Shown: positions 1-64,000 of the stretch, piece by piece
Layout: the number at the start of each line of letters is the position of its first letter
Position numbering within the stretch: the first letter of the stretch is position 1
Program-made: the position numbers and the translations under genes
Source: an uncultured Mucispirillum sp.
GTDB taxonomy: Bacteria > Chrysiogenota > Deferribacteres > Deferribacterales > Mucispirillaceae
Direction of reading: 5' to 3'
NCBI GenBank assembly: GCA_944325215.1
Contig: CALUZC010000001.1
Location: 1-64,000 of the forward strand
Length of the DNA stretch: 64,000 nt
The notes under the pieces: model-generated
The model's database searches: none
Told to the model about the DNA's origin: nothing
The model's input: the letters and a program-made list of their open reading frames with translations, nothing else

Positions 1-324
1 ATAAATCGGCTAATGATATTTTTTATGAGAACTTTAATGACTGCTTAATTTGTTGCAATCGTTTTTAGAATTTACCATTCATATAAAAAATATAAAAAAA
101 GCTTGCTATATCAAAAAAAATGTGATATAAGCAACGAAAGTTATATTATTATAGCTTTATAATAGGTTTTTTCCTATTTTTCCGTTCATAAGTATTTATT
201 TGCTTATGTGCTTGCAATATCTTTTATAAGATATTTCTTGTTGTAATTATTCTTTTAATGTTTTTTACCATTAAAAGATGTAGTTAGGCGGGTTATTCCC
301 GCCTATTTTTATGTTTAGGAGTAA
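1..324. other. Gene-free leader region upstream of rimP
   Basis: No reading frame of useful length is present in either direction. The stretch is very AT-rich and holds several inverted repeats: an imperfect one at about 101-134, a short one at 187-208, a 10-bp stem at 251-278 and a GC-rich stem at 286-304. It may contain the promoter and a structured 5' leader for the rimP-nusA-infB operon, or the 3' trailer of a gene outside the window. I saw no tRNA or other known RNA in it. Confidence 0.5.
286..310 (+). terminator. Hairpin with U-run just before rimP
   Basis: The arms AGGCGGG (286-292) and CCCGCCT (298-304) form a 7-bp GC-rich stem with a 5-base loop, followed by ATTTTT. It has the form of an intrinsic terminator and ends about 15 bases before the rimP start. 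It either ends transcription from upstream or acts as a leader attenuator for the translation operon. A second AT-rich stem (251-260 with 269-278) directly precedes it. Confidence 0.6.
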
Positions 325-798
325 ATGTTGGGTTTATATATACCAAAAGAATTTAAAGAATTTGCAGAAAAGGTGGCAGGTAAATATAACTGTCAAGTGC
401 AGGATATATCTTTTAAAACAGAGCGTAAGTCCAATATTTTAAGGGTTACTATTGATGGGGAAGATACATCATTAGATACATGCTCAAAAATTAGCAGAGA
501 TTTATCTAAATGGTTAGATACACATGAAGATGAAATAAAATGTAAATCATATAATTTTGAAGTATCAAGCCCCGGTCCTGAAAAAAAACTTATAACAGAG
601 CAGGATTTTAAAAAGTGTATAAACAAGCTTGTTTATTTTGAAACAAAAACTAAGGCATCAGATGGCCGTAAACGTTATAAAGGTAAAGTAATTTCATGTG
701 ATGATGGTATCATTCACATATATATAAAAGAAGAAAGTGCAGAGTTTGATATTAATGTTTCAGATGTTGCAAAAGCTAGAATCGAATATGAATTTTAG
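325..798 (+). CDS. rimP: Ribosome maturation factor RimP
   Basis: A 157-residue protein of the size and pattern of RimP, the cytoplasmic factor that helps mature the 30S subunit. The N-terminal half carries the family pattern around DGEDTSLDTCSKISRDLS and then the VSSPGPEKKL motif (RimP proteins typically have V-S-S-P-G-x-x-R-P-L). The C-terminal part is a small SH3-like beta domain. The ATG is preceded by TAGGAG at 316-321. It is the first gene of the conserved order rimP-nusA-ylxR-infB-rbfA-truB, and nusA starts a few bases after its stop, so the two are cotranscribed. Confidence 0.93.
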   Translation: MLGLYIPKEFKEFAEKVAGKYNCQVQDISFKTERKSNILRVTIDGEDTSLDTCSKISRDLSKWLDTHEDEIKCKSYNFEVSSPGPEKKLITEQDFKKCINKLVYFETKTKASDGRKRYKGKVISCDDGIIHIYIKEESAEFDINVSDVAKARIEYEF

Positions 799-806
799 GA
801 GGAATG

Positions 807-2114
807 ATGATAAGTAGTAAAGAATTTATTAAAGCAGCTGAAGATTTAGGCAGAGAGAAAGGTATATCAAGGGATATATTAACTCAAGCGTTACATGAAG
901 CAATTGTTGCAGCAACATATAAAAAAATAGGCAAATATTTAGAGCCTGAAGTATCTGTTGATTTAGACAGGGGTTTAATAAACATACTTATCCCTAAAGA
1001 AGTATCAGAAACAAATATCAGCAACTGGTATGAAATCACTGTTGATGAAGCTAAAGAATATAAAGACAACCCACAATATGGTGATATTTTAATGGTGCCA
1101 ACAACTTTGGAGGCATTAGGCAGGCAGTCTGCACTTGTGGCAAAACAAAAATTAATTGAAAAATTAAAAGATGCTGAAAAACAAGTTATTTTAGATGATT
1201 TCCAAAGTAAAATTGGTGAAATAGTTAACGGCACAATCTTAAAAACTGATAGAGATAATATTATTATAAATATTGGTAAAACTGAAGCAATATTACCTAA
1301 AAAAGAAATGATACCGGGAGAGTTTTTTAACCGTAACGATTATGTTCGTGCATTACTTTTAGATATTAAGCTTGTAAAAGGCTGGCCACAGCTTGTGCTT
1401 TCAAGAACTCACCCTAATTTCTTGAAAAAATTATTTGAAGCAGAAATTCCTGAAGTATTTGAAGGTATTATTGAAGTTAAAGGTGCAGCAAGGGAGCCGG
1501 GAGATAGAGCAAAAGTGGCAGTATATTCTACTAACTCTAATATTGACCCAGTGGGTGCATGTATTGGTGTTAAGGGTGCAAGAATATCAACTATTTCAGA
1601 TGAACTTAAAAAAGAAAAAATTGATGTTATAGAATGGTCTGCAGACCCTGTAAAATACGTTTGTAATGCTATAAGCCCTGCCAATGTGCTTTTAACTAAT
1701 ATTATAGAAGATGATAAAACAATAGAAATTGTAGTTCCTGATGACCAGTTATCACTTGCAATAGGTAAGAAAGGTCAAAATGTTCGCCTTGCAGCTATCT
1801 TAACAGAGTGGCGTTTAGATGTTTTAAAAGAAAGCGAATATGCAGAAATTAGAACAAGTCGTTTAGAAGAGCAGGAGCAGGAATTAAAAGCATTCTATGA
1901 GTTATATAATTTAGAAAATTTAGAAGCTTTAGACCATAATATGATTGCAAAACTTATTGAACGTGGTATTGACGATTTAGAAAAATTATCTAGTGCTAGT
2001 GTTGATGAAGTTGTATCAGCTTTAGAAATTGATGAAGATGCAGCAGTTGGTGTAATTAATGCAGCTATTGATTATTTAACTGCTAAACTTGAAGAACTAG
2101 ATGATGAAGAGTAA
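807..2114 (+). CDS. nusA: Transcription termination/antitermination factor NusA
   Basis: NusA binds RNA polymerase and nascent RNA and modulates pausing, termination and antitermination. The order seen is: N-terminal polymerase-binding domain (about 1-125), S1 domain (about 135-200, with GEIVNGTILK), then KH1 and KH2 (VGACIGVKGARI near 250 and LAIGKKGQNVRLA near 320). A C-terminal acidic segment (about 355-435) looks helix-hairpin-helix-like and is shorter than the E. coli two-repeat tail. Two ATGs stand at 804 and 807. The AGGAGG at 797-802 leaves only one base before 804 but four before 807, so I chose 807. It lies between rimP and ylxR in the translation operon. Confidence 0.95.
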   Translation: MISSKEFIKAAEDLGREKGISRDILTQALHEAIVAATYKKIGKYLEPEVSVDLDRGLINILIPKEVSETNISNWYEITVDEAKEYKDNPQYGDILMVPTTLEALGRQSALVAKQKLIEKLKDAEKQVILDDFQSKIGEIVNGTILKTDRDNIIINIGKTEAILPKKEMIPGEFFNRNDYVRALLLDIKLVKGWPQLVLSRTHPNFLKKLFEAEIPEVFEGIIEVKGAAREPGDRAKVAVYSTNSNIDPVGACIGVKGARISTISDELKKEKIDVIEWSADPVKYVCNAISPANVLLTNIIEDDKTIEIVVPDDQLSLAIGKKGQNVRLAAILTEWRLDVLKESEYAEIRTSRLEEQEQELKAFYELYNLENLEALDHNMIAKLIERGIDDLEKLSSASVDEVVSALEIDEDAAVGVINAAIDYLTAKLEELDDEE

Positions 2115-2137
2115 TTGTTTATAAAGGGTAATGTTTT

Positions 2138-2653
2138 TTGTCTAAACCTAAGAATATACGCACATGTGCATACTGTGGCATAAAAACTGAAAAATCAAAA
2201 CTTTTAAGGATTAATCTTCCATTATTATGCTTTGATTTTTACCAGAATAAAAATTTTCGCAGTTTTTATGTATGCCAAAATATAAAATGTATTAGCAGGG
2301 TATTGAAAAAACATTCGGTAAATAAGTATTTAAATAAAGAAATAAATGATTCAAAGACAGTTGTTTTTAATGCTTTTTTAAAGGAATTATCAAGTATTAT
2401 AACAAGATTATTTGAGAATAATAATTTAGATGATAATAATTTACCACATTATAGTGGTTTATTGTTATATAAAAATAATGTAAGTGGGTATAAAGGGGAA
2501 GCAATACCTGTAAGTAATTTACTGTATATGGGCAATAAAGATACATGTTTTGTTTCAGATAGTAATGTTGCAAAAAGGTTATTAAATTATAAAAATATAA
2601 TAATAGATATTGACGGTTTTAATGGAGAATTAAATGGCTGTAAAAAAAGTTAG
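2138..2653 (+). CDS. ylxR: YlxR/RnpM-like RNA-binding protein with C-terminal extension
   Basis: The first ~80 residues fit the YlxR (DUF448) family found between nusA and infB. They contain RTCAYCGIKTEKSKLLRI and a second Cys pattern CQNIKC, with basic residues typical of RNA binding. In Gram-positive bacteria this family (RnpM) modulates RNase P; whether that holds here is unknown. The protein is 171 residues, longer than the usual ~90; the remaining ~90 residues may correspond to the L7Ae-like partner sometimes fused to YlxR but are too diverged for me to confirm. The start is TTG at 2138, with AAAGGG nine bases upstream. The 3' end overlaps infB by 20 bases, suggesting translational coupling. 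Confidence 0.75.
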   Translation: MSKPKNIRTCAYCGIKTEKSKLLRINLPLLCFDFYQNKNFRSFYVCQNIKCISRVLKKHSVNKYLNKEINDSKTVVFNAFLKELSSIITRLFENNNLDDNNLPHYSGLLLYKNNVSGYKGEAIPVSNLLYMGNKDTCFVSDSNVAKRLLNYKNIIIDIDGFNGELNGCKKS

Positions 2654-5528
2654 CGATGTGGCAAAAAATGCTGGTTTAAGTGTGGAAGAAGTTATCAAAA
2701 CGTTTCAAGCTTCAGGGGTAAAAGTAACAAATGGTAATGATAATGTTACAGAAGGTGATATTGTTGCAGCAGGTTTTGATAAACGTGGTCAGCTTGATAA
2801 ACGTCAAGAAATGCTTCAAAAAGCTAGGGAGCGTTTTAAAAAGGGCGTGAAAAGTAAAGAAGTAATTGTTAATAATAAAGGTGGTTCTGGGCAGGGTGGT
2901 CCAAGTATTAAAATTAGTAAAGAAGAGCTTGAACAGCGTAAAAAACGCCTTGACCAGCAAGTGCATAAAGTTGATAAAGAAAGAGAAGCATATAACAAAG
3001 AACGTGCAGAACATGCTTCTAACAATGAAAAACCAGCAGAAAAACAAGCAGAAAAGCCACAAAACCAAACTGTAGAACAGAAAAATGCCGTAAAAGAGCA
3101 GCCACAGGTTCAAAATACTGCCAAACCAAAAGAAAATACGCAGCCAAAACAAGAAAATAAGCCTGCACCTAAAAGTAATGACCGTCCAAAAGAACAAAGA
3201 AATGATGACAGAAAGGATAAACCGTTTAATAAAGATAAAAATAAACAGGGTGATAAAGGCAAGTTTAATAAAGATAGAAGTGATAAAGGGGATAAGCAAG
3301 GTTTTAAAGATAAAGACAAACGTTTTTCTCAAGATAAAGATACATCAGGTGATAAATTCCGTGATGGAAAAGGTGGAAAAACATCATCAATGAACCAGTC
3401 AAGATTATCTAATGATAATGTGTTTATGACTGGCGATGAAGATAGAAAAAGAATAGTTAAAAAGAAAGAAGACGATAATAAAGATAAAGAAAAAGAAAAC
3501 AAAAAACCAAAAAATAAAAAAGATGGTAAACGTTCAAAAAGCTGGATTAAGACTATTAATGAAGGTATGGACGAATTAAGCATTGAAAGTGAAGTTGAAA
3601 ACACTCCAACAATTTCACCTAATATTGATATATCTGACTTACTTGATGTTGATACAGACAGGCAGATAAAATCTAATCATTATAATAAAAATAAAGCAAA
3701 TAAGAAAGCTCATAAAAAGCAGGATAAAACTCAGGTTAAAGCATTTGTTCGCCCTGAAAAAGTAGAAATTGGGGAATATATTGTAATATCTGAATTTGGT
3801 GCTTTAATAGGTGTTAAAACTACAGAGCTTATAAAAAAATTATTTGCTATGGGTATTATGGCAAATGTAAACCAATCTATTGATGCAGAAAGTGCTCAGC
3901 TTTTAGGTTTAGAATATGGGGTAGATGTAACAGTTAAAACTATTACAGAAGACGACCTTTTACCAGTATATGAAGATAAAGAGGAAGATTTAGAAAAACG
4001 TCCACCAATTGTTACAGTTATGGGGCACGTTGACCATGGTAAAACTTCTTTATTAGATGCAATCCGTTCTACAAGTGTTGTATCAGGTGAAGCTGGTGGT
4101 ATTACTCAGCATATTGGTGCTTATGAAGTTGAATGCAGTAATGGTACTGTTACATTTTTAGATACGCCAGGTCATGAAGCTTTTACAACACTTCGTGCAC
4201 GTGGTGCATTACTTACTGATATTGTAATATTAGTTGTTGCAGCAGATGATGGTGTTAAACCACAAACAAAAGAAGCTATTGACCATGCAAAAGCAGCAGG
4301 TGTTAGAATAGTAGTTGCAATTAACAAAATAGATAAAGATGGTGCAAATCCTGACAGGGTTAAGCAGCAGTTAGCAGAGTATGGTATTATACCAGAAGAA
4401 TGGGGTGGTGAATACCAATTCCAAGAAATATCTGCTAAAAAACGATTACATATTGATGATTTACTTGACAGGGTTTTATTAGAAGCAGAAATGCTTGATT
4501 TAAAAGGAAACCCACACAGACCTGCAGAAGGCGTTGTAATTGAAAGCCGTCTTGATAAACAAAAAGGTCCTGTTGCTACAGTTTTAGTGAAAAATGGAAC
4601 ACTTAGAAAAGGTGATACTTTTATTTCTGGTTCTCAATTTGGTAAAGTAAGGGCAATGTTTAACTATAAAGGCTTATCTATAAAAGATGCAGGGCTTTCT
4701 ATACCTGCTGAAGTTATGGGTTTTAGTGAACTTCCTGAAGCTGGTGAAAAATTTATTGTAACAGATGAAAAAACAGCAAAACAAGTTACAGAATTAAGGG
4801 CAAAAATTGCAAAAGAACAGCAAATGGCAGATAGGGGCAAATTATCTTTAGCTGATTTCTTTAGTAAAATGCAGGAAGGGGAATTAAAAGAATTAAATAT
4901 TGTATTAAAAGCTGATGCACAGGGTTCATTAGAAGCATTATCTTCATCACTTTTAAAACTTTCTAATAAAGAAGTAAAAGTTAATATTATTCATGATGGT
5001 ATCGGTGCTATTAATGAATCTGATGTATCATTAGCTGTGGCATCTAACGCTATTATTATAGGTTTTAATGTGCGACCTGATGCAAAAGCAAAACAGGCAG
5101 CAGAAAGAGAAAAAGTAGATATTGAGCTTTACTCTGTAATTTATAAAGCAATAGATGATGTAAAACTTGCATTAGAAGGTTTATTATCTCCAGAAATGAA
5201 AGAAAATATTATAGGTCATGTAGAAATTCGTCAAATTTTCTCTGCACCTAAAATTGGTAAAATTGCAGGCTGTTTTGTGGTAGACGGTAAAGTTACTAGA
5301 AACTCAAATGTTAGGGTAATTAGGGATTCTATTGTAATATTTGATGGAAAACTTAGTTCTTTAAAACGTTTTACAGATGATGCAAAAGAAGTTGTAGCAG
5401 GTTATGAATGTGGCTTAACTATCGAAAAATACCAAGATATTAAAGAAAATGATGTTTTGGAAGTATATGAAGTAGTTGAAGAAAAAAGAACATTAGAAGA
5501 TGTAGAAAGGGCAGAAAAAGAGAAATAA
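2634..5528 (+). CDS. infB: Translation initiation factor IF-2
   Basis: IF-2 is the GTPase that places initiator tRNA on the 30S subunit and promotes 50S joining. An N-terminal IF2N domain (about 1-55) is followed by a long lysine/glutamate/asparagine-rich low-complexity linker (about 60-345). A second IF2N-like domain lies near 375-440. The GTPase domain has GHVDHGKTSL (about 464), DTPGHEAF (about 510) and NKIDKDG (about 564), and the beta-barrel and C-terminal fMet-tRNA-binding domains follow. At 964 residues it is at the long end for the family because of the linker. GGAG precedes the ATG, which lies inside the end of ylxR. Long reading frames opposite the linker are composition artefacts. 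Confidence 0.97.
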   Translation: MAVKKVSDVAKNAGLSVEEVIKTFQASGVKVTNGNDNVTEGDIVAAGFDKRGQLDKRQEMLQKARERFKKGVKSKEVIVNNKGGSGQGGPSIKISKEELEQRKKRLDQQVHKVDKEREAYNKERAEHASNNEKPAEKQAEKPQNQTVEQKNAVKEQPQVQNTAKPKENTQPKQENKPAPKSNDRPKEQRNDDRKDKPFNKDKNKQGDKGKFNKDRSDKGDKQGFKDKDKRFSQDKDTSGDKFRDGKGGKTSSMNQSRLSNDNVFMTGDEDRKRIVKKKEDDNKDKEKENKKPKNKKDGKRSKSWIKTINEGMDELSIESEVENTPTISPNIDISDLLDVDTDRQIKSNHYNKNKANKKAHKKQDKTQVKAFVRPEKVEIGEYIVISEFGALIGVKTTELIKKLFAMGIMANVNQSIDAESAQLLGLEYGVDVTVKTITEDDLLPVYEDKEEDLEKRPPIVTVMGHVDHGKTSLLDAIRSTSVVSGEAGGITQHIGAYEVECSNGTVTFLDTPGHEAFTTLRARGALLTDIVILVVAADDGVKPQTKEAIDHAKAAGVRIVVAINKIDKDGANPDRVKQQLAEYGIIPEEWGGEYQFQEISAKKRLHIDDLLDRVLLEAEMLDLKGNPHRPAEGVVIESRLDKQKGPVATVLVKNGTLRKGDTFISGSQFGKVRAMFNYKGLSIKDAGLSIPAEVMGFSELPEAGEKFIVTDEKTAKQVTELRAKIAKEQQMADRGKLSLADFFSKMQEGELKELNIVLKADAQGSLEALSSSLLKLSNKEVKVNIIHDGIGAINESDVSLAVASNAIIIGFNVRPDAKAKQAAEREKVDIELYSVIYKAIDDVKLALEGLLSPEMKENIIGHVEIRQIFSAPKIGKIAGCFVVDGKVTRNSNVRVIRDSIVIFDGKLSSLKRFTDDAKEVVAGYECGLTIEKYQDIKENDVLEVYEVVEEKRTLEDVERAEKEK

Positions 5529-5529
5529 T

Positions 5530-5883
5530 ATGCAGGAAACTTTACGCACGAAACGTGTTGCAGAATTAATAAGGCAGGAAGTTGCTCGTATTATACGAGA
5601 TGATGTTCATGATCCAAAAGTAAAAGATGTGGTTATAACTTTAGTAAAAGTTAGTGTAGATTTAGATATTGCAAGAATATACTGGACTACATATAATACA
5701 GATGCCATAAAAGGAATACAAGCAGGTTTAGAGCGTTCAGCAGGATTTATCCGTAAGGAAATATTAAAATCTGTTCGCATGAAAAAAGTTCCAAAGTTAG
5801 AGTTCTGTATAGATGATTCAAGGCAGGAAGCAGATAAAATAGATAGTCTTTTATCATTAATAGAAAAGGAAAACCATGAATGA
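5530..5883 (+). CDS. rbfA: Ribosome-binding factor A
   Basis: RbfA is a KH-fold factor that binds the 30S subunit late in its maturation. The 117-residue length is typical. The N-terminal pattern RVAELIRQEVARIIRDDVHDPKV and the C-terminal VPKLEFCIDDS are family hallmarks. It begins one base after the infB stop, and its own stop overlaps the truB start (ATGA), so it is translationally coupled on both sides. Confidence 0.95.
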   Translation: MQETLRTKRVAELIRQEVARIIRDDVHDPKVKDVVITLVKVSVDLDIARIYWTTYNTDAIKGIQAGLERSAGFIRKEILKSVRMKKVPKLEFCIDDSRQEADKIDSLLSLIEKENHE

Positions 5884-6776
5884 ATGGTGTAATAAACGTC
5901 TATAAAGAATCAGGTGTTACTTCATTTGATGTGGTTGCAAAAATTCGCAGGTTATTAAATGTATCAAAATGCGGTCATCTTGGCACATTAGACCCTATGG
6001 CTGAAGGTGTGCTTCCAATCTGTATAGGTTATGCTACAAGATTTTCAGACTATATTTCCAGTGTTGATAAAGAATATGTGGCTGAATTTATGCTTGGAGT
6101 TAAAAGTGCAAGCTATGATAATACATCAGAACTGGAAAAAGTATCAGATATGGTAGTGGAAAAAAGCCAGATAGAAAGTGTGCTTTTAGAGTTAACAGGT
6201 AAAATATCATTAACTGTTCCTGCATATTCTGCTAAAAAAATAAATGGTGTTCGTGCATATAAGCTTGCTAGAAAAGGCGAAATAGAAGATGCAGGAAGCA
6301 GAGAAATGGTTATTTATTCAAATACTCTTATAAACTATGAATATCCTTATGGTGTAATAAGAGTATCCTGCGGTAAAGGCACATATATAAGAAGTATAAT
6401 TAACACTATGGGCGAGCGTCTAGGTTGTGGAGCTGTTATGAGCGGGCTTATTCGTTCAGCTAATGGTATATTTTCATCTCAAAAATCATTTAAACTATCT
6501 CAACTTGAAAGTATGGTTGAATATGGAAGTATTCAACAGGCTGTTACACCAGTATATGAACTTTTAGACTGGGGCAGGGCTGTAATAAAAGATAGTGCTG
6601 TAAAGCAGATAAAACATGGTATATCTCCAGACCATTCAGCATATATTAACCTGCCAATAGAACATACTGGAGATAATTTCTTTATAATGGATAATAAAAG
6701 TAACTTAATTGCTGTGGCTGAGCGAATAGAAAATTCTTCATTTCCTTTAAAATTAAAAATGGTAATAAATATCTAA
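5880..6776 (+). CDS. truB: tRNA pseudouridine(55) synthase TruB
   Basis: TruB converts U55 of the tRNA T loop to pseudouridine. The catalytic motif GHLGTLDPMAEGVLP is present with the nucleophile Asp38. Downstream, YSAKKINGVRAYKLAR and GTYIRSIINTMGERLGCGA are family motifs. A C-terminal PUA-like region follows, ending at 298 residues, a normal length. The start overlaps the rbfA stop as ATGA. This is the last gene of the operon; no clear terminator lies within the ~120 bases before the next gene. Confidence 0.95.
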   Translation: MNGVINVYKESGVTSFDVVAKIRRLLNVSKCGHLGTLDPMAEGVLPICIGYATRFSDYISSVDKEYVAEFMLGVKSASYDNTSELEKVSDMVVEKSQIESVLLELTGKISLTVPAYSAKKINGVRAYKLARKGEIEDAGSREMVIYSNTLINYEYPYGVIRVSCGKGTYIRSIINTMGERLGCGAVMSGLIRSANGIFSSQKSFKLSQLESMVEYGSIQQAVTPVYELLDWGRAVIKDSAVKQIKHGISPDHSAYINLPIEHTGDNFFIMDNKSNLIAVAERIENSSFPLKLKMVINI

Positions 6777-6835
6777 TTAATAATAGTAATAATTACTAAA
6801 ATTGTGAAGAAAATATGATTATTATTTAATCAAAT

Positions 6836-6864
6836 TTGACAATAAATTTCTGTTGTGGTAGTAA
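6836..6864 (+). promoter_or_regulatory. Possible promoter of the DUF302 gene
   Basis: TTGACA at 6836-6841 is followed after 17 bases by TAGTAA, which is only a weak -10 match. The location, about 30 bases before the gene, and the gap after truB support it. The -10 assignment is uncertain. Confidence 0.4.
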
Positions 6865-6894
6865 ATATAAAAAATATAAAAAGGAGAAAAAAGT

Positions 6895-7350
6895 ATGAAA
6901 TTATTCAAATATTTATCCATTGCCGTATTTTTATTAGGTTTTGCTGTTCTTTCATTTGCAGCAGACCATGTAATTGTTACTGAAAGTAAACATGACTTTA
7001 AAACAACAGTAGCAAAAGTAAAAACCTGCATTAAAAACAATAAGCAGGCTACATTATTTAATGAAATTGACCACCAAAAAAATGCAAAAAAAGCAGGCGG
7101 CCAAATGGGTCCAGCAACATTATTTATTTTTGGTAACCCTGCTGCTGGTTCTAAATTTATGGCAGCTTATCCACAAGCAGCTATTGACCTTCCTTTAAAA
7201 GTTTTAGTTTTTGAAGATAAAGGTAAAGTTTACATTTCTTATGTAAACCCTGCTGATATTGCAAGCAACTATAAAGGTGCTAAAGATCATCCATTTATTA
7301 AAGGTGTTACTGGCATGCTTGCTAAAATGGTTGAAAATGTAAATAAATAA
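6895..7350 (+). CDS. Exported DUF302-family protein
   Basis: The 151-residue protein has a clear Sec signal peptide (about 1-22, ending SFA|ADH). A mature domain matching the DUF302 fold pattern follows: TVAKVKTCIKNN, FNEIDHQKNAKKAG, TLFIFGNPAAGSKFMAAYP, DLPLKVLVFEDKGKVYISYV. DUF302 proteins are small, widely found proteins of unknown function with a possible ligand pocket. It is probably periplasmic. GGAG lies seven bases before the ATG. It is monocistronic, with a weak promoter upstream and a strong terminator after it. Confidence 0.8.
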   Translation: MKLFKYLSIAVFLLGFAVLSFAADHVIVTESKHDFKTTVAKVKTCIKNNKQATLFNEIDHQKNAKKAGGQMGPATLFIFGNPAAGSKFMAAYPQAAIDLPLKVLVFEDKGKVYISYVNPADIASNYKGAKDHPFIKGVTGMLAKMVENVNK

Positions 7351-7373
7351 GCTAATAATTTGCTTAATATCTT

Positions 7374-7403
7374 AAAGGCTCATATTATGTATGAGCCTTT
7401 TTT
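7374..7403 (+). terminator. Intrinsic terminator after the DUF302 gene
   Basis: A perfect 11-bp stem, AAAGGCTCATA (7374-7384) with TATGAGCCTTT (7390-7400), has a 5-base loop and is followed by further T residues. Confidence 0.9.
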
Positions 7404-7404
7404 G

Positions 7405-7433
7405 TTGATAAAATAAGGTAATATTGTTATACT
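7405..7433 (+). promoter_or_regulatory. Predicted sigma70 promoter for the exported pair
   Basis: TTGATA (7405-7410), a 17-base spacer and TATACT (7428-7433) lie about 40 bases before the gene at 7475 and directly after the preceding terminator. Confidence 0.6.
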
Positions 7434-7474
7434 ACTAAAAATATTTTATATAATTATGGAGAGGGAGAAAGTAT

Positions 7475-8596
7475 ATGAAAAAATTTTTAGTGCTATTTAT
7501 TTTATTAATACCTTTTCTTTCTTTTGCAAAAGATGAGCAGTTAGATAAACTTGCAAATAAAGCAATAAAAGAACTATATAAGTATTATGAGCCAAAATGC
7601 AAGTACCCACAGTGCGAATCACTCAATATTATAATTGTAAGTTTTGATAAAGCTTATAAAGCTGCTTTGAATAATGATGATAATTTAAGACAAAAAATTA
7701 AAGATGAACTATATAAAACAGGATATCTTATTTTAGATTTTCTTCCTTCAGCAACGGCAGGTGATTATGGTCCATATCTTGATACAGCGTATATGTTATT
7801 AAATGATACATACTATATGAGAAAAGAGAAACTTGATATAGAAGAACTATATACATCTGATACTGACTGTAGAACTTTTACACTAGATGATAGCAAAGAT
7901 TTATATATTTCTCAACTACACAAGCATTTATCAGTCTATGTATTCAAAGCTTATGCAGCTTATAAATATAATATATCTGATTTTTTTAAGTTAACATCTA
8001 AAACCTTTCCTGTTGCACTAAAAAATTATGAAAAATATTTAAGTAAGAAAGATTATAATAATTATTCATCACTTTATAATAAATATAAAAACAAACATAG
8101 TATAGTAAATACTTTTTTTGTAAGCAATTATATAAAATCAAACTATAAAGATTATGAAAGTTTAAATACAACAGAAAAAATCAAACGCAATCTTTATGAT
8201 GCATTATTTTTTGAAGAAAAAAGAAGTAAAATAAAAGCAAGAGTAAATAATATCAATTTAGATGATTTAAAAAAAATACAGAAAGATGAGGCATCTTATT
8301 ATAAAAACTTAATATTAATAACAAAAACAGCATTAGGTGATAAGCAGAATATTAGTAAAGCCATAAGTGATACAAAAGATTTATATTTAAAATTAAGAAT
8401 AAATGCTCTTTATTTAAGTAGTTTATCAGCCAGTAATACAGCAAAAAATGATATAATAGATGAATACAATAAATTATCAAAACTATTAGAAGCTAATAAA
8501 AATACATTAATAAGTGATTATAAAAATAAAAAAGTAAGTTTTGATTATTATAAAATATATAGAGAATATATTGATAATATGAAGGGTGATTTATGA
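7475..8596 (+). CDS. Unknown exported helical protein
   Basis: A 373-residue protein I do not recognise. It has a Sec signal peptide (MKKFLVLFILLIPFLSFA) and then a mainly helical, Lys/Asp/Asn/Tyr-rich mature part with few hydrophobic stretches. The cysteines are an early pair in KCKYPQCESL and one in DTDCRT. No enzyme motif is visible. GAGAGGGAG lies upstream of the ATG. Its stop overlaps the next gene (ATGA), and the next gene begins with almost the same signal peptide, so the two are coupled and probably act in the same compartment. Confidence 0.7.
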   Translation: MKKFLVLFILLIPFLSFAKDEQLDKLANKAIKELYKYYEPKCKYPQCESLNIIIVSFDKAYKAALNNDDNLRQKIKDELYKTGYLILDFLPSATAGDYGPYLDTAYMLLNDTYYMRKEKLDIEELYTSDTDCRTFTLDDSKDLYISQLHKHLSVYVFKAYAAYKYNISDFFKLTSKTFPVALKNYEKYLSKKDYNNYSSLYNKYKNKHSIVNTFFVSNYIKSNYKDYESLNTTEKIKRNLYDALFFEEKRSKIKARVNNINLDDLKKIQKDEASYYKNLILITKTALGDKQNISKAISDTKDLYLKLRINALYLSSLSASNTAKNDIIDEYNKLSKLLEANKNTLISDYKNKKVSFDYYKIYREYIDNMKGDL

Positions 8597-9042
8597 AAAA
8601 ATTTTTAGTATTATTTGTATTATTGCTGCCAGTACAGGCGTATGCTTCTGGAAATAATGCAGGGGCAGAATGTAATAAGTTTTATAGTATTACAAAGCAG
8701 GGTAATAACTATATTAGGTATGTAGCAAAAATTCCTGATTATCCAGATGAACAGCCTTATGAAAAAATATGGCATATAGACTGCAAAAATAAAAAAGTAT
8801 TTTTTACCGGTGGAATGTTTGAAAGGGAATATACATTAGATAAGCATACTTATGATAAAAAAAGTAAAGAATACATAATAAATATATCTGGTGAAGAAGA
8901 AGGGACATTATCTAACTACATATTAAAGATAAAGTATATTGATGATGATAAAGCATACGTTTATGGATATTACCAAGATAAAGCAGATGATACTAATATA
9001 TATACCATTATGCCAAATAAATATAAATTAGTAAAAGAGTAA
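8593..9042 (+). CDS. Unknown small exported protein
   Basis: 149 residues with a Sec signal (MKKFLVLFVLLLPVQAYA), nearly identical in its first eight residues to the upstream gene. The mature part is rich in Tyr, Asp and Lys and looks beta-stranded (alternating patterns such as YIRYVAKIPDYP, KKVFFTGGMFEREY and KAYVYGYYQDK). It has two cysteines (AECNKF and HIDCKN) that could pair in the periplasm. Start and upstream stop overlap by four bases. The function is not recognised. Confidence 0.7.
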   Translation: MKKFLVLFVLLLPVQAYASGNNAGAECNKFYSITKQGNNYIRYVAKIPDYPDEQPYEKIWHIDCKNKKVFFTGGMFEREYTLDKHTYDKKSKEYIINISGEEEGTLSNYILKIKYIDDDKAYVYGYYQDKADDTNIYTIMPNKYKLVKE

Positions 9043-9095
9043 GTAAAATAGTTTTTTATATATTCTAAAAAAATATATATTTTTTATAAAAATGC

Positions 9096-9124
9096 TTGTA
9101 ATATAAATATATATGTGATATATA
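9096..9124 (+). promoter_or_regulatory. Predicted promoter for rpsO-pnp
   Basis: TTGTAA (9096-9101), a 17-base spacer and TATATA (9119-9124) lie about 20 bases before the rpsO start. The AT-rich surroundings leave the exact -10 uncertain; TATACT at 9121 is an alternative. Confidence 0.45.
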
Positions 9125-9145
9125 CTTAACTTTTGGAGGTGCCTG

Positions 9146-9415
9146 ATGGCAATAGATAAAGATAAGAAACAGTCAGTTATTGACAGTTACAAACAACATG
9201 ATGGAGATACTGGTTCTCCAGAAGTGCAGGTTGCATTACTTACTGCACGTATTGAGTATTTAAATGAACACTTTAAATCTCACCCAAAAGACCACCACTC
9301 TCGCCGTGGTTTATTAATGCTTGTTGGTAAAAGACGTAAACTTTTAGATTATCTTAAAAAGAAAAGTTTCCCACGTTATCGCTCATTAATTGAGTCTTTA
9401 GGCATAAGGAAGTAG
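9146..9415 (+). CDS. rpsO: 30S ribosomal protein S15
   Basis: 89 residues, exactly the usual length for S15, which binds 16S rRNA early in assembly. Family motifs [35 protein letters not shown] and [11 protein letters not shown] are present. The ATG has a strong GGAGGTG upstream. It directly precedes pnp, the widespread rpsO-pnp pair. In E. coli S15 represses its own translation through the leader; the short leader here may act similarly but I see no definite structure. Confidence 0.97.
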
Positions 9416-9419
9416 TTAA

Positions 9420-11561
9420 ATGGAAAAAAATATTCATTCCTATGAAATAAGCTTACCGGGTTGTGCTGAGCCTATTATTTTTGAAACAGGCTGGAAAGCA
9501 AAACAAGCTAACGGAAGTATATGGATAAAACAAGGTGGCACAGTAGTTTTAGTTACTGCTGTTGCAGGTAAAGCACCTGAAGCTTATCAAGATTTTTTCC
9601 CACTTACTGTTAACTATGCTGAGAAAATGTATTCTGTGGGTAAAATCCCGGGTGGATATGTTAAAAGAGAAACTAAACCAAGCGACAGGGAAACTTTAAT
9701 CTCTCGCTTAATTGACCGTCCTTTACGTCCTTTATTTGATGACGGTTACCGTAATGAGACTCAGGTGGTGGCTACAGTTTTGTCGGCTGATGGCAACGGT
9801 CTGCCTGATATTCTGGCGTTAAATGCGGCTAGTGCTGCGTTGATGATTTCCGACATACCTTTTAGTATGGCAGTTGGCGGAGTTCGTATTGGTAAACTTA
9901 ATGGGGAGTTACTTGTAAACCCACCTGTTGAGCTGCATGAAAAACTTGATATGAATATAGTTGTAGCAGGAACGAAAGACGCTATTGCAATGGTAGAAGC
10001 CGGTATGAACGGCGTTACTGAAGAAGAAGTTATTGAAGCTCTTGAGTATGGTCATGAGCAGATAAAAAAACTTGTCGAAGTTCAGGAAAGAATGGCATCA
10101 GAAATAGGCAAGCCGCAAATGGAATATACTGATTTCTCATTACCAAAAGATTTAGTTCAACAGGCATATGATAAGTTTGGTGAAGCTTTTAAAGATGCTT
10201 TTGCAGTAAAAGGCAAGCTTGAATCCTATGAAGCTATTGACAAGGTTAAAGAAGATTATTTGGCCTATGTTGTGGAAACTTATGGCGAAGATGAGTATGA
10301 AGCAAACAAAGGAATTTATAAAGATATTGCAAAAGAAGTAGAAAAAATCGTTTTTAGAAACTCACTTGTTAAAACTCATAAACGAGCAGATGGTAGGGCA
10401 TTAGATGAAATACGCCCAATTGATATTGAAGTAGGTGTTCTGCCTATGGCTCACGGTTCTGCTCTTTTTACAAGAGGGGAGACTCAAGCGTTAGTTGTAG
10501 CAACACTTGGCTCTAAAAATGACAGCCAAACTTTAGAAAGCATTGAGGGTGTATCATCTAAATCATTTATGCTTCAGTATAACTTCCCACCGTTTTCTGT
10601 TGGTGAAGTTGGCAGAATTGGTGCTCCGGGCAGACGTGAAATCGGTCATGGTGCATTAGCAGAGCGTGCATTATCTGCAGTTGTTCCAAATGACAGCAGC
10701 TTTCCTTATACTGTAAGGGTAGTATCTGAAATATTAGAATCAAACGGTTCATCATCTATGGCTACAGTTTGTGGTGGTGCATTATCTATGATGGATGCTG
10801 GCTTGCAAATTACTGCTCCTGTGGCAGGTGTTGCTATGGGGCTTGTTATGGAAGATGATGGTGATTACGTTGTTTTAACAGATATTATGGGGCTTGAAGA
10901 CCATTTAGGTGATATGGACTTTAAAGTGGCAGGAACAGAAACTGGTATTACTGCACTTCAAATGGATATTAAAATCAAAGGCTTATCTAAAGAGATATTA
11001 ACAAAAGCATTAGCTCAGGCAAAAGAGGGCAGACTCTTTATTTTAAATAAATATAAAGAAGTTCTTCCTGAGCCTAGAAAAGAGTTAAACCCAAATGCTC
11101 CAAGGGTTTTTGTTATGAATATAAACCCTGATAAAACTGGTGCATTAATTGGACCACAGGGCAAAAATATTAAAGCAATTGTAGAAGCAACAGGGGCAAG
11201 TATTGATATACTTGATGGCGGCGTTGTTAATATTTTTGGTAAAAACCAGCAGGTAATAGAAAATGCTGTTAATATGATTGAAGCAACTATTGCAGAAGCA
11301 GTAGTTGGCAAAACATATACAGCAACTGTTAAAAAAGTAATGGAGTATGGTGCATTTGTGGAAATACTTCCAGGTCTTGAAGGTTTATTACACGTTTCTC
11401 AATATGCTCATGAAAGAATACCATCTATTGCAGACTACTTAAAAGTAGGTGATAAAGTAGATGTTATGTATATGGGTAAAGATAGAAACGGCAGAATGGA
11501 GCTTTCAAGAAAAGCACTTTTACCAAAACCAGAAAAATCAGAAAAAACTGAAGAAAATTAA
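9420..11561 (+). CDS. pnp: Polyribonucleotide nucleotidyltransferase (PNPase)
   Basis: PNPase degrades RNA 3' to 5' using phosphate and is a core mRNA-decay enzyme. The order is the usual one for its 713 residues: RNase PH domain 1 (YAEKMYSVGKIPGGYVKRE, SRLIDRPLRPLF), a helical linker, RNase PH domain 2 (HGSALFTRGETQALV, GRREIGHGALAERAL, SDIMGLEDHLGDMDFKVAG-like catalytic loop), KH (about 555-615) and S1 (about 625-695, GKTYTATVKKVMEYGAFVEI). It starts four bases after the rpsO stop. A GC-rich hairpin follows. Parts near 9,760-9,860 use more G/C-ending codons than the flanks, with no break in the frame. Confidence 0.97.
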   Translation: MEKNIHSYEISLPGCAEPIIFETGWKAKQANGSIWIKQGGTVVLVTAVAGKAPEAYQDFFPLTVNYAEKMYSVGKIPGGYVKRETKPSDRETLISRLIDRPLRPLFDDGYRNETQVVATVLSADGNGLPDILALNAASAALMISDIPFSMAVGGVRIGKLNGELLVNPPVELHEKLDMNIVVAGTKDAIAMVEAGMNGVTEEEVIEALEYGHEQIKKLVEVQERMASEIGKPQMEYTDFSLPKDLVQQAYDKFGEAFKDAFAVKGKLESYEAIDKVKEDYLAYVVETYGEDEYEANKGIYKDIAKEVEKIVFRNSLVKTHKRADGRALDEIRPIDIEVGVLPMAHGSALFTRGETQALVVATLGSKNDSQTLESIEGVSSKSFMLQYNFPPFSVGEVGRIGAPGRREIGHGALAERALSAVVPNDSSFPYTVRVVSEILESNGSSSMATVCGGALSMMDAGLQITAPVAGVAMGLVMEDDGDYVVLTDIMGLEDHLGDMDFKVAGTETGITALQMDIKIKGLSKEILTKALAQAKEGRLFILNKYKEVLPEPRKELNPNAPRVFVMNINPDKTGALIGPQGKNIKAIVEATGASIDILDGGVVNIFGKNQQVIENAVNMIEATIAEAVVGKTYTATVKKVMEYGAFVEILPGLEGLLHVSQYAHERIPSIADYLKVGDKVDVMYMGKDRNGRMELSRKALLPKPEKSEKTEEN

Positions 11562-11567
11562 TAAATA

Positions 11568-11591
11568 AAACCCCTGCTGCTGCAGGGGTTT
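11568..11591 (+). terminator. Hairpin terminator after pnp
   Basis: A 10-bp stem, AAACCCCTGC (11568-11577) with GCAGGGGTTT (11582-11591), has a 4-base loop and is placed just after the pnp stop. The U-run is short because the arm itself provides the T residues. Confidence 0.8.
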
Positions 11592-11807
11592 GTATCTATT
11601 TACCATTTCAAATTTTTGTTATAAATCTTTACTTACAGCTTATTATTTTTATACATAAAACATTTATAAATGCTTTGTGTTTGATATATTGGTTATAACT
11701 GTTAAAATATTGATATCATAATAGCTGCAGCTGGGCAAGCTTTTAGCACATGCACCACAACAAACACATACATATATATTGTATTTTTTTGTAGCTATAT
11801 TATTTTA

Positions 11808-12308
11808 TTACAGCACTACTTCTTTTCTTGAACCGTCTTTATTAGTAATAAAAACGATACCAGTTTTATAATTATATTGAGCCATATTTTCTACTTTTAT
11901 TTTATTACCATTCCTACTGATTAATGCATAATCTTTTTCATAGCTAATATTAATATCTCCAATTTTAATATTAAGGCTGTCCATTTTACTTTGTGATGGA
12001 CTGATTTGTATATAATCATAAGATTTTGCAGCAAGTACATCTTTACCATTATTTAAAATAAAGTTTTGATCAGCATTTACAGATATATCTTTATTATTGT
12101 ATTTAATAATAGATATATCTTGTGATATTGTATGTTTAGTTTTATCATGGCTTTGAATAGCAAGGTTTAATGTGGCACTATTACCACGCAGTGCTACTTT
12201 CTTGCTTTCATTTGCATAGCTGTCATTAATACTTACAGATAATAATGCAGCCAATGAAAATGCTGATATAGTAACAGCTTTCATAAAATTTTTTCTACTT
12301 ATATTCAT
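11808..12308 (-). CDS. Unknown exported protein with Tat-like signal
   Basis: 166 residues. The N-terminus SRKNFMKAVTISAFSLAALL resembles a twin-arginine signal (S-R-R-x-F-L-K) but has Arg-Lys instead of Arg-Arg, so export could be by Tat or Sec; a cleavage site is likely near SYA|NES. The mature part is predicted beta-rich, with repeated short Asn/Asp/Lys turns and no cysteines. I recognise no family. GGGGGA precedes the ATG on the minus strand, and a near-consensus promoter lies at 12338-12366. It is monocistronic and convergent to pnp. Confidence 0.65.
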   Translation of the reverse strand: MNISRKNFMKAVTISAFSLAALLSVSINDSYANESKKVALRGNSATLNLAIQSHDKTKHTISQDISIIKYNNKDISVNADQNFILNNGKDVLAAKSYDYIQISPSQSKMDSLNIKIGDINISYEKDYALISRNGNKIKVENMAQYNYKTGIVFITNKDGSRKEVVL

Positions 12309-12337
12309 ATTATCCCCCTATGGTATTTTATAGAGAT

Positions 12338-12366
12338 AATATAAATAAAACGATAATTTATGTCAA
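12338..12366 (-). promoter_or_regulatory. Near-consensus sigma70 promoter
   Basis: On the minus strand TTGACA (12366-12361) is followed by a 17-base spacer and TATATT (12343-12338), about 30 bases before the exported-protein gene that starts at 12308. Confidence 0.75.
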
Positions 12367-12433
12367 TAAAAATATATATTAAAAAATATAACTTATTGTA
12401 ATTATTAAATAATTTATTTAGTTAAACCTGAAA

Positions 12434-12808
12434 CTATTTTTCAATAAATTTCATATTACCAATTCTTAATTCTTTATCTCTTAAATTTATTTTGTTTGAT
12501 GCTTGAAGGCTTTTTATATAGTCTTCTTCTATTTTCATTATTTTTTCAGGACCTGCCATTTTTGTTCTTCCGATATTTGATATTTTTATGGTATTGCCTA
12601 TAATTTCAATTGTTCCAAAATAGTTATTAACTCCAGCATAACCACTAATTTTATCGCCACTAATTGTAATTGTGATTTGGCTGTCTTTATATGGAGCTGC
12701 CATATAATATGTTTTACCACTGGCATTTTTTATAACTGTTTCCATATTATAATTACTTTGGCATGCAAAAAACAGTAAAGATACTATAATTAAAGTAAAT
12801 TTTTTCAT
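12434..12808 (-). CDS. META/HslJ-like lipoprotein
   Basis: 124 residues with a lipoprotein signal (MKKFTLIIVSLLFFACQ; the probable lipidated Cys is residue 16). The mature part matches the META domain pattern: ITITISGDKISGYAGVNNYFG, then ISNIGRTKMAGPEKIMKIEEDYIKSL. META domains occur in HslJ, a heat-inducible outer-membrane protein linked to novobiocin resistance, and are of unknown biochemical role. The Cys usual in the family's G-C-N motif is a Val here. No operon partner is evident. Confidence 0.75.
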   Translation of the reverse strand: MKKFTLIIVSLLFFACQSNYNMETVIKNASGKTYYMAAPYKDSQITITISGDKISGYAGVNNYFGTIEIIGNTIKISNIGRTKMAGPEKIMKIEEDYIKSLQASNKINLRDKELRIGNMKFIEK

Positions 12809-12961
12809 ACTTTCACCTATTTGTTTTCTATAATATATATTAATAATCTTTTTTTTTAAATATATAATTTAATAAATTTAATATTATGTAATTAAAAAAC
12901 TTGATTTTTTTAAAATTATACTAGATAATACTTCTTGTATTCTTTAAATAAATGGAAGCTT

Positions 12962-13396
12962 ATGGATAAAATTAATATAAATATTAAAGCTGAAGATGGG
13001 TTATTAGTACCAAGTTATGAAACTACTGGTTCAGCTGGGGCTGATTTAAAAGCAAATGAAGATGGCATTCTTCAACCAGGGCAGCGAAAGTTAGTGAAAA
13101 CTGGTATTAGCATAGAGCTGCCTTTAGGCTATGAGGCTCAAGTTAGACCAAGAAGTGGTCTTGCTTTAAAACATGGTATATCTATGGTAAATAGTCCTGG
13201 CACTATTGATTGTGATTATAGAGGTGAAATAGGTGTTATTTTAATTAATCACGGTCAAGAACCTTTTGAATATAAAAAAGGGGACAGGATAGCACAGCTT
13301 GTGATTGCAAAATATTCTAGAGCTGAATTTCAAATCTGCGATGAACTTTCTAAAACAGAAAGAGGAAGTGGTGGGTTTGGTCATACTGGTAAATAA
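12962..13396 (+). CDS. dut: dUTP diphosphatase
   Basis: dUTPase hydrolyses dUTP to dUMP and pyrophosphate, keeping uracil out of DNA and supplying dTMP synthesis. All five trimeric dUTPase motifs are visible: [38 protein letters not shown] and the C-terminal [12 protein letters not shown] chose the ATG at 12962 (144 residues, family length) with GGAAG upstream. An in-frame TTG at 12935 would add nine residues with no support. The glucan phosphorylase gene follows 43 bases after the stop. Confidence 0.94.
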
Positions 13397-13439
13397 TTAT
13401 TAAACATTAACATAACAAGTTTTGTTGTTTGGAGGAAGA

Positions 13440-15977
13440 ATGAACATTCGTGAGTATGAGGTAAAAGTTAAGCTGCCTAAAGAGCTTAAGCCATTAGAAA
13501 CAATGGCGTATAATTTGTGGTTTGCATGGAACTCTCCTGCCACAGCTTTATATAAAAATATTAATGAAAAGCTATGGGAAGAATCAGAACATAATCCACT
13601 TGCTATCATTTCTGCATTAACTCAAGAAGATTGTAAAAAATTAATTGATGATGATGTATTTATGGCAAACTTAAATGATGTTTACCAAGCTTTTGAACAA
13701 TATATGACACTGCCTAAATGGTTTAAAAAAGCCCATAAAGATGCTTCTGATATGCTTGTTGCATATTTTTCTGCAGAATATGGTATCCATGAATCAGTTC
13801 AATTATATTCTGGTGGTTTAGGTATTTTATCTGGTGACCACTGTAAATCAACTTCAGATATGGGTATACCACTTGTAGCAGTTGGTTTATTATATAGAAA
13901 CGGTTATTTCCACCAGTATATGAGTTCTGATGGCTGGCAGCAGGAAAGATATCCATATAATGAATTTTACCTTATGCCATTAACTAGAGCTACTGATAAA
14001 AATGGTAAAGAAATTTTATTAGAAATGAAAATTGGCGACCGTAATGTTAAAATCAGAGTTTGGAAATTAAAAGTAGGTTTAATGGAAATCATACTTTTAG
14101 ATACTGATGTGCCTGAAAACCACCCAGATGATAGAATCATTACTGGTAAATTATACGACGGTGACAGCAATATGCGTATCCGTCAGGAAATCGTTTTAGG
14201 TGTTGCAGGTGTTAGAGCGTTAGCTGCAATAGGCTTACAACCTACAGTATATCACTTAAACGAAGGCCACCCAGCATTTGTTTCTATTGAACGTTTAAAA
14301 CAATTAATAGAGCAGGGAATAGATTTTCGCCTTGCTACTGAAATAGTTCGTAAAAGCACACTTTTTACTACTCACACACCTGTTCCTGCAGGGTTTGATG
14401 TATTTAGCATCGAGCAAATCAAACAATATTTAAGTGGTATATATGAACCTGTTGGCATTAACTTAAATATGCTTATGAGCTTTGGTAGAAAAGATAGAAC
14501 AAATATGAACGAACCATTTAACATGGCAGTTTGTGGTATTAACCTTTCTACATATAGAAATGGTGTTAGTAAGCTTCACGGCGAAGTAAGCAGGGAAATG
14601 TTCCACTCTATGTGGTCTCAAGCTATATTATCACAAGTGCCAATAGGTCATGTAACAAACGGTGTTCATTTACCAACATTTATGTCTAGCGATATGAAAA
14701 ATATGTTATCAAGATATGTATCAGAAGACTGGGCATCAAAACCATATGATTTTGATATTTGGGAAAAAGTATCTAATATTCCTGATAATGTTCTTTTTGA
14801 TATGAAACGTAACCAAAGAGAACGTCTTGTATCTTTTATACGCAGGACAATGAAAGAAACTATTAGAAAAAATGGTGGCAGTGCCAGTGAGCTTTTAGCA
14901 GCTGATGATATATTAAATCCAAATGCATTAACAATAGGTTTTGCAAGACGTTTTGCTACATATAAACGCGGCTATCTCTTATTTATGGACGAAGAAAGGT
15001 TAAAAAGACTTTTCAGCAACCCTGAAAGACCTATCCAGTTTATTATTGCAGGTAAAGCTCACCCAAAAGATAATGAAGGTAAAGAAATTATTAAAAAAAT
15101 CATACACATTGCTAAAAAACCAGAATTCCGTAAACATATTGTGTTTATAGAAGACTACGATATTGAAGTAGCACGTTATATGACAAGAGGTGTGGATATT
15201 TGGTTAAATAACCCTAGAAGACCAATGGAAGCTTCAGGAACATCAGGTATGAAAGCAAGTGCCAATGGTGCATTAAACTTATCTATTTTAGACGGCTGGT
15301 GGGACGAAGGCTTTAACGCTAAAAACGGCTGGGCAATAGGCGCTGGTGAAGAATATCCAGACAGTGGCTACCAAGACTATGTGGAAAGTATGGAAATTTA
15401 TAATACATTAGAAAATGATATTATTCCAGTATTCTATTCTGTTGATAAGTCTGGTATGCCAAGGGAATGGTTAAAAATGGTTAAAGAAAACTTAAGAACA
15501 GTTCCAAGTTTCTTTAATACATCAAGAATGCTTATGGATTATGCGAACCAATACTATGTTCCACTTCATGAGCTTCAAAAAGAATTTAATGCTAACAATC
15601 ATGAAGAAGCAAAACATTATTTAGACTGGTATAACCAGATATTAGATAGATGGGACGGAGTATCATTTATCAGCTCTGATATTGATGCACCAAAAGGTTT
15701 TATCCCAGGTGAAAAAGTAAAATTTACTGCTAAAGTTAATACAAATGGCACAGCAGCAGAGCATTTAGGTGTATTTGCAGTTGTGGAATATGATGGAGCA
15801 AGCGGCAGCTTAAAAGACCCTGAATTTATTCGCTTAAATAACGATAAAGGCAGTGATACTTTTTCAGCATCATATAACCTTACTCGTTCAGGTAAATTAA
15901 AAGTTGGGTTTTTAGTAACTCCATTCCATAGATTTTTGAAAAACCCATTTGAATTAAATAAAGCTAAGTGGGCATAA
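13440..15977 (+). CDS. glgP: Alpha-glucan (glycogen) phosphorylase
   Basis: This PLP enzyme releases glucose-1-phosphate from alpha-1,4-glucans. The 845-residue protein has an N-terminal DUF3417-type segment (about 1-110) and then the phosphorylase body of the TIGR02094-like subfamily: TTHTPVPAGFDVF, NGVHLPTF, FARRFATYKRG, GKAHPKDNEGKEI, and the PLP-lysine region ASGTSGMKASANGALNLS. The ATG at 13440 follows GGAGGA at 13431-13436; an upstream in-frame TTG would overlap that SD and is not used. The thioesterase gene starts one base after its stop. No other glycogen gene is in the window. Confidence 0.93.
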   Translation: MNIREYEVKVKLPKELKPLETMAYNLWFAWNSPATALYKNINEKLWEESEHNPLAIISALTQEDCKKLIDDDVFMANLNDVYQAFEQYMTLPKWFKKAHKDASDMLVAYFSAEYGIHESVQLYSGGLGILSGDHCKSTSDMGIPLVAVGLLYRNGYFHQYMSSDGWQQERYPYNEFYLMPLTRATDKNGKEILLEMKIGDRNVKIRVWKLKVGLMEIILLDTDVPENHPDDRIITGKLYDGDSNMRIRQEIVLGVAGVRALAAIGLQPTVYHLNEGHPAFVSIERLKQLIEQGIDFRLATEIVRKSTLFTTHTPVPAGFDVFSIEQIKQYLSGIYEPVGINLNMLMSFGRKDRTNMNEPFNMAVCGINLSTYRNGVSKLHGEVSREMFHSMWSQAILSQVPIGHVTNGVHLPTFMSSDMKNMLSRYVSEDWASKPYDFDIWEKVSNIPDNVLFDMKRNQRERLVSFIRRTMKETIRKNGGSASELLAADDILNPNALTIGFARRFATYKRGYLLFMDEERLKRLFSNPERPIQFIIAGKAHPKDNEGKEIIKKIIHIAKKPEFRKHIVFIEDYDIEVARYMTRGVDIWLNNPRRPMEASGTSGMKASANGALNLSILDGWWDEGFNAKNGWAIGAGEEYPDSGYQDYVESMEIYNTLENDIIPVFYSVDKSGMPREWLKMVKENLRTVPSFFNTSRMLMDYANQYYVPLHELQKEFNANNHEEAKHYLDWYNQILDRWDGVSFISSDIDAPKGFIPGEKVKFTAKVNTNGTAAEHLGVFAVVEYDGASGSLKDPEFIRLNNDKGSDTFSASYNLTRSGKLKVGFLVTPFHRFLKNPFELNKAKWA

Positions 15978-15978
15978 T

Positions 15979-16482
15979 ATGAGCGAGAAACTGTATTTAC
16001 CTTATTCTGATGGCTGTTTTGTATGTGGCCACAGTAATGTTCATGGGCTTCAAGTGCAGTTTTATGTGCAGGATAACAGTGTTCGGGTAGATTTAAATTT
16101 TGCCCGACACTTTAACAGCTTTCCAAACATTACCCATGGTGGAATACTTTCTTCCATACTTGATGAGGCAATGGGTTGGTCTGCTTTTATTTTTTCAGAT
16201 GTTGAAACATTCCTTTTTACTAGGGAATTAACTGTAACTTATAAAAGAAATGCACCAATTGGGGAGCCTTTACTGTTAATGGCAGAATATGTTGGTGCAG
16301 AGCGTGGTGGCATGTTTTCTACAAAAGGAAAGATTGTAGATATGGACGGTAAGATTATTACTGCATCTAAAGGTTTATTTTTTCCAACATCAAAGGAAAA
16401 GATGATGGAAACAGTGGCACATCTTTCTTTTTTAGATGAGCTTACATACCACCCAAAAGCTGTAAAATATTGTAAATTATAA
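15979..16482 (+). CDS. PaaI-type hotdog thioesterase
   Basis: 167 residues with a hotdog-fold thioesterase pattern: NITHGGILSSILDEAMGWSAF is the substrate-loop and helix region typical of PaaI/YiiD-type acyl-CoA thioesterases. The N-terminus CFVCGHSNVHGLQ resembles the CxxCG...GL segment seen in many members. The substrate is not predictable. It is separated from glgP by one base and ends at a strong terminator, so it is the last gene of the dut-glgP-thioesterase run. Confidence 0.8.
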   Translation: MSEKLYLPYSDGCFVCGHSNVHGLQVQFYVQDNSVRVDLNFARHFNSFPNITHGGILSSILDEAMGWSAFIFSDVETFLFTRELTVTYKRNAPIGEPLLLMAEYVGAERGGMFSTKGKIVDMDGKIITASKGLFFPTSKEKMMETVAHLSFLDELTYHPKAVKYCKL

Positions 16483-16486
16483 AAAG

Positions 16487-16516
16487 TAACCCGTTTTAAT
16501 AACGGGTTATATTTTT
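16487..16516 (+). terminator. Intrinsic terminator
   Basis: A 9-bp stem TAACCCGTT (16487-16495) / AACGGGTTA (16501-16509) with a 5-base loop is followed by TATTTTT. Confidence 0.9.
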
Positions 16517-16528
16517 GGGGAAAATTGT

Positions 16529-17431
16529 ATGATATATTATGCAGAAATTTTATCCAGATTTGATTTTGCAGAATCAGATATGGAGTATATCAATTCTATT
16601 AATGAAAATATGGCAGAATTAGACGATGCATTTGTTAAAGATGTAATAGCATATCTTCAAAAAGATAAACTCTTTATGTCAGAATATGGGCATATTATAG
16701 AAAAATTAAATACAGATAAATTATCTCTTTGGTATAGAGGCATTATTGCAGGTAAATTAAACGGATATTTTAGTGAATTTGTTAGCGATTTTAATCTTCA
16801 CCAAGTTCCTCATGGCGGGTTTTCTGGAGAGCGTATATCTGAATTATTTAATTTCATACGTTTATGGATTCAAAGTAAACTAATAGAAATTGCTTCATGT
16901 GAATGGGATTATAAAGGTATATTGCAGGCATATACAAAAGTTATAAATGCTGCAATTTATGTTACAATGAATACATATGTTCCACGTGATAAATCTACAA
17001 GTCATACATCAAAAATGAAAAATAAAATTTTAACATGGGCAGAAAAGGCTTCTCTTGTAACTCATTCTATGCTTTTAGTCTTTTTAATTATTATGACTTT
17101 AGCAGGCGTAGGCTTTTTTATTTGGAGCTTATGGGATTTAAAAGATGTAGCACCAGGTAAACTGTTTGTAACAGCATTAGGTTCATTACTTGTGTTATGG
17201 GTATTAATTGAACTTATAAATTCAGAAATCCAAATGCTGCGTGGTGATAAATTTAAAATCAGTATATTTGTAGGTGTTGTATTAATTGCATTTATTCGTG
17301 AAGTATTGATTATGACATTAAAACATGATGCAGGCAACACTAAAACCATGATACTAATGCTAGGTGGTATATTAGTGCTTGGGATAACATATTGGCTGCT
17401 TGCAAAATCTGAAGAAAAAAGTAAGCATTAA
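16529..17431 (+). CDS. Probable globin-sensor-like/PsiE membrane protein
   Basis: 300 residues in two parts. Residues about 1-155 are soluble and helical and have the layout of a protoglobin/globin-coupled sensor, with a His-containing segment (LHQVPHGGFSGERI near 93-106) where the heme-proximal His would be expected. Residues about 165-297 hold four hydrophobic segments with the PsiE-like pattern: LWVLIELINSEIQMLRGD, ISIFVGVVLIAFIREVLIM and ILGITYWLL-type helices. PsiE-family membrane proteins are of unknown function. A heme or gas-sensing role is inference from the fold pattern. The gene is alone between two terminators. Confidence 0.6.
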   Translation: MIYYAEILSRFDFAESDMEYINSINENMAELDDAFVKDVIAYLQKDKLFMSEYGHIIEKLNTDKLSLWYRGIIAGKLNGYFSEFVSDFNLHQVPHGGFSGERISELFNFIRLWIQSKLIEIASCEWDYKGILQAYTKVINAAIYVTMNTYVPRDKSTSHTSKMKNKILTWAEKASLVTHSMLLVFLIIMTLAGVGFFIWSLWDLKDVAPGKLFVTALGSLLVLWVLIELINSEIQMLRGDKFKISIFVGVVLIAFIREVLIMTLKHDAGNTKTMILMLGGILVLGITYWLLAKSEEKSKH

Positions 17432-17450
17432 AATATAATTGTTACAATAA

Positions 17451-17484
17451 AAACATAAGGCAGGGGATACCCTGCTTATGTTTT
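17451..17484 (+). terminator. Intrinsic terminator after the PsiE-like gene
   Basis: A long stem AAACATAAG+CAGGG / CCCTG+CTTATGTTT with one bulged G at 17460 and a GATA loop, followed by T residues. The oligo-A on the 5' side could also serve the opposite strand. Confidence 0.88.
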
Positions 17485-17664
17485 AAAAAAAGCCATTAAT
17501 TATTTTTACATTTAAAACAGCATAAATTAATTACATGGAAATTATCTATTTATCTAAATTTGGAGCATGTATCCAAGTTGAAATCACTTTAAAAGCCTAG
17601 TAAAATGCATTGATTATTGGTTTATCAATAGACTGATTAAAAAAAGTATTTTCTTGAAAATATT

Positions 17665-17687
17665 AGCAGGGTTTACCCCTGCTTTTT
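17665..17687 (+). terminator. Second intrinsic terminator
   Basis: AGCAGGG (17665-17671) pairs with CCCTGCT (17677-17683) around a 5-base loop, followed by TTTT. It is about 180 bases after the first terminator with no gene between, so its transcript is unknown. Confidence 0.8.
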
Positions 17688-17771
17688 ATATTTATGAAAT
17701 ATGTGACTACTATTATAAGATATTTTTTTACATAAAAGATTATTAAGTTTTAAATAATTAAAATAATATAT

Positions 17772-18275
17772 TTATTTTAAGCATTTTGCAAAATTTGTAA
17801 GTGTATCACCTGAAAGCCTGTGGGTTGTCCACTCTGTCATTTTAACAGCACCAATGCTTTCATAAAAATCAAGGGAGGGTTTATTCCAGTTAAGGCAAGT
17901 CCACTCCATTCTGCCACAGTTTCTTTCCTTTGCAGTATGTGCAGCAAAAGCAAGCAATAGTTTTCCATAGCCTTTACCACGTTTTTCAGGGATAACAAAT
18001 AAATCCTCCACATATATACCAGCTCTGCCAACAAATGTAGAATAGTTATGAAAAAACAGTATAAAACCAACAGGTTTGCCGTTTTCTTCACCAATATATG
18101 TTTCTGCTGTTTTTTTATCAAAAAGCCATTCTTTTATCATGTCTGGAGTATTTTCTACTTCATCAAGCATTTTTTCATATTCTGCAATACCACGTATCAG
18201 TTTATAAATTGTATAAGCATCTTCACGTTCTGCTTTTTTTATTCTGAAATCGCCTTTTTCAAATACTATTTCCAT
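17772..18275 (-). CDS. GNAT acetyltransferase, diamine acetyltransferase-like
   Basis: 167-residue GCN5-related acetyltransferase. The acetyl-CoA motif is YVEDLFVIPEKRGKGYGKLLL, and WNKPSLDFYESIGAVKM is motif B. The stretch FFHNYSTFVGRAGIYVEDLFV closely resembles spermidine/spermine (diamine) N-acetyltransferases, so a polyamine or amino-acid amine is a plausible substrate, but this is inference. It starts two bases after the stop of the DUF255 gene and is the last gene of a minus-strand trio. Confidence 0.82.
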   Translation of the reverse strand: MEIVFEKGDFRIKKAEREDAYTIYKLIRGIAEYEKMLDEVENTPDMIKEWLFDKKTAETYIGEENGKPVGFILFFHNYSTFVGRAGIYVEDLFVIPEKRGKGYGKLLLAFAAHTAKERNCGRMEWTCLNWNKPSLDFYESIGAVKMTEWTTHRLSGDTLTNFAKCLK

Positions 18276-18277
18276 CT

Positions 18278-20047
18278 CTACCTGCCTAATATTTCTAAAG
18301 CACGTATCATTGTAGCATGACCTGTTGGAAAACGTGCCGTTCTATCTTGTGCTAATTCTATTAATTTTTCATTTGCAATAAATTCAAGCTCATAAGAATG
18401 TTTAACAGTTAAATATAAATATAAACCAATAGGGTTTGGTTTATCATCATCAAAAGTATCTTTCACTCTGTGGTAAATATCAAGGTGTGGTATACCGTCT
18501 TTTACAAACTCATTTTCAATTTCTGCTACAACTGCTTTTGCTGTCAGTAAAAAGTTTTCTTCTTGAGTAAGCTCATAAAACTTTAATGATGTTTCAAGAA
18601 AATAAACATGATCTGAAAGAACTCTATGGTTAATAATAAATTTATCCATAAAGTTATTATCATCATTACCAGCATTGGCTTTTATGCTTTTATTTATTTC
18701 ATCTTCTATGGCATAAAGCCCTCTATAAACTTTTCCTTTATATGTAAGCAGGTGGGATAACTTATGGTAAAGTGATAAAGCCTGCTCAAAATAGTATTCT
18801 TCGTTTGTAGCAGAATATAAGTTTAAAAGAGTAGTGCAGAAAAGAAAATTATGGCCACTTATTACTTTATTATCAGCCTGTGGTGCTGTTTTTACACTGT
18901 TTATTCGTTCTGCTATTTTCTTTAATGATACATCTAATGCTGCAGCTTTTATATATTCATTATGCTTTAAATAAAGAACTCCATTATTTACACCTGCTTC
19001 TGTAGGGAAGTTTTTTAATTCTTTTTCATTAAGAACTGTAAAATCCCTGTCAGTTACTTTATAATAATAACCTTCTTCGTAATCGCCGTTACTGTTTAAT
19101 GAATCAGCATCAAGGCTGTCTAAAAACCCGTAATCAGAACGCATAGAATTATAAAGTATAAAATCTACAGCTTTTTGAGCAGTATATAAGTAAAGCCTGT
19201 TACGAGTATTTTCATACATAGTAAGTAAAAAGCTTGCTACTAAAGAGTTATCTGATAACATTTTTTCAAAATGGGGTATTTGCCACATTCTATCAACAGT
19301 ATATCTAAAAAAGCCACCAAAGATATGGTCACATAACCCCATAGTGCAAATCTTATCTGCTGTATTATTAAGAAATAAAGCATAATCATCATCATGATAG
19401 TTTTCCACTAAATAATTCATAGAAGAAATATATGGAAATTTTGGTCCTTCTCTAAAACCAAAAAATAGTGGGTCAAAAATTTTCATATACTCATTTTTTC
19501 TATAAGCAGCTATTTTATCTTCTGGAATTAATGATGGGGTAGTTTTATAAAATGATGATATGAAATCATTTCTAGTTTTTATTACTTTTTCTACTTCATT
19601 ATACTTATTTGTATATATATCACTAATATTATTTAATACGTCCTTAAATGCTGGTCTTCCATGGCTTTTTTCTTTTGGAAAATATGTGCCTGCAAAAAAT
19701 GGTTCTTTATCAGGTGTTAGAAAGACAGATAATGGCCAGCCACCATCTTCCCCTGTTGACTGAATATAAAACTGGTATTCTTTATCCACATCTGGAAACT
19801 CATCTTTATCCATTTTAACTGGTATAAACTTTTCATTTAAAATATCAGCAGTATTATTATCTTCAAAGGATTCTTTTTCCATAACCCTGCACCAGTGGCA
19901 GGAAGAATAACCTATACTTAAAAATATAGGTTTATTTTCTTTTTTTGCTAAATTAATTGTTTCTTCATTCCAAGCCTGCCAATAAACAGGGTTTTCTGCA
20001 TGCCTTATAAGATAAAGAGATTTTTCATATTTTAATTTATTTTTCAT
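18278..20047 (-). CDS. YyaL/DUF255 thioredoxin-domain protein
   Basis: 589 residues. The N-terminal DUF255 thioredoxin-like domain carries [20 protein letters not shown] and the motif [16 protein letters not shown]. It is followed by an (alpha/alpha)6-barrel region of the kind found in N-acylglucosamine epimerases ([39 protein letters not shown]). Related proteins (YyaL, human SPATA20) have no settled function. It is shorter than the usual ~680 residues, the C-terminal part being compact. It lies between an NhaC-type antiporter (17 bases upstream) and a GNAT gene. Confidence 0.85.
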
Positions 20048-20064
20048 ATTTTATAACCTAATAA

Positions 20065-21810
20065 TTAATCATCACCATAAAGCATAGTATTACGTTTATG
20101 GAGTATAACAAGAAATACCACTAACAGCACTATTGAAATACCAAATGATAAAATCCAGCTTTCTGTAAGACCTGCAACAATAAATCCAATAAACGAAGTA
20201 ACTGCCACAAGAACTGCGTATGGAATTTGCGTTGATACGTGGTCCATATGGTTACAGCCTGCCCCTGTTGATGAAAGTATGGTGGTATCAGAAATAGGTG
20301 AGCAGTGGTCACCAAAAACAGAACCAGCAAGAGTTGCTGCAATATTTATAACTAAAAGTTCAGGAGCTGCATGATTTGAAACTTCTATCATAATAGGTAT
20401 TAATATACCAAAAGTACCCCAAGATGTACCAATAGAAAATGATAAAAGAGCAGCAATTATAAAAACAATTGCAGGAATAAGCATAACAGGCATATTAGAG
20501 TCTTTTACAAGAGAGCTTACATACTGCCCTGTAGAAAGCACTTCACAAACACCTTTAATAGTCCATGCAAAAGTTAAAATAATACAGGCAAGTGCCATAG
20601 CTTTTACACCTAAAACTGTTCCGTCCATAAATGTTTTTAACGAAAGAACTCCCCTTGGAATAAATAAGAAAAATGCCACTAATATTGCACCAAAACCACC
20701 TAATACAAGTGATTTTGTAGCTTCAGTATCACCAAAAGCTTGGAACAAGGATTTACTGCTTTGGAAAAAATTACCTGTATAAATTATAGCAAGCACTGAT
20801 AAAATAATTAATGCTATATATATTTTTTTAGATATGATTCTGCTAGGTATAATAAAGAATATAATTGATATAACAATAATAATACTAAGCAAAACTTTTT
20901 GTATTATCCCACTATAACTTGAAGTTTGAGCTGCTGTATTACTGCCTTCAAAATAGCCGCCAGTATAGAGCATGGCAAGAACAGAAAATATTATTAATGC
21001 TATTATTGGTATAAGTAAATCATAAACTTTTCCTTTTTCTGAAACTGGTTTATTTGAAAAATCTTCTGTATGAGAATTATCAATAACAGCATCAGTTGTC
21101 AACTGGTTATGTTTTGCTTTTCTTTCAAATCTTGCCATAGGTCCAAAATCTAAATTCCAAATAGAAAGCATTAAAACCATAATGATTGTTAATATTGCAT
21201 AAAAGTTAAAAGGGATAGTATCAATAAAAAGCCCCATTCTATCAATATCTTCTGGGAAATATGTTAAAATAGAAGCAGCCCAGCTGGAAACTGGTGCTAT
21301 AATACACACAGGGGCAGCCATAGCATCTATTAAATAAGCAAGTTTTTCTCTGGATATTTTAAATTTATCTGTAATAGGACGCATAACCGTTCCAACTGTT
21401 AGGCAGTTAAAATAATCATCAATAAAAATAACAGCACCTAAAACAGAGGTAGCCAGTTTTGCTCCAATAGGTGATTTTACTTTTTTTGCAGCCCATTCAC
21501 CATATGCTCGTGCACCACCTGCTATAGTTATAACAGCAACTAATGCACCTAAAACACTCATAAATATTATCATCATAACATCAAAATGTTCTTTCATAAT
21601 AAGGAATATATATTCAAAGGAAAGAATAAGTTTATGTAAAAAAGAATATACTGCATTTTCTTCCACAGCAGGCATATTAAATACATAAATTATAGTTCCT
21701 GAAAATATACCAAGTATAAGCGAAAATACTACCTGCCTTGTAATAAGTGCTAATGCAATAGCTATAATTGGTGGTAATATAGATAAAAGTCCCACATTAA
21801 TCGGTTCCAC
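20065..21810 (-). CDS. NhaC-family Na+/H+ antiporter
   Basis: 581 residues with about a dozen hydrophobic helices. The family patterns include IDDYFNCLTVGTVMRPITDK, GTSWGTFGILIPIM, and GSVFGDHCSPISDTTILSS followed by GCNHMDHVSTQIPYA, which are hallmark NhaC/DUF-type antiporter motifs. Substrates in the family include Na+/H+ and some amino or organic acids, so specificity is uncertain. It is the first gene of a minus-strand unit with the DUF255 and GNAT genes. Confidence 0.88.
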   Translation of the reverse strand: MEPINVGLLSILPPIIAIALALITRQVVFSLILGIFSGTIIYVFNMPAVEENAVYSFLHKLILSFEYIFLIMKEHFDVMMIIFMSVLGALVAVITIAGGARAYGEWAAKKVKSPIGAKLATSVLGAVIFIDDYFNCLTVGTVMRPITDKFKISREKLAYLIDAMAAPVCIIAPVSSWAASILTYFPEDIDRMGLFIDTIPFNFYAILTIIMVLMLSIWNLDFGPMARFERKAKHNQLTTDAVIDNSHTEDFSNKPVSEKGKVYDLLIPIIALIIFSVLAMLYTGGYFEGSNTAAQTSSYSGIIQKVLLSIIIVISIIFFIIPSRIISKKIYIALIILSVLAIIYTGNFFQSSKSLFQAFGDTEATKSLVLGGFGAILVAFFLFIPRGVLSLKTFMDGTVLGVKAMALACIILTFAWTIKGVCEVLSTGQYVSSLVKDSNMPVMLIPAIVFIIAALLSFSIGTSWGTFGILIPIMIEVSNHAAPELLVINIAATLAGSVFGDHCSPISDTTILSSTGAGCNHMDHVSTQIPYAVLVAVTSFIGFIVAGLTESWILSFGISIVLLVVFLVILHKRNTMLYGDD

Positions 21811-21945
21811 TAAAAACTCCTAGTCTAAAAATATCATAGAATATTATTATAATATGATGAATATAGCAACTATTAATTTTATTATACTTGTATCTTTTAT
21901 AATAATTTGCTAATCTAATGTATATAATATAATAATGGGGATAAT

Positions 21946-22338
21946 ATGCCAAAAGAAATAGAAATTCAAATTAGGTTTAATGATTTAGATGGTTATGGTC
22001 ATGTGAATAATTCTGTATATTTAAGTTACTGCGAAATAGCGCGTACAAACTGTTATGCAGATATTTTTAATGACAGTATTGAAAAGAAAATATGGTTTAT
22101 TTTAACTAGTGCTGAAATCAAGTATAAAAAATTTTTAAAGTTAGAAGATAAAGCTTTTGTTAGAGTATGGCTTTCTAGTGCAAAAGGTGTTTTATTTTCA
22201 TTTGAATACTTAATTCATGATGGAAATGGCACAATATATGCAACAGCAAAAACAACCCATGCAGTTTATGATGCAGTAAAGCATAAACCAATACGTGTTC
22301 CTAAAGTTATATTAGATGGTGTAGAAACAGTGGAGTAA
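21946..22338 (+). CDS. YbgC/FadM-type acyl-CoA thioesterase
   Basis: 130-residue hotdog protein with the 4HBT pattern IQIRFNDLDGYGHVNNSVYLSYCEIAR; the Asp in DLDGYGHVNN is the catalytic residue. The rest (EIKYKKFLKLEDKAFVRVWL, YLIHDGNGTIYATAKTTHAV) fits YbgC/FadM enzymes that hydrolyse acyl-CoA thioesters. It stands alone between divergent and convergent minus-strand genes. Confidence 0.88.
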   Translation: MPKEIEIQIRFNDLDGYGHVNNSVYLSYCEIARTNCYADIFNDSIEKKIWFILTSAEIKYKKFLKLEDKAFVRVWLSSAKGVLFSFEYLIHDGNGTIYATAKTTHAVYDAVKHKPIRVPKVILDGVETVE

Positions 22339-22493
22339 ATATTTGGACATATATTATTACATTAGCTAATATTTAATATTGAAATCACGTTAAATTTAAT
22401 AAGTTATAGTATGGCAGGCTCTACTATACAGGCTATGTTTACGGTATTATATAATGTGTTATTGTCATTATTATGTGCTTTTATATTGTATGA

Positions 22494-24068
22494 CTATTTG
22501 TATTTTCCACGAAATAGTGAAAAAGACAGGGCAGCAGCAATAACATATCCTATTGTAGTAAAAAGTGGCAGGTTAAAAACCACTGGCTGAATGTCCACTA
22601 GTGCAATAAGGCTTGAACCAACTATCACTGCTACAATTATCATGCCTATAATTATTCTATTTAACATTCTATCTATAAATGACTGGGCAGTTTCAGAAAT
22701 TTGTAACTCTGAATTGATTTTTGCCTGACCTTTTGCAACCATTTTGAGAATATCCACTGTATAGCCAGGGATTAAGGCTACTTTTTCAAAACTGCCTTCT
22801 AGCTCAACTGCCATTCTCTGTAATTTTTTAACAAATTCATCAGCTATATCTTTACTGTTTTTTATATGGTTTGCTGCAATATCTATTATGTTTATATTAG
22901 GATTTAAAAATGCCAGCACACCCTCTAGTGTTACAAGGCCTCTTGCAAGCATAGAAACATTTGCAGGGACTTTTATTTGATGAGTATTTAAAATATCTAA
23001 TAATTCTGTAACAATAGAAGCAAGGCTTAAATTTCCAAACTCCATAGAACCATATTTACTTAAAAACATATCTATATCAGAGTATAGTTTTACATGGTCA
23101 ATAGTTTTTAAGGGAGTGCCTAAAGTAAGTGCAATATCTTTGATTTTACTTGTGTCATGGTGAGCAACGGCAAAAATTAAATCTGCAATTAAATTTTTAT
23201 CGCGTGGATTTAAATGCCCCATCATACCTAAATCAAGCCATATAATTTTTCCATTAAGTATTTTTATATTTCCAGGGTGTGGGTCTGCATGAAAAAAACC
23301 ATCATCAATTATTTGGGTAATGTAATCATTGGCAAGTTTTTCAGCAATCTCCACTCTATCATAGCCGCAGTTCTCCATTTCTTCTTCATTATCAATAAAA
23401 AAACCATCAATATGTTCCATAACAAGTATTCTTTCAGAACTTAATTCTTTATATACTTTTGGGCATGCAGCGTATGTAACTTTAATATGGTTTTTATAAA
23501 AGATATCAGCATTTTCTGCTTCAGTTACAAAGTTCATTTCCTCTTGGGCAGTTTTCCATAATTCATTTATTATATTACCAAAATCAATTATGGAGTCTTT
23601 TTTTACTTTTTGTATCATTCTTGCAGCGCGGCGCATAAGTCTAATATCCTGTTCCATACGTTTATAAATATCACGTCTTTGGATTTTAAGGACAACTTTA
23701 GTGCCATCACTTTTTAACTTGGCAGAATGAACTTGTGCAATAGAGGCAGAACCTAAACATGTATAATCAAAATCTTCAAATACTTCATTAATATTTTTTC
23801 CATAGGTTTCTTCTATAATGTATAGCAAATCTTCATTACTCATAGGCGGCACATCTGTTCTAAGTTTGCCCAGTTCCTGCAGGTATTCATAGGGCAGGGT
23901 ATCTGTCTGCATAGACATTATCTGCCCCATTTTAATATAAGTTGGTCCTAATTCTTCTAATATTAACCTTACTTTTTGCGGAGAAAGACCTGCAAGTATA
24001 TTATGCTTTCTTAATATACTTAATATTTCACGAAGTCTTGCACGTTCATTATAATTTTTATTAAACAT
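22494..24068 (-). CDS. ubiB: UbiB/ABC1-family atypical kinase
   Basis: 524 residues. The UbiB hallmarks are present: LGPTYIKMGQIMSMQTDTLP (KxGQ), LGSASIAQVHSAKLKSDG (Ala-rich loop in place of a P-loop), VVLKIQRR, and the catalytic DGFFHADPHPGNI with IIWLDLGMMG. Two C-terminal hydrophobic helices (about 465-520) anchor it in the membrane. UbiB proteins support quinone biosynthesis, possibly as ATPases extracting precursors; here the quinone would be menaquinone, given mqnA. It overlaps the preceding phasin-like gene by one base (TAATG). Confidence 0.88.
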   Translation of the reverse strand: MFNKNYNERARLREILSILRKHNILAGLSPQKVRLILEELGPTYIKMGQIMSMQTDTLPYEYLQELGKLRTDVPPMSNEDLLYIIEETYGKNINEVFEDFDYTCLGSASIAQVHSAKLKSDGTKVVLKIQRRDIYKRMEQDIRLMRRAARMIQKVKKDSIIDFGNIINELWKTAQEEMNFVTEAENADIFYKNHIKVTYAACPKVYKELSSERILVMEHIDGFFIDNEEEMENCGYDRVEIAEKLANDYITQIIDDGFFHADPHPGNIKILNGKIIWLDLGMMGHLNPRDKNLIADLIFAVAHHDTSKIKDIALTLGTPLKTIDHVKLYSDIDMFLSKYGSMEFGNLSLASIVTELLDILNTHQIKVPANVSMLARGLVTLEGVLAFLNPNINIIDIAANHIKNSKDIADEFVKKLQRMAVELEGSFEKVALIPGYTVDILKMVAKGQAKINSELQISETAQSFIDRMLNRIIIGMIIVAVIVGSSLIALVDIQPVVFNLPLFTTIGYVIAAALSFSLFRGKYK

Positions 24069-24376
24069 TATTTTTTGTTACGCTCTTTTTCCACTTCTTT
24101 TATTTTATCTTTTAATATTTGAATATCTTCATCAGATAAATCTTTCATATCTTTTACTTGCCTAATTAATTCTGAATTAATTTCTTTTTCTTTTTCTGCT
24201 ATTTTTTCCTGCAGATTATGTTTTAACTCTTCATTAATAGCTTTTCCCTGCTCAAGAGTAAGAGCACCTTTTTCAATTAATTCATCAATTATTTCTTTTG
24301 ATTTTTCATTAGTTTTTGCAATAGCTCCAACTCCAAAAAGAAATACTTTTCTTAATTCATCACTTAAATTACTCAT
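24068..24376 (-). CDS. Phasin-like coiled-coil protein
   Basis: 102 residues with an N-terminal hydrophobic/amphipathic helix (LRKVFLFGVGAIAKT) and a long charged coiled coil (about 25-100). This is the layout of small PhaF/PhaI-like phasins that often sit next to UbiB-like genes. A polyhydroxyalkanoate role is not implied; no PHA synthase is in the window. It lies between yjbQ and ubiB, with a 12-base gap after yjbQ. Confidence 0.6.
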   Translation of the reverse strand: MSNLSDELRKVFLFGVGAIAKTNEKSKEIIDELIEKGALTLEQGKAINEELKHNLQEKIAEKEKEINSELIRQVKDMKDLSDEDIQILKDKIKEVEKERNKK

Positions 24377-24388
24377 TTTTTCCTCCTG

Positions 24389-24784
24389 CTAGCCTTTTAT
24401 GATTTTTATATGAGCCTTTCTATTTCTTGGGCCATCATATTCCATAAAATAAATATTTTGCCATGTACCTAGAACTATACTGCCATTTTCTATTATTAAA
24501 GTAATACTTGGCGATGTTAACGTAGATAATGCGTGGGCTTGAGAGTTACCCTCCATATGTTTATAGTTATTGTGCTCTGGTATCATATGGTTAAATATAT
24601 TTTTCAAATCAAAAATAACATCAGGGTCTGCATTTTCATTAATAGAAATACCTGCTGTGGTATGGGGTATAAATATGGTAACAATGCCATCAGAAATGCC
24701 AGAATTTTTAACAATAGATTGAACTTGTGATGTGATATCTACTATATCAAAACGATTTTTTGTATTAATTTGTATGGTTTTCAT
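24389..24784 (-). CDS. yjbQ: YjbQ/UPF0047 family protein
   Basis: 131 residues. The UPF0047 motifs are clear: GIVTIFIPHTTAGISINENADPDV, EGNSQAHALSTL, GTWQNIYFMEYDGPRNRKAHIKI. The family is annotated as secondary thiamine-phosphate synthase because YjbQ can complement thiE weakly; its true role is unsettled. It is the first gene of the yjbQ-phasin-ubiB unit, behind a good promoter at 24815-24843. Confidence 0.9.
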   Translation of the reverse strand: MKTIQINTKNRFDIVDITSQVQSIVKNSGISDGIVTIFIPHTTAGISINENADPDVIFDLKNIFNHMIPEHNNYKHMEGNSQAHALSTLTSPSITLIIENGSIVLGTWQNIYFMEYDGPRNRKAHIKIIKG

Positions 24785-24814
24785 ATAATATACTCTAGCT
24801 TATAATATTATTTT

Positions 24815-24843
24815 ATGATATGAAAATATATTGCATATGTCAA
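24815..24843 (-). promoter_or_regulatory. Predicted sigma70 promoter of yjbQ-phasin-ubiB
   Basis: Minus strand TTGACA (24843-24838), 17-base spacer, TATCAT (24820-24815), ending about 30 bases before yjbQ. Confidence 0.65.
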
Positions 24844-24919
24844 TATTAATAATAAATATAATTTTTTTTGTAACCTAATTTATTTTAATACGACATTTTT
24901 CATAAGAATACTATTACAG

Positions 24920-25441
24920 ATGGAGAAAAATATGGTTATTGAATTGAAAAACGAATCAACAAACGATGTGAAAAAAGTAAACCATGGTATTAACTATTTT
25001 TTACTTTTAACTTCCCCGTTATTTGGGATAACTTTATTAAAAAATAAACTTAACCGTTCAGGTATTATTATGCTTGCAGCTAGTGTGCTTTTACTTCTTT
25101 CTGTATTACTTTTTTACATATTTAGCTCATCACATGCGAGTATGTATCCATATGGTAATACACCTGTTAATGATACACCATCATTTTTAGTGCAATTTTA
25201 TTATCTTTTAGATATTGATTATGAAGATGTTCTTGAGTTTTTCCTTACATCTTTTGTAGTGCTGTTTTTATTTTTATCTGCAATGGCTATATTTGTAGGA
25301 ATTAATGCTAATAAATGGATTGCAGAGCAGTATAGGTTTGAAGGTTATAAAGTAGCAACAGATAACAGGCTTGTATATAATCTTCTTAAAAAAGACTGGG
25401 GCTTAACAAATGATGATTTTATAACTGCTGAAATGAAATAG
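24920..25441 (+). CDS. Unknown membrane protein
   Basis: 173 residues with about four hydrophobic segments (NYFLLLTSPLFGITLL near 27-42, SGIIMLAASVLLLLSVLLF near 47-67, EFFLTSFVVLFLFLSAMAIF near 115-135). The C-terminal soluble tail ends in a Tyr/Asn/Lys-rich segment. Similar small proteins are found as uncharacterised inner-membrane proteins; I recognise no family. GGAG precedes the ATG. A strong terminator follows. Confidence 0.65.
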   Translation: MEKNMVIELKNESTNDVKKVNHGINYFLLLTSPLFGITLLKNKLNRSGIIMLAASVLLLLSVLLFYIFSSSHASMYPYGNTPVNDTPSFLVQFYYLLDIDYEDVLEFFLTSFVVLFLFLSAMAIFVGINANKWIAEQYRFEGYKVATDNRLVYNLLKKDWGLTNDDFITAEMK

Positions 25442-25465
25442 TAAATATACAAATTATAGTAAAAG

Positions 25466-25494
25466 ATACCCTGTTTGTTTATCAAACAGGGTAT
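25466..25494. terminator. Strong hairpin terminator between convergent genes
   Basis: A perfect 12-bp stem ATACCCTGTTTG (25466-25477) / CAAACAGGGTAT (25483-25494) with a 5-base loop. It lies between the plus-strand membrane protein and the minus-strand antiporter and probably serves the plus-strand gene; it may work in both directions. Confidence 0.85.
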
Positions 25495-25522
25495 TTATAT
25501 TAGTGAAATACTTTTATCAGCG

Positions 25523-26788
25523 TTATTTTTTTAATCCTGTTCTATATCCTTTAACAATGGCAACATATCTTTTTGGGTGCATTACTACTAAGATAATAGT
25601 AAATATTATATATATTACACTAAAAGTTATAAGCACTGTATCATGTGGTGTTGCATTTGGAATATATGATGGTAACGTTTTGTCATAAAATGGTGATAAA
25701 AATTGTGCCATAAATAATATAAGCAGTGCAAAAGCTTCACGTTTTCCAGCAACAAGACCAGCAATTAAAGCAATAGCAAAAGCAGATTGGGCAGCAGTTA
25801 ATAAAAGTTCATGCATTTGCATAGGTGCAAGTGGCATAACAGTTTGTATAAAATTAGTATCATGAGTATGGTCAGCTGTAGAATAAGATATACTATAAAC
25901 TAAAGGTATCATACCCACAAGTAAAGTCCATTGGTTTAATTTAGATGATACCAAGCTGCCAAGAGCAAGGCCAGCCTGGCCACGTAGAGCAAAAGTAATT
26001 GCCACAATAAATTCTGGAGCTTCTGAAGCAATTGGTGCAAGCCATTGCACAAGTAAAAATTCATTTATTCCAAACTGAGTTCCTGTTGCTACAATACTTT
26101 CACTAAATAATTCAGCATCAGCAAAAATTACTAGTGCAGCAATTATGAAAAGCCCCCATGTAACTATTAATCTTTTTTGTTTTGGAAGTGAAGCGATTGC
26201 GTGAGCAGGACCTTCAAGCTCTTCACTTTCTACAGGCTTTCTAACTATTATTGCAATATACCATATAAAAATACCAAATAATATAACAGTATCAAAAAGA
26301 TTTAAAGTTCCTTTGAATGGAATAGTAATGGCATATAATGTTGCAATCATTAAAAAGAAAAGTTCTGTTTTATGAGTTGATTCTAAAACAACTTTTTTTC
26401 TAAATTTAAAAGCGTAAATTAAAATAATAACAGACCAGCCAACACCGATTAAAAGTCTGTTTGCTCCTGTCATATTTGCAACAGCATAGTGAACATATTT
26501 GCCTTGTGGATCTTGCCCTGCCATCCATGTAAAATACATATCAACAGCATATTCAGGTAAAACAGCAATCAATGCAACTAATGCTACTGCCACAGCCTGT
26601 GGAATATCAATCTGCATTACTTCGCAAGCCCATGTAAGAATAAATGAAGCAGAAAAAATAGCAACAGCAGTAATTAAAGCCATGATTACAGGGTATTGGA
26701 CATGGTGAGGATCATACCCTAAAAACCTTAGTGTTACTCCAGGTATAGTAGCTATAATAGCAACTATGATTGGTAGAAATTTTTTCAT
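25523..26788 (-). CDS. CaCA-family cation antiporter under Mn2+ riboswitch
   Basis: 421 residues, about ten to eleven membrane helices. The two alpha-repeat regions of the Ca2+/cation antiporter family are visible: LPEYAVDMYFTWMAGQ with YAVANMTGANRLLIGVGW, and APEFIVAITFALRGQAGLAL with GSLVSSKLNQWTLLVG. The start at 26788 has AAGGAGATATTT upstream; a longer frame to 26920 would translate the riboswitch and is rejected. Family members exchange Ca2+ for Na+ or H+. Because a yybP-ykoY element controls it, Mn2+ (or Ca2+/Mn2+) export is the more likely job here. Confidence 0.88.
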   Translation of the reverse strand: MKKFLPIIVAIIATIPGVTLRFLGYDPHHVQYPVIMALITAVAIFSASFILTWACEVMQIDIPQAVAVALVALIAVLPEYAVDMYFTWMAGQDPQGKYVHYAVANMTGANRLLIGVGWSVIILIYAFKFRKKVVLESTHKTELFFLMIATLYAITIPFKGTLNLFDTVILFGIFIWYIAIIVRKPVESEELEGPAHAIASLPKQKRLIVTWGLFIIAALVIFADAELFSESIVATGTQFGINEFLLVQWLAPIASEAPEFIVAITFALRGQAGLALGSLVSSKLNQWTLLVGMIPLVYSISYSTADHTHDTNFIQTVMPLAPMQMHELLLTAAQSAFAIALIAGLVAGKREAFALLILFMAQFLSPFYDKTLPSYIPNATPHDTVLITFSVIYIIFTIILVVMHPKRYVAIVKGYRTGLKK

Positions 26789-26812
26789 AAATATCTCCTT
26801 TGTGTAATAATT

Positions 26813-26945
26813 AAAAAAAAGACCTTCGACATTAAATATGCCGAAGGTCTTGCCAAAGATTAATTTCATAATCAATGATAAAGCCAGTGTATTTAACACG
26901 AGATTGTTGACTTTATCCAAATAACTGGGCTACTCCCCTTCAAAA
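26813..26945 (-). promoter_or_regulatory. yybP-ykoY (manganese) riboswitch with terminator
   Basis: On the minus strand the conserved core elements appear in order: GGGGAGTAGCCC (from 26938), AAAGTCAACAATC, CTGGCTTTATC, then GGCAAGACC (26854-26846). The last segment is shared with a terminator stem: GACC TTCG pairs with CGAAGGTC (arms 26849-26842 and 26828-26821), followed by eight T. Ligand binding to the conserved GCAAGACC would prevent the terminator, the known ON logic for this class. The element lies 24 bases after the rpsT stop. A TATAAT at 26966-26961 could serve as its own -10, though no good -35 is seen. Confidence 0.88.
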
Positions 26946-26968
26946 AGGATAGTATTTCAAATTATATA

Positions 26969-27238
26969 TTAGTTAGCTGCCTTTGCTTTGTTGTATCTCA
27001 TAGTAAGACGAGAAACTTTTCTAGCAGCTTGATTTTTATGTATTGCACCTTTTTGTGCTGTTTTATATATAACTTTTACAGCTTGTTTTAATAAAGCTTC
27101 AGTATTTTCAGCACCAGATTCTAATGCTGCCATATATTTTTTAATATATGTTTTCATAGCTGATTTGTTAGATTTGTTAACCAGTCTTCTTTTTTCAGAC
27201 TGACGAATACGTTTTAATGCAGACAATGTATGTGCCAC
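26969..27238 (-). CDS. rpsT: 30S ribosomal protein S20
   Basis: 89 residues. S20 binds 16S rRNA in the 30S subunit. The family pattern is HTLSALKRIRQSEKRRLVNKSNKSAMKTYIKKY, with KTAQKGAIHKNQAARKVSRL near the C-terminus. I place the start at the GTG at 27238 with GAGGTG seven bases upstream. The longer frame from a TTG would translate that SD. A near-consensus promoter is at 27278-27306, and the Mn2+ riboswitch begins shortly after its stop. Confidence 0.95.
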   Translation of the reverse strand: MAHTLSALKRIRQSEKRRLVNKSNKSAMKTYIKKYMAALESGAENTEALLKQAVKVIYKTAQKGAIHKNQAARKVSRLTMRYNKAKAAN

Positions 27239-27277
27239 GCAACACCTCAAAATAGTATAATCGTAATGTAGAGAAAT

Positions 27278-27306
27278 AATCTAGCAAGTAATAATATGTT
27301 TGTCAA
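27278..27306 (-). promoter_or_regulatory. Predicted sigma70 promoter of rpsT
   Basis: Minus strand TTGACA (27306-27301), 17-base spacer, TAGATT (27283-27278), about 40 bases before the GTG start. Confidence 0.7.
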
Positions 27307-27381
27307 GTAAAATATTAAATTTATTTTAAAAAATTTTATAGATATGTTTTTATGTAATTTAAGGAAATAGAAAAATAAATA

Positions 27382-27408
27382 TTGACTTTTAATGGGGGGG
27401 GGTATGAT
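27382..27408 (+). promoter_or_regulatory. Poly-G promoter, probable phase-variable switch
   Basis: TTGACT (27382-27387) and TATGAT (27403-27408) are separated by 15 bases that contain nine consecutive G (27394-27402). Slippage of the G run would change the spacing, which at 15 is shorter than the optimal 17. A strong SD (AAGGAGG, 27425-27431) follows, then ATG and only four codons before a stop (27440-27454). No longer gene fits directly behind it. Confidence 0.7.
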
Positions 27409-27439
27409 GTAAATAAAATACAAAAAGGAGGCATAAAAT

Positions 27440-27454
27440 ATGTTAGAAAATTAA
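27440..27454 (+). other. Four-codon mini-ORF behind the poly-G promoter
   Basis: ATG at 27440 follows AAGGAGG at 27425-27431 with a good spacing and reads M-L-E-N-stop. The combination of promoter, SD and ATG suggests either a leader peptide or the surviving front end of a deleted gene. The next gene (27543) has its own consensus promoter between. Confidence 0.35.
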
Positions 27455-27477
27455 TTTAAGTTTTAATTATATATATA

Positions 27478-27506
27478 TTGACATAGTTATATAGTTTATT
27501 TATAAT
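27478..27506 (+). promoter_or_regulatory. Consensus sigma70 promoter
   Basis: TTGACA (27478-27483), 17-base spacer and TATAAT (27501-27506) are a perfect match, about 35 bases before the beta-barrel gene at 27543. Confidence 0.85.
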
Positions 27507-27542
27507 TTACAAACCAGTTTTAGTAAATATTAAGAGATTATT

Positions 27543-28082
27543 ATGAGAAAAATATTATTTATTTTATTATTACTCGTTTTTTCTTTAGGTTCTGTTTATG
27601 CTGCTGATCTATCATTTGGTGGTGGTGTTGCATTATCTAGAACAAAAAGTGGTGGTTATGGTGAATTTGGTGCAACTTTATATAAAAATAATAATTTTGA
27701 GATGAGAAACTATCTTTCAATTGATGGTTATGGTAATAATAACACATCTTTTAATATTGGTTATCTTGGTTTTACTGAAAAATTAACTTTTGGTATGTCT
27801 AGTGCTCAGTTGGAAAACAATATATTTGTTCTTCCTTATGGTTTTATAGCAGGTAACTTTTCACTTGTTGGAGCAAAGGGTAATAATTTAGGCGATGAAC
27901 CTTTTTACTATGAAGTATATGCTGGTTTAGGTGCAGATTTATACAGTGGTAAAAATGTATCAATATTTGTTGAAGCAGGTGGTGGCTATGAATCATTTAC
28001 TTCAAGGCTGCCTGGCTATGATGTATTAGGAGCAGGGTTTGCACGTATTAATGTGGGTATTAGAGGATTTGTAAGAAAATAA
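27543..28082 (+). CDS. Probable outer-membrane beta-barrel protein
   Basis: 179 residues with a Sec signal peptide (MRKILFILLLLVFSLGSVYA). The mature part consists of alternating Gly/aromatic-rich strands (FGGGVALSRTKSGGYGEFG, YLGFTEKLTFGMSS, EVYAGLGADLYSGKNVSIF, FARINVGIRGFVRK), which fits a small eight-stranded outer-membrane barrel of the OmpX/outer-membrane-beta-barrel type. The C-terminus lacks a final Phe (ends FVRK). The specific function is unknown. It has its own consensus promoter and is the first gene on this strand before the NifU-like pair. Confidence 0.72.
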   Translation: MRKILFILLLLVFSLGSVYAADLSFGGGVALSRTKSGGYGEFGATLYKNNNFEMRNYLSIDGYGNNNTSFNIGYLGFTEKLTFGMSSAQLENNIFVLPYGFIAGNFSLVGAKGNNLGDEPFYYEVYAGLGADLYSGKNVSIFVEAGGGYESFTSRLPGYDVLGAGFARINVGIRGFVRK

Positions 28083-28121
28083 AAAAGCAATAAATAATTT
28101 TTATTTAGGGAGGAAATGGAT

Positions 28122-28814
28122 ATGATTTATTCTACTGAAGTAGAACATATGTGCCCAATTGCAAAGGGTGCGTATCATGGGCCAGCACCTATTCCACAAG
28201 AGGGAAAATGGGTTCAGGCAAAAGAAGTTAAAGATATTAGTGGTCTTACTCATGGTGTAGGCTGGTGTGCTCCACAACAAGGTGCATGCAAACTTACATT
28301 AAATGTAAAAAATGGTATAATTGAGGAAGCACTTGTTGAAACATTAGGTTGTTCTGGCATGACTCATTCTGCAGCTATGGCTTCAGAAATCCTCCCAGGA
28401 AAAACAATTTTAGAAGCATTAAATACTGACTTAGTTTGTGATGCAATAAACGTTGCTATGCGTGAATTATTTTTACAAATAGTATATGGTAGAAGCCAAA
28501 CTGCTTTTTCTGAAGATGGGCTTCCAATAGGTGCCAGCTTAGAAGATTTAGGTAAAGGTTTGCGTTCTCAAGTTGGAACAATGTTTGGTACAAAAGCAAA
28601 AGGTGCCAGATATTTAGAAATGGCAGAAGGTTATATTACACGTGTAGCAGTTGATGCTGATAATGAAATTATTGGCTATGAGTTTGTAAACCTTGGCAAA
28701 ATGATGGACGCAATTAAAAAAGGCACTCCTGCTGAAGATGCACTTAATGGTGCAAAAGGCGTTTATGGTAGATTTAACGATGCGGTAAAATATATTGACC
28801 CGCGTCACGAATAA
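28122..28814 (+). CDS. NifU-like iron-sulfur scaffold protein
   Basis: 230 residues of the IscU/NifU-like superfamily as found next to GGGtGRT proteins. Cysteines occur in HMCPIAKG, GWCAPQQGACKLT and ETLGCSGMTHSAAMASE; the last has the G-C-S/A-x pattern of IscU scaffolds. Role inference: assembly or delivery of an FeS cluster, perhaps to its partner. GGGAGG at 28108-28113 favours the ATG at 28122 over 28116. The GGGtGRT gene starts 18 bases after its stop, in the same operon. Confidence 0.8.
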   Translation: MIYSTEVEHMCPIAKGAYHGPAPIPQEGKWVQAKEVKDISGLTHGVGWCAPQQGACKLTLNVKNGIIEEALVETLGCSGMTHSAAMASEILPGKTILEALNTDLVCDAINVAMRELFLQIVYGRSQTAFSEDGLPIGASLEDLGKGLRSQVGTMFGTKAKGARYLEMAEGYITRVAVDADNEIIGYEFVNLGKMMDAIKKGTPAEDALNGAKGVYGRFNDAVKYIDPRHE

Positions 28815-28832
28815 TCACAAGGAGTGGATATT

Positions 28833-29831
28833 ATGGCATTATTTGAAAGTTATGAAAGACGTATTGATAAAGTAAATGCAGCTTTAAAAGAATATGGAAT
28901 ATCAAGCTGTGAAGAAGCACTTAAAATCTGTGAAGAAAAAGGTTTTAACCCTTATAATATGGTAAAAGAAATACAACCTATTGCCTTTGAAAATGCATGC
29001 TGGGCTTATACTTGTGGTGCAGCTATAGCTATTAAAAAAGGCTCAAAATCAGCAGCAGAAGCAGCTGAAAATATAGGTATTGGTTTACAGGCATTTTGCA
29101 TACCGGGCTCTGTGGCAGAAGATAGAAAAGTTGGTCTTGGTCATGGTAATCTTGGTGCGATGCTTTTAAGAGATGAAACAAAATGTTTTGCATTTTTAGC
29201 AGGTCATGAATCTTTTGCAGCAGCAGAAGGTGCAATTGGTATTGTTAAAAATGCTAATAAAGCAAGACAAACTCCATTAAGAGTTATATTAAATGGTCTT
29301 GGTAAAGACGCTGCTCAAATTATTTCTCGTATTAACGGTTTTACATACGTTCAAACTCAATTTGACTATGCTACTGGAGAAGTAAAAGTAGTAAAAGAAA
29401 AAGCATATTCTAATGGTGAACGTGCTAATGTTCGCTGTTACGGTGCAGATGATGTTAGGGAAGGGGTTGCAATTATGCACCTTGAGGGAGTTGATGTATC
29501 TATTACAGGTAACTCTACAAATCCAACACGTTTCCAACACCCTGTTGCTGGCACATATAAAAAAGAGTGCACAGAACAAAATAAAAAATATTTTTCAGTA
29601 GCATCAGGTGGTGGAACAGGTAGAACTCTGCACCCAGATAATATGGGGGCAGGTCCTGCATCTTACGGTATGACTGATACTATGGGAAGAATGCACTCTG
29701 ATGCACAGTTTGCAGGTTCTTCATCAGTTCCTGCTCACGTTGAAATGATGGGCTTTTTAGGTATGGGTAATAACCCTATGGTTGGTGCTACTGTTGCAGT
29801 AGCTGTAGCAACTGCTCAAGCATTAAAATAG
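28833..29831 (+). CDS. GGGtGRT-family protein
   Basis: 332 residues. The family is named after the motif seen here, SVASGGGTGRTLHPDN, followed by MGAGPASYGMTDTMGRMHSDAQFAG. It is common in anaerobes and always beside a NifU-like gene; the function is unknown. Cysteines occur early (SSCEEALKICEEKG, ENACWAYTCGAA) and in VRCYGADD, and could bind a cluster supplied by the neighbour. The start ATG at 28833 has AAGGAG upstream; a GTG at 28824 overlaps the SD. A strong terminator follows. Confidence 0.85.
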   Translation: MALFESYERRIDKVNAALKEYGISSCEEALKICEEKGFNPYNMVKEIQPIAFENACWAYTCGAAIAIKKGSKSAAEAAENIGIGLQAFCIPGSVAEDRKVGLGHGNLGAMLLRDETKCFAFLAGHESFAAAEGAIGIVKNANKARQTPLRVILNGLGKDAAQIISRINGFTYVQTQFDYATGEVKVVKEKAYSNGERANVRCYGADDVREGVAIMHLEGVDVSITGNSTNPTRFQHPVAGTYKKECTEQNKKYFSVASGGGTGRTLHPDNMGAGPASYGMTDTMGRMHSDAQFAGSSSVPAHVEMMGFLGMGNNPMVGATVAVAVATAQALK

Positions 29832-29856
29832 TATAATAAAAAATTATAAATTACAT

Positions 29857-29893
29857 AAACCAAACTTAGATATTTTCTAGGTTTGGTTTTTTT
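29857..29893 (+). terminator. Intrinsic terminator after the GGGtGRT gene
   Basis: A 14-bp stem (29857-29870 with 29876-29889; one G-U pair) is followed by a run of seven T. Confidence 0.92.
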
Positions 29894-29974
29894 ATTTTCT
29901 ATATAATATATTCATTGTATCTTTAAATTCATACTTGTATCTTGTTGGTAAATTATACTTTATAAATTTTATAC

Positions 29975-30003
29975 TTGTAAAAAAAAGATAAATTTTATAT
30001 AAT
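29975..30003 (+). promoter_or_regulatory. Predicted sigma70 promoter
   Basis: TTGTAA (29975-29980), 17-base spacer, TATAAT (29998-30003), 28 bases before the exported-protein gene at 30031. Confidence 0.7.
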
Positions 30004-30030
30004 GCACATAATAAACAAATTGGTGGAAAC

Positions 30031-30519
30031 ATGAGAATAGCATATCTTGTAATAATTATAACTTTTCTTAATTTTTCGTATCTTATTGCAGCAGAAAATG
30101 AGTATGTAATTAAAGAAAATAATTATGGAGTATTTAGTAAATCATTTATTGATATTACAAGTTCAAAAAATAGTTCAAAATGTAAGATTAACTTAAACAA
30201 CAGCCTTCTTTTTGAAGAAACATGCAATAGTGAAAAAGATATAAAACTCATATATTTTACTAATTTTTATAATAAAAATTCTGAAACAATATATTTTCTT
30301 GTATTTAATATTAATAATACAAAGCTTTTGATTATGGAATTTAATCAAAATATAACCAAATTAAAATTAAGAAATAAATCATATATAGAATGGGATAATA
30401 GTATACCTGAAATTATAGCAAATAATTCTGAAGCATCACTTACTATTAAAAAGTATGCTAACAATAAAGAAGTGCTTAAATATAAATACAAAAATGGTAG
30501 TGTAAGTAAAGGAAATTAA
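30031..30519 (+). CDS. Unknown exported protein
   Basis: 162 residues with a Sec signal (MRIAYLVIIITFLNFSYLIAA). The mature part is rich in Asn, Lys and Ser with short beta-like stretches and two cysteines (SSKCKIN and EETCNSE) that may form a disulfide. GGTGG precedes the ATG. A similar-looking exported protein follows 11 bases after its stop. No family recognised. Confidence 0.65.
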   Translation: MRIAYLVIIITFLNFSYLIAAENEYVIKENNYGVFSKSFIDITSSKNSSKCKINLNNSLLFEETCNSEKDIKLIYFTNFYNKNSETIYFLVFNINNTKLLIMEFNQNITKLKLRNKSYIEWDNSIPEIIANNSEASLTIKKYANNKEVLKYKYKNGSVSKGN

Positions 30520-30530
30520 TTGGTGATACT

Positions 30531-31001
30531 ATGAAAAAAATTATTTTTACAATTTTATTATTTATAATTCCATTATCAATACATGCAGAAACTAGTTTAT
30601 TTTCTATACACAGCCAGTGTTTGAATAATTCTGATGTAAGTGTATATATAAATAATAAAAAAGTTTATGGTTTTGAAGAAGAATATTATTTATCATTATC
30701 ACTTATATTTTATGTGGTTGATGATACAGGTAGGCAATACTATGTTTTTCAAGATAATCCAGAAGGTAATGCGTGTGATGGGGCTGATTTAAGAATTTTT
30801 GAAAGAATAAATAATAAATTTACATATATGGACACTATAGGCTGGTGTGGTCCTGGATATCCTGAAATATCATTTAATAATAATACAAAAGAAATAACAG
30901 TAAAAGGGCAGGCAGTAAGCAGATACCCAGAAGGAGTAATAATTCCACTTTTATACGTATATAAAAATGGTAAGGTAACAACTATAAAAGGTTATGACTA
31001 A
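30531..31001 (+). CDS. Unknown exported protein
   Basis: 156 residues with a Sec signal (MKKIIFTILLFIIPLSIHA). Mature part: SQCLNNSDVSVYINNKK, a Tyr-rich beta region, AGNACDGADLRIF-like segment and TIGWCGPGYPEISFNNNTKEITVKG. Three cysteines. The pattern of short strands suggests a small beta-rich periplasmic or surface protein. It is cotranscribed with the preceding exported gene. No family recognised. Confidence 0.65.
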   Translation: MKKIIFTILLFIIPLSIHAETSLFSIHSQCLNNSDVSVYINNKKVYGFEEEYYLSLSLIFYVVDDTGRQYYVFQDNPEGNACDGADLRIFERINNKFTYMDTIGWCGPGYPEISFNNNTKEITVKGQAVSRYPEGVIIPLLYVYKNGKVTTIKGYD

Positions 31002-31100
31002 TAATAAAAAGTATAAAGATATTTTACAAGTTATTCTTTTTTAATAACTTATGCTTTAAAATTTTGATTATATAAGTTTAAGTGCATTAATAAAGTCTAT

Positions 31101-31529
31101 TTAATATATTTTATTGATTTTGAACTGCCAGTCATCATCTGATGAAGATGAAAAATCATATTCTAATATTTCATCAATAGTATTTATTTTACAGTCATGG
31201 TTAAATGTAAGCACTTTTGCTTTTCTGCTTTTCATTTCATCATTTGTAATATATTTAGAAAGAGAAATAATAACTTCATCACCAACTTGGCAGCTTCTAG
31301 CAGCAGCACCATTTAAGCATACAACGCCACTTCCTTTTTCTCCCGGCAAAACATATGTGCTTATTCTTGCACCACTTGCTTTATTCCATATATATACAAA
31401 CTCCATTGGTCTAATGCCTGCTTTTTTAAGAATATCTTCATCAATTGTAACACTGCCATGATAATGCAGGGCACTTTCTGTGATTTTTATGCCGTGTAAT
31501 TTGGCTGCTATTACTTCTATTAATTCCAT
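31101..31529 (-). CDS. panD: Aspartate 1-decarboxylase precursor
   Basis: PanD makes beta-alanine for pantothenate and CoA from aspartate using a self-generated pyruvoyl group. The 142-residue precursor has the cleavage motif YHGSVTID, cleaved between Gly25 and Ser26, and the conserved KLHGIKIT and NKASGARISTYVLPGEKGSG. The C-terminal ~20 residues, rich in Ser/Asp, go beyond the usual ~126 residues. No other pantothenate gene is nearby. It is convergent to the exported pair. Confidence 0.92.
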   Translation of the reverse strand: MELIEVIAAKLHGIKITESALHYHGSVTIDEDILKKAGIRPMEFVYIWNKASGARISTYVLPGEKGSGVVCLNGAAARSCQVGDEVIISLSKYITNDEMKSRKAKVLTFNHDCKINTIDEILEYDFSSSSDDDWQFKINKIY

Positions 31530-31637
31530 TATTATATAACTCCATAAAGTAGTATTTATAAGATATATATTAAATATTAAAAGAAAGCAATTGAAATAAT
31601 TATAAATTTATATTATAGCATTTATATAGGTGATTAT

Positions 31638-32414
31638 ATGGAATATATTTCAGATTCATATTTTATATTATCAATTTTAATATTTGTATCATTTTGTGCA
31701 GGGTTTATTGATAGTATTGCAGGTGGTGGTGGTTTTATATTAGTGCCAGCTTTAATGCTTGCAGGTCTTCCCCCACAGTATGCTATTGCTACAAATAAAG
31801 TTCCTGCTGTTTTTGGAACAGCAACTGCTGCCTATAATTTTATACGCAGTAAAAAAGTTATATGGCCTATTGCTATAATAGGGCTTATTTTTGCATTACT
31901 TGGTGGAGCTGTTGGCTCTAGAATAAACCAAGGAATATCAGCTGATGTGCTAAATAAAATAGTGCTTATGATACTTCCTGTTGCTGCTATTATTACATTT
32001 ATACCTAAAAAGAATATGAAACAAAATGTAAGTAGTTTTTCTAAAAAAGAGCTATATATTGCTGCACCATTTATTACATTTATACTAGGTATATATGATG
32101 GGTTTATTGGACCGGGAATGGGGACATTTTTAATTATAGCTTTTTATTCTATATTAGGTATGGATATGGTAAATTCTTCAGCTGTTGCAAAAATAGTTAA
32201 TTTTGCTTCAGGGTTTGGCTCTTTAATAATGTATTTAAAAGCAGGGGTTGTAATTATGGCAATAGGACTGCCCCTACTTGTAGCAAATGTATTAGGCAGC
32301 TATATTGGAAGTAAACTTGCCATTAAAAAGGGACAGTCATTTGTAAAAATGATATTAATTATTGTATTTATTATAATGTTTGTATCTCTAACTATTAAGA
32401 TAATCAATGGATAG
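31638..32414 (+). CDS. TauE/SafE (TSUP) family permease
   Basis: 258 residues with eight hydrophobic segments. It shows the two repeated motifs of the family: FCAGFIDSIAGGGGFILVPAL with ATNKVPAVFGT, and LGIYDGFIGPGMGTFLIIAF with NSSAVAKIVNFASGFG. TSUP permeases export or import sulfur-containing or other organic anions (sulfite, taurine-derived sulfonates, lactate, and others). The substrate cannot be told here. It is monocistronic. Confidence 0.88.
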   Translation: MEYISDSYFILSILIFVSFCAGFIDSIAGGGGFILVPALMLAGLPPQYAIATNKVPAVFGTATAAYNFIRSKKVIWPIAIIGLIFALLGGAVGSRINQGISADVLNKIVLMILPVAAIITFIPKKNMKQNVSSFSKKELYIAAPFITFILGIYDGFIGPGMGTFLIIAFYSILGMDMVNSSAVAKIVNFASGFGSLIMYLKAGVVIMAIGLPLLVANVLGSYIGSKLAIKKGQSFVKMILIIVFIIMFVSLTIKIING

Positions 32415-32746
32415 TAAATTATTTCTATATTGTATTCAAGCAGGATATTTATATCCTGCATGATACTATCAAACAAAGTCATTTATGTTATTTAGATTTA
32501 AAATAGCAAATATAAAGTTAATATGTAAACCTAAATTGCAGTATGTATCAAATTAAGCAATATTAAAAGATTAATAAAATGCAGCAGGCAAATTATTGAT
32601 AATGATATTTTTTACTGCACTTTGTTTTGTATTTAGAAATGAATATAAAAATAAATCAGTTTATATTCTCAATAAATAAGAAAAAGTATAGTGTAAGTAT
32701 TCTGGCTAAATAAGATAATTATAAATATATTTTTTAATCATTTTTG

Positions 32747-32771
32747 CAGCATATTTATATGCTGTTTTTTT
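32747..32771 (+). terminator. Hairpin with T-run in gene-free region
   Basis: CAGCATA (32747-32753) pairs with TATGCTG (32758-32764) around a 4-base loop, followed by seven T. Confidence 0.7.
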
Positions 32772-32869
32772 ATTTTATACTTTAATACAAATATATGTAT
32801 TTCGTGATAATAGGGTTATTACATAAAATATATTGAGATATCAGTTAATAAGGTATCTTAAATTTAGAT

Positions 32870-32907
32870 AAAAAAAACCTTACTCCCTAAAATTAGGGAA
32901 GTAAGGT
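32870..32907 (-). terminator. Intrinsic terminator of the flavocytochrome gene
   Basis: Read on the minus strand, a 14-bp stem with one bulge (arms 32907-32893 and 32890-32877) is followed by a run of T8 about 25 bases after the stop codon. Confidence 0.9.
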
Positions 32908-32931
32908 CTTTATGTGTAATAATTTGATTAA

Positions 32932-34899
32932 TTATTTACCAGCTAAAGCTTGAGCAGCAGCTTGTGTACCTGCTATTCTACCAAATGTAACAGTTTCAGA
33001 AATGGAGTTACCACCAAGTCTGTTACCACCGTGAACTCCACCAGTTACTTCACCTGCAGCATAGAAGTTAGGAATAACTTTACCGTTGTTATCTATAACT
33101 TGTGCATTAGTGTTGATTTTAACACCACCCATAGTGTAGTGGATACCTGGGGCAATTTCAATTGCTACATAAGGTCCTTTAGTAAGTTTTTTCTCTAAAG
33201 TATCAGCTTTTTTGCCATATTTATCTTGTTTAGAATCAACTGCTTTGTTGTATTCTTCAATAGTAGCTTTTAAATTTTCAGCTGGAACATTGATGATTTT
33301 TGCAAGTTCATCTAATGTTTCAGCAGATTTAGCTAAATTAAGATGAAAATAACCTTCGATTTGTTTTAAATCTTTACGGATATTATCATCAAGTATAAGG
33401 TAAGCAGTTTGACCTTTTTGAGCTAAAATAGCTGCAGAAACTTTATCACGAGTAGAAAGTTCATCAAAGAACCTGTTACCTTCATGGTTTATCATAATAG
33501 CACCAACACCACGAACTGCTTCAGTAATAAGTGTGCTGCTGCCTACAGCAATAGAAGGGTGGATTTGGATTTGTTCCATATCAACAAATGCTGCATTAGC
33601 TTCTTTAGCTAAATCAAGACCATCACCTGTAGCACCAGGCTGGTTAGATGTAGTCATGCCTTTATAGTCTGGTTTGTATGAAACAACTCTATCAGCATTA
33701 GCAGAAAAACCACCAGAAGTTAATATAACTGCTTTAGCATGGATTTCATACATTCCTTTATGTTTACCGTCAATTACAGCACCATAAACACTGCCATTAT
33801 CATTTACTAATAATTTAACAGCAGGAGAGTTAACTCTTACATCAAGTTTTGATTTAACTGCATTATCTTTATATACATTAACAAGGTAGCTGCCCACTGC
33901 TGCACCACCTTCAGGAGCGTGGAAACGTTTATTTGTAGCACCACCACCGAAGTTTACAGCACTTAATTTTGCACCAATAGATGTAAGCCAAGCCATAGAA
34001 TCAGCAGAGTTATTTGCAAGCACATGAACTAAATCTGGGTTAGAAAGATTTTTACCACCTTTCATAGTGTCTTGGAACATTGTTTCAGCATCGTCTTGAA
34101 TACCTGCTGCTTTTTGGTAAGTAGTACCAGCTGCATTCATACCACCTGCTGCAAGTTGAGAGTTACCACCAGTAATAGGCATTTTTTCAACTAATATAAC
34201 ATTAGCACCTTTTTCTTGTGCAGTTAAAGCTGAAATAAAACCAGAACCACCAGCACCAATAACTAATACATCAGTTTCTTCAACAATATCAGATTTTGCA
34301 TTAGTGAAAGAAGCAATATCTAATTTTTTAGGAAGTGGTTTATTACCTGCAAAACTGATTTGGTTATCAAATGAGTGGCAGTTATTGCAATACATACTAG
34401 ATGGTTCATGACCACCATGACATGCTGTGCAATTTATAGTGCCAAGGTGAGAAGAGTGTGGATCAATCTCTAAGTCTTTAGTATAATCTTGAGATACTTT
34501 TGCTAAATCACCATGGCAGGAAACACAGTAAGCATTAACCATGCTTTCAGCATCATCTAAAAGACCAGATTCTCCATGACAAGCAGTGCAGGTAATACCA
34601 AACTGTTTCATATGGTCGCCTGCCATAAACTGAGCTTTTTCACCAGTAGTATAAGCAGTATCCTTTTCTTTTTCTAAAACGTTTACTGTTATCAATGGGT
34701 TTACTTCAGGAACTACTACTTCCTGTTGTTCTACTGTAGTAGTTTTTGCAGAAGTATTATCTGTTGGTGTAGTATTATCACTAACAGATTCATTTGCAAC
34801 CGCTGTTTGATTTTCAGCAGTTTCTGCTGGCTGCTGTTTTTTACATGCAGCAAATGCAAGCAGTAAAATGCTTAGTAAAATTAAGAACTTTTTACTCAT
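32932..34899 (-). CDS. Tetraheme flavocytochrome c, fumarate reductase type
   Basis: 655 residues. A lipoprotein-like signal (LLLAFAACKK) and a Thr/Asn/Glu-rich linker are followed by four CxxCH heme sites (CTACHGE, CVSCHGD, CTACHGG, CNNCHSF) between about 100 and 175. Then comes an FAD-binding fumarate reductase/succinate dehydrogenase domain: VIGAGGSGFISALTAQEKGA, GGNSQLAAGGMNAAG, and the C-terminal GGVHGGNRLGGNSISE with HYTMGGVKIN. This is the layout of periplasmic FccA enzymes that take electrons from menaquinol via a c-type cytochrome. Fumarate is the likely substrate, but related proteins reduce urocanate, methacrylate or other alkenes. The ATG at 34899 follows GGAGGAAAAGG. Confidence 0.9.
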   Translation of the reverse strand: MSKKFLILLSILLLAFAACKKQQPAETAENQTAVANESVSDNTTPTDNTSAKTTTVEQQEVVVPEVNPLITVNVLEKEKDTAYTTGEKAQFMAGDHMKQFGITCTACHGESGLLDDAESMVNAYCVSCHGDLAKVSQDYTKDLEIDPHSSHLGTINCTACHGGHEPSSMYCNNCHSFDNQISFAGNKPLPKKLDIASFTNAKSDIVEETDVLVIGAGGSGFISALTAQEKGANVILVEKMPITGGNSQLAAGGMNAAGTTYQKAAGIQDDAETMFQDTMKGGKNLSNPDLVHVLANNSADSMAWLTSIGAKLSAVNFGGGATNKRFHAPEGGAAVGSYLVNVYKDNAVKSKLDVRVNSPAVKLLVNDNGSVYGAVIDGKHKGMYEIHAKAVILTSGGFSANADRVVSYKPDYKGMTTSNQPGATGDGLDLAKEANAAFVDMEQIQIHPSIAVGSSTLITEAVRGVGAIMINHEGNRFFDELSTRDKVSAAILAQKGQTAYLILDDNIRKDLKQIEGYFHLNLAKSAETLDELAKIINVPAENLKATIEEYNKAVDSKQDKYGKKADTLEKKLTKGPYVAIEIAPGIHYTMGGVKINTNAQVIDNNGKVIPNFYAAGEVTGGVHGGNRLGGNSISETVTFGRIAGTQAAAQALAGK

Positions 34900-34988
34900 G
34901 TCCTTTTCCTCCAATATATCCTAGACATATGTTATACTTGTTTTTTACAAAATGCAATAAAATATTTTAAAAAAAATAAGATTTTTTT

Positions 34989-35015
34989 AACTTATAAAAC
35001 AATGTTTTATAAGTT
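34989..35015. repeat. Perfect 12-bp inverted repeat
   Basis: AACTTATAAAAC (34989-35000) pairs with GTTTTATAAGTT (35004-35015) around a 3-base centre. It overlaps the last codons of the YbaK gene and lies about 90 bases before the flavocytochrome start. It could be a terminator stem or an operator. The half-site TGTTTTATAA also occurs in a palindrome upstream of the rhodanese and molybdoenzyme genes (55775-55788). Confidence 0.6.
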
Positions 35016-35496
35016 ACCTTATACCTACTTCTACAAGTTCAGAATCCAGTATTTTAGGAAGTATTTTAGGATTAAGTTCCACAAGCATACCTTTTCTACC
35101 TCCATTAATATATATTTTATCAAGGTCTAATATTGTTTTTTCGATATATACTTTCATTTTCATTCGAGTTCCAAAAGGGGAGGTGCCGCCTACCAAGTAT
35201 CCAGAATGTCTATTAGCAACTTCTGGGGTGCAGGGGTGAACTGTCTTTGTATTCATATATCTTGCTAAATTTTTAACAGATACTTCCATATCACCATGCA
35301 TTAGCACAATAAAATATTCTTTTTTATCGTTTTCCATAATAAGTGTTTTAATTACTTTATGCTCATCAACACCTAATTCTTTAGATGAAACTTTTGTGCC
35401 ACCATGTTCTACATATTTATAAAACATTGGGGTATATACAACTTTTTTCTCATTTAAGTATCTTATGGCATTTGTAGATGGGACTTTATCTTTCAT
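35014..35496 (-). CDS. ybaK: YbaK/EbsC-type aminoacyl-tRNA deacylase
   Basis: 160 residues of the YbaK/ProX editing family, which removes misacylated amino acids, mainly Cys from tRNA-Pro. Family features: VFKTLI-like HKVIKTLIMENDKKEYFIVLMHGDMEVSVKNLA and GYLVGGTSPFGTRMKMKVYIEKTILDLDKIYINGGRKGMLVEL. It begins one base after the stop of the ABC ATPase gene and is the last gene of that operon. Confidence 0.87.
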   Translation of the reverse strand: MKDKVPSTNAIRYLNEKKVVYTPMFYKYVEHGGTKVSSKELGVDEHKVIKTLIMENDKKEYFIVLMHGDMEVSVKNLARYMNTKTVHPCTPEVANRHSGYLVGGTSPFGTRMKMKVYIEKTILDLDKIYINGGRKGMLVELNPKILPKILDSELVEVGIR

Positions 35497-35497
35497 A

Positions 35498-36241
35498 TTA
35501 ATAGCTGTTATTTAAAAATAGTTTTGTTCTTTCGTTTTTAGGGTTATTAAATATTTCATCAGGTGTGCCGCTTTCTAAAATTTCACCATCAGACATAAAT
35601 AATATTTTTGTGGCAACTTCTTTTGCAAAGCCTATTTCATGGGTGACAATAAGCATTGTCATTTTTTCTTCTGCTAACTGTTTCATGGTATAAAGCACTT
35701 CTTTAGTTATTTCTGGGTCAAGTGATGAAGTAGGCTCATCAAAAAGCATAATTTCAGGGTTCATCATTAATGCGCGGACGATAGCAACCCGTTGTTTTTG
35801 CCCACCTGATAAGCTGTCAGGGTAAACTTCAGCCTTATCAGCAAGCCCAACTTTTGCAAGTAAAGCCATACTTCTTTCTCTTATGGTTTTCCTGTTTTCA
35901 TTTTTTACAAGTTCAACTGGTTTTTCAAGGTTTCTAATAACTTTCATATGTGGGAAAAGGTTAAAATGTTGAAACACCATACCCATTTTTAAGGTAGCAT
36001 TTTTTACAGCAGATGCTGGCATATATTTTCCGTTTTCAACAAATTTTTCACCATCAATAGATATTGTGCCACCATCTATTTTTTCTAAATCTATCAAACA
36101 TCTTAAAAGCGTGCTTTTACCACTGCCTGATGAGCCTAATATTGCTATTACATCACCTTTTTCCACATTAAAAGATATATCTTTTAATACCTGTAAATGT
36201 CCGAAAGATTTTTTAAGATGACTTACTTCTATTATGCTCAT
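35498..36241 (-). CDS. Polar amino-acid ABC transporter ATPase
   Basis: 247 residues. Walker [11 protein letters not shown]-loop [13 protein letters not shown], signature [11 protein letters not shown], Walker [15 protein letters not shown] and the H-loop [11 protein letters not shown] are all intact. The sequence fits the GlnQ/HisP (PAAT) subfamily. It overlaps the permease gene by four bases. It energises import of an amino acid bound by the lipoprotein encoded upstream. Confidence 0.93.
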
Positions 36242-36900
36242 AATGATTTACTCGTATATCTGAATTTTTTTTCAATTAATCTAAAAACAATTGTTAATAT
36301 TAGTATTAATAGTAGGTATAATACGCCTGCCATAACAAATGGCATAACAGAAACATGTTTAGATACAGCAGTCTTTGCTACATAGCTTATTTCTGCCACT
36401 CCTATTACATATACTAGTGATGTATCTTTAACTAATGTTATTGCTTCATTACTTAAAGAAGGCAGGCTTACTCGTATCATCTGTGGAATAATTACATGAA
36501 TATAAGTTTGCAGTTTTGAAAGCCCTAAAACCTTTGCTGCCTCAAACTGACCTTTATCAATGGCTAAAAGACCACCTCTAAATATTTCAGCAAAATAAGC
36601 AGCATAGTTTAGTATAAATGCTACTAATGCTGCTGTAAGCCTGTCAAAAGAAATGTATGGTGGAATATGTGGAACTACAAAATATATAAAGAATAACTGT
36701 AATATAAGCGGTGTTCCACGCATTATGGTAATATATATATTTATAAGCCATGTAATAGGTTTATATTGTGTTTTACCAAGCAGGGTGATAATAAAGCCTA
36801 GGGGAATCGATACAGTTATCACTACAATAAATATTAGCACCGTAATCTGAGCCCCTTGAAGCATAGCCTGGGCTGTCTGTATTAAATAACTGCTATCCAC
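36238..36900 (-). CDS. Polar amino-acid ABC transporter permease
   Basis: 220 residues with about five membrane helices and the PAAT EAA loop [30 protein letters not shown], plus [20 protein letters not shown]. GlnP/HisM type. It overlaps the ATPase gene by four bases and follows the binding protein gene by 36 bases; only one permease is present, so a homodimer is likely. Confidence 0.92.
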
Positions 36901-36936
36901 TTTATTTCACCCCGAAATGAATATATTTAAAATTTA

Positions 36937-37719
36937 CTAATATTTTTTAATAATATCTTCACCAAACCATTTTATTGAGATTTTAGAAGCTGTGCCATCA
37001 TCAATAAGTTCATCAATCGCTTTTTCAACTTTTGTTTTTAATTCATCGTTTCCTTTTTTAAATGCAATTGCATAAAACTCTTCGTTAAAGTAATCATTTG
37101 ATACCTTATATGCACCAGTTTTTTTATTAAGCATATATCTTGCTACAACTTCGTCCATAATAACGGCATCAATTCTACCTACATCTAAATCCTGTAATGC
37201 TAAAACGTTATTATCATAAGTAGCTTTATTTACTTTCTCATTAATAGGGTCTTTTTCTAGTGCCTGCACAGCAGTAGAGCCAGTTTGGAGCCCAACATTT
37301 TTACCTTCTAAATCAGCCTTTGTGTTAATTGGAGAATCAGCAGTTGTAATGATTACCATTTTATTTGCTAAATATGGTTTTGATAAAGCCATAGCTTCCT
37401 GTCTTTCAGGGCTTACGCTTAAACCGTTCCAAATACATGTAATTTTACCAGAATTTAATTCTAATTCTTTAGTACCCCAGTCAATAGGCTGCAACACAAG
37501 TTCCATATTAAGCTTTTTAGTAACTTCTTTTGCTAAATCTATATCAAAACCTACGATTTCGTTGTTATCGCCACGAAAACCCATAGGTGGAAAACTATCA
37601 TCTAATCCCATAATTAATTGAGCCTGCCCAGAAGCAGAATTATTATCTGTTTGATTTTTTTTGCACCCAAAAGAAAGGGCAGAAAGTAATACAGTAATGA
37701 AAATAAGCAGTTTTTTCAT
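36937..37719 (-). CDS. Amino-acid ABC transporter solute-binding lipoprotein
   Basis: 260 residues with a lipoprotein signal (LSALSFGCKK; lipid-Cys at about 19). The periplasmic binding protein class 3 pattern includes IMGLDDSFPPMGFRGDNNEIVGFDIDLAKEV, NGLSVSPERQEAMALSKPYL, LQTGSTAVQAL and DAVIMDEVVARYM. It is the first gene of the operon binding protein-permease-ATPase-ybaK. The ligand is a polar amino acid; cystine or a related one is suggested weakly by the tRNA-Cys editing partner. Confidence 0.92.
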   Translation of the reverse strand: MKKLLIFITVLLSALSFGCKKNQTDNNSASGQAQLIMGLDDSFPPMGFRGDNNEIVGFDIDLAKEVTKKLNMELVLQPIDWGTKELELNSGKITCIWNGLSVSPERQEAMALSKPYLANKMVIITTADSPINTKADLEGKNVGLQTGSTAVQALEKDPINEKVNKATYDNNVLALQDLDVGRIDAVIMDEVVARYMLNKKTGAYKVSNDYFNEEFYAIAFKKGNDELKTKVEKAIDELIDDGTASKISIKWFGEDIIKKY

Positions 37720-37930
37720 CTCTCACCTTTTTTATAAATATTCTTGTTTGCATACTTTATCATATTATATAAAAAAATCAATGAATAATTTATATTTATA
37801 AGTAAGTAATATGGTATTTACCGTGACTACAGTGTATTTTTAATTCTAAACTGGGAATTAAAAATAAAATATAATTGTATTAATATGATAATTCTGCTAT
37901 ATATAGAAAAAATATAAATTAGGTGATAAT

Positions 37931-38551
37931 ATGATAGATATGCAAAGTATAAAACTTTTAATGGCAGGAAGAGCAGGGGTTTATGGCTTACTTGCTGATA
38001 TTTTTACAGCACCAACAGATAGTGATAATATATATAATTTATGTAAATATTTGTATGATTTAACAGAATCAGTAGAAGTAATAGATGAGCAGGAAGAAAT
38101 TATACAAGGCTTTAAAGGGCTTGCAACATGGTATAAAAATTCCCAGCAAATTGAAAGTTCTTGGATAGAAGCCAAATTAAAAGAAGAATTTAATTTTATT
38201 TTTAAAAACCCAGCAGGTTCCATAGGGATAGTTTTTCCTAATACTGAAAATATTGATGAAGTATATAATAAGTATGGATATACACCAGAATTTAAAAGTG
38301 GCGGCATAAATGAAATATTGTCTTTTATGAGCCATATGGCAATAGAAACAGCAAAACAGGATAATATAGAGCAGGTTTCAGAATATGCAAAAGCCCAGCT
38401 TTTATTTCTAGATACATATGTAATGCCTTATATTTCAGGTTTTTGTGAAGCATTATATGAAGTATGCCCAAGTTATGGAATATTTCAATATATAGCTGTA
38501 ATACTTCATGGTTACTTAATGCTTGACGAACCTACACTAAAATATTTTTAA
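37931..38551 (+). CDS. TorD/DmsD-family chaperone
   Basis: 206-residue helical protein. The pattern RAGVYGLLADIFTAPTDSDNIYNLCKYLYDL, then EEFNFIFKNPAGSIGIVFPNT, and PYISGFCEALYEVCPSYGIFQY fits the TorD family of chaperones. These bind Tat signal peptides and apo-molybdoenzymes in the cytoplasm before export. AGGTGAT precedes the ATG. The target is unknown; the only Mo-enzyme in the window is at 52,992-55,541. Its 3' end overlaps the TAXI gene end by four bases (convergent). Confidence 0.72.
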   Translation: MIDMQSIKLLMAGRAGVYGLLADIFTAPTDSDNIYNLCKYLYDLTESVEVIDEQEEIIQGFKGLATWYKNSQQIESSWIEAKLKEEFNFIFKNPAGSIGIVFPNTENIDEVYNKYGYTPEFKSGGINEILSFMSHMAIETAKQDNIEQVSEYAKAQLLFLDTYVMPYISGFCEALYEVCPSYGIFQYIAVILHGYLMLDEPTLKYF

Positions 38552-39513
38552 TTTATAAGCCCTTTATCCATATAGTAACGCATAGCACCAGGGTGAATTG
38601 GTGCTGTGTTATACTGGAGCATTTCTTTTATATTCATATCTTTAAAAGCAGGGTGCAGCCTTTTTAAAATGCTTAGATTTTCAACAATTTCTTTTGCTAT
38701 AATATAGGCTGCATAGTTTGATGTTTTACTTGATGTTACAAGGGTTGTCATTACACTAATTGTTTTTGTATTATTAGGATTTAATGCTTTTGGATATATT
38801 GATTTTGGTTGTGTAGTAATTTTATACTGTGGATATTCTAAAAACAACTTATTAACTCCTGTAATATCAATAAACCTAACAGGTGTAGTCTCTGTCAGCA
38901 GTTTTATGGTATTAAGTGGCACAATGGAAGTTATAAAGAAGCCATCAATTCTTCCGTCCTGCATTTTAACAACAATATCTTGTAGAGAAGTGCTTGTATT
39001 ATCAAAATATACAGTATAGTTATCAAGCCCATATGAGCTTAATATTTTTTGGCTGTTTAAGTAGGTGCCTTCTCCAAATAACCCAAGATTTATCTTTTTA
39101 CCTTTTATATCTACTAATGTTTTTATTTTAGAAGCTTCTCTTGCAATAAACTGGATATATTCAGGGCTAAGGCTTATAATGGAACGTAAATCATATTGTG
39201 GCATACCTTCCCATTCTCCAAGCCCTTTGTATGCTCTATACTGAACATCAGCAGAAACAACTCCAAGCATTAAATCTCCATTTATAACATTATCAATATT
39301 ATAAACATCGCCTTCGGTATTTTTTACATTTGGCTGCAATTTATGAATTTTCGAATTTATATTTAATATTTTACCAATGGATATACCAATAGGGTATAAG
39401 CCACTTTTATTGTCACCAGTGCCGATATTTACAGGTATAACTTTATTCTGTGCAAAGCATGTAAATGCCGAAAAAAATACAATTAAAAAAGTGATATAAA
39501 ATAATTTTTTCAT
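38548..39513 (-). CDS. TAXI-family TRAP transporter binding protein
   Basis: 321 residues with a Sec signal (MKKLFYITFLIVFFSAFTCFA). The TAXI pattern is visible: VNIGTGDNKSGLYPIGISIGKIL, GVVSADVQYRAYKGLGEWEG, LRSIISLSPEYIQFIAREASKIKTLVDIKGK and PIHPGAMRYYMDKGL. These bind organic acids such as glutamate or 2-oxoglutarate for TRAP transport. No dctQ/dctM membrane genes are adjacent, so the partner is elsewhere. Confidence 0.85.
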   Translation of the reverse strand: MKKLFYITFLIVFFSAFTCFAQNKVIPVNIGTGDNKSGLYPIGISIGKILNINSKIHKLQPNVKNTEGDVYNIDNVINGDLMLGVVSADVQYRAYKGLGEWEGMPQYDLRSIISLSPEYIQFIAREASKIKTLVDIKGKKINLGLFGEGTYLNSQKILSSYGLDNYTVYFDNTSTSLQDIVVKMQDGRIDGFFITSIVPLNTIKLLTETTPVRFIDITGVNKLFLEYPQYKITTQPKSIYPKALNPNNTKTISVMTTLVTSSKTSNYAAYIIAKEIVENLSILKRLHPAFKDMNIKEMLQYNTAPIHPGAMRYYMDKGLIN

Positions 39514-39629
39514 ACTATCTCCGTGTATATTATATGAAATATCCTTATGAAAATCAAGAATTATTAATTTTACTTGAGATTTTTGGTAAATTTAATATAA
39601 TAACTACCATATTTATATAAAGGTGTATT

Positions 39630-40685
39630 ATGGGTTCAGATATTTTACCAAAAGCAGTCAAATATGAAAACGGACAGTTAATTTTTTTAGACCAGACAAA
39701 GCTTCCATTGGAGCTTATTTATGAGAAACAGGAAACATTAGAGCAGGTATATAATTCTATTAAAACATTAAAAGTTCGTGGTGCCCCTGCAATAGGTATA
39801 GCTGGTGCTTTTGGGCTTTTAATCTCTATGAAAAACCATATAAATAATTCGGTTGATGAATTTATTAAAATGCTAAAATCAAATGGTGAATATTTAATAT
39901 CATCTCGTCCTACTGCTGTAAATTTATCCTGGGCAGTAAATAGAATAATAAAAAAGGCAGAAAGTGTTGAAGCACATACTTCAGAAGAATTATATAAAAT
40001 TATAGAGCAGGAAGCAGTATATATTTTTGAAGAAGATAAAAAAATATGCCAAAATATAGGCGAATATGGGCAGGATTTAATATGTGATGGTATGGGTATA
40101 CTTACTCACTGCAATGCTGGAGCATTAGCAGTATCAGAACTTGGCACAGCTTTAGCACCAATTTATAAAGCACTAGATAATGGCAAAAAATTTAAAGTAT
40201 ATGCTGATGAAACAAGACCACTTTTACAAGGGGCAAGGCTTACAAGTTACGAGTTATATTCTGCAGGGGTAGATGTAACATTAATATGTGATAATATGGC
40301 AGCTTATGCTATGAGTAAAGGTCTAATTAATATGGTAATAGTAGGCTGTGACAGGGTGGCAGCCAATGGTGATACTGCCAATAAAATAGGCACAATGAAT
40401 GTGGCAATATTAGCAAAGTATTTTAATATTCCTTTTTATGTTGCCTGCCCATCATCGACATATGATAATATGACATTAACAGGAAAAGATATTATAATAG
40501 AAGAAAGAGATAAAAAAGAAGTTACTCATTTTTCTTCATGCCAAACGGCCCCTGAAAATGTTAATGTTTTAAACCCTGCATTTGATGTTACACCAAATGA
40601 ATTAATAACAGGTTTTATTACAGAATATGGTATAATAAAGCCGCCTTTTATTGTTAATTTGGAAAAAATACTAAATAATAGGTAG
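39630..40685 (+). CDS. mtnA: 5-methylthioribose-1-phosphate isomerase
   Basis: 351 residues. MtnA isomerises methylthioribose-1-phosphate (and 5-deoxyribose-1-phosphate) to the ribulose form. Motifs: LKVRGAPAIGIAGAFGL, THCNAGALA (catalytic Cys), ADETRPLLQGARLTSYEL, and CDRVAANGDTANKIGT (catalytic Asp). It starts at ATG with AAAGGTG upstream. A class II aldolase starts four bases after the stop; together they resemble the DHAP shunt of S-adenosylmethionine by-product salvage. Confidence 0.94.
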   Translation: MGSDILPKAVKYENGQLIFLDQTKLPLELIYEKQETLEQVYNSIKTLKVRGAPAIGIAGAFGLLISMKNHINNSVDEFIKMLKSNGEYLISSRPTAVNLSWAVNRIIKKAESVEAHTSEELYKIIEQEAVYIFEEDKKICQNIGEYGQDLICDGMGILTHCNAGALAVSELGTALAPIYKALDNGKKFKVYADETRPLLQGARLTSYELYSAGVDVTLICDNMAAYAMSKGLINMVIVGCDRVAANGDTANKIGTMNVAILAKYFNIPFYVACPSSTYDNMTLTGKDIIIEERDKKEVTHFSSCQTAPENVNVLNPAFDVTPNELITGFITEYGIIKPPFIVNLEKILNNR

Positions 40686-40689
40686 TAAT

Positions 40690-41277
40690 ATGATAGAAAA
40701 ATATAAGCAGGATATATGTGAAATAGGCAGAAGGCTATATAATAGGGAGCTTGTTGCTGCAAACGATGGCAATATATCTATAAAAGTAGATGAAAATAAA
40801 CTGCTGATAACACCTACTATGATGAGTAAAGGATATATGGTAGAAGATGATATAATTTTAATAGATTATTATGGTAATGTTCTAATGGGAAGTAAAAAGC
40901 CATCATCAGAATATTTGCTTCACACAACAGTTTATAAAAACAGGCAGGATATAAATGCAATAGTTCATGCTCACCCAGTAACAGCATCAGCTTTTGCAGT
41001 ATGCTCTCGCCCTGTAGATATGAGATATATGCCTGAAGCTATTATGAGCCTTGGAGTATTCCCTGTGGCAGAATATGCTCGGCCTGGCACAAAAGAATTA
41101 GCATTATCTATTATGCCATATATTAATAACCATAATGGCTGCTTACTTTCAAACCATGGGGCAGTGTGCTGGTCAAAAGATGTATACTCTGCATATTATC
41201 TTATGGAGCAGCTTGAATTTTACTGCAAAACATCGCTAATAGCAGAGCAAATAGGCAGCCCAAAAATTATCCCTTAA
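40690..41277 (+). CDS. Class II aldolase, probable DHAP-shunt aldolase
   Basis: 195 residues of the class II aldolase/adducin family (FucA/AraD/MtnB). Features: DGNISIKVDENKLLITPTMMSKGYM, SSEYLLHTTVYKNRQDINAIVHAHPVTASAF (Zn ligands in HAHP), and SNHGAVCWSKD (third Zn His). With mtnA directly upstream it would cleave methylthio- or deoxy-ribulose-1-phosphate to DHAP and an aldehyde (Ald2-type). The alternative is MtnB dehydratase of the classical Met salvage; no mtnC/D/E genes are nearby, favouring the aldolase. It overlaps the convergent TorD-like gene by 11 bases. Confidence 0.82.
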   Translation: MIEKYKQDICEIGRRLYNRELVAANDGNISIKVDENKLLITPTMMSKGYMVEDDIILIDYYGNVLMGSKKPSSEYLLHTTVYKNRQDINAIVHAHPVTASAFAVCSRPVDMRYMPEAIMSLGVFPVAEYARPGTKELALSIMPYINNHNGCLLSNHGAVCWSKDVYSAYYLMEQLEFYCKTSLIAEQIGSPKIIP

Positions 41278-41986
41278 CTGCTTTTAAAAATTCTTCAGTT
41301 AACGTTTTATCATACTTTATAAATTCATTCATAATACCAGCAACTGCATAGTATAGGTTATTATCTATTTGAGTAATTTGTTCTTTTAAATGGACTGTAA
41401 ATTCATTTACCCATGTTAAAAGATGGGCTTGTAGAAAATTATACTGTTCTTGCAGCAGGTTTGCCACATTATCATAATTTTCTTCTTCTAAAAATTTAAT
41501 TAATAACGCATTTAGCTGCTGCATATAAAGCATTTCAATACTAATATGGTCTGCAGGAAGTGTATTTTCTTCAGGTGGTATAAAGTTATTTACTTCATAT
41601 ATATTTATAACTTTATCTTTTTCTCTTATTTGCATATTATTGCTAAATAAATATTCTGAAGCAGTGCAAGGGATAGCATAAACACTATCAAGAAAAAGTT
41701 CTGTAAAAATATCTTGTTGTAATTCAAGTAAATCTTCAATACTGTCTTCATCAAGGCTTTGTTCGTATGAGTTATAATTTTTTAACACGTTAATGGATAT
41801 ACTGTAATCATTTGTAAGAATATGTTTTTTAAGTTCTTCAAAATAGGGAATAAGTCTGGCTGTTGAACCAATAAAGCTGGTATCTGGATACATATTAAAC
41901 ACTTTGAAAAAATAATGGTAGAAGTTAGTTTTTATAACACCTGCTGAGTGCATATTATCTTTTAAAGTATTACTTATGTTGTTCAT
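41267..41986 (-). CDS. TorD-like chaperone
   Basis: 239-residue helical protein of the extended TorD family: TNFYHYFFKVFNMYPDTSFIGS, LQQDIFTELFLDSVYAIPCTASEYLFS, HISIEMLYMQQLNALLIKFLEEENYDNVAN and ILMEFIKYDKTLTEEF-like end. It shows the same layout as the protein at 57,553-58,266 (ISVEMLYMQKLSDLI), so they are paralogues. Such proteins handle maturation of Mo-enzymes or other Tat substrates; the client is unknown. Confidence 0.75.
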   Translation of the reverse strand: MNNISNTLKDNMHSAGVIKTNFYHYFFKVFNMYPDTSFIGSTARLIPYFEELKKHILTNDYSISINVLKNYNSYEQSLDEDSIEDLLELQQDIFTELFLDSVYAIPCTASEYLFSNNMQIREKDKVINIYEVNNFIPPEENTLPADHISIEMLYMQQLNALLIKFLEEENYDNVANLLQEQYNFLQAHLLTWVNEFTVHLKEQITQIDNNLYYAVAGIMNEFIKYDKTLTEEFLKAVKG

Positions 41987-42100
41987 TTTTCACCTCTAAA
42001 AACTACTACTTTTTTTATTATAGCAAAATATTTATAATTATCTAGCTTTTTTTATTAATATGATTTATTCTAGTTGTATATTATGTATTATTGGTGTCAA

Positions 42101-42892
42101 ATGTTAAAAATTGGATTTATGGATTATGCAAATGTCTACCCTATATTTTATTATTTACTGCAGGATAAAAATATAGAGTATATAAAAGGTGTGCCTGCAG
42201 AACTAAATAAGGCAATGCGTGAAGGCAGGATAGATTTATCTCCAGCTTCTAGTATTGAGTTTGCAAGAAATCATGCATTATATAATGTTCATAATAAAAT
42301 ATGTGTTTCATCTATTGGGCCAGTTAAAAGTGTAAACCTTTATAGTAAGTATAAAATAGAAGATTTGCAGGGTAAGAAAATATATTTTACAAAGGATTCT
42401 AATACATCTACAGTTTTATGCAGAATAGTGCTTGAAAAATTTTATAATCTTCAAGTTACTTATACATCAAATGAAAGTGAGGCTGATGCATTTTTATTAA
42501 TAGGTGATAAAGCACTTTTTGCATATTATAACTCACCTTCGCCATATGTAATAGATTTAGGTGAGCAGTGGTATAAATTTACGAAACTTCCTTTTGTTTT
42601 TGCTTTATGGATAATTAGTAAAAAAGCAATAGAAGATGAATATTATAGTTCATTAGTGCAAAATATTACGAAATATGGGGAGCTTTTTCCAAAAGATATT
42701 TCAAAACTTGCACCAAAATATATAGAGCAGGGTTTTACTTTGGAGCAAATTGAGGATTATTGGAATACCATAGTTTATAGCATTACAGATGACCATAGAA
42801 AAGGGCTTTCACTTTTTTATAACCTTGCCTATGAACTAGGGGAAACAAAAGATAATGGTGCAGATTTTATTGATGCAGCATTTATAAAATAG
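42101..42892 (+). CDS. mqnA: Chorismate dehydratase MqnA (futalosine pathway)
   Basis: 263 residues. MqnA turns chorismate into 3-[(1-carboxyvinyl)oxy]benzoate, the first step of futalosine menaquinone synthesis. The N-terminus LKIGFMDYANVYPIFYYLL, GVPAELNKAMREGRIDLSPASSIEFARN and the KSVNLYSKYKIEDLQGKKIYFTKDSNTS region are typical. The ATG at 42101 with GGTG upstream is preferred over an upstream ATG (42074) in poor context. It implies menaquinone as the respiratory quinone. No other mqn gene is in the window. Confidence 0.87.
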   Translation: MLKIGFMDYANVYPIFYYLLQDKNIEYIKGVPAELNKAMREGRIDLSPASSIEFARNHALYNVHNKICVSSIGPVKSVNLYSKYKIEDLQGKKIYFTKDSNTSTVLCRIVLEKFYNLQVTYTSNESEADAFLLIGDKALFAYYNSPSPYVIDLGEQWYKFTKLPFVFALWIISKKAIEDEYYSSLVQNITKYGELFPKDISKLAPKYIEQGFTLEQIEDYWNTIVYSITDDHRKGLSLFYNLAYELGETKDNGADFIDAAFIK

Positions 42893-42894
42893 TG

Positions 42895-43323
42895 TTATGA
42901 TTTATTTTTCTTAGTAAAATCAGCCCTAACAATAACAGCCTGTTTTTTTTCTTTTGGTTTATTATGCATATTTGGGTTTGTGTTTATTCTAAGGACATTT
43001 TCCTCGTTGCTTTCATAATATGGAAAATTAAAAATACATAAAGGCTTATGCAGGTCATTTAAAACTGCATCTACTGCTTCATAAGGTATAAACACATTTT
43101 CCCATACACCGTTAAAACGAAGTTTAGCAAAAATATACTCATCTTCCATTTTAAAATCAGAGCAGGAAGCAGAGCCTATGGCAAGAACAATCCCATTATT
43201 TTTTTCACTGTTTATAAGCCCACGTTCTCCCACAATAAGTTTTGGGTGGGGCAGGGAGTGTATATATATTTTCCCATATTCTTCCATAGCAGCAGAAATT
43301 ACTGTTTTTTTAAGTTTATTCAT
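42895..43323 (-). CDS. SspB-like (ClpXP adaptor family) protein
   Basis: 142 residues. The region GIVLAIGSASCSDFKMEDEYIFAKLRFNGVWENVFIPYEAVDAV fits the SspB fold pattern (L-N-x-S..., aRFgG.....vP..AV.aI), and the C-terminal tail KKQAVIVRADFTKKNKS could be the ClpX-binding tail. SspB delivers ssrA-tagged proteins to ClpXP in Proteobacteria. The N-terminal part is more diverged, so the family assignment is moderate. It begins 10 bases after the OppD-type gene stop and is probably cotranscribed. Confidence 0.6.
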   Translation of the reverse strand: MNKLKKTVISAAMEEYGKIYIHSLPHPKLIVGERGLINSEKNNGIVLAIGSASCSDFKMEDEYIFAKLRFNGVWENVFIPYEAVDAVLNDLHKPLCIFNFPYYESNEENVLRINTNPNMHNKPKEKKQAVIVRADFTKKNKS

Positions 43324-43333
43324 AGGCTAATCC

Positions 43334-44275
43334 TTATGTATTTGGATTGTGGCATTTATATCCATTACTAAATACTGGTTTTTTATTACAGCAAACATCT
43401 ATACTGTTATCACACCTATCGGCAAAAATACATTTTTCATTATATAAAAAATTATTTTTTTTAATAAAACCTTTTATGGTAGTTAATTCGCCCTTGTTAC
43501 CAATTTGAGCTATACATTTTTTTAATGCATTAGTATATGGGTGTTTTTCTTTACCATCAATTAAATCTTTTGATGATACTATTTCCATTAATTCCCCAGA
43601 ATAAAGCACAGCTATATTATTACAAATTGAAGCAAGTAGTGCCATATCATGTGAAATAAAAAGGGTAGTTAAATTCCGTTCTTTATTTAGCTTTTGTATT
43701 AGGTTGATGATTTGTGCTTGTATTGTAACATCTAAAGCAGTGGTTGGTTCATCAGCTATTAATAGTTCAGGGTTTGTAGCAAGTGCCATAGCTATCATAA
43801 CACGCTGGTTCATTCCACCTGAAAGCTGGTGTGGGTAATTATTAAGCCTTTCTTCTGGCATATCAATTTCCACATCTTTTAAAAGTGATACTGCCATATT
43901 ATAAGCATCAGACTTACTTATGTTTTTATTATGCAGCTTTATTGTTTCTATTAAATGCCTGCCAATTGTCATTACTGGGTTTAGGGAGCTAAGTGGGTTT
44001 TGAAAAATCATTGATACTTTTTTACCACGAATAAGTTTAAAACTGTTTTTGTCATTAGTATTAATGCCATCAACAATAATTTCTCCACCTGTTTTATAAA
44101 TGGGTTCTTTATTTAACCCTAATATACATTTAGCAAAAACACTTTTACCAGAGCCAGATTCTCCAGCTAACCCAAAGATTTCACCTTTATTAATATGCAG
44201 CGAAAAATCTCTTAATATATAAAAATTTTCTTTATAAGATTTTAATTCAACTGTTAAATTATTAACTTGTAACAT
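43334..44275 (-). CDS. Orphan peptide ABC transporter ATPase (OppD/DppD)
   Basis: 313 residues. Walker [10 protein letters not shown], signature [15 protein letters not shown], Walker [15 protein letters not shown], and the C-terminal oligopeptide/dipeptide Cys-containing segment [18 protein letters not shown]. The family is peptide, Ni or similar ABC import. No permease or binding-protein gene is adjacent, so it is separated from its partners or works with ones elsewhere. It is followed by the SspB-like gene. Confidence 0.88.
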
Positions 44276-44493
44276 ATAATACCCTATATTTAATAAATAT
44301 TATTATAAATATAAGCTTAGAAATTGCAAGATAATATTTATATTAATTTATAAGAGATAATTTTTAAATAATATAGTTAAAAATTACACATAAGGCATAT
44401 TTGCAATATATTAATGCATTATGAATATAGTGTTTAGTATGTGTATAGGTAATATTACTTATATGTAATACTATGATTGATAGTTAGTGGAAT

Positions 44494-44525
44494 AACAAGC
44501 ACTTTTAATGATTTAAAAGTGCTTG
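44494..44525 (-). terminator. Hairpin terminator after the first A/B cassette
   Basis: A 14-bp perfect stem (44494-44507 with 44512-44525, loop 4) stands eight bases after the stop of the B gene. It has few T residues after it, so termination may be partial. The second cassette has an unrelated hairpin (47019-47045). Confidence 0.75.
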
Positions 44526-44532
44526 TGTGATT

Positions 44533-45144
44533 TTATAAAGTAATAATATTTCCCATTGGTATCATGTTATTTTTTATTATTATATTGCTATCATTCCATG
44601 GAGAATTGTTTGATACATAAATACCTTTATTATATAAGCCAATTGTATTTAATGATGATAGTAACTTTTCTTCATTAATTGATACAGTGCTATTATTTTG
44701 AATATTAGCATATGCTTCACTTACATATAAAAATGCATCACGAACTTTCCATGCTTTCATATCAAGGCAGGTTATATCATAATCAAATGGGATTATTGAA
44801 CCAAGTGATAATAATAATTTTTGTAAGTTATTATTAGATATTACTTTACTTGATATGTTCGCATTTAATGTATGGCTGTATACATATACATTTTCAACTC
44901 TTGTGTTAGTTAGTAATTTATTTACTTGGTTAATATTTTCACTTACTAAAAATACATTGTATGGTTTTGTAGTATAATCTACCATATTTGATGATATAAC
45001 ATTTTCTGATGTTGTAACTTGTAATGGCAAGTTTGTTTGTAATATCTTTATTCCTGCTAATGCTGATATGCCTAATGCGCTATATTTTAAAAAATTTCTT
45101 CTTGTGGTTTCTGTTGTTTCTAAATTATTTAATGTAATATCCAT
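44533..45144 (-). CDS. Tat-signal protein B, cassette copy 1
   Basis: 203 residues. A 14-residue N-region leads into a twin-arginine signal, TRRNFLKYSALGISALAG, so it should be exported folded. The mature part (about 35-203) has no cofactor or enzyme motif I recognise; it is Asn/Ser/Leu-rich with mixed helices and strands and one Cys (DITCLDMKAWKVRDAF). It starts 20 bases after gene A and shares its promoter. It is almost identical to the second copy at 47,096-47,707, differing mainly in the signal and the last ~40 residues. Function unknown. Confidence 0.8.
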   Translation of the reverse strand: MDITLNNLETTETTRRNFLKYSALGISALAGIKILQTNLPLQVTTSENVISSNMVDYTTKPYNVFLVSENINQVNKLLTNTRVENVYVYSHTLNANISSKVISNNNLQKLLLSLGSIIPFDYDITCLDMKAWKVRDAFLYVSEAYANIQNNSTVSINEEKLLSSLNTIGLYNKGIYVSNNSPWNDSNIIIKNNMIPMGNIITL

Positions 45145-45164
45145 ATTTTTTTACTCCCTAATAA

Positions 45165-46589
45165 TTATTTCATATCTCTTGGTGGAACTTTATTATAATC
45201 TATCTTTGTAGCAAGCACATCTTGTGGAAAAATATATGGTCGAGCCGAAGCAAACCCTGACGAATACTTACGATAAAGCAAGTGAGCTACATAATCATAC
45301 AAACCATAATAATTTATAGCAGTTTCTGATGGAAATTCTATAAAATAGTTTGCACGATGAATAATAATTTGCCATAATTTCTTATAAAAATCCAGCACTG
45401 ATTTTTTTGTGCTGTTTTTATCCCTAGGGTCTTTCATGTTACCTATTTCAATCCACCTATACACACCTGGATATTCGCTTGAACCACCATACATACTGCT
45501 AAAAAACTGAGTACCAAAATCAAGCACTAAATCAGGTGGAAATTTTTCATCAAAATAAGGGTCTAACCCATCTATTAACTTTCTATTATGAGAATATTGA
45601 CGAAGTTTTTCTGCTCTAATAGGATTAGTGTGAATGAATACATTATTTGTATAACATGCTATAAGTTCATCTAAATTACCACCAAGTATTATTGCCATAC
45701 GCATACAAGCCATATAAAATACTTCATAATTATTACTATTAACATCATAATTTGCATTTCTCATAGCCAGTTCAAAAGCATTTCTATCTTGATATAAATA
45801 TCCTGCTGTCATAAATAAATCTACAGCTAAAATCGTTCCTTCTAAATAAAATGCTAAATCTAAAAGAGCGTTTTTTTGTCCTTTCATTAATGCTTCATCT
45901 AGATATTTAGTAGCTGTTGTTTCATTTAAACCAAGGCTTGCAGGTGTTATGGAAGTATATAAAAGTTTATCACTATCTATAGCAAACCTGTATATTGCAT
46001 AATAACCGTAATAACCATCTGGAGAGCCTGCTTTAATAAGCTTGTTATATAAATCTAAACTTTCTTTTATATCTTTTATACCTTGAGATTCTTCTACGTT
46101 TTCAATTCTAGAAAACAGTAAATCTGCCAATTCTTTACTGGCTATTAGATTATTTTTATTAGAAGCATATCGCAGGTTGTTTAATATATTATCCTGCGCA
46201 GCTTTATCCATGTTTTTAAATGACCTGTTTGATGAAGATATGGAATTCATGGCAGCATCATATTTACTTTTACTTGTGGCATCAGTTATATTTGGATATT
46301 TATATAATTTATCAATGGTTAAATGTGGCAGAATTACACCACCTTTAAAACCCATTTTATTAATTAAATATTTCTTTTTTTCCACATGGCTTAATTTTTC
46401 AAACTTTGCTTTTTCATCAGTAGTCCATTTCATACCATTTGGTGCTGATTTAAAACTTTTTAAATCATCTTTAATAATAGTATAGAATAAATTAATGGCA
46501 GGACCATTATACTTTCTTTCTTCTGATTTAGGAAACAAATTTTTAGTTAATGTTAATTCATCTGCATTTATAACAATTTTATCACCCAT
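45165..46589 (-). CDS. Sel1-like cytoplasmic protein A, cassette copy 1
   Basis: 474 residues, no signal peptide or membrane segment. Helical repeats of Sel1/TPR-like form occur about 175-300 (LYNKLIKAGSPDGYYGYYAIYRF, YLDEALMKGQKNALLDLAF, AFELAMRNANYDV). The conserved C-terminal block includes DGLDPYFDEKFPPDLVLDFG and SARPYIFPQDVLATKID. I do not recognise a named domain with certainty. It uses its own ATG with GGAGATTTAATA upstream. A remnant of a third A gene precedes it. It shares long identical blocks with copy 2 and diverges in others (mosaic). Gene B follows in the same unit. Confidence 0.8.
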   Translation of the reverse strand: MGDKIVINADELTLTKNLFPKSEERKYNGPAINLFYTIIKDDLKSFKSAPNGMKWTTDEKAKFEKLSHVEKKKYLINKMGFKGGVILPHLTIDKLYKYPNITDATSKSKYDAAMNSISSSNRSFKNMDKAAQDNILNNLRYASNKNNLIASKELADLLFSRIENVEESQGIKDIKESLDLYNKLIKAGSPDGYYGYYAIYRFAIDSDKLLYTSITPASLGLNETTATKYLDEALMKGQKNALLDLAFYLEGTILAVDLFMTAGYLYQDRNAFELAMRNANYDVNSNNYEVFYMACMRMAIILGGNLDELIACYTNNVFIHTNPIRAEKLRQYSHNRKLIDGLDPYFDEKFPPDLVLDFGTQFFSSMYGGSSEYPGVYRWIEIGNMKDPRDKNSTKKSVLDFYKKLWQIIIHRANYFIEFPSETAINYYGLYDYVAHLLYRKYSSGFASARPYIFPQDVLATKIDYNKVPPRDMK

Positions 46590-46670
46590 TATTAAATCTC
46601 CTACACTGTAATGTTTTATATGCTTTAATATGTGGTTTCTTTAATATTTACCTACTCTTGTGGTATATTA

Positions 46671-46836
46671 TTAAAACTCACTAATACCATTTGGTACTAA
46701 TATCAAACTTTTTAAATTATCTAAAATTGATACATAATTTAATAATTTTGATGATTTACCATTTTTTTTCTTCTGATTTTTTAAAATAAGCATCCATAAA
46801 TGCAAGTTGTTCAGGTGAAAATATAATTTGACTCAT
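46671..46836 (-). pseudogene. Frameshifted 5' remnant of a third A gene
   Basis: From ATG at 46836 (SD GGAGGGAG, 46853-46846) it reads MSQIIFSPEQLAFMDAYFK then KSEEKKW-stop, 26 codons, matching the start of A copy 2. Removing one base from the A8 tract (46769-46762) restores the frame for about 25 more codons with clear similarity (GKSSKLLNYVSILDNLKSL, VPNG). The remnant then ends. It lies between the poly-C promoter and A copy 1, which has its own start. Confidence 0.75.
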
Positions 46837-46935
46837 TTTTGAAAACTCCCTCCAATTTTTGTAGAAATATTATAACATACTGATGAATAAAAGGATATTA
46901 TAATATTTTAAATTAGTCATATAACTTCGAAACTT

Positions 46936-46966
46936 AGTATAATCTTTTAGGGGGGGGGGATGTCAA
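46936..46966 (-). promoter_or_regulatory. Poly-C phase-variable promoter, copy 1
   Basis: Minus strand: TTGACA (46966-46961), spacer of 19 bases that contains ten consecutive C (46959-46950), and TATACT (46941-46936). The homopolymer sits inside the -35/-10 spacer, as in known phase-variable promoters of Neisseria. Eight C would give the optimal 17-base spacing. The same element, with the same C10, precedes copy 2. Confidence 0.82.
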
Positions 46967-47018
46967 GGGTAAATATTTAAAAATATGAATTATTGTAATA
47001 ATAAATCAATTTAAATTT

Positions 47019-47045
47019 GTGGCACTATTTTAATGGTAGTGCCAC
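47019..47045 (-). terminator. Hairpin after the second A/B cassette
   Basis: GTGGCACTA (47019-47027) pairs with TAGTGCCAC (47037-47045) about 50 bases after the B stop codon. No strong T-run follows on the minus strand. Confidence 0.6.
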
Positions 47046-47095
47046 ATTATGAATTGAATACTTTTAATTGTGTATATAGTATATATATTTGCATA

Positions 47096-47707
47096 TTATA
47101 ATGATATTAAATTTCCCATTGGTAGCATATTATTTTTTATGATTACATTTTTATCATTCCATGGAGAATTGCTTGATACATAAATACCTTTATTATATAA
47201 GCCAATTGTATTTAATGATGATAGTAACTTTTCTTCATTAAGTGATACAGTGCTGTTATTTTGAATATTAGCATATGCTTCACTTACATATAAAAATGCA
47301 TCACGAACTTTCCATGCTTTCATATCAAGGCAGGTTATATCATAATCAAATGGGATTATTGAACCAAGTGATAATAATAATTTTTGTAAGTTATTATTAG
47401 ATATTACTTTACTTGATATGTTCGCATTTAATGTATGGCTGTATACATATACATTTTCAACTCTTGTGTTAGTTAGTAATTTATTTACTTGGTTAATATT
47501 TTCACTTACTAAAAATACATTGTATGGTTTTGTAGTATAATCTACCATATTTGATGATATAACATTTTCTGATGTTGTAACTTGTAATGGCAAGTTTGTT
47601 TGTAATGCATTAATTCCTGCTAATGCTGATATGCATAAAGTGCCATATTTTAATAAATTTCTTCTTGTGGTTTCTGTTGTTTCTAAATTATTTAATGTAA
47701 TATCCAT
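47096..47707 (-). CDS. Tat-signal protein B, cassette copy 2
   Basis: 203 residues, same length as copy 1. Tat signal TRRNLLKYGTLCISALAG with an altered hydrophobic part, then a mature part identical to copy 1 for most of its length; scattered changes near the end include S to L, N to S and I to V positions. It follows A copy 2 by 19 bases. Function unknown. Confidence 0.8.
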   Translation of the reverse strand: MDITLNNLETTETTRRNLLKYGTLCISALAGINALQTNLPLQVTTSENVISSNMVDYTTKPYNVFLVSENINQVNKLLTNTRVENVYVYSHTLNANISSKVISNNNLQKLLLSLGSIIPFDYDITCLDMKAWKVRDAFLYVSEAYANIQNNSTVSLNEEKLLSSLNTIGLYNKGIYVSSNSPWNDKNVIIKNNMLPMGNLISL

Positions 47708-47726
47708 ATGTTTTACTCCCTAATAA

Positions 47727-49151
47727 TTATTTCATATCTCTTGGTGGAACTTTATTATAATCTATTTTTGTAGCAAGCACATCTTGTGGAAAAATATATG
47801 GTCGAGCCGAAGCAAACCCTGATGGATATTTACGATAAAGCAAGTGAGCTACATATGAAAACACATCAACAAAATAGTATTCTGCAATTTCTACTCCATA
47901 TTTTACAAAATAACTGTATTCATATAAAATAATCTGCCAAAGTTTATTGTAAAAATCCTGCACAGTTTGTTTAGTGCTGTCTTTATCCCTAGGGTCTTTC
48001 ATTTTACCTTTTTTTATCCAAAAATAAACACCAGGATGGTTATTCGAGCCACCATACATACCACCATAAAAGTGGGTTCCAAAATCAAGCACTAAATCAG
48101 GTGGAAATTTTTCATCAAAATAAGGGTCTAAGCCATCTATTAACTTTCTATTTCCTGCATACTGGCGAAGCTGGTTTACTCTAGCAGGGTTATTATAAAC
48201 ACTTACACCATTTGAATAGCATGATATTAATTCATCTAACTTACCACCAAGCATTATTGCCATACGCATACAAGCTATATAAAATATCTCATAGTCTTCC
48301 TTGTTAATATCAAAGCTGGCACTTCTCATAGCTTTTTCAAAAGCATTTCTATCTTGATATAAATAACCTGCTGTTATATACATGTCAACTGCCATACTTG
48401 AACCTTCTGTAGTTTCTGCCAAATCAAATAAAGCTTGTTTTTGTCCCATTTTTATAGCTTCATTTAAATATTTTGCAGCTGTTGTTTCATTTAAACCAAG
48501 GCTTGCAGGTGTTAGAGAAGAATATAAAAGTTTATTTCTATCTACAGTAAACCTGTATATTGCATAATAACCATAATAACCATCTGGAGAGCCTGCTTTA
48601 ATAAGCTTGTTATATAAATCCAAACTTTCTTTTATATCTTTTATACCTTGAGATTCTTCAACATTTTCAATTCTAGAAAACAGTAAATCTGCTAATTCTT
48701 TACTGGCTATTAGATTATTTTTATTAGAAGCATATCGCAGGTTATTTAATATATTATCCTGCGCAGCTTTATCCATGTTTTTAAAGGACCTGTTTGATGA
48801 AGATATGGAATTCATGGCAGTATCATATTTACTTTTACTTGTGGCATCAGTTATATTTGGATATTTATAAATAGTATCAAGAGTTAAATGTGGTAGAATT
48901 ACACCACCTTTAAAACCCATTTTATTAATTAAATATTTCTTTTTTTCCACATGGCTTAATTTTTCAAACTTTGCTTTTTCGTCAGAAGTCCATTTCATAC
49001 CATTTGGTGCTGATTTAAAACTTTTTAAATCATCTAAAATCAATACATAATTTAATAATTTTGCTGATTTACCATATTTTTTTTCTTCTGATTTATCAAA
49101 AACTTCATTGATAAATTGTAACTGTTCAGGTGAAAATATAATTTGACTCAT
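47727..49151 (-). CDS. Sel1-like cytoplasmic protein A, cassette copy 2
   Basis: 474 residues. The layout is as in copy 1: N-terminal 42 residues diverged (MSQIIFSPEQLQFINEVFDK), residues about 43-205 almost identical, about 205-435 diverged with shared islands (DGLDPYFDEKFPPDLVLDFG), and the last ~36 residues identical. The start has GGAGGGAATTTTCAAAA upstream. It stands directly behind its poly-C promoter with no remnant between. Same unknown function as copy 1. Confidence 0.8.
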   Translation of the reverse strand: MSQIIFSPEQLQFINEVFDKSEEKKYGKSAKLLNYVLILDDLKSFKSAPNGMKWTSDEKAKFEKLSHVEKKKYLINKMGFKGGVILPHLTLDTIYKYPNITDATSKSKYDTAMNSISSSNRSFKNMDKAAQDNILNNLRYASNKNNLIASKELADLLFSRIENVEESQGIKDIKESLDLYNKLIKAGSPDGYYGYYAIYRFTVDRNKLLYSSLTPASLGLNETTAAKYLNEAIKMGQKQALFDLAETTEGSSMAVDMYITAGYLYQDRNAFEKAMRSASFDINKEDYEIFYIACMRMAIMLGGKLDELISCYSNGVSVYNNPARVNQLRQYAGNRKLIDGLDPYFDEKFPPDLVLDFGTHFYGGMYGGSNNHPGVYFWIKKGKMKDPRDKDSTKQTVQDFYNKLWQIILYEYSYFVKYGVEIAEYYFVDVFSYVAHLLYRKYPSGFASARPYIFPQDVLATKIDYNKVPPRDMK

Positions 49152-49250
49152 TTTTGAAAATTCCCTCCAATTTATGTAGAAATATTATAACATACTGATA
49201 AATAAAAGTATATTATAATATTTTAAATTAGTCATATAATTTAGAAACTT

Positions 49251-49281
49251 AGTATAATATTTTAGGGGGGGGGGATGTCAA
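49251..49281 (-). promoter_or_regulatory. Poly-C phase-variable promoter, copy 2
   Basis: Minus strand: TTGACA (49281-49276), 19-base spacer with ten C (49274-49265), TATACT (49256-49251), then a 100-base leader to the A start. Sequence around it is nearly identical to copy 1. It lies immediately after the stop codon of the cytochrome c gene. Confidence 0.82.
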
Positions 49282-49304
49282 GTGTAAATATTTAAAAATA
49301 TGAA

Positions 49305-50069
49305 TTATTGTAAAAGTAATTCAATAATTTTTTTACTTTCTTCTTCATTTAGTTCAATTTTAGGCATAGTAGCGTTTTTTTTCAAACTTCTTGGGTTTAA
49401 AAGCCACTGTTTTAAATTATCTTTATTCCAGCTTTTTCCATTTAAATAATCAGGATTTGAGTTTTTTAAACTGCTTAAATTTGGGGCACTGTTATAATAA
49501 CCTAATGCACCAATACTTGTTAATGCTTTATGGCAGCCACCGCATTTATTATTAAATAAAGCTGTTGCATTATCTTTGTTATTAAGACGCACAACTTGGG
49601 TAATAGATTTTACTTCTGCATTAATAGCATAATGGTAAAGCCCTGTTATTAAATACCTGTAATCTTCCTTGCTGAACTTAAATTTTGGCATATTTATAAC
49701 CGGCTCTTGAATAGATTTTATAATTTCATCAGTAGATAATCGTTTAACTGTAGAATTTAAGTCTGTGGCATAATTTGCACCAGTATTTCCAATTTTATGG
49801 CACCTTGTGCAGTTTGCATCATTTATCAATTGTATGCCTTTTTGGGTTATTATGCTTTTTTCATTATTAAATTCTGCATAGTCGCCTTTAATTAGTTTGT
49901 AATGTGCAATATCTGGACGGGTTGTTTTATCATTTCCCCTGTGGCAAATTGTGCAGTTATTACCTTTTTCCATACATATATTATCATTATGGCAGGAAAT
50001 ACATTTGTTTTCCCCATAAGAATAAGTATATGAAAATATAATAAGTAAAATTAAAAACCTAATAACCAA
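49305..50069 (-). CDS. Multiheme cytochrome c of the bc complex
   Basis: 254 residues with a Sec signal and four CxxCH motifs: CISCHND, CTICHRG, CTRCHKI and CGGCHKA. The two C-terminal ones are in cytochrome-c-like folds (the last part with NATMPKIELNEEESKKIIELL has the Met-ligand pattern). It is the last gene of the seven-gene unit, overlaps subunit IV by 19 bases, and is the natural electron acceptor of the Rieske/cytochrome b complex. Its last codons are duplicated at about 46,986-46,998. Confidence 0.85.
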   Translation of the reverse strand: MVIRFLILLIIFSYTYSYGENKCISCHNDNICMEKGNNCTICHRGNDKTTRPDIAHYKLIKGDYAEFNNEKSIITQKGIQLINDANCTRCHKIGNTGANYATDLNSTVKRLSTDEIIKSIQEPVINMPKFKFSKEDYRYLITGLYHYAINAEVKSITQVVRLNNKDNATALFNNKCGGCHKALTSIGALGYYNSAPNLSSLKNSNPDYLNGKSWNKDNLKQWLLNPRSLKKNATMPKIELNEEESKKIIELLLQ

Positions 50070-50470
50070 TATTCTTTCCTAAAAAAATATGCTATAATAG
50101 TTAGTGTTATAATAATAAGTAAAATTATAGTCGTTAAAATATGTATCACTTTATAACTTTTATGAAACCACACTGCATTTTCTGGCACTTTTTTTATAAA
50201 AAAAGGCATAACCATATATATTATAAAAATTAAAATTATAAAATAAATATAATAGCTGCCGTAAGAAGCTAGTTCTTGCGTCCATAATAAAAACCAGGCA
50301 GATTTAGATGGGTTAGGGGCGTTATATGGTTCTGCCTTTTCCTCCAGTGGTGCATCAAAAAAATATGCTCCAACAAGCATAAAAATAATCATAATAATAG
50401 ATGATATTTTTATTATTTTAAAAAAGTAGGGGTCTGATTTTATGTATTTATCTTTATTATTTTCTATCAT
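50051..50470 (-). CDS. Cytochrome b subunit IV-like protein
   Basis: 139 residues with three hydrophobic helices and the segment PNPSKSAWFLLWTQELASYG, which fits subunit IV of b6f-type complexes (the C-terminal half of mitochondrial cytochrome b). The usual quinol-site PEWY/PDWY motif is not visible. It overlaps the cytochrome b gene by four bases and the cytochrome c gene by 19. The split b6 plus subunit IV layout is b6f-like. Confidence 0.82.
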   Translation of the reverse strand: MIENNKDKYIKSDPYFFKIIKISSIIMIIFMLVGAYFFDAPLEEKAEPYNAPNPSKSAWFLLWTQELASYGSYYIYFIILIFIIYMVMPFFIKKVPENAVWFHKSYKVIHILTTIILLIIITLTIIAYFFRKEYWLLGF

Positions 50471-51084
50471 AAGTAAGGTAAAACCCCCTTATCACGCCGA
50501 ACTCTAAAAAAATGTATAAAAGAAAGTATAATAATACTAATAGGCATAATTATTATATGCAGAATGTAAAACCTAATTAAAGTAAGCCTGCCGCCTATAC
50601 CATCAGGGATTAACATATTATATATATAGTCACCAAATGGAAGTATTTTAATTAGTTCTGCCCCTGTTTGTGTTGCCCAAAAAGCAAGCTGGTCCATTGG
50701 TAATAGATAGCCAGTATAGCCTGTAAAAATACTAAAAAATAATAGAAATAGCCCTATAACCCAGTTGTATTTTCTGCTTAAAAAAGCACCTGTATATATA
50801 ACTCTTAAAATATGTAAAAAAATTAAAACTAAAAATGTATTACTTGCAAACCTGTGCAGGTTTCTTATATATTTTCCACCTGATACATTTTCTTCTATAA
50901 ATATTATTGAATTATAAGCATTATTTGGCTCTGGAGTATAATATAAAGCAAGTAATATTCCAGAAACTATCAGTATTAAAAAGGCAGTAAAAGATAGACC
51001 ACCAAGGCATAAAGTGTATGATATTTTTAAATTTTTCTTAATTGTAACTTTTGGAAATAAATGTTTTATAAATTCTTTAAACAT
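50467..51084 (-). CDS. Cytochrome b6-type subunit with extra heme Cys
   Basis: 205 residues, four membrane helices. Heme b ligands: His77/His91 (spacing 13) and His176/His191 (spacing 14, b6f-like). Near the N-terminus YTLCLGG contains Cys26 at the place where cytochrome b6 covalently holds the extra heme c(n) (FYCLGG in plastids). A glycine/tryptophan pattern around GYTGYLLPMDQLAFWATQ is conserved. It starts two bases after the Rieske stop and overlaps subunit IV by four. It transfers electrons across the membrane during quinol oxidation. Confidence 0.9.
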   Translation of the reverse strand: MFKEFIKHLFPKVTIKKNLKISYTLCLGGLSFTAFLILIVSGILLALYYTPEPNNAYNSIIFIEENVSGGKYIRNLHRFASNTFLVLIFLHILRVIYTGAFLSRKYNWVIGLFLLFFSIFTGYTGYLLPMDQLAFWATQTGAELIKILPFGDYIYNMLIPDGIGGRLTLIRFYILHIIIMPISIIILSFIHFFRVRRDKGVLPYL

Positions 51085-51086
51085 AA

Positions 51087-51476
51087 CTATAAATTTATTA
51101 TAATATTATTATTTTCTATGGTATATTTTATATGCTTTAAGGGTTTTAAAGCAGGGCCTTTTATAACACTGCCATTTAATTCAAACATACTGCCATGACA
51201 TGGGCAAATAAATTTATCATTTTCCACATTTAATATGCAGCCTAAATGAGTGCAGGCAATACTTAAAACTGTTATACCATTTTCCCTGTTTAATATGCCT
51301 ATCTGCTTATCTTTTATTAAATAAACACTATCATAAGGTATTGATTTAACAGGTATAGTTATAACCTTATCTTTTTTTACTTTTGGTGTCAAGTAATTGT
51401 ATAGCAGGGCAAAAGGCGCAACCCATAAGAGTTTTAAAAGGTTACGCCTTTTGATATTTTTTTTAAGAAATTCCAT
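51087..51476 (-). CDS. Rieske [2Fe-2S] protein
   Basis: 129 residues. An N-terminal anchor/Tat-like signal (IKRRNLLKLLWVAPFALLY) precedes a Rieske domain with CTHLGC and CPCHGS, the two Cys-His ligand boxes; GPALKPLKHIKY follows. I take the ATG at 51476; an in-frame TTG at 51494 would add six residues without an SD. The Rieske protein takes the first electron from menaquinol and gives it to the cytochrome c. It lies between the molybdoenzyme cytochrome b and the b6 gene. Confidence 0.9.
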   Translation of the reverse strand: MEFLKKNIKRRNLLKLLWVAPFALLYNYLTPKVKKDKVITIPVKSIPYDSVYLIKDKQIGILNRENGITVLSIACTHLGCILNVENDKFICPCHGSMFELNGSVIKGPALKPLKHIKYTIENNNIIINL

Positions 51477-51497
51477 TTCTTTACTTGTAATCAAATA

Positions 51498-52187
51498 TTA
51501 TTTAACAAACATTCCAGGGTGTTTTTTCTTAGCATGTTCTAAATCATCTTTACCATCTCTAAACATAGCGTTATATCCTGCTTGATTAACTGGGTGAACA
51601 GCTAAGTATATATGTATGATTAAAAATATCACAAACACTGTAAAGCCGATATCATGAAGTAGACGCATAATACTTACAGTTGTAGAATCAAGTGATACCC
51701 TAAACCATAAAAATAAACCACTGACAATCATTATTAAGCTAAATACAATTACAGCAAGCCCTGCAGCAATCTGCCCTAAATTATATTTACCTGCTCTTTT
51801 TGGATATGAAAAATCAATATACATTGTTTTCATATCTGCAAGTTCTTCTGTTACATAAGTTTTCCATGACTCATCTTTTCTTTTCTTAAAAGCTAAATGC
51901 CATTTTTTAAAAAGCATAGAAAAAGCAAATGGAATGCTTAATGTTATCCATAACATAGCTGTTATTCTATGAAGTGCTCTACATATTTCTATACCAACAT
52001 ATGTTGGTTCTGCTGTTGAATAAAATACAGATATAGGCACACCAATAAGGTAGGCTATCCATGAAAATGAGTGGGAAAGTATTGGAAGCCCAGTAAATAT
52101 AAATATCATCATAAAATGGATAACATGTTTATGATACCACATTTGCATATTTGAAAATAGTGTAATTTTTTCATTTGAGCTACTCAT
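51498..52187 (-). CDS. Cytochrome b subunit of the molybdoenzyme (PhsC/FdhI-like)
   Basis: 229 residues with four helices and His residues at WYHKHVIHF, CRALHRITAML and RLLHDIGFTVFVIFLIIHIYLAVHP, the layout of b-type heme quinol subunits of formate dehydrogenase or thiosulfate reductase. It anchors the periplasmic catalytic and FeS subunits and exchanges electrons with menaquinone. The third ATG (52187) fits AAGGAG spacing best; the gene overlaps the FeS gene end. Confidence 0.85.
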   Translation of the reverse strand: MSSSNEKITLFSNMQMWYHKHVIHFMMIFIFTGLPILSHSFSWIAYLIGVPISVFYSTAEPTYVGIEICRALHRITAMLWITLSIPFAFSMLFKKWHLAFKKRKDESWKTYVTEELADMKTMYIDFSYPKRAGKYNLGQIAAGLAVIVFSLIMIVSGLFLWFRVSLDSTTVSIMRLLHDIGFTVFVIFLIIHIYLAVHPVNQAGYNAMFRDGKDDLEHAKKKHPGMFVK

Positions 52188-52995
52188 TTTCATTCTCCTT
52201 ATGTTCATCTTTGCCTGATAATTTCACAGCAGAATAAACAGCATGCCCTGCTACAGCTGCAGCTGTTCCAATAATTGCTGCAGTTCCTATTACTTTTGTA
52301 ATTTCTCTGCCACCAGCTACCCCACTTGTTGGGTCAGCAGGCAGTAAATAGTCATCTCTATTCTCAAGTGGAGCAATAGTCATATATGAAAGAGTGCCAA
52401 CAGTATCATTTACTTTATCAGCCCCATATACAAAGTATTCTTTATTAAATACTTTTGAATAATGTTCTGCACGTTTTCTAGCTTCTGCAATAACTTCTTC
52501 CTGCTTGCCAGAAAAAATAGCAACAGAAGGGCAGGCAGCAGCACAAGCAGTTGGCATTCCTGATGTGAGCCTGTCATGGCACATGGTGCATTTATATGTT
52601 TTACCAGTATCTTTAGAATATCTTGGCACATCATATGGGCATACATCTTTACAGGCTTGACAGCCTACACATCTTTCCTGATTAATAACAACAGCCCCAG
52701 TATCTTTTTTAGAAATAGCAAGAGCAGGGCATATTTCCATACATTTTGGATTATCACAATGCTGGCAGTGTTTAAATGCTGCAATTTGTAACACATTAGG
52801 AAATTTACCTTTTTCAGAACATTCTACAGTTAAGTAATTTAAGTGAGCCTGTTCCTCCACCATAGATTTTTCAACAGTGTAATTATAATCCCTTTGTAAT
52901 CTCATTCTATTTTCAGTAGAGCAGCTTATTACACAGGCAAAGCATTTTATACATGACTGAGTATCATAGCAAACTGCCATTTTTTCGTAACTCAT
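52180..52995 (-). CDS. Four-cluster ferredoxin subunit (DmsB/PhsB-like)
   Basis: 271 residues. Four [4Fe-4S] Cys groups: CIKCFACVISC, CQHCDNPKCMEICP, CVGCQACKDVCP and CTMCHDR with CAAACP. A C-terminal hydrophobic helix (GTAAIIGTAAAVAGHAVYSA) would anchor it to the membrane, an addition to the usual PhsB/DmsB layout. It links the Mo subunit and the cytochrome b. Its start overlaps the catalytic gene stop by four bases. Confidence 0.9.
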   Translation of the reverse strand: MSYEKMAVCYDTQSCIKCFACVISCSTENRMRLQRDYNYTVEKSMVEEQAHLNYLTVECSEKGKFPNVLQIAAFKHCQHCDNPKCMEICPALAISKKDTGAVVINQERCVGCQACKDVCPYDVPRYSKDTGKTYKCTMCHDRLTSGMPTACAAACPSVAIFSGKQEEVIAEARKRAEHYSKVFNKEYFVYGADKVNDTVGTLSYMTIAPLENRDDYLLPADPTSGVAGGREITKVIGTAAIIGTAAAVAGHAVYSAVKLSGKDEHKENENE

Positions 52996-55541
52996 TTTGC
53001 CCTCCTTATTTTAACAATAAAATCTTGTGATGGAGCAGAAGCTTCTACAGGCATAAAAGTTAAGTTACCTATATGGTTTGGGTTTAATCCAATAGGGGAA
53101 GCAACACTTAATTTATCAGCAAGTTTTCTGTATAAACCGTTACCAACACCATAGTAAGTGAAAAGTGTATGTGGCTCAACAGTTTCTGACAACTGAACTT
53201 CTGCTTTTACTATTAATGATGGTTCTTCAATATTAAATATTTCTACTAAATCACCACTTTTTAAGCCTAAAGCATTGCCCCTGTCTGTATTTATAAATAC
53301 AGCAGAATAGTTTAATTTAGAGCCAACATTTTTTAACAGTATATTATTTCTTGTTTGTGCACCTGTAAATGAACTAAGTGGCGAAAAGCCTGTAATAGGT
53401 ATAAACTCATCACTATCAAGCTGTTCTTTTAATGTTTGATAATAAGTAGGTGGGCAGGTAAATAATGGGTTATAGTATTGTGCATCTTTATCCCTGCCTT
53501 CACTTTTAAGCCTTTCATTCCATTTTGCCATAAATAATGAATAAACTTCTAGTTTGCCAGAAGGTGTTGGTTTATTCATTGGCTTAACAGGTGCAGGCAC
53601 ACCACACCATACGCCATCTTCTATTAATTTTCTTCTTGAGAATATGGCTGCATCTTCATCATCAAGGTAAAGATTATCAAGCTGATAGTCTACAATATAC
53701 TTAATACCACCAGCTTCAAAATCACCAAAATATGATGCATATTCATCTTCATCAAATATTCTCTTAGCAATAGCAAGCATAATCCAGTAACCGTTTCTAG
53801 TTTCAAACATAGGCTCTACCACCTGGTCATGGACAGTGATAACTGGAAATGTTGCTTTATATTGACCAAATAAAGGCTCAGACCTTTCTAAAAATGTAGT
53901 ATCAGGCAGTATAACATCAGCATAAAGAAGTGATTCATTCCAAAATGGAGAAATAGCTGCCACCATTTCCATTTTTTCCAGTGCTTTTGCCATTTTATGA
54001 CCACCAACACTGCCACCTATAGGGTTTTGACCATTTAAGAAAGCCATACGTAATTTATACGGTTCTTCTCTTTCCACAGCTAAAGGAAATGTTCGTCTCA
54101 TATTATATGGGTCTGCAAGTTCAAAGCCTTCCACATTTTCTTTAAACCACATATTTACTGAGATTTCGTTGCTGTCTGAATAGTCAAAAGGGGATTCAAG
54201 ATATGCATACCTGCCATATATTAAACCACCTTTTCTACCATATACACCTAAAAGTCCATTAATAACAGATATAAGCTGCTTTTCATGAAGCGAATTAAAA
54301 TACCTTGTAGCACGGTAACCTCTTTCAAGAAAACATGCAGGTCTTGTATCATTTAAGTCTTTTGCTAATTTTTTAATTTGTTCTATTGATATACCACTTT
54401 TTTCTGCTGCTTTTTCAATAGTAAACTCTTTGCATGAATCCATAAGCATTTGAAGAGCTGTTTTAGCTTTTACGCCATCAACATCATATTCACCATAAAG
54501 AGAAGGGCTTGCAGCTCCTGATTTCATCATAATAGAATTTGTAGCAGTATCAAATACTTGATAATCTGGCTCAACAGCAATACCATCTTCTGCATCATCT
54601 TCACTTATTCTTTCTTGAAGATATAAAGGTTGTAATGTTTCTGTATTTATGAGCATATCAGCATTTGTATACTCTTTTAAAAATTCTTCATCATAATATT
54701 TATTAGTGAAAAGTTCTCCAGCAAGACCAATTAAAAATGCTACATCACCACCGGGAATAACAGGCAGCCATTCAGTATCAGTTTCGCCTACACCTAACGA
54801 TTTTTTAGGGTCTACAAGAACTGTTTTCATACCATTTTTTCTACCCCTGCCAAACATTCCACCCCAAGGAAAAGCAACTAAACCACCAACAGGGTTTCTA
54901 CCTATTAAAACAGCAAGTTTTGCATTTTCATAATCACCCATAACAGATGAATTACCTTGTCTTGGCTCATCATCACCACCACCAAACACACTGCCTAAAC
55001 CTAACTGGTTAGTAGAACCAAAGCAGGTATCACCATATGAAAATAAGTTATCTGTTCCATATAGATTAAATATAGTATCATCAAGTAAAGATGCACTGTT
55101 AAATCTAGGGAAATAAGCTACAGAATGAGGCTCTCCCTCATCTCTTAACTGCAGCATTTTATTACCAACTAAATCAAGTGCTTCATTCCAAGATGCACTT
55201 CTAAATTCGCCACTTCCACGTTTGCCTGTTCTTATAAGGGGAGTTTTAATCCGTTGTGGGTCATATAAAGCAGCAGCAGCTGCTCTACCTCTGCCACATA
55301 TTGATGGGTATGGTGTATTTGGGTTTGCGTCAATTCTAACAAGCCTGCCATCTCTAGTATAAGCCACCATTGGACAATTTTGAGCACACATACGGCATGT
55401 AAGAAAAGTTCTATTTTCCACACCAAAATCTGCCGATGTTATTTCTCTTGCTTCAGCTTTTAACGGACTGCCCGAATAAATGGCAGCACCAGCAAGACCA
55501 GCTACTGAAGTTTTCATAAAATTTCTTCTAGTAAGCTTCAT
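52992..55541 (-). CDS. Tat-exported molybdopterin oxidoreductase catalytic subunit
   Basis: 849 residues of the DMSO-reductase superfamily. Tat signal LTRRNFMKTSVAGLAGAAIYS; FS0 cluster CRMCAQNCPMVAYTRDG...CGRGRAA; a Cys in YGDTCFGSTNQLGLGS where the Mo ligand lies (Phs/Psr/Ttr-like Cys). Likely substrate class: thiosulfate, polysulfide, tetrathionate or another oxyanion; not decidable from sequence. The ATG at 55541 follows GGAGGGCTAAG. It heads the seven-gene unit with the bc complex, and a rhodanese gene is divergent. Confidence 0.88.
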   Translation of the reverse strand: MKLTRRNFMKTSVAGLAGAAIYSGSPLKAEAREITSADFGVENRTFLTCRMCAQNCPMVAYTRDGRLVRIDANPNTPYPSICGRGRAAAAALYDPQRIKTPLIRTGKRGSGEFRSASWNEALDLVGNKMLQLRDEGEPHSVAYFPRFNSASLLDDTIFNLYGTDNLFSYGDTCFGSTNQLGLGSVFGGGDDEPRQGNSSVMGDYENAKLAVLIGRNPVGGLVAFPWGGMFGRGRKNGMKTVLVDPKKSLGVGETDTEWLPVIPGGDVAFLIGLAGELFTNKYYDEEFLKEYTNADMLINTETLQPLYLQERISEDDAEDGIAVEPDYQVFDTATNSIMMKSGAASPSLYGEYDVDGVKAKTALQMLMDSCKEFTIEKAAEKSGISIEQIKKLAKDLNDTRPACFLERGYRATRYFNSLHEKQLISVINGLLGVYGRKGGLIYGRYAYLESPFDYSDSNEISVNMWFKENVEGFELADPYNMRRTFPLAVEREEPYKLRMAFLNGQNPIGGSVGGHKMAKALEKMEMVAAISPFWNESLLYADVILPDTTFLERSEPLFGQYKATFPVITVHDQVVEPMFETRNGYWIMLAIAKRIFDEDEYASYFGDFEAGGIKYIVDYQLDNLYLDDEDAAIFSRRKLIEDGVWCGVPAPVKPMNKPTPSGKLEVYSLFMAKWNERLKSEGRDKDAQYYNPLFTCPPTYYQTLKEQLDSDEFIPITGFSPLSSFTGAQTRNNILLKNVGSKLNYSAVFINTDRGNALGLKSGDLVEIFNIEEPSLIVKAEVQLSETVEPHTLFTYYGVGNGLYRKLADKLSVASPIGLNPNHIGNLTFMPVEASAPSQDFIVKIRRAK

Positions 55542-55568
55542 CTTAGCCCTCCTAAAATTTTGCTTCAT

Positions 55569-55914
55569 TCATACATGGGTGTTTGTATGTTTATATAATC
55601 TATTTACATTATAATATATTTTTTTGCAAGCAAAAAAATTAATAGTGTTTTATTTTTATTGTATTTAAATAAATTAATATATATTTTTATGCTAAAAAAT
55701 ATTATTCTCATAGTAAAAAGGTAGTAATAATATTATTAAAAAATCAAGTAAAATTAGTTTTAAAACCATTTTATTGTTTTATAAAACATTATTTTAAAAT
55801 ATTAAATAAAAACAAAATTAAAGCTTGCATTTTTAAAAAATAGTAGTAATATTATTAATAGGGTGGTTTGTATGTTTATTAATAATGGTATTATAAACAT
55901 AAACAGGAGGAGAT
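55569..55914. other. Divergent promoter region with palindrome
   Basis: 346 very AT-rich bases between the molybdoenzyme and rhodanese genes. TGTTTTATAAAACA at 55775-55788 is a perfect 14-base palindrome that shares the half-site TGTTTTATAA with the inverted repeat at 34989-35015 upstream of the flavocytochrome. It is a candidate operator for both divergent genes. No reading frame seen. Confidence 0.5.
55775..55788. promoter_or_regulatory. Palindromic candidate operator
   Basis: Perfect 14-base palindrome TGTTTTATAAAACA in the divergent promoter region of the molybdoenzyme operon and the rhodanese gene. No known regulator motif matches clearly. Confidence 0.45.
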
Positions 55915-57483
55915 ATGTTTACCAAATTTTACACTAAATCATTGATGTTTCTAAAGATTGCTTTAGTAACAGTTTTAGTTTTAACAGTATTTGCTGCATG
56001 TAAAAAGCAGGCTGAAGAACAGACGCAGGGGACTGTACAGAAAGAAACTGTTGCTGCTGTTGCTGTTGAAGAAACAGGTTCAGCTATTATTGAGGCAGAT
56101 CAGTTAAAAAAATATATTGATAATGGATATAAAACAGATGATGGTAAAAAAGTTCTTATTCTTCACGTAACACTTCAAAATGGAACATTACCAGAAATCA
56201 CTATAAAAGGTGCTTATGCTTTTAGTCAGGAAGAATATTTAATGGAAAAAAGAAGTGATGGTGTTGCTCCAAATGGTGCTATGGTTGCAAGTGGTGCTAA
56301 GGTGGACGGCTTTTTATCAAAATACGGGGTAGATAAAGATACTGTTATAGTTCTTACAAGCCATGACTTAACAAACCAAATGATTTATAGAACATTTTGG
56401 GCTTTAAAATACTGGGGCTTTACAAACGACAATTTAAAAGTATTAAATGGTGCAAACTATTATTTCTTTAATCAGTTTACAAAAGATAACAATATTGCAA
56501 ATATTGATACTTATAAAGCAGCTCCAGCAGATATTGCTTCTATTAAGCCGACAACATTTTCTGTTAGAGATTTACCTGCAAATAATATAGATTCATTACG
56601 TGCTCCAATTGGGGAAGTATTAGAATATGTAAAGGCAGGGAAATTAAAATCAGATGCTTCTGGTGAAGTGGCAGTTTTATCTACTATTGATGCGAAAGTA
56701 CCAGTAAAATCAAACGGAGAAATTGTTACATATACCATATATAACAATAATGCAATAGATGGTAGAATAAAAGGTGCTACTCAACTTGCATTTGAGCCAA
56801 TGGAAAAAGGTGGCTATGCTACACACTGGGCAATGTATCTTGATGCAGAACTTTCTAAAGATGGAAAATATAAAATTACAGGTGGTAAAGGCACTTTTAA
56901 AACTCCAGAACAAATCAAATCCCTTGTAAAAGGTTTTACAGAAAATGATGGTAAAACAACTAATCCTTCTTCATTTATAGCAAATCTTGATAATAACCCA
57001 AATAAAAGAATTATGTTCCACTGCTATACTGGCAGAACTACTGCTCCACACTGGTTTATATTCAGGGAAATATTAGGTTATAAAAATGCTGCTATATATG
57101 ATGGTTCATGGCAGGAATGGAGCTCATATTCTTTATATTACCCACAAGATGCAGCAAATGCAACATATGCAAGGGTGTTAATTGGTGAAGATGATCCAAA
57201 TACATATGATAAACAAAATACTGATTATATGTATTATAATGGTGAAAAATTTGTATTATCTGATGGTAAAACAGAACCTGCTCTTGAAAGGGAAGAAATT
57301 AAAAACTTTTTAGATAAATGGGACGTTACCAAATATACAGATTTTGCAACATTGGGTGTAGAATCATACTATGAAGATGAAGGAGTAACATTTTATCCAT
57401 TAAGCAATGGTAATATAGACGCATTATATGTTGGTGATGGTAAAGAAATCAATAAAGAAGATAAAGAATATAAAGGTATGTAA
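55915..57483 (+). CDS. Two-domain rhodanese lipoprotein
   Basis: 522 residues with a lipoprotein-type signal (LTVFAACKK). Two rhodanese-like domains follow. In the first (about 55-200) the active Cys is replaced (VLTSHDLTNQ); in the second (about 280-420) the active loop is FHCYTGRTTAPHW with Cys370. This is a sulfurtransferase layout for thiosulfate or polysulfide. It is divergent to the molybdoenzyme and probably works with it in sulfur-compound respiration outside the cytoplasm. A terminator follows; GGAGGAG precedes the ATG. Confidence 0.85.
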   Translation: MFTKFYTKSLMFLKIALVTVLVLTVFAACKKQAEEQTQGTVQKETVAAVAVEETGSAIIEADQLKKYIDNGYKTDDGKKVLILHVTLQNGTLPEITIKGAYAFSQEEYLMEKRSDGVAPNGAMVASGAKVDGFLSKYGVDKDTVIVLTSHDLTNQMIYRTFWALKYWGFTNDNLKVLNGANYYFFNQFTKDNNIANIDTYKAAPADIASIKPTTFSVRDLPANNIDSLRAPIGEVLEYVKAGKLKSDASGEVAVLSTIDAKVPVKSNGEIVTYTIYNNNAIDGRIKGATQLAFEPMEKGGYATHWAMYLDAELSKDGKYKITGGKGTFKTPEQIKSLVKGFTENDGKTTNPSSFIANLDNNPNKRIMFHCYTGRTTAPHWFIFREILGYKNAAIYDGSWQEWSSYSLYYPQDAANATYARVLIGEDDPNTYDKQNTDYMYYNGEKFVLSDGKTEPALEREEIKNFLDKWDVTKYTDFATLGVESYYEDEGVTFYPLSNGNIDALYVGDGKEINKEDKEYKGM

Positions 57484-57489
57484 TATTTT

Positions 57490-57508
57490 GGGGAGCTGTA
57501 TGCTCCCC
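57490..57508 (+). terminator. Hairpin after the rhodanese gene
   Basis: GGGGAGC (57490-57496) pairs with GCTCCCC (57502-57508) around a 5-base loop seven bases after the stop; TTAATTAATTTTTA follows. Confidence 0.8.
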
Positions 57509-57552
57509 ATTAATTAATTTTTATACATAAAATTGTTTTGAATATAAAAAGA

Positions 57553-58266
57553 TTATTTTTGTAATTCATCTAAAAATTCTTTAATTAATTCTATATCATA
57601 TCTAATATAGTGCTTCATAATAATTGCAACAGAAGAATAAAGTGTTGAATTTAAAGTCATTGCTTTTTCATATACTGCATTTGCAAATAAATCTATCCAT
57701 ACTAATATATGCTTTTCTGCAAAATCTATTTGGTCATTAATTGCTGATAATATAAGGTTAACATCTTTTTCATCAGCCAGTTTGCCTATTAAATCACTTA
57801 ATTTTTGCATATAAAGCATTTCCACACTAATATAATCTTCTGGAGATTTAATGTTTTCAGGCATCTGAAAATCTCTTGTTTTATATATGGCTTTTACTTT
57901 TTGCCATTCTTCACCTTTTAATAAACCATCGCTTGATAAATATGATGAGGCAGAAGCAGGCACATTTCCCATACCACTTAAAAAAAGTGATGTAAATTCA
58001 ATATTTAATCTTTGTAAAAAGTCTTCCCTATTTGTAAGATTTTTTTCGTTTTCAACATATTTTTCAAATAAATCACATGCATTATTATATTCTTCATCTT
58101 CAATATATTCTTTTAAATCATTAAAGTATGAAAGATATTTTATAGATACTCCCAAAAATTCATCTGTCTGCACACCATTAAATATTCTATAAAAATAATT
58201 AAAAAAAGCACTGCGTAATATGGAAGCATTAATTAATTCTGCTTGTAATTCTTCATTAAATGACAT
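57553..58266 (-). CDS. TorD-like chaperone
   Basis: 237 residues from the ATG at 58266 (GAGGTA upstream). The helical TorD-type pattern and the stretch YISVEMLYMQKLSDLIGKL make it a paralogue of the protein at 41,267-41,986. Its location a few genes from the Tat-exported molybdoenzyme makes that enzyme a plausible client. A near-consensus promoter is at 58298-58326. Confidence 0.75.
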   Translation of the reverse strand: MSFNEELQAELINASILRSAFFNYFYRIFNGVQTDEFLGVSIKYLSYFNDLKEYIEDEEYNNACDLFEKYVENEKNLTNREDFLQRLNIEFTSLFLSGMGNVPASASSYLSSDGLLKGEEWQKVKAIYKTRDFQMPENIKSPEDYISVEMLYMQKLSDLIGKLADEKDVNLILSAINDQIDFAEKHILVWIDLFANAVYEKAMTLNSTLYSSVAIIMKHYIRYDIELIKEFLDELQK

Positions 58267-58297
58267 ATAATACCTCATTGATAGTATATTTAGCTTT

Positions 58298-58326
58298 ATT
58301 ATAATATTTTTTATTTGTATTGACAA
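58298..58326 (-). promoter_or_regulatory. Predicted sigma70 promoter of the TorD-like gene
   Basis: Minus strand TTGTCA (58326-58321), 17-base spacer, TATAAT (58303-58298), about 30 bases before the start. Confidence 0.7.
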
Positions 58327-58371
58327 TAAGTTTTACATCTAAATTTTTTTTATATTTATAAAAAAAAGTGC

Positions 58372-58402
58372 TTGACAAATTAAAAAAAATTTGAGATAAA
58401 AT
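58372..58402 (+). promoter_or_regulatory. tRNA promoter
   Basis: TTGACA (58372-58377) is followed by GATAAA (17-base spacer) or TAAAAT (19-base spacer); the tRNA starts 18-20 bases later. Confidence 0.65.
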
Positions 58403-58419
58403 ACTTCCTGTTAAGGATA

Positions 58420-58494
58420 GGGCCAATAGCTCAGTTTGGTTAGAGCCACCGGCTCATAACCGGTAGGTCCTAGGTTCAAGTCCTAGTTGGCCCA
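58420..58494 (+). tRNA. tRNA with CAT anticodon (Met or Ile2)
   Basis: 75 bases fold as a complete tRNA: acceptor GGGCCAA/TTGGCCC with discriminator A, D arm TAGCTCAGTTTGGTTAGA, anticodon stem ACCGG/CCGGT with loop CTCATAA (anticodon CAT) and T arm CTAGG TTCAAGT CCTAG. The 3' CCA is not encoded. The G1-C72 pair excludes an initiator tRNA. It is elongator tRNA-Met or tRNA-Ile2, whose CAT is changed to lysidine by TilS. It has its own promoter and a strong terminator. Confidence 0.95.
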
Positions 58495-58497
58495 TTT

Positions 58498-58528
58498 AGG
58501 GGAGTTTTTACTCCCCTTTTATTTTTTT
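58498..58528 (+). terminator. tRNA terminator
   Basis: AGGGGAGT (58498-58505) / ACTCCCCT (58510-58517), then TTT and seven more T after one A. Confidence 0.92.
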
Positions 58529-58556
58529 AGTATAAGAAGGTAAATAAGCTTATATT

Positions 58557-59669
58557 ATGGTTAAAACTACTGACATAATTCATTTTTTAGAGCATCAATT
58601 TGCTGATATTAGTAAGCAGTCTAAGTGGGATTTCTCTGGTAAACAGGTTTTCACAGGTGATAAAGAGGTTACTAAAATAGCTTTAAGTTTAGATCCAAAA
58701 TATAATGTTATTGAAAAAGCAATTAAAGAGGGGTGTGGGTTATTAATTACTCATCACCCCCTTTTTTTTCACGAAAGTAAAGGTATTGATGTTGCTAACC
58801 TAAACTATAAAAAAGCCGTTGCTGCCATAAAAGGTAATCTTGATATTTTAAGCTATCACACAAATATTGATATTGCAGATAATGGCACAAATGATTACAT
58901 ATGCAGCCTTTTAAATGCTGAAAAAGAAGATGGATATTTAAGTATGGAAGGCTGTGAAGAAGTATATAAATTTGCAGTTTTCACTCCATATGATTATAAA
59001 GACCAAGTTTTTAATGCCATTACAAATGCAGGGGCTGGCTCTTTATATGGCAATTATTCTTCCTGCGGTTTTATTGCAGAAGGAGCAGGGCTTTTTACTC
59101 CACTTGAAAATGCTAAACCATTTGTGGGAGAACCTTTAGAGCCACAAATTGTAGATGAAGTAAAGATTGAAACTGTTGTGCTTAAAAAAGATATTAATAA
59201 TGTTATAAAAGCTATGAAAGAAGCACACCCTTATGAAGAAGCAGCATATGATTTGATAAAGCTTGAAAATAATATTCCTTATGGTTTTGGAAGAATTGCC
59301 AACCTTAATAAAACTTATACTTTAAAAGAGTTTATTTCATTTGTAAAAGAAAAGCTAAATATTACTAATATTAATACTAATATGGAAGATATAGAACCAT
59401 TTAATAAAATAGGTATATGCACAGGTTCTGCTGCTTCACTTTGGAAAGATGCCTTAAAAAAAGGCGTAAAAGTCCTTTTAACTGGTGATATGAAATACCA
59501 TGATGCTTTAGATGCTTATGAGCATGGAATATGTATTATTGATGCAGGCCACCAAGGCACTGAAGAAATATATATGAATTATTTATTAGAAATATTAAAG
59601 AAACAATTTAATATAGAAGTTATAGTGATAAAACAAGAAACACAAATAATTAACTGGGGAGGCAAATAA
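58557..59669 (+). CDS. NIF3-family dinuclear metal protein (YqfO)
   Basis: 370 residues. The NIF3 motifs are LLITHHPLFFHE, LSYHTNIDIADNG and the C-terminal VLLTGDMKYHDALDAYEHGICIIDAGHQGTE, whose His/Asp/Glu bind two metals. The central insertion (about 125-225, with KAMKEAHPYEEAAYDLIKL) is the YqfO/PII-like domain. Function is unsettled (GTP cyclohydrolase 1 type 2 annotation is not proven). The zinc-ribbon gene follows after three bases. Confidence 0.9.
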   Translation: MVKTTDIIHFLEHQFADISKQSKWDFSGKQVFTGDKEVTKIALSLDPKYNVIEKAIKEGCGLLITHHPLFFHESKGIDVANLNYKKAVAAIKGNLDILSYHTNIDIADNGTNDYICSLLNAEKEDGYLSMEGCEEVYKFAVFTPYDYKDQVFNAITNAGAGSLYGNYSSCGFIAEGAGLFTPLENAKPFVGEPLEPQIVDEVKIETVVLKKDINNVIKAMKEAHPYEEAAYDLIKLENNIPYGFGRIANLNKTYTLKEFISFVKEKLNITNINTNMEDIEPFNKIGICTGSAASLWKDALKKGVKVLLTGDMKYHDALDAYEHGICIIDAGHQGTEEIYMNYLLEILKKQFNIEVIVIKQETQIINWGGK

Positions 59670-59672
59670 TCC

Positions 59673-60392
59673 ATGCAGGAAACACTAGAACAACTTATTG
59701 AACTTCAAAAAATTGATTCAAAAATAGCATCTATTGAAGGAGTTATAAAAAATACTCCATCACAAATCAAAGCAGTAAAAGAAAAATATGAAAAAGCAAT
59801 TTCAGGCTATGACAGCATTAAGGAAGCATTAGACGAAAATAAAAAAGCATACCTTAGCCTTGAAGCATCTTTAAATGAGAAAAAAAATAATTTAATGAGC
59901 TCTCAAAATAAACTTTCATCTGTTCAAAATACTAAAGAATATGAATCTGTTATTAGAGAACTAGATACTTTAAAGAAAAATATTACTGATGATGAAAGCA
60001 AATTAAAAGAAATGATGAATTTAGATTTCAAATATGAATCTGAACTTAGTAAAATGGTAGAACTTAAAGAAAGTTTGGAAAAAGAACTGGCAGAAGTTTC
60101 ATCATCTAAAGCAGATGAAGATAAAGAAATGCATGATGAACTTGAAAAATTAATAGAAGAAAGACAGGCACAAGCATCTAAAATTAAAAAAAGCACATTA
60201 ATGAAATATGATAGAGTTAGGGCTCACAGGCATAATATTGGTATTGCTTCTGTTAAAGATGAAGTTTGTAACGGCTGCTATATGCATATACCACCTCAAC
60301 TTTATGTAGAAGTTAAAAAAGATAATGATATTCATACTTGCCCACACTGCCAGAGAATACTTTATTATATACCACCAAAAACTGCTGAATAA
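59673..60392 (+). CDS. Coiled-coil/C4-type zinc-ribbon protein
   Basis: 239 residues: a long coiled coil (about 5-175) and a C-terminal zinc ribbon with CNGCYMHIPPQLYVEV and CPHCQRILYY (four Cys ligands). This is the DUF164/CdsZ-type layout, often next to NIF3-family genes. Role unknown; nucleic-acid or protein binding likely. Start three bases after the NIF3 gene, so cotranscribed. Confidence 0.88.
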   Translation: MQETLEQLIELQKIDSKIASIEGVIKNTPSQIKAVKEKYEKAISGYDSIKEALDENKKAYLSLEASLNEKKNNLMSSQNKLSSVQNTKEYESVIRELDTLKKNITDDESKLKEMMNLDFKYESELSKMVELKESLEKELAEVSSSKADEDKEMHDELEKLIEERQAQASKIKKSTLMKYDRVRAHRHNIGIASVKDEVCNGCYMHIPPQLYVEVKKDNDIHTCPHCQRILYYIPPKTAE

Positions 60393-60505
60393 AGTTAAGT
60401 AATATGTAATACTTCAAAAAAAATATAAAGCATACTTGATTTATGCCGAATATAGTAACATAATAGGGTATGCATTTTTATATTAAAATTTTTTAGAGGT
60501 ATGGT

Positions 60506-63250
60506 TTGATAAAAAAAATACTTTTTGCACTATCTGCAATTTTATTTATATATGGTTGTAGTGAAAAGAGAACAATTGTTTATGATAATGCAACTGCTAA
60601 TCTTAATATATCTTCAGTTGCTCAGTCTGAAAATACCGATATATTAGCAGGTAATGAAAAGTTTTCAACTGGTGATTTTCAAGCAGCCATAGCATCATAT
60701 GAAAAAGCAACTACAGAAAATAAGGCTACTGCACTTTATAATATAGGTGTAAGCTATTATCTTTTAAATAATACACCAATGGCAGAATTAAATTTTAGAG
60801 AGGCCGTTAAAGCTGACCCAGATTTTACAGAGGCTTTAATGAATTTAATTGCAGTTTTAGCAGAGCAGGGTGGAGAAAAAGCTGTAGAGGCTGGAACCTA
60901 TGTTGAAAAATATATTGAAAAATCAAACCATTCTGCTTCAGCTTACAGTGGTATTGCAAACGTTTACTTAAGCATTAATGATACAGCAAAAGCTATGTAT
61001 TATTATAGAAAAGCTATGGAAAAAGATGCAAAATCCCCACTTGTTCTTGAAAATTATGCTAACTTATTAATAAGTATCGGGGAATATAGAGATGGTATAA
61101 GTTTATTAGAATCTTTACCGACTCGTAATTTTTTTATTTATTATAACCTTGCTAATGCCTACCTTGCACTTGGTAATAAAGAAAGTGCCTATTCTAATGC
61201 TCAAGAGGCCTTATATTCTGAAGGTGCATCAGAAACAGGCTATGATAAGCTTGCTCAAATATTTAATGCATTAAAAAAATATTCTGATGAGGCACAAACA
61301 CTTCGCATATTAATTAGTGGCAATGATGAAAGAAACTATAGAGTTCGTCTTATAAAAGCATACATGTCATTATCGCAAAATAATCAAGCTATAGACGAAG
61401 TGGAATCTTTATTAAAAGAATACCCAAATGATGAAGAATTAAGCCTTTTAAAGTATAATATACTAGTATATATAGATACAGCAAAGGCAGGAGAATATAT
61501 TAAAACATTATATGGTCAGTTAAAAACTGATAAAGTTCTGTCATATTATGCAAAACATGTATGTTATTTTAATAAGACACAAAATGAAATAAGACCATAT
61601 ATTCAAGATAATAGAAATAACGGCTGGTATGCTCTTGCTAGAGCAGTTTATGCATTAAAGCAAGGCAGGTATAATGATGCAGAAAATTATTTAAAATCTG
61701 CAAGTGGTGAAAACGGTCATGATTATTATGCTTATAATACATTTTTAAATATTAAGAAAAAAGATTTTGCTCGTGCTGCAGAATTTGCAGAAAATTTGGA
61801 CTTATTACAGTATGATACATTTTGGTATAAGCTTGTAACAGCATGGAATTTAAGGCAGCCGCAAACTATTCTTGCAATAGGTGAGGAATATAAAAACAGC
61901 TCACTAATATCTATTCGCCCACCGTCTTTTGAGTTTAATGTCCGCCCTGTACTTGATGATATGAGTTTTACATACAGATTTGATGATAAAAGTATCGATG
62001 CTGCTTCTATGCTTGCTTACCCTGTATTTATGAAACCTGACGAAACAGCACAGTTTTTAATTGCAGGAAGAACAACATTAAAAGAAAGAGATAGAGATAG
62101 TGTTACTGGTAAGCTTGAAGGTATAAAGTTAAATAATGCAGCTATGGACGATTTTGCAGCTTTTAATTTTGATGCAGCAAGGGTTAAATTTGAAAAAGCA
62201 GCAGATGAACTTACAAATAATATTATTGTCCTTTATAACCTTGCACTTACTTATTTTAATTTAGGTGATAATGAAAAAGCTCAATCTATTATTGATAAAG
62301 CTTTTGTTATAGATAAAAATAATGGTTATATCCACCTTATATCTGGTTTATTAAATTATAGAAAAGGTAACTATCCAGATGCTAAACTAAATTTTGACCA
62401 GGCTAAAATTTATGCATCAAAAGTAATAAGTGAACAGTTAAACCCACGTGATGAAGATGTTATGCTTTTATACCTGGCAGTTTTAGCAGGGGAGAGAAAC
62501 TCAAGAAGAAACGAAGCAGAAAGTATATTTAAAGATGAAAATAACGGCTTTGCAGCAACTATGGTTCTATTTATGGACTATTTTGATGATTATGACATTA
62601 CTAAACTGGATAACCTTGAAAACTCGCCTATTTTTAGAGTAAGCCGAGTGAGAAATTTACTGGCATTAAGACATTTACCTGTTGAACAGTTTAAAGATGT
62701 TGATGATGCTGATAGATATTATACTCTAGCATATAAATTTGCAATGCTGCAGCGTGGAGCAGCAAATGCTATACAGTTTAACTCGCGGTTTGCAAAAGAT
62801 AAAGTTTATTTAAAAGATATGGTTTATTTTTCAATTTTTAAAAATGACAAAAATAATGGCTTGAAATATTTGCAGACTTTATCTAATATGGATTTTAGAT
62901 ATTCTGAGCTTTATAAAGTATCCTTATATTATTTTACATGGCTTAGGGATTTTGTCAACGCTGAAGCATCATATGGCTCTCTTGATAGGCTTGGTTATAC
63001 TGACCAGACATCTTTTTTCTATATGCTTTTATATTTTCTTGTTAATTTTAACGAAACAAGGTTAAATAATTATTTGAAAATATATAATGATACATATGGG
63101 GCTGATTATAAATATGATTTAATAACTGCCTTAATGAATTTATATACTAAAAACATAAGCACATTTGATAGTATTATTAGGCGTCTTTTAAATCAAGACC
63201 CATATTTATTTGATAAAATGTTTATAGAGGTTAACTTTGAAAAATTTTAG
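60506..63250 (+). CDS. Large TPR lipoprotein
   Basis: 914 residues. Start TTG at 60506 with AGAGGT upstream (an ATG at 60501 stops at once). Lipoprotein signal with FIYGCSEK (Cys at about 18). The N-terminal half has tetratricopeptide repeats (TALYNIGVSYYLLNNTPMAE, AYSGIANVYLSINDTAKAMY, FIYYNLANAYLALGNKESAY), with another set near 550-640 (IVLYNLALTYFNLGDNEKAQ). Such proteins scaffold envelope assemblies; the partner is unknown. The next gene overlaps its end by 14 bases. Confidence 0.8.
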   Translation: MIKKILFALSAILFIYGCSEKRTIVYDNATANLNISSVAQSENTDILAGNEKFSTGDFQAAIASYEKATTENKATALYNIGVSYYLLNNTPMAELNFREAVKADPDFTEALMNLIAVLAEQGGEKAVEAGTYVEKYIEKSNHSASAYSGIANVYLSINDTAKAMYYYRKAMEKDAKSPLVLENYANLLISIGEYRDGISLLESLPTRNFFIYYNLANAYLALGNKESAYSNAQEALYSEGASETGYDKLAQIFNALKKYSDEAQTLRILISGNDERNYRVRLIKAYMSLSQNNQAIDEVESLLKEYPNDEELSLLKYNILVYIDTAKAGEYIKTLYGQLKTDKVLSYYAKHVCYFNKTQNEIRPYIQDNRNNGWYALARAVYALKQGRYNDAENYLKSASGENGHDYYAYNTFLNIKKKDFARAAEFAENLDLLQYDTFWYKLVTAWNLRQPQTILAIGEEYKNSSLISIRPPSFEFNVRPVLDDMSFTYRFDDKSIDAASMLAYPVFMKPDETAQFLIAGRTTLKERDRDSVTGKLEGIKLNNAAMDDFAAFNFDAARVKFEKAADELTNNIIVLYNLALTYFNLGDNEKAQSIIDKAFVIDKNNGYIHLISGLLNYRKGNYPDAKLNFDQAKIYASKVISEQLNPRDEDVMLLYLAVLAGERNSRRNEAESIFKDENNGFAATMVLFMDYFDDYDITKLDNLENSPIFRVSRVRNLLALRHLPVEQFKDVDDADRYYTLAYKFAMLQRGAANAIQFNSRFAKDKVYLKDMVYFSIFKNDKNNGLKYLQTLSNMDFRYSELYKVSLYYFTWLRDFVNAEASYGSLDRLGYTDQTSFFYMLLYFLVNFNETRLNNYLKIYNDTYGADYKYDLITALMNLYTKNISTFDSIIRRLLNQDPYLFDKMFIEVNFEKF

Positions 63251-63749
63251 AACAAATAAAACTTTTATAATATTACATATTTTTATTTTGGTTTTATTAA
63301 TTATTTATACCATTAATGATGTAAACAGGCAAAGTAATTTAAATGTAAAGCTCTTATCTGTGATGATAGTTATTGTTTTTGTAATGCTAATATCGTCATT
63401 ACTTAAAAAAGTTATTGTTACTGAAGATAATATTATTGTAAAAAGTTTATTTAAAACAACAACAATAGAAATTGATAAAATAGGCTATGGTTATGCAATT
63501 TCTGCAATGGGCAGGTTTGTATTAATTATAAATGATGGAACACATACTGCCATGATTTCATCATTAATGAATGGGTTTAATGAGATAGTAGCACTAGTGT
63601 CCAGTAAGATTGTTGAGGAAGAACGTAAAGCTTTTGATATTATCACAGAGAATTCTTTAAAAAGAAAGTATATAATATATACTTGTGTTATGCTTGTAAT
63701 AGTGGCACTTTTAATATACGGAAATATTACAAGTTATAATTTAATATAG
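63237..63749 (+). CDS. Small membrane protein with PH-like centre
   Basis: 170 residues: two N-terminal helices (about 10-58), a beta-rich middle (about 60-130; KVIVTEDNIIVKSLFKTTTIEIDKIGY resembles bacterial PH-like domains) and a final helix (about 143-165). Start is TTG at 63237 with GAGG upstream, inside the end of the TPR gene. Function unknown. Confidence 0.6.
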   Translation: MKNFRTNKTFIILHIFILVLLIIYTINDVNRQSNLNVKLLSVMIVIVFVMLISSLLKKVIVTEDNIIVKSLFKTTTIEIDKIGYGYAISAMGRFVLIINDGTHTAMISSLMNGFNEIVALVSSKIVEEERKAFDIITENSLKRKYIIYTCVMLVIVALLIYGNITSYNLI

Positions 63750-63783
63750 ATAATTATTTTTTGAAGTTTTATAGTTATATATA

Positions 63784-64000
63784 CTACTTGTTTTGAACTT
63801 TATTTATAAGCTCATAGGCATCATTACGTTTAAGCCCTAAAGTTTTCATAACTTTTAATATATCTTTAGATGATAAACCATCACTTAATAATTCATTTAT
63901 TATCTTATTATAATCAAGTATTTGTTCATTATGCTGACTTGAATTATGCACTTTATTATTTACTACAATTACAAATTCACCCTTAATATTTACTTTTTCA
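63784..64000 (-). CDS. rsmI: C-terminal part of RsmI (16S rRNA C1402 methyltransferase)
   Basis: An open frame runs from the right edge to the stop at 63784-63786 on the minus strand (72 codons visible). It reads EKVNIKGEFVIVVNNK, then a helical tail with SDGLSSKDILKVMKTLGLKRNDAYELIN. This matches the end of RsmI: the last strand R/K-G-E-x-V-x-x-V and the C-terminal helical domain (L-x-x-G-L-S-x-K-D/E-A). RsmI 2'-O-methylates C1402 of 16S rRNA. The N-terminal part lies outside the window. Confidence 0.75.
   Translation of the reverse strand, partial: EKVNIKGEFVIVVNNKVHNSSQHNEQILDYNKIINELLSDGLSSKDILKVMKTLGLKRNDAYELINKVQNK

What the first reader, a model, noticed from the sequence alone, without database searches (positions are those of the whole stretch)
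44533..49281. Duplicated two-gene system (Sel1-like A plus Tat-exported B) behind poly-C promoters
Seen: two tandem copies of a cytoplasmic 474-residue helical-repeat protein and a 203-residue Tat-signal protein, each behind a promoter with C10 in its spacer. I can give no family name to B and only a loose Sel1-like label to A. Inference: a phase-variable system with one part inside and one outside the membrane, for example a secreted effector with its exported immunity protein, or a surface or stress module. Keeping a homopolymer switch in both copies suggests selection for ON/OFF variation within a population. This is the best candidate for an undescribed system in the window.
Basis: partly seen in the sequence, partly recalled or inferred. 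Interest (0 to 1): 0.88.

Follow-up and report, generated by a model that had tools for sequence, protein, structure and literature searches.

The report
Phase-variable orphan type VI immunity genes
A mouse-gut bacterium (Mucispirillum) appears to keep, away from its toxin-injection genes and behind promoters that look switchable, spare copies of a two-protein shield against a rival's injected toxin; one protein probably recognises the toxin and the other probably helps it out through the membrane.

Summary
In detail: two tandem A (474 aa) + B (203 aa, Tat signal) pairs, each behind a TTGACA-C10-TATACT promoter. The host is Mucispirillum. Relatives of A-B sit directly downstream of very large VgrG/PAAR-linked effector genes in type VI secretion (T6SS) loci; every inner copy there is preceded by a scrap of the effector's 3' end, a trace expected of immunity-gene arrays. 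A's best fold matches are Sel1-repeat proteins, including T6SS immunity protein PA5088. A's sequence type follows the effector C-terminus, B's follows host lineage (AU tests p<1e-10): this argues for A as effector-specific immunity with B as a general partner, and against 'A effector, B immunity'. In diverged loci B shrinks to little more than a Tat signal, suggesting it escorts A across the membrane. The window pairs are orphans: their A type matches another species' effector, and a near-identical strain has the pair with no such effector found. Poly-C promoters are a genus-wide theme, mostly before lipoprotein-like genes. Immunity, export and switching are inferred, not shown.

The parts
49276..49281 (-). 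promoter 1, -35 box TTGACA
   Evidence: sequence
49265..49274 (-). promoter 1, C10 tract inside the 19-base spacer
   Evidence: sequence
49251..49256 (-). promoter 1, -10 box TATACT
   Evidence: sequence
47727..49151 (-). A copy 1: Sel1-like helical-repeat protein, 474 aa, no signal peptide; proposed effector-specific immunity protein
   Evidence: 99% identical to the single A of G001
47096..47707 (-). B copy 1: 203 aa, Tat signal (TTRRNLLK); proposed Tat escort or anchor for A
46961..46966 (-). promoter 2, -35 box TTGACA
   Evidence: sequence
46950..46959 (-). promoter 2, C10 tract inside the 19-base spacer
   Evidence: sequence
46936..46941 (-). promoter 2, -10 box TATACT
   Evidence: sequence
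46683..46836 (-). remnant of an A N-terminus (about residues 1-52, one frameshift)
45165..46589 (-). A copy 2: divergent allele (76% identical to copy 1) with a different N-terminus and its own AGGAG
44533..45144 (-). B copy 2: 203 aa, Tat signal (TTRRNFLK)

Best explanation
An orphan immunity module of a Mucispirillum-specific family of type VI secretion effectors. A is the effector-specific immunity protein: a Sel1-like helical solenoid that binds the C-terminal part of a large VgrG/PAAR-delivered effector made by other strains. B is a lineage-matched Tat-signal partner that most likely carries folded A through the Tat translocase by hitchhiking and perhaps anchors it at the periplasmic face where the effector arrives. 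In the T6SS loci A-B follow the effector gene. In the window a pair of a foreign effector type sits by itself between respiratory and transporter genes, has gained a second divergent A allele, and is read from promoters whose poly-C spacer should change length by slippage, so that cells of a population differ in protection. Shown: gene order, effector 3'-end scraps, restriction to one genus in the genomes searched, A/B discordance, promoter anatomy. Inferred: immunity, Tat co-export, ON/OFF switching. Separate likelihoods: A on the immunity side 0.7; promoters phase-variable 0.7; B as Tat escort 0.5.
For: A-B directly follow a large effector-like ORF downstream of VgrG and lie beside TssB/TssC/TssF/Hcp in G003. 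All 7 inner units in the T6SS arrays are preceded by a 3'-end scrap of the large ORF, the trace described for effector displacement that leaves immunity arrays in Vibrio cholerae (PMC5361080). Effector C-terminus found in 4 genomes, all with A-B; orphan A-B without it in G001; complete T6SS+ genome G006 has neither. A type follows effector C-terminus type, B type follows lineage; AU tests reject concordance, p 3e-11 and 2e-48. Window A is 75-78% (copy 1) to G004 but 57-58% to the own contig-45 A, while window B is 56-58% to G004 and 75-85% to the own B. Best PDB fold matches of A: Sel1-repeat LpnE, then immunity protein PA5088; Sel1-like repeats are reported for the PldB immunity proteins (PMC13133936). 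B' and B'' are 78-86 and 79 aa, little more than a Tat signal; TatC present. Orphan A under purifying selection between G000 and G001 (dN/dS 0.13, 17 changes). Poly-C promoters recur genus-wide with differing tract lengths.
Against: No toxicity, binding or protection shown. A itself has no export signal. Sel1 family score of A is far below the curated cut-off (13.7 against 30.7 bits) and TM-scores are low on a half-confident model. B discordance could come from gene conversion within genomes. Arrays hold near-identical copies, so simple tandem duplication could also explain the scraps. G001 is a draft, so an effector may be missed. At this locus the spacer is 19 in all three known promoters, so no length change has been seen there.
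Confidence: 0.58

Rival explanations
1. A is a T6SS effector (cargo of the large VgrG/PAAR-linked carrier) and B is its Tat-exported periplasmic immunity protein.
For: Order A then exported B is the canonical effector-immunity order; A has no signal and B is exported; the large ORF could be only a carrier.
Against: A and B types are uncoupled across loci; B'/B'' are too small to be obvious immunity domains; one of two A' genes in G007 has lost its B'; orphan A-B persists where no carrier C-terminus was found; no catalytic family in A.
Confidence: 0.15
2. A is a cytoplasmic adaptor or chaperone that loads the large effector, with B a separate envelope factor.
For: A directly follows the effector gene and its type matches the effector C-terminus.
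Against: An adaptor has no use in a strain without the effector, yet the orphan is kept under purifying selection; multiple copies separated by effector scraps are typical of immunity genes, not adaptors (PMC5361080).
Confidence: 0.12
3. A is a purely cytoplasmic immunity protein against an effector that acts in the cytoplasm, and B is an independent second protective layer in the periplasm.
For: A lacks a signal peptide; the site of action of the effector is unknown.
Against: B' and B'' have little beyond a Tat signal; a free-standing short Tat tail is hard to explain without a folded partner (established Tat hitchhiking, PMC10924467).
Confidence: 0.2
4. The poly-C tracts are not switches but a fixed structural feature of a promoter class in this genus.
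For: Tract length is mostly 9, and the spacer is 19 in all three A-B promoters although one tract has a C-to-A change.
Against: Promoter poly-C length controls Opc in Neisseria meningitidis (PMC3447861); matching promoters of relatives differ in length (C7/C9, C9/C10); many further G/C tracts lie inside coding sequences, as in contingency-locus genomes.
Confidence: 0.2

Closest known systems
T6SS immunity-gene arrays formed by effector displacement (Vibrio cholerae, PMC5361080)
   Same: Repeated immunity genes downstream of VgrG/effector genes with 3' ends of displaced effectors left between them; orphan copies without effector.
   Different: Here two genes per unit, copies are alleles of one type, and the orphan pair lies outside the T6SS loci with its own poly-C promoter.
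Sel1-repeat T6SS immunity proteins (Tli5b, PA5086-PA5088 of Pseudomonas aeruginosa)
   Same: Helical Sel1-like solenoid, tandem copies, T6SS effector locus.
   Different: A has no export signal of its own, no significant sequence relation, and pairs with a Tat-signal partner; the neighbouring effector is not a PLD lipase.
Tat hitchhiker complexes (Ni-Fe hydrogenases, formate dehydrogenases; PMC10924467)
   Same: A signal-less protein encoded next to a Tat-signal partner.
   Different: No cofactor enzyme; the Tat partner can be as short as 78-86 aa; a role in T6SS immunity would be new.
opc-type poly-C promoter phase variation (Neisseria meningitidis, PMC3447861)
   Same: Homopolymeric C tract in the promoter whose length sets expression.
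   Different: Opc is a surface adhesin; here the target is an apparent T6SS immunity module, in a genus with no phase-variation report found in the library searched.

Membership tests
T6SS (orphan) immunity module | encoded directly downstream of a T6SS effector gene in at least some genomes | tested here: met
T6SS (orphan) immunity module | orphan copies without the cognate effector | tested here: met
   G001 has A-B but no effector C-terminus; the window type differs from the own effector
T6SS (orphan) immunity module | effector 3'-end remnants between array copies | tested here: met
   7 of 7 inner units in T6SS arrays; none upstream of the window copies
T6SS (orphan) immunity module | immunity type matches effector type | tested here: met
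   A yes, B no; few loci
T6SS (orphan) immunity module | binds and neutralises the effector | not testable with these tools
   needs experiment
Sel1 repeat family (PF08238) | score above curated cut-off | tested here: not met
   best 13.7 bits against 30.7; no hit for the window copies
Sel1 repeat family (PF08238) | Sel1-like fold | tested here: inconclusive
   top fold hits are Sel1 proteins, E 5e-3 to 9e-3, low TM; profile hits SEL1L at 0.006
Tat substrate (B) | twin-arginine motif and TatC in the genome | tested here: met
   RR in all aligned B; TatC; the Pfam TAT model is below its cut-off
Tat hitchhiker pair (A with B) | physical complex exported together | not testable with these tools
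   only single chains could be predicted; the B model failed
Poly-C promoter phase variation | homopolymer between -35 and -10 | tested here: met
Poly-C promoter phase variation | length varies within a population and changes expression | not testable with these tools
   one genome per species; lengths differ between genomes at other promoters
DUF6396 (PF19933), considered for A from memory | domain detected | tested here: not met
   no match at any A locus in four genomes

The most novel reading that the evidence does not exclude
Orphan T6SS immunity under contingency-locus (poly-C promoter) control, with the immunity protein exported by hitchhiking on a separate, interchangeable Tat-signal protein: the recognition part is exchanged with the effector type while the escort is kept by lineage.
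Probability: 0.33. Interest if true: 0.82.

Novelty: new variant of a known kind. Interest (0 to 1): 0.64.

Why it matters
If right, a gut commensal makes protection against rivals' injected toxins only in part of its population, which would make bet-hedging in T6SS defence directly testable. It would also show a new route for immunity proteins to reach the periplasm (Tat co-export on a separate escort) and explain how recognition and export parts can evolve apart. The A/B family gives a handle on T6SS conflict within Mucispirillum, a mouse-gut mucus dweller associated with inflammation models (PMC5285517).

Tried and rejected
Pfam and NCBIfam name no family for A, B or the large effector. DUF6396 for A: not found. 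The A family was found only in five Mucispirillum genomes among 385 relatives and in the named genome scan; no plasmid hit; two phage-capsid hits at 6e-3 are taken as chance. The B structure prediction failed (pLDDT 37), so it was not fold-searched. A-B as immunity to the neighbouring lipase is less likely: the scraps before A come from the large effector, not the lipase, and the lipase has its own membrane-protein neighbours. Positive selection between A copies: dN/dS below 1 in every segment with a usable estimate; the copies are mosaics, i.e. gene conversion and segment exchange. The whole genome was not available as a file; only stretches around these loci and the G/C tracts were fetched. 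No paper linking Mucispirillum with phase variation beyond passing mentions.

Full report
Observation. G/C runs of nine are far above chance in this genome (window G+C about 30%): 43 positions found against about 0.3-1.4 expected.

Host and spread. The window lies in a 2.55 Mb draft genome; relatives with the same genes are named Mucispirillum. The A family was found only in five genomes of this genus among 385 relatives searched, and not in plasmids or convincingly in phages. G001 (named Mucispirillum schaedleri isolate SI.A35 by matching contig) has one A-B pair at the same place, with flanks 98-99% identical in DNA, A 99% identical, and a tract of A+C9 with the same total spacer of 19. The duplication is thus a recent, near-strain-level difference.

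Type VI context. The own genome holds a second array on contig 45: a large ORF (1540 aa, starting at the contig end), A, B, A, B, then a protein with a class 3 lipase match. In G004 the order is VgrG, an 1810 aa ORF whose N-terminal part resembles the PAAR-like protein of other loci, A, B, A, B, two membrane-type proteins, lipase; in G003 the same kind of array lies beside TssB, TssC, TssF and Hcp genes. 'PAAR-like' is my reading of the sequence; Pfam gave no PAAR match. A more distant family, A' (about 560 aa) with a small Tat-signal B', follows such a protein and a 1304-1377 aa ORF. For comparison, another G003 T6SS locus has VgrG, an effector with a C-terminal M23 peptidase, and then a 311 aa protein with a Sec-type signal in the same position; its role as immunity protein is my inference.

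Why A is on the immunity side. First, all seven inner units of the T6SS arrays are preceded by a scrap of the 3' end of the large effector, for example MPVLLGSLIYDEHWFKSTIDEE-stop before the second A of contig 45. This is the trace expected when effector modules displace one another and leave their immunity genes, as described for Vibrio cholerae (PMC5361080). Second, the effector C-terminus was found in four genomes, all with A-B, and in none without A; an orphan A-B without that effector occurs in G001; a single-contig T6SS-positive genome (G006) has neither. Third, sequence types: A types I (contig 45, G007, G003) and II (window, G001, G004) match the effector C-terminus types, while B types match host lineage. 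G003 and G004 are sisters (99-100% in housekeeping proteins) and share B (90-92%), but differ in A (58-59%) and effector C-terminus (34%). Window A copy 1 is 75-78% to G004 and 57-58% to the own contig 45, whereas window B is 56-58% to G004 and 75-85% to contig 45. AU tests reject grouping A by lineage (p 3e-11) and B by A type (p 2e-48); the groups were named after the identity tables were seen. An effector and its own immunity protein should change together; A and B do not. Fourth, the fold: residues about 90-270 of A are a confident helical repeat; the best PDB matches are the Sel1-repeat protein LpnE and the immunity protein PA5088, one of the PldB immunity proteins in which Sel1-like repeats were described (PMC13133936). 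This is a lead only, as TM-scores are low and the Sel1 family threshold is not met.

What B does. B has a twin-arginine motif in every aligned copy, and the genome has TatC. In the diverged loci B' and B'' have only 78-86 and 79 residues: a Tat-type signal (KR or RR) plus a short tail. Tat carries folded proteins, and known hitchhiker complexes have the signal on one partner only (PMC10924467). The simplest reading is that B brings folded A to the periplasmic side. Alternatives are a separate periplasmic layer of protection, or a membrane anchor. The B model was unusable, so this step stays inference.

Phase variation. Promoters with TTGAYATN-C7 occur 12 times in this genome and in seven of the Mucispirillum genomes tested plus one related genus, with no hit of the reversed control pattern. 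Most of the others precede lipoprotein-like genes, with spacers of 13-17. Matching promoters differ in length between genomes (C7 against C9 in G004/G003; C10, C9, C10 in G000/G001/G007). A poly-C promoter tract controls Opc in Neisseria meningitidis, where one more C raised expression (PMC3447861). At the A-B locus itself the spacer is 19 in all three promoters known, so switching there is plausible, not shown. With a 19-base spacer, loss of one or two C should raise output, opposite to the 15-base lipoprotein promoters (inference).

How it may work. Rival cells inject a large effector. Cells in which a tract has an active length make A and B; A folds, binds B, is exported by Tat, and meets the effector. 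The second, divergent A may widen the range of effectors recognised. Cells with an inactive tract save the cost. Shown are anatomy, distribution and discordance; binding, export, protection and switching are inferred.

Verdict. Real, not a chance feature; a new variant of known kinds (orphan T6SS immunity, poly-C promoter switching), with a possibly new element in the Tat escort and in the combination of orphan immunity with a contingency promoter. Limits: few genomes, draft assemblies, a half-confident A model, no population data.

Noticed in passing
genus-wide; own genome e.g. L028, L029, L031, L037 (C2:51687, C2:78385, C3:3182, C6:78323 and 79127): A set of promoters TTGACATT-C9-(A/G)TGA-TATAAT, mostly in front of lipoprotein-like genes (MKKSLLSILLVVFLAVISGCAD... 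type), some tandemly duplicated; it looks like a phase-variable surface-lipoprotein regulon in Mucispirillum.
   Followed up: partly
L072 1475, 3828, 7681; L074, L075, L076, L078, L079, L082, L083, L084: Further G/C tracts of 9-11 lie inside coding sequences, some apparently of glycosyltransferase type by their N-termini (my reading): candidate translational contingency loci.
   Followed up: no
window 27394-27402: A G9 run lies in an intergenic region about 140-150 bases from the S20-like ORF and the 179-aa exported ORF at 27543, without a clear -35 box.
   Followed up: no
L045 8284-10273 (G007:C31): A gene graveyard: VgrG fragments, an effector 3'-end scrap and the first 39 residues of an A gene, a scar like the A remnant in the window.
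   Followed up: partly
L046 7423-7818 (G003:C6): A B gene fused by deletion to the last residues of a lipase gene, showing recombination between the B and lipase ends of the array.
   Followed up: no
L068 2559-6554 and 1608-2543 (G003:C6): A VgrG-linked 1331 aa protein with a C-terminal M23 peptidase domain, followed by a 311 aa protein with a Sec-type signal: a candidate peptidoglycan-attacking T6SS effector with its immunity protein.
   Followed up: no
L071 10327-14004 (G001:C67): A third, distant A family (558 and 566 aa) around a 79 aa Tat-signal protein, next to a 719 aa RNA ligase/metallophosphoesterase protein; another orphan with no large effector on the contig.
   Followed up: partly
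window 45165-49151 and relatives: A copies within one array are mosaics: blocks with no difference at all next to diverged N- and C-terminal segments, pointing to gene conversion and segment exchange.
   Followed up: partly
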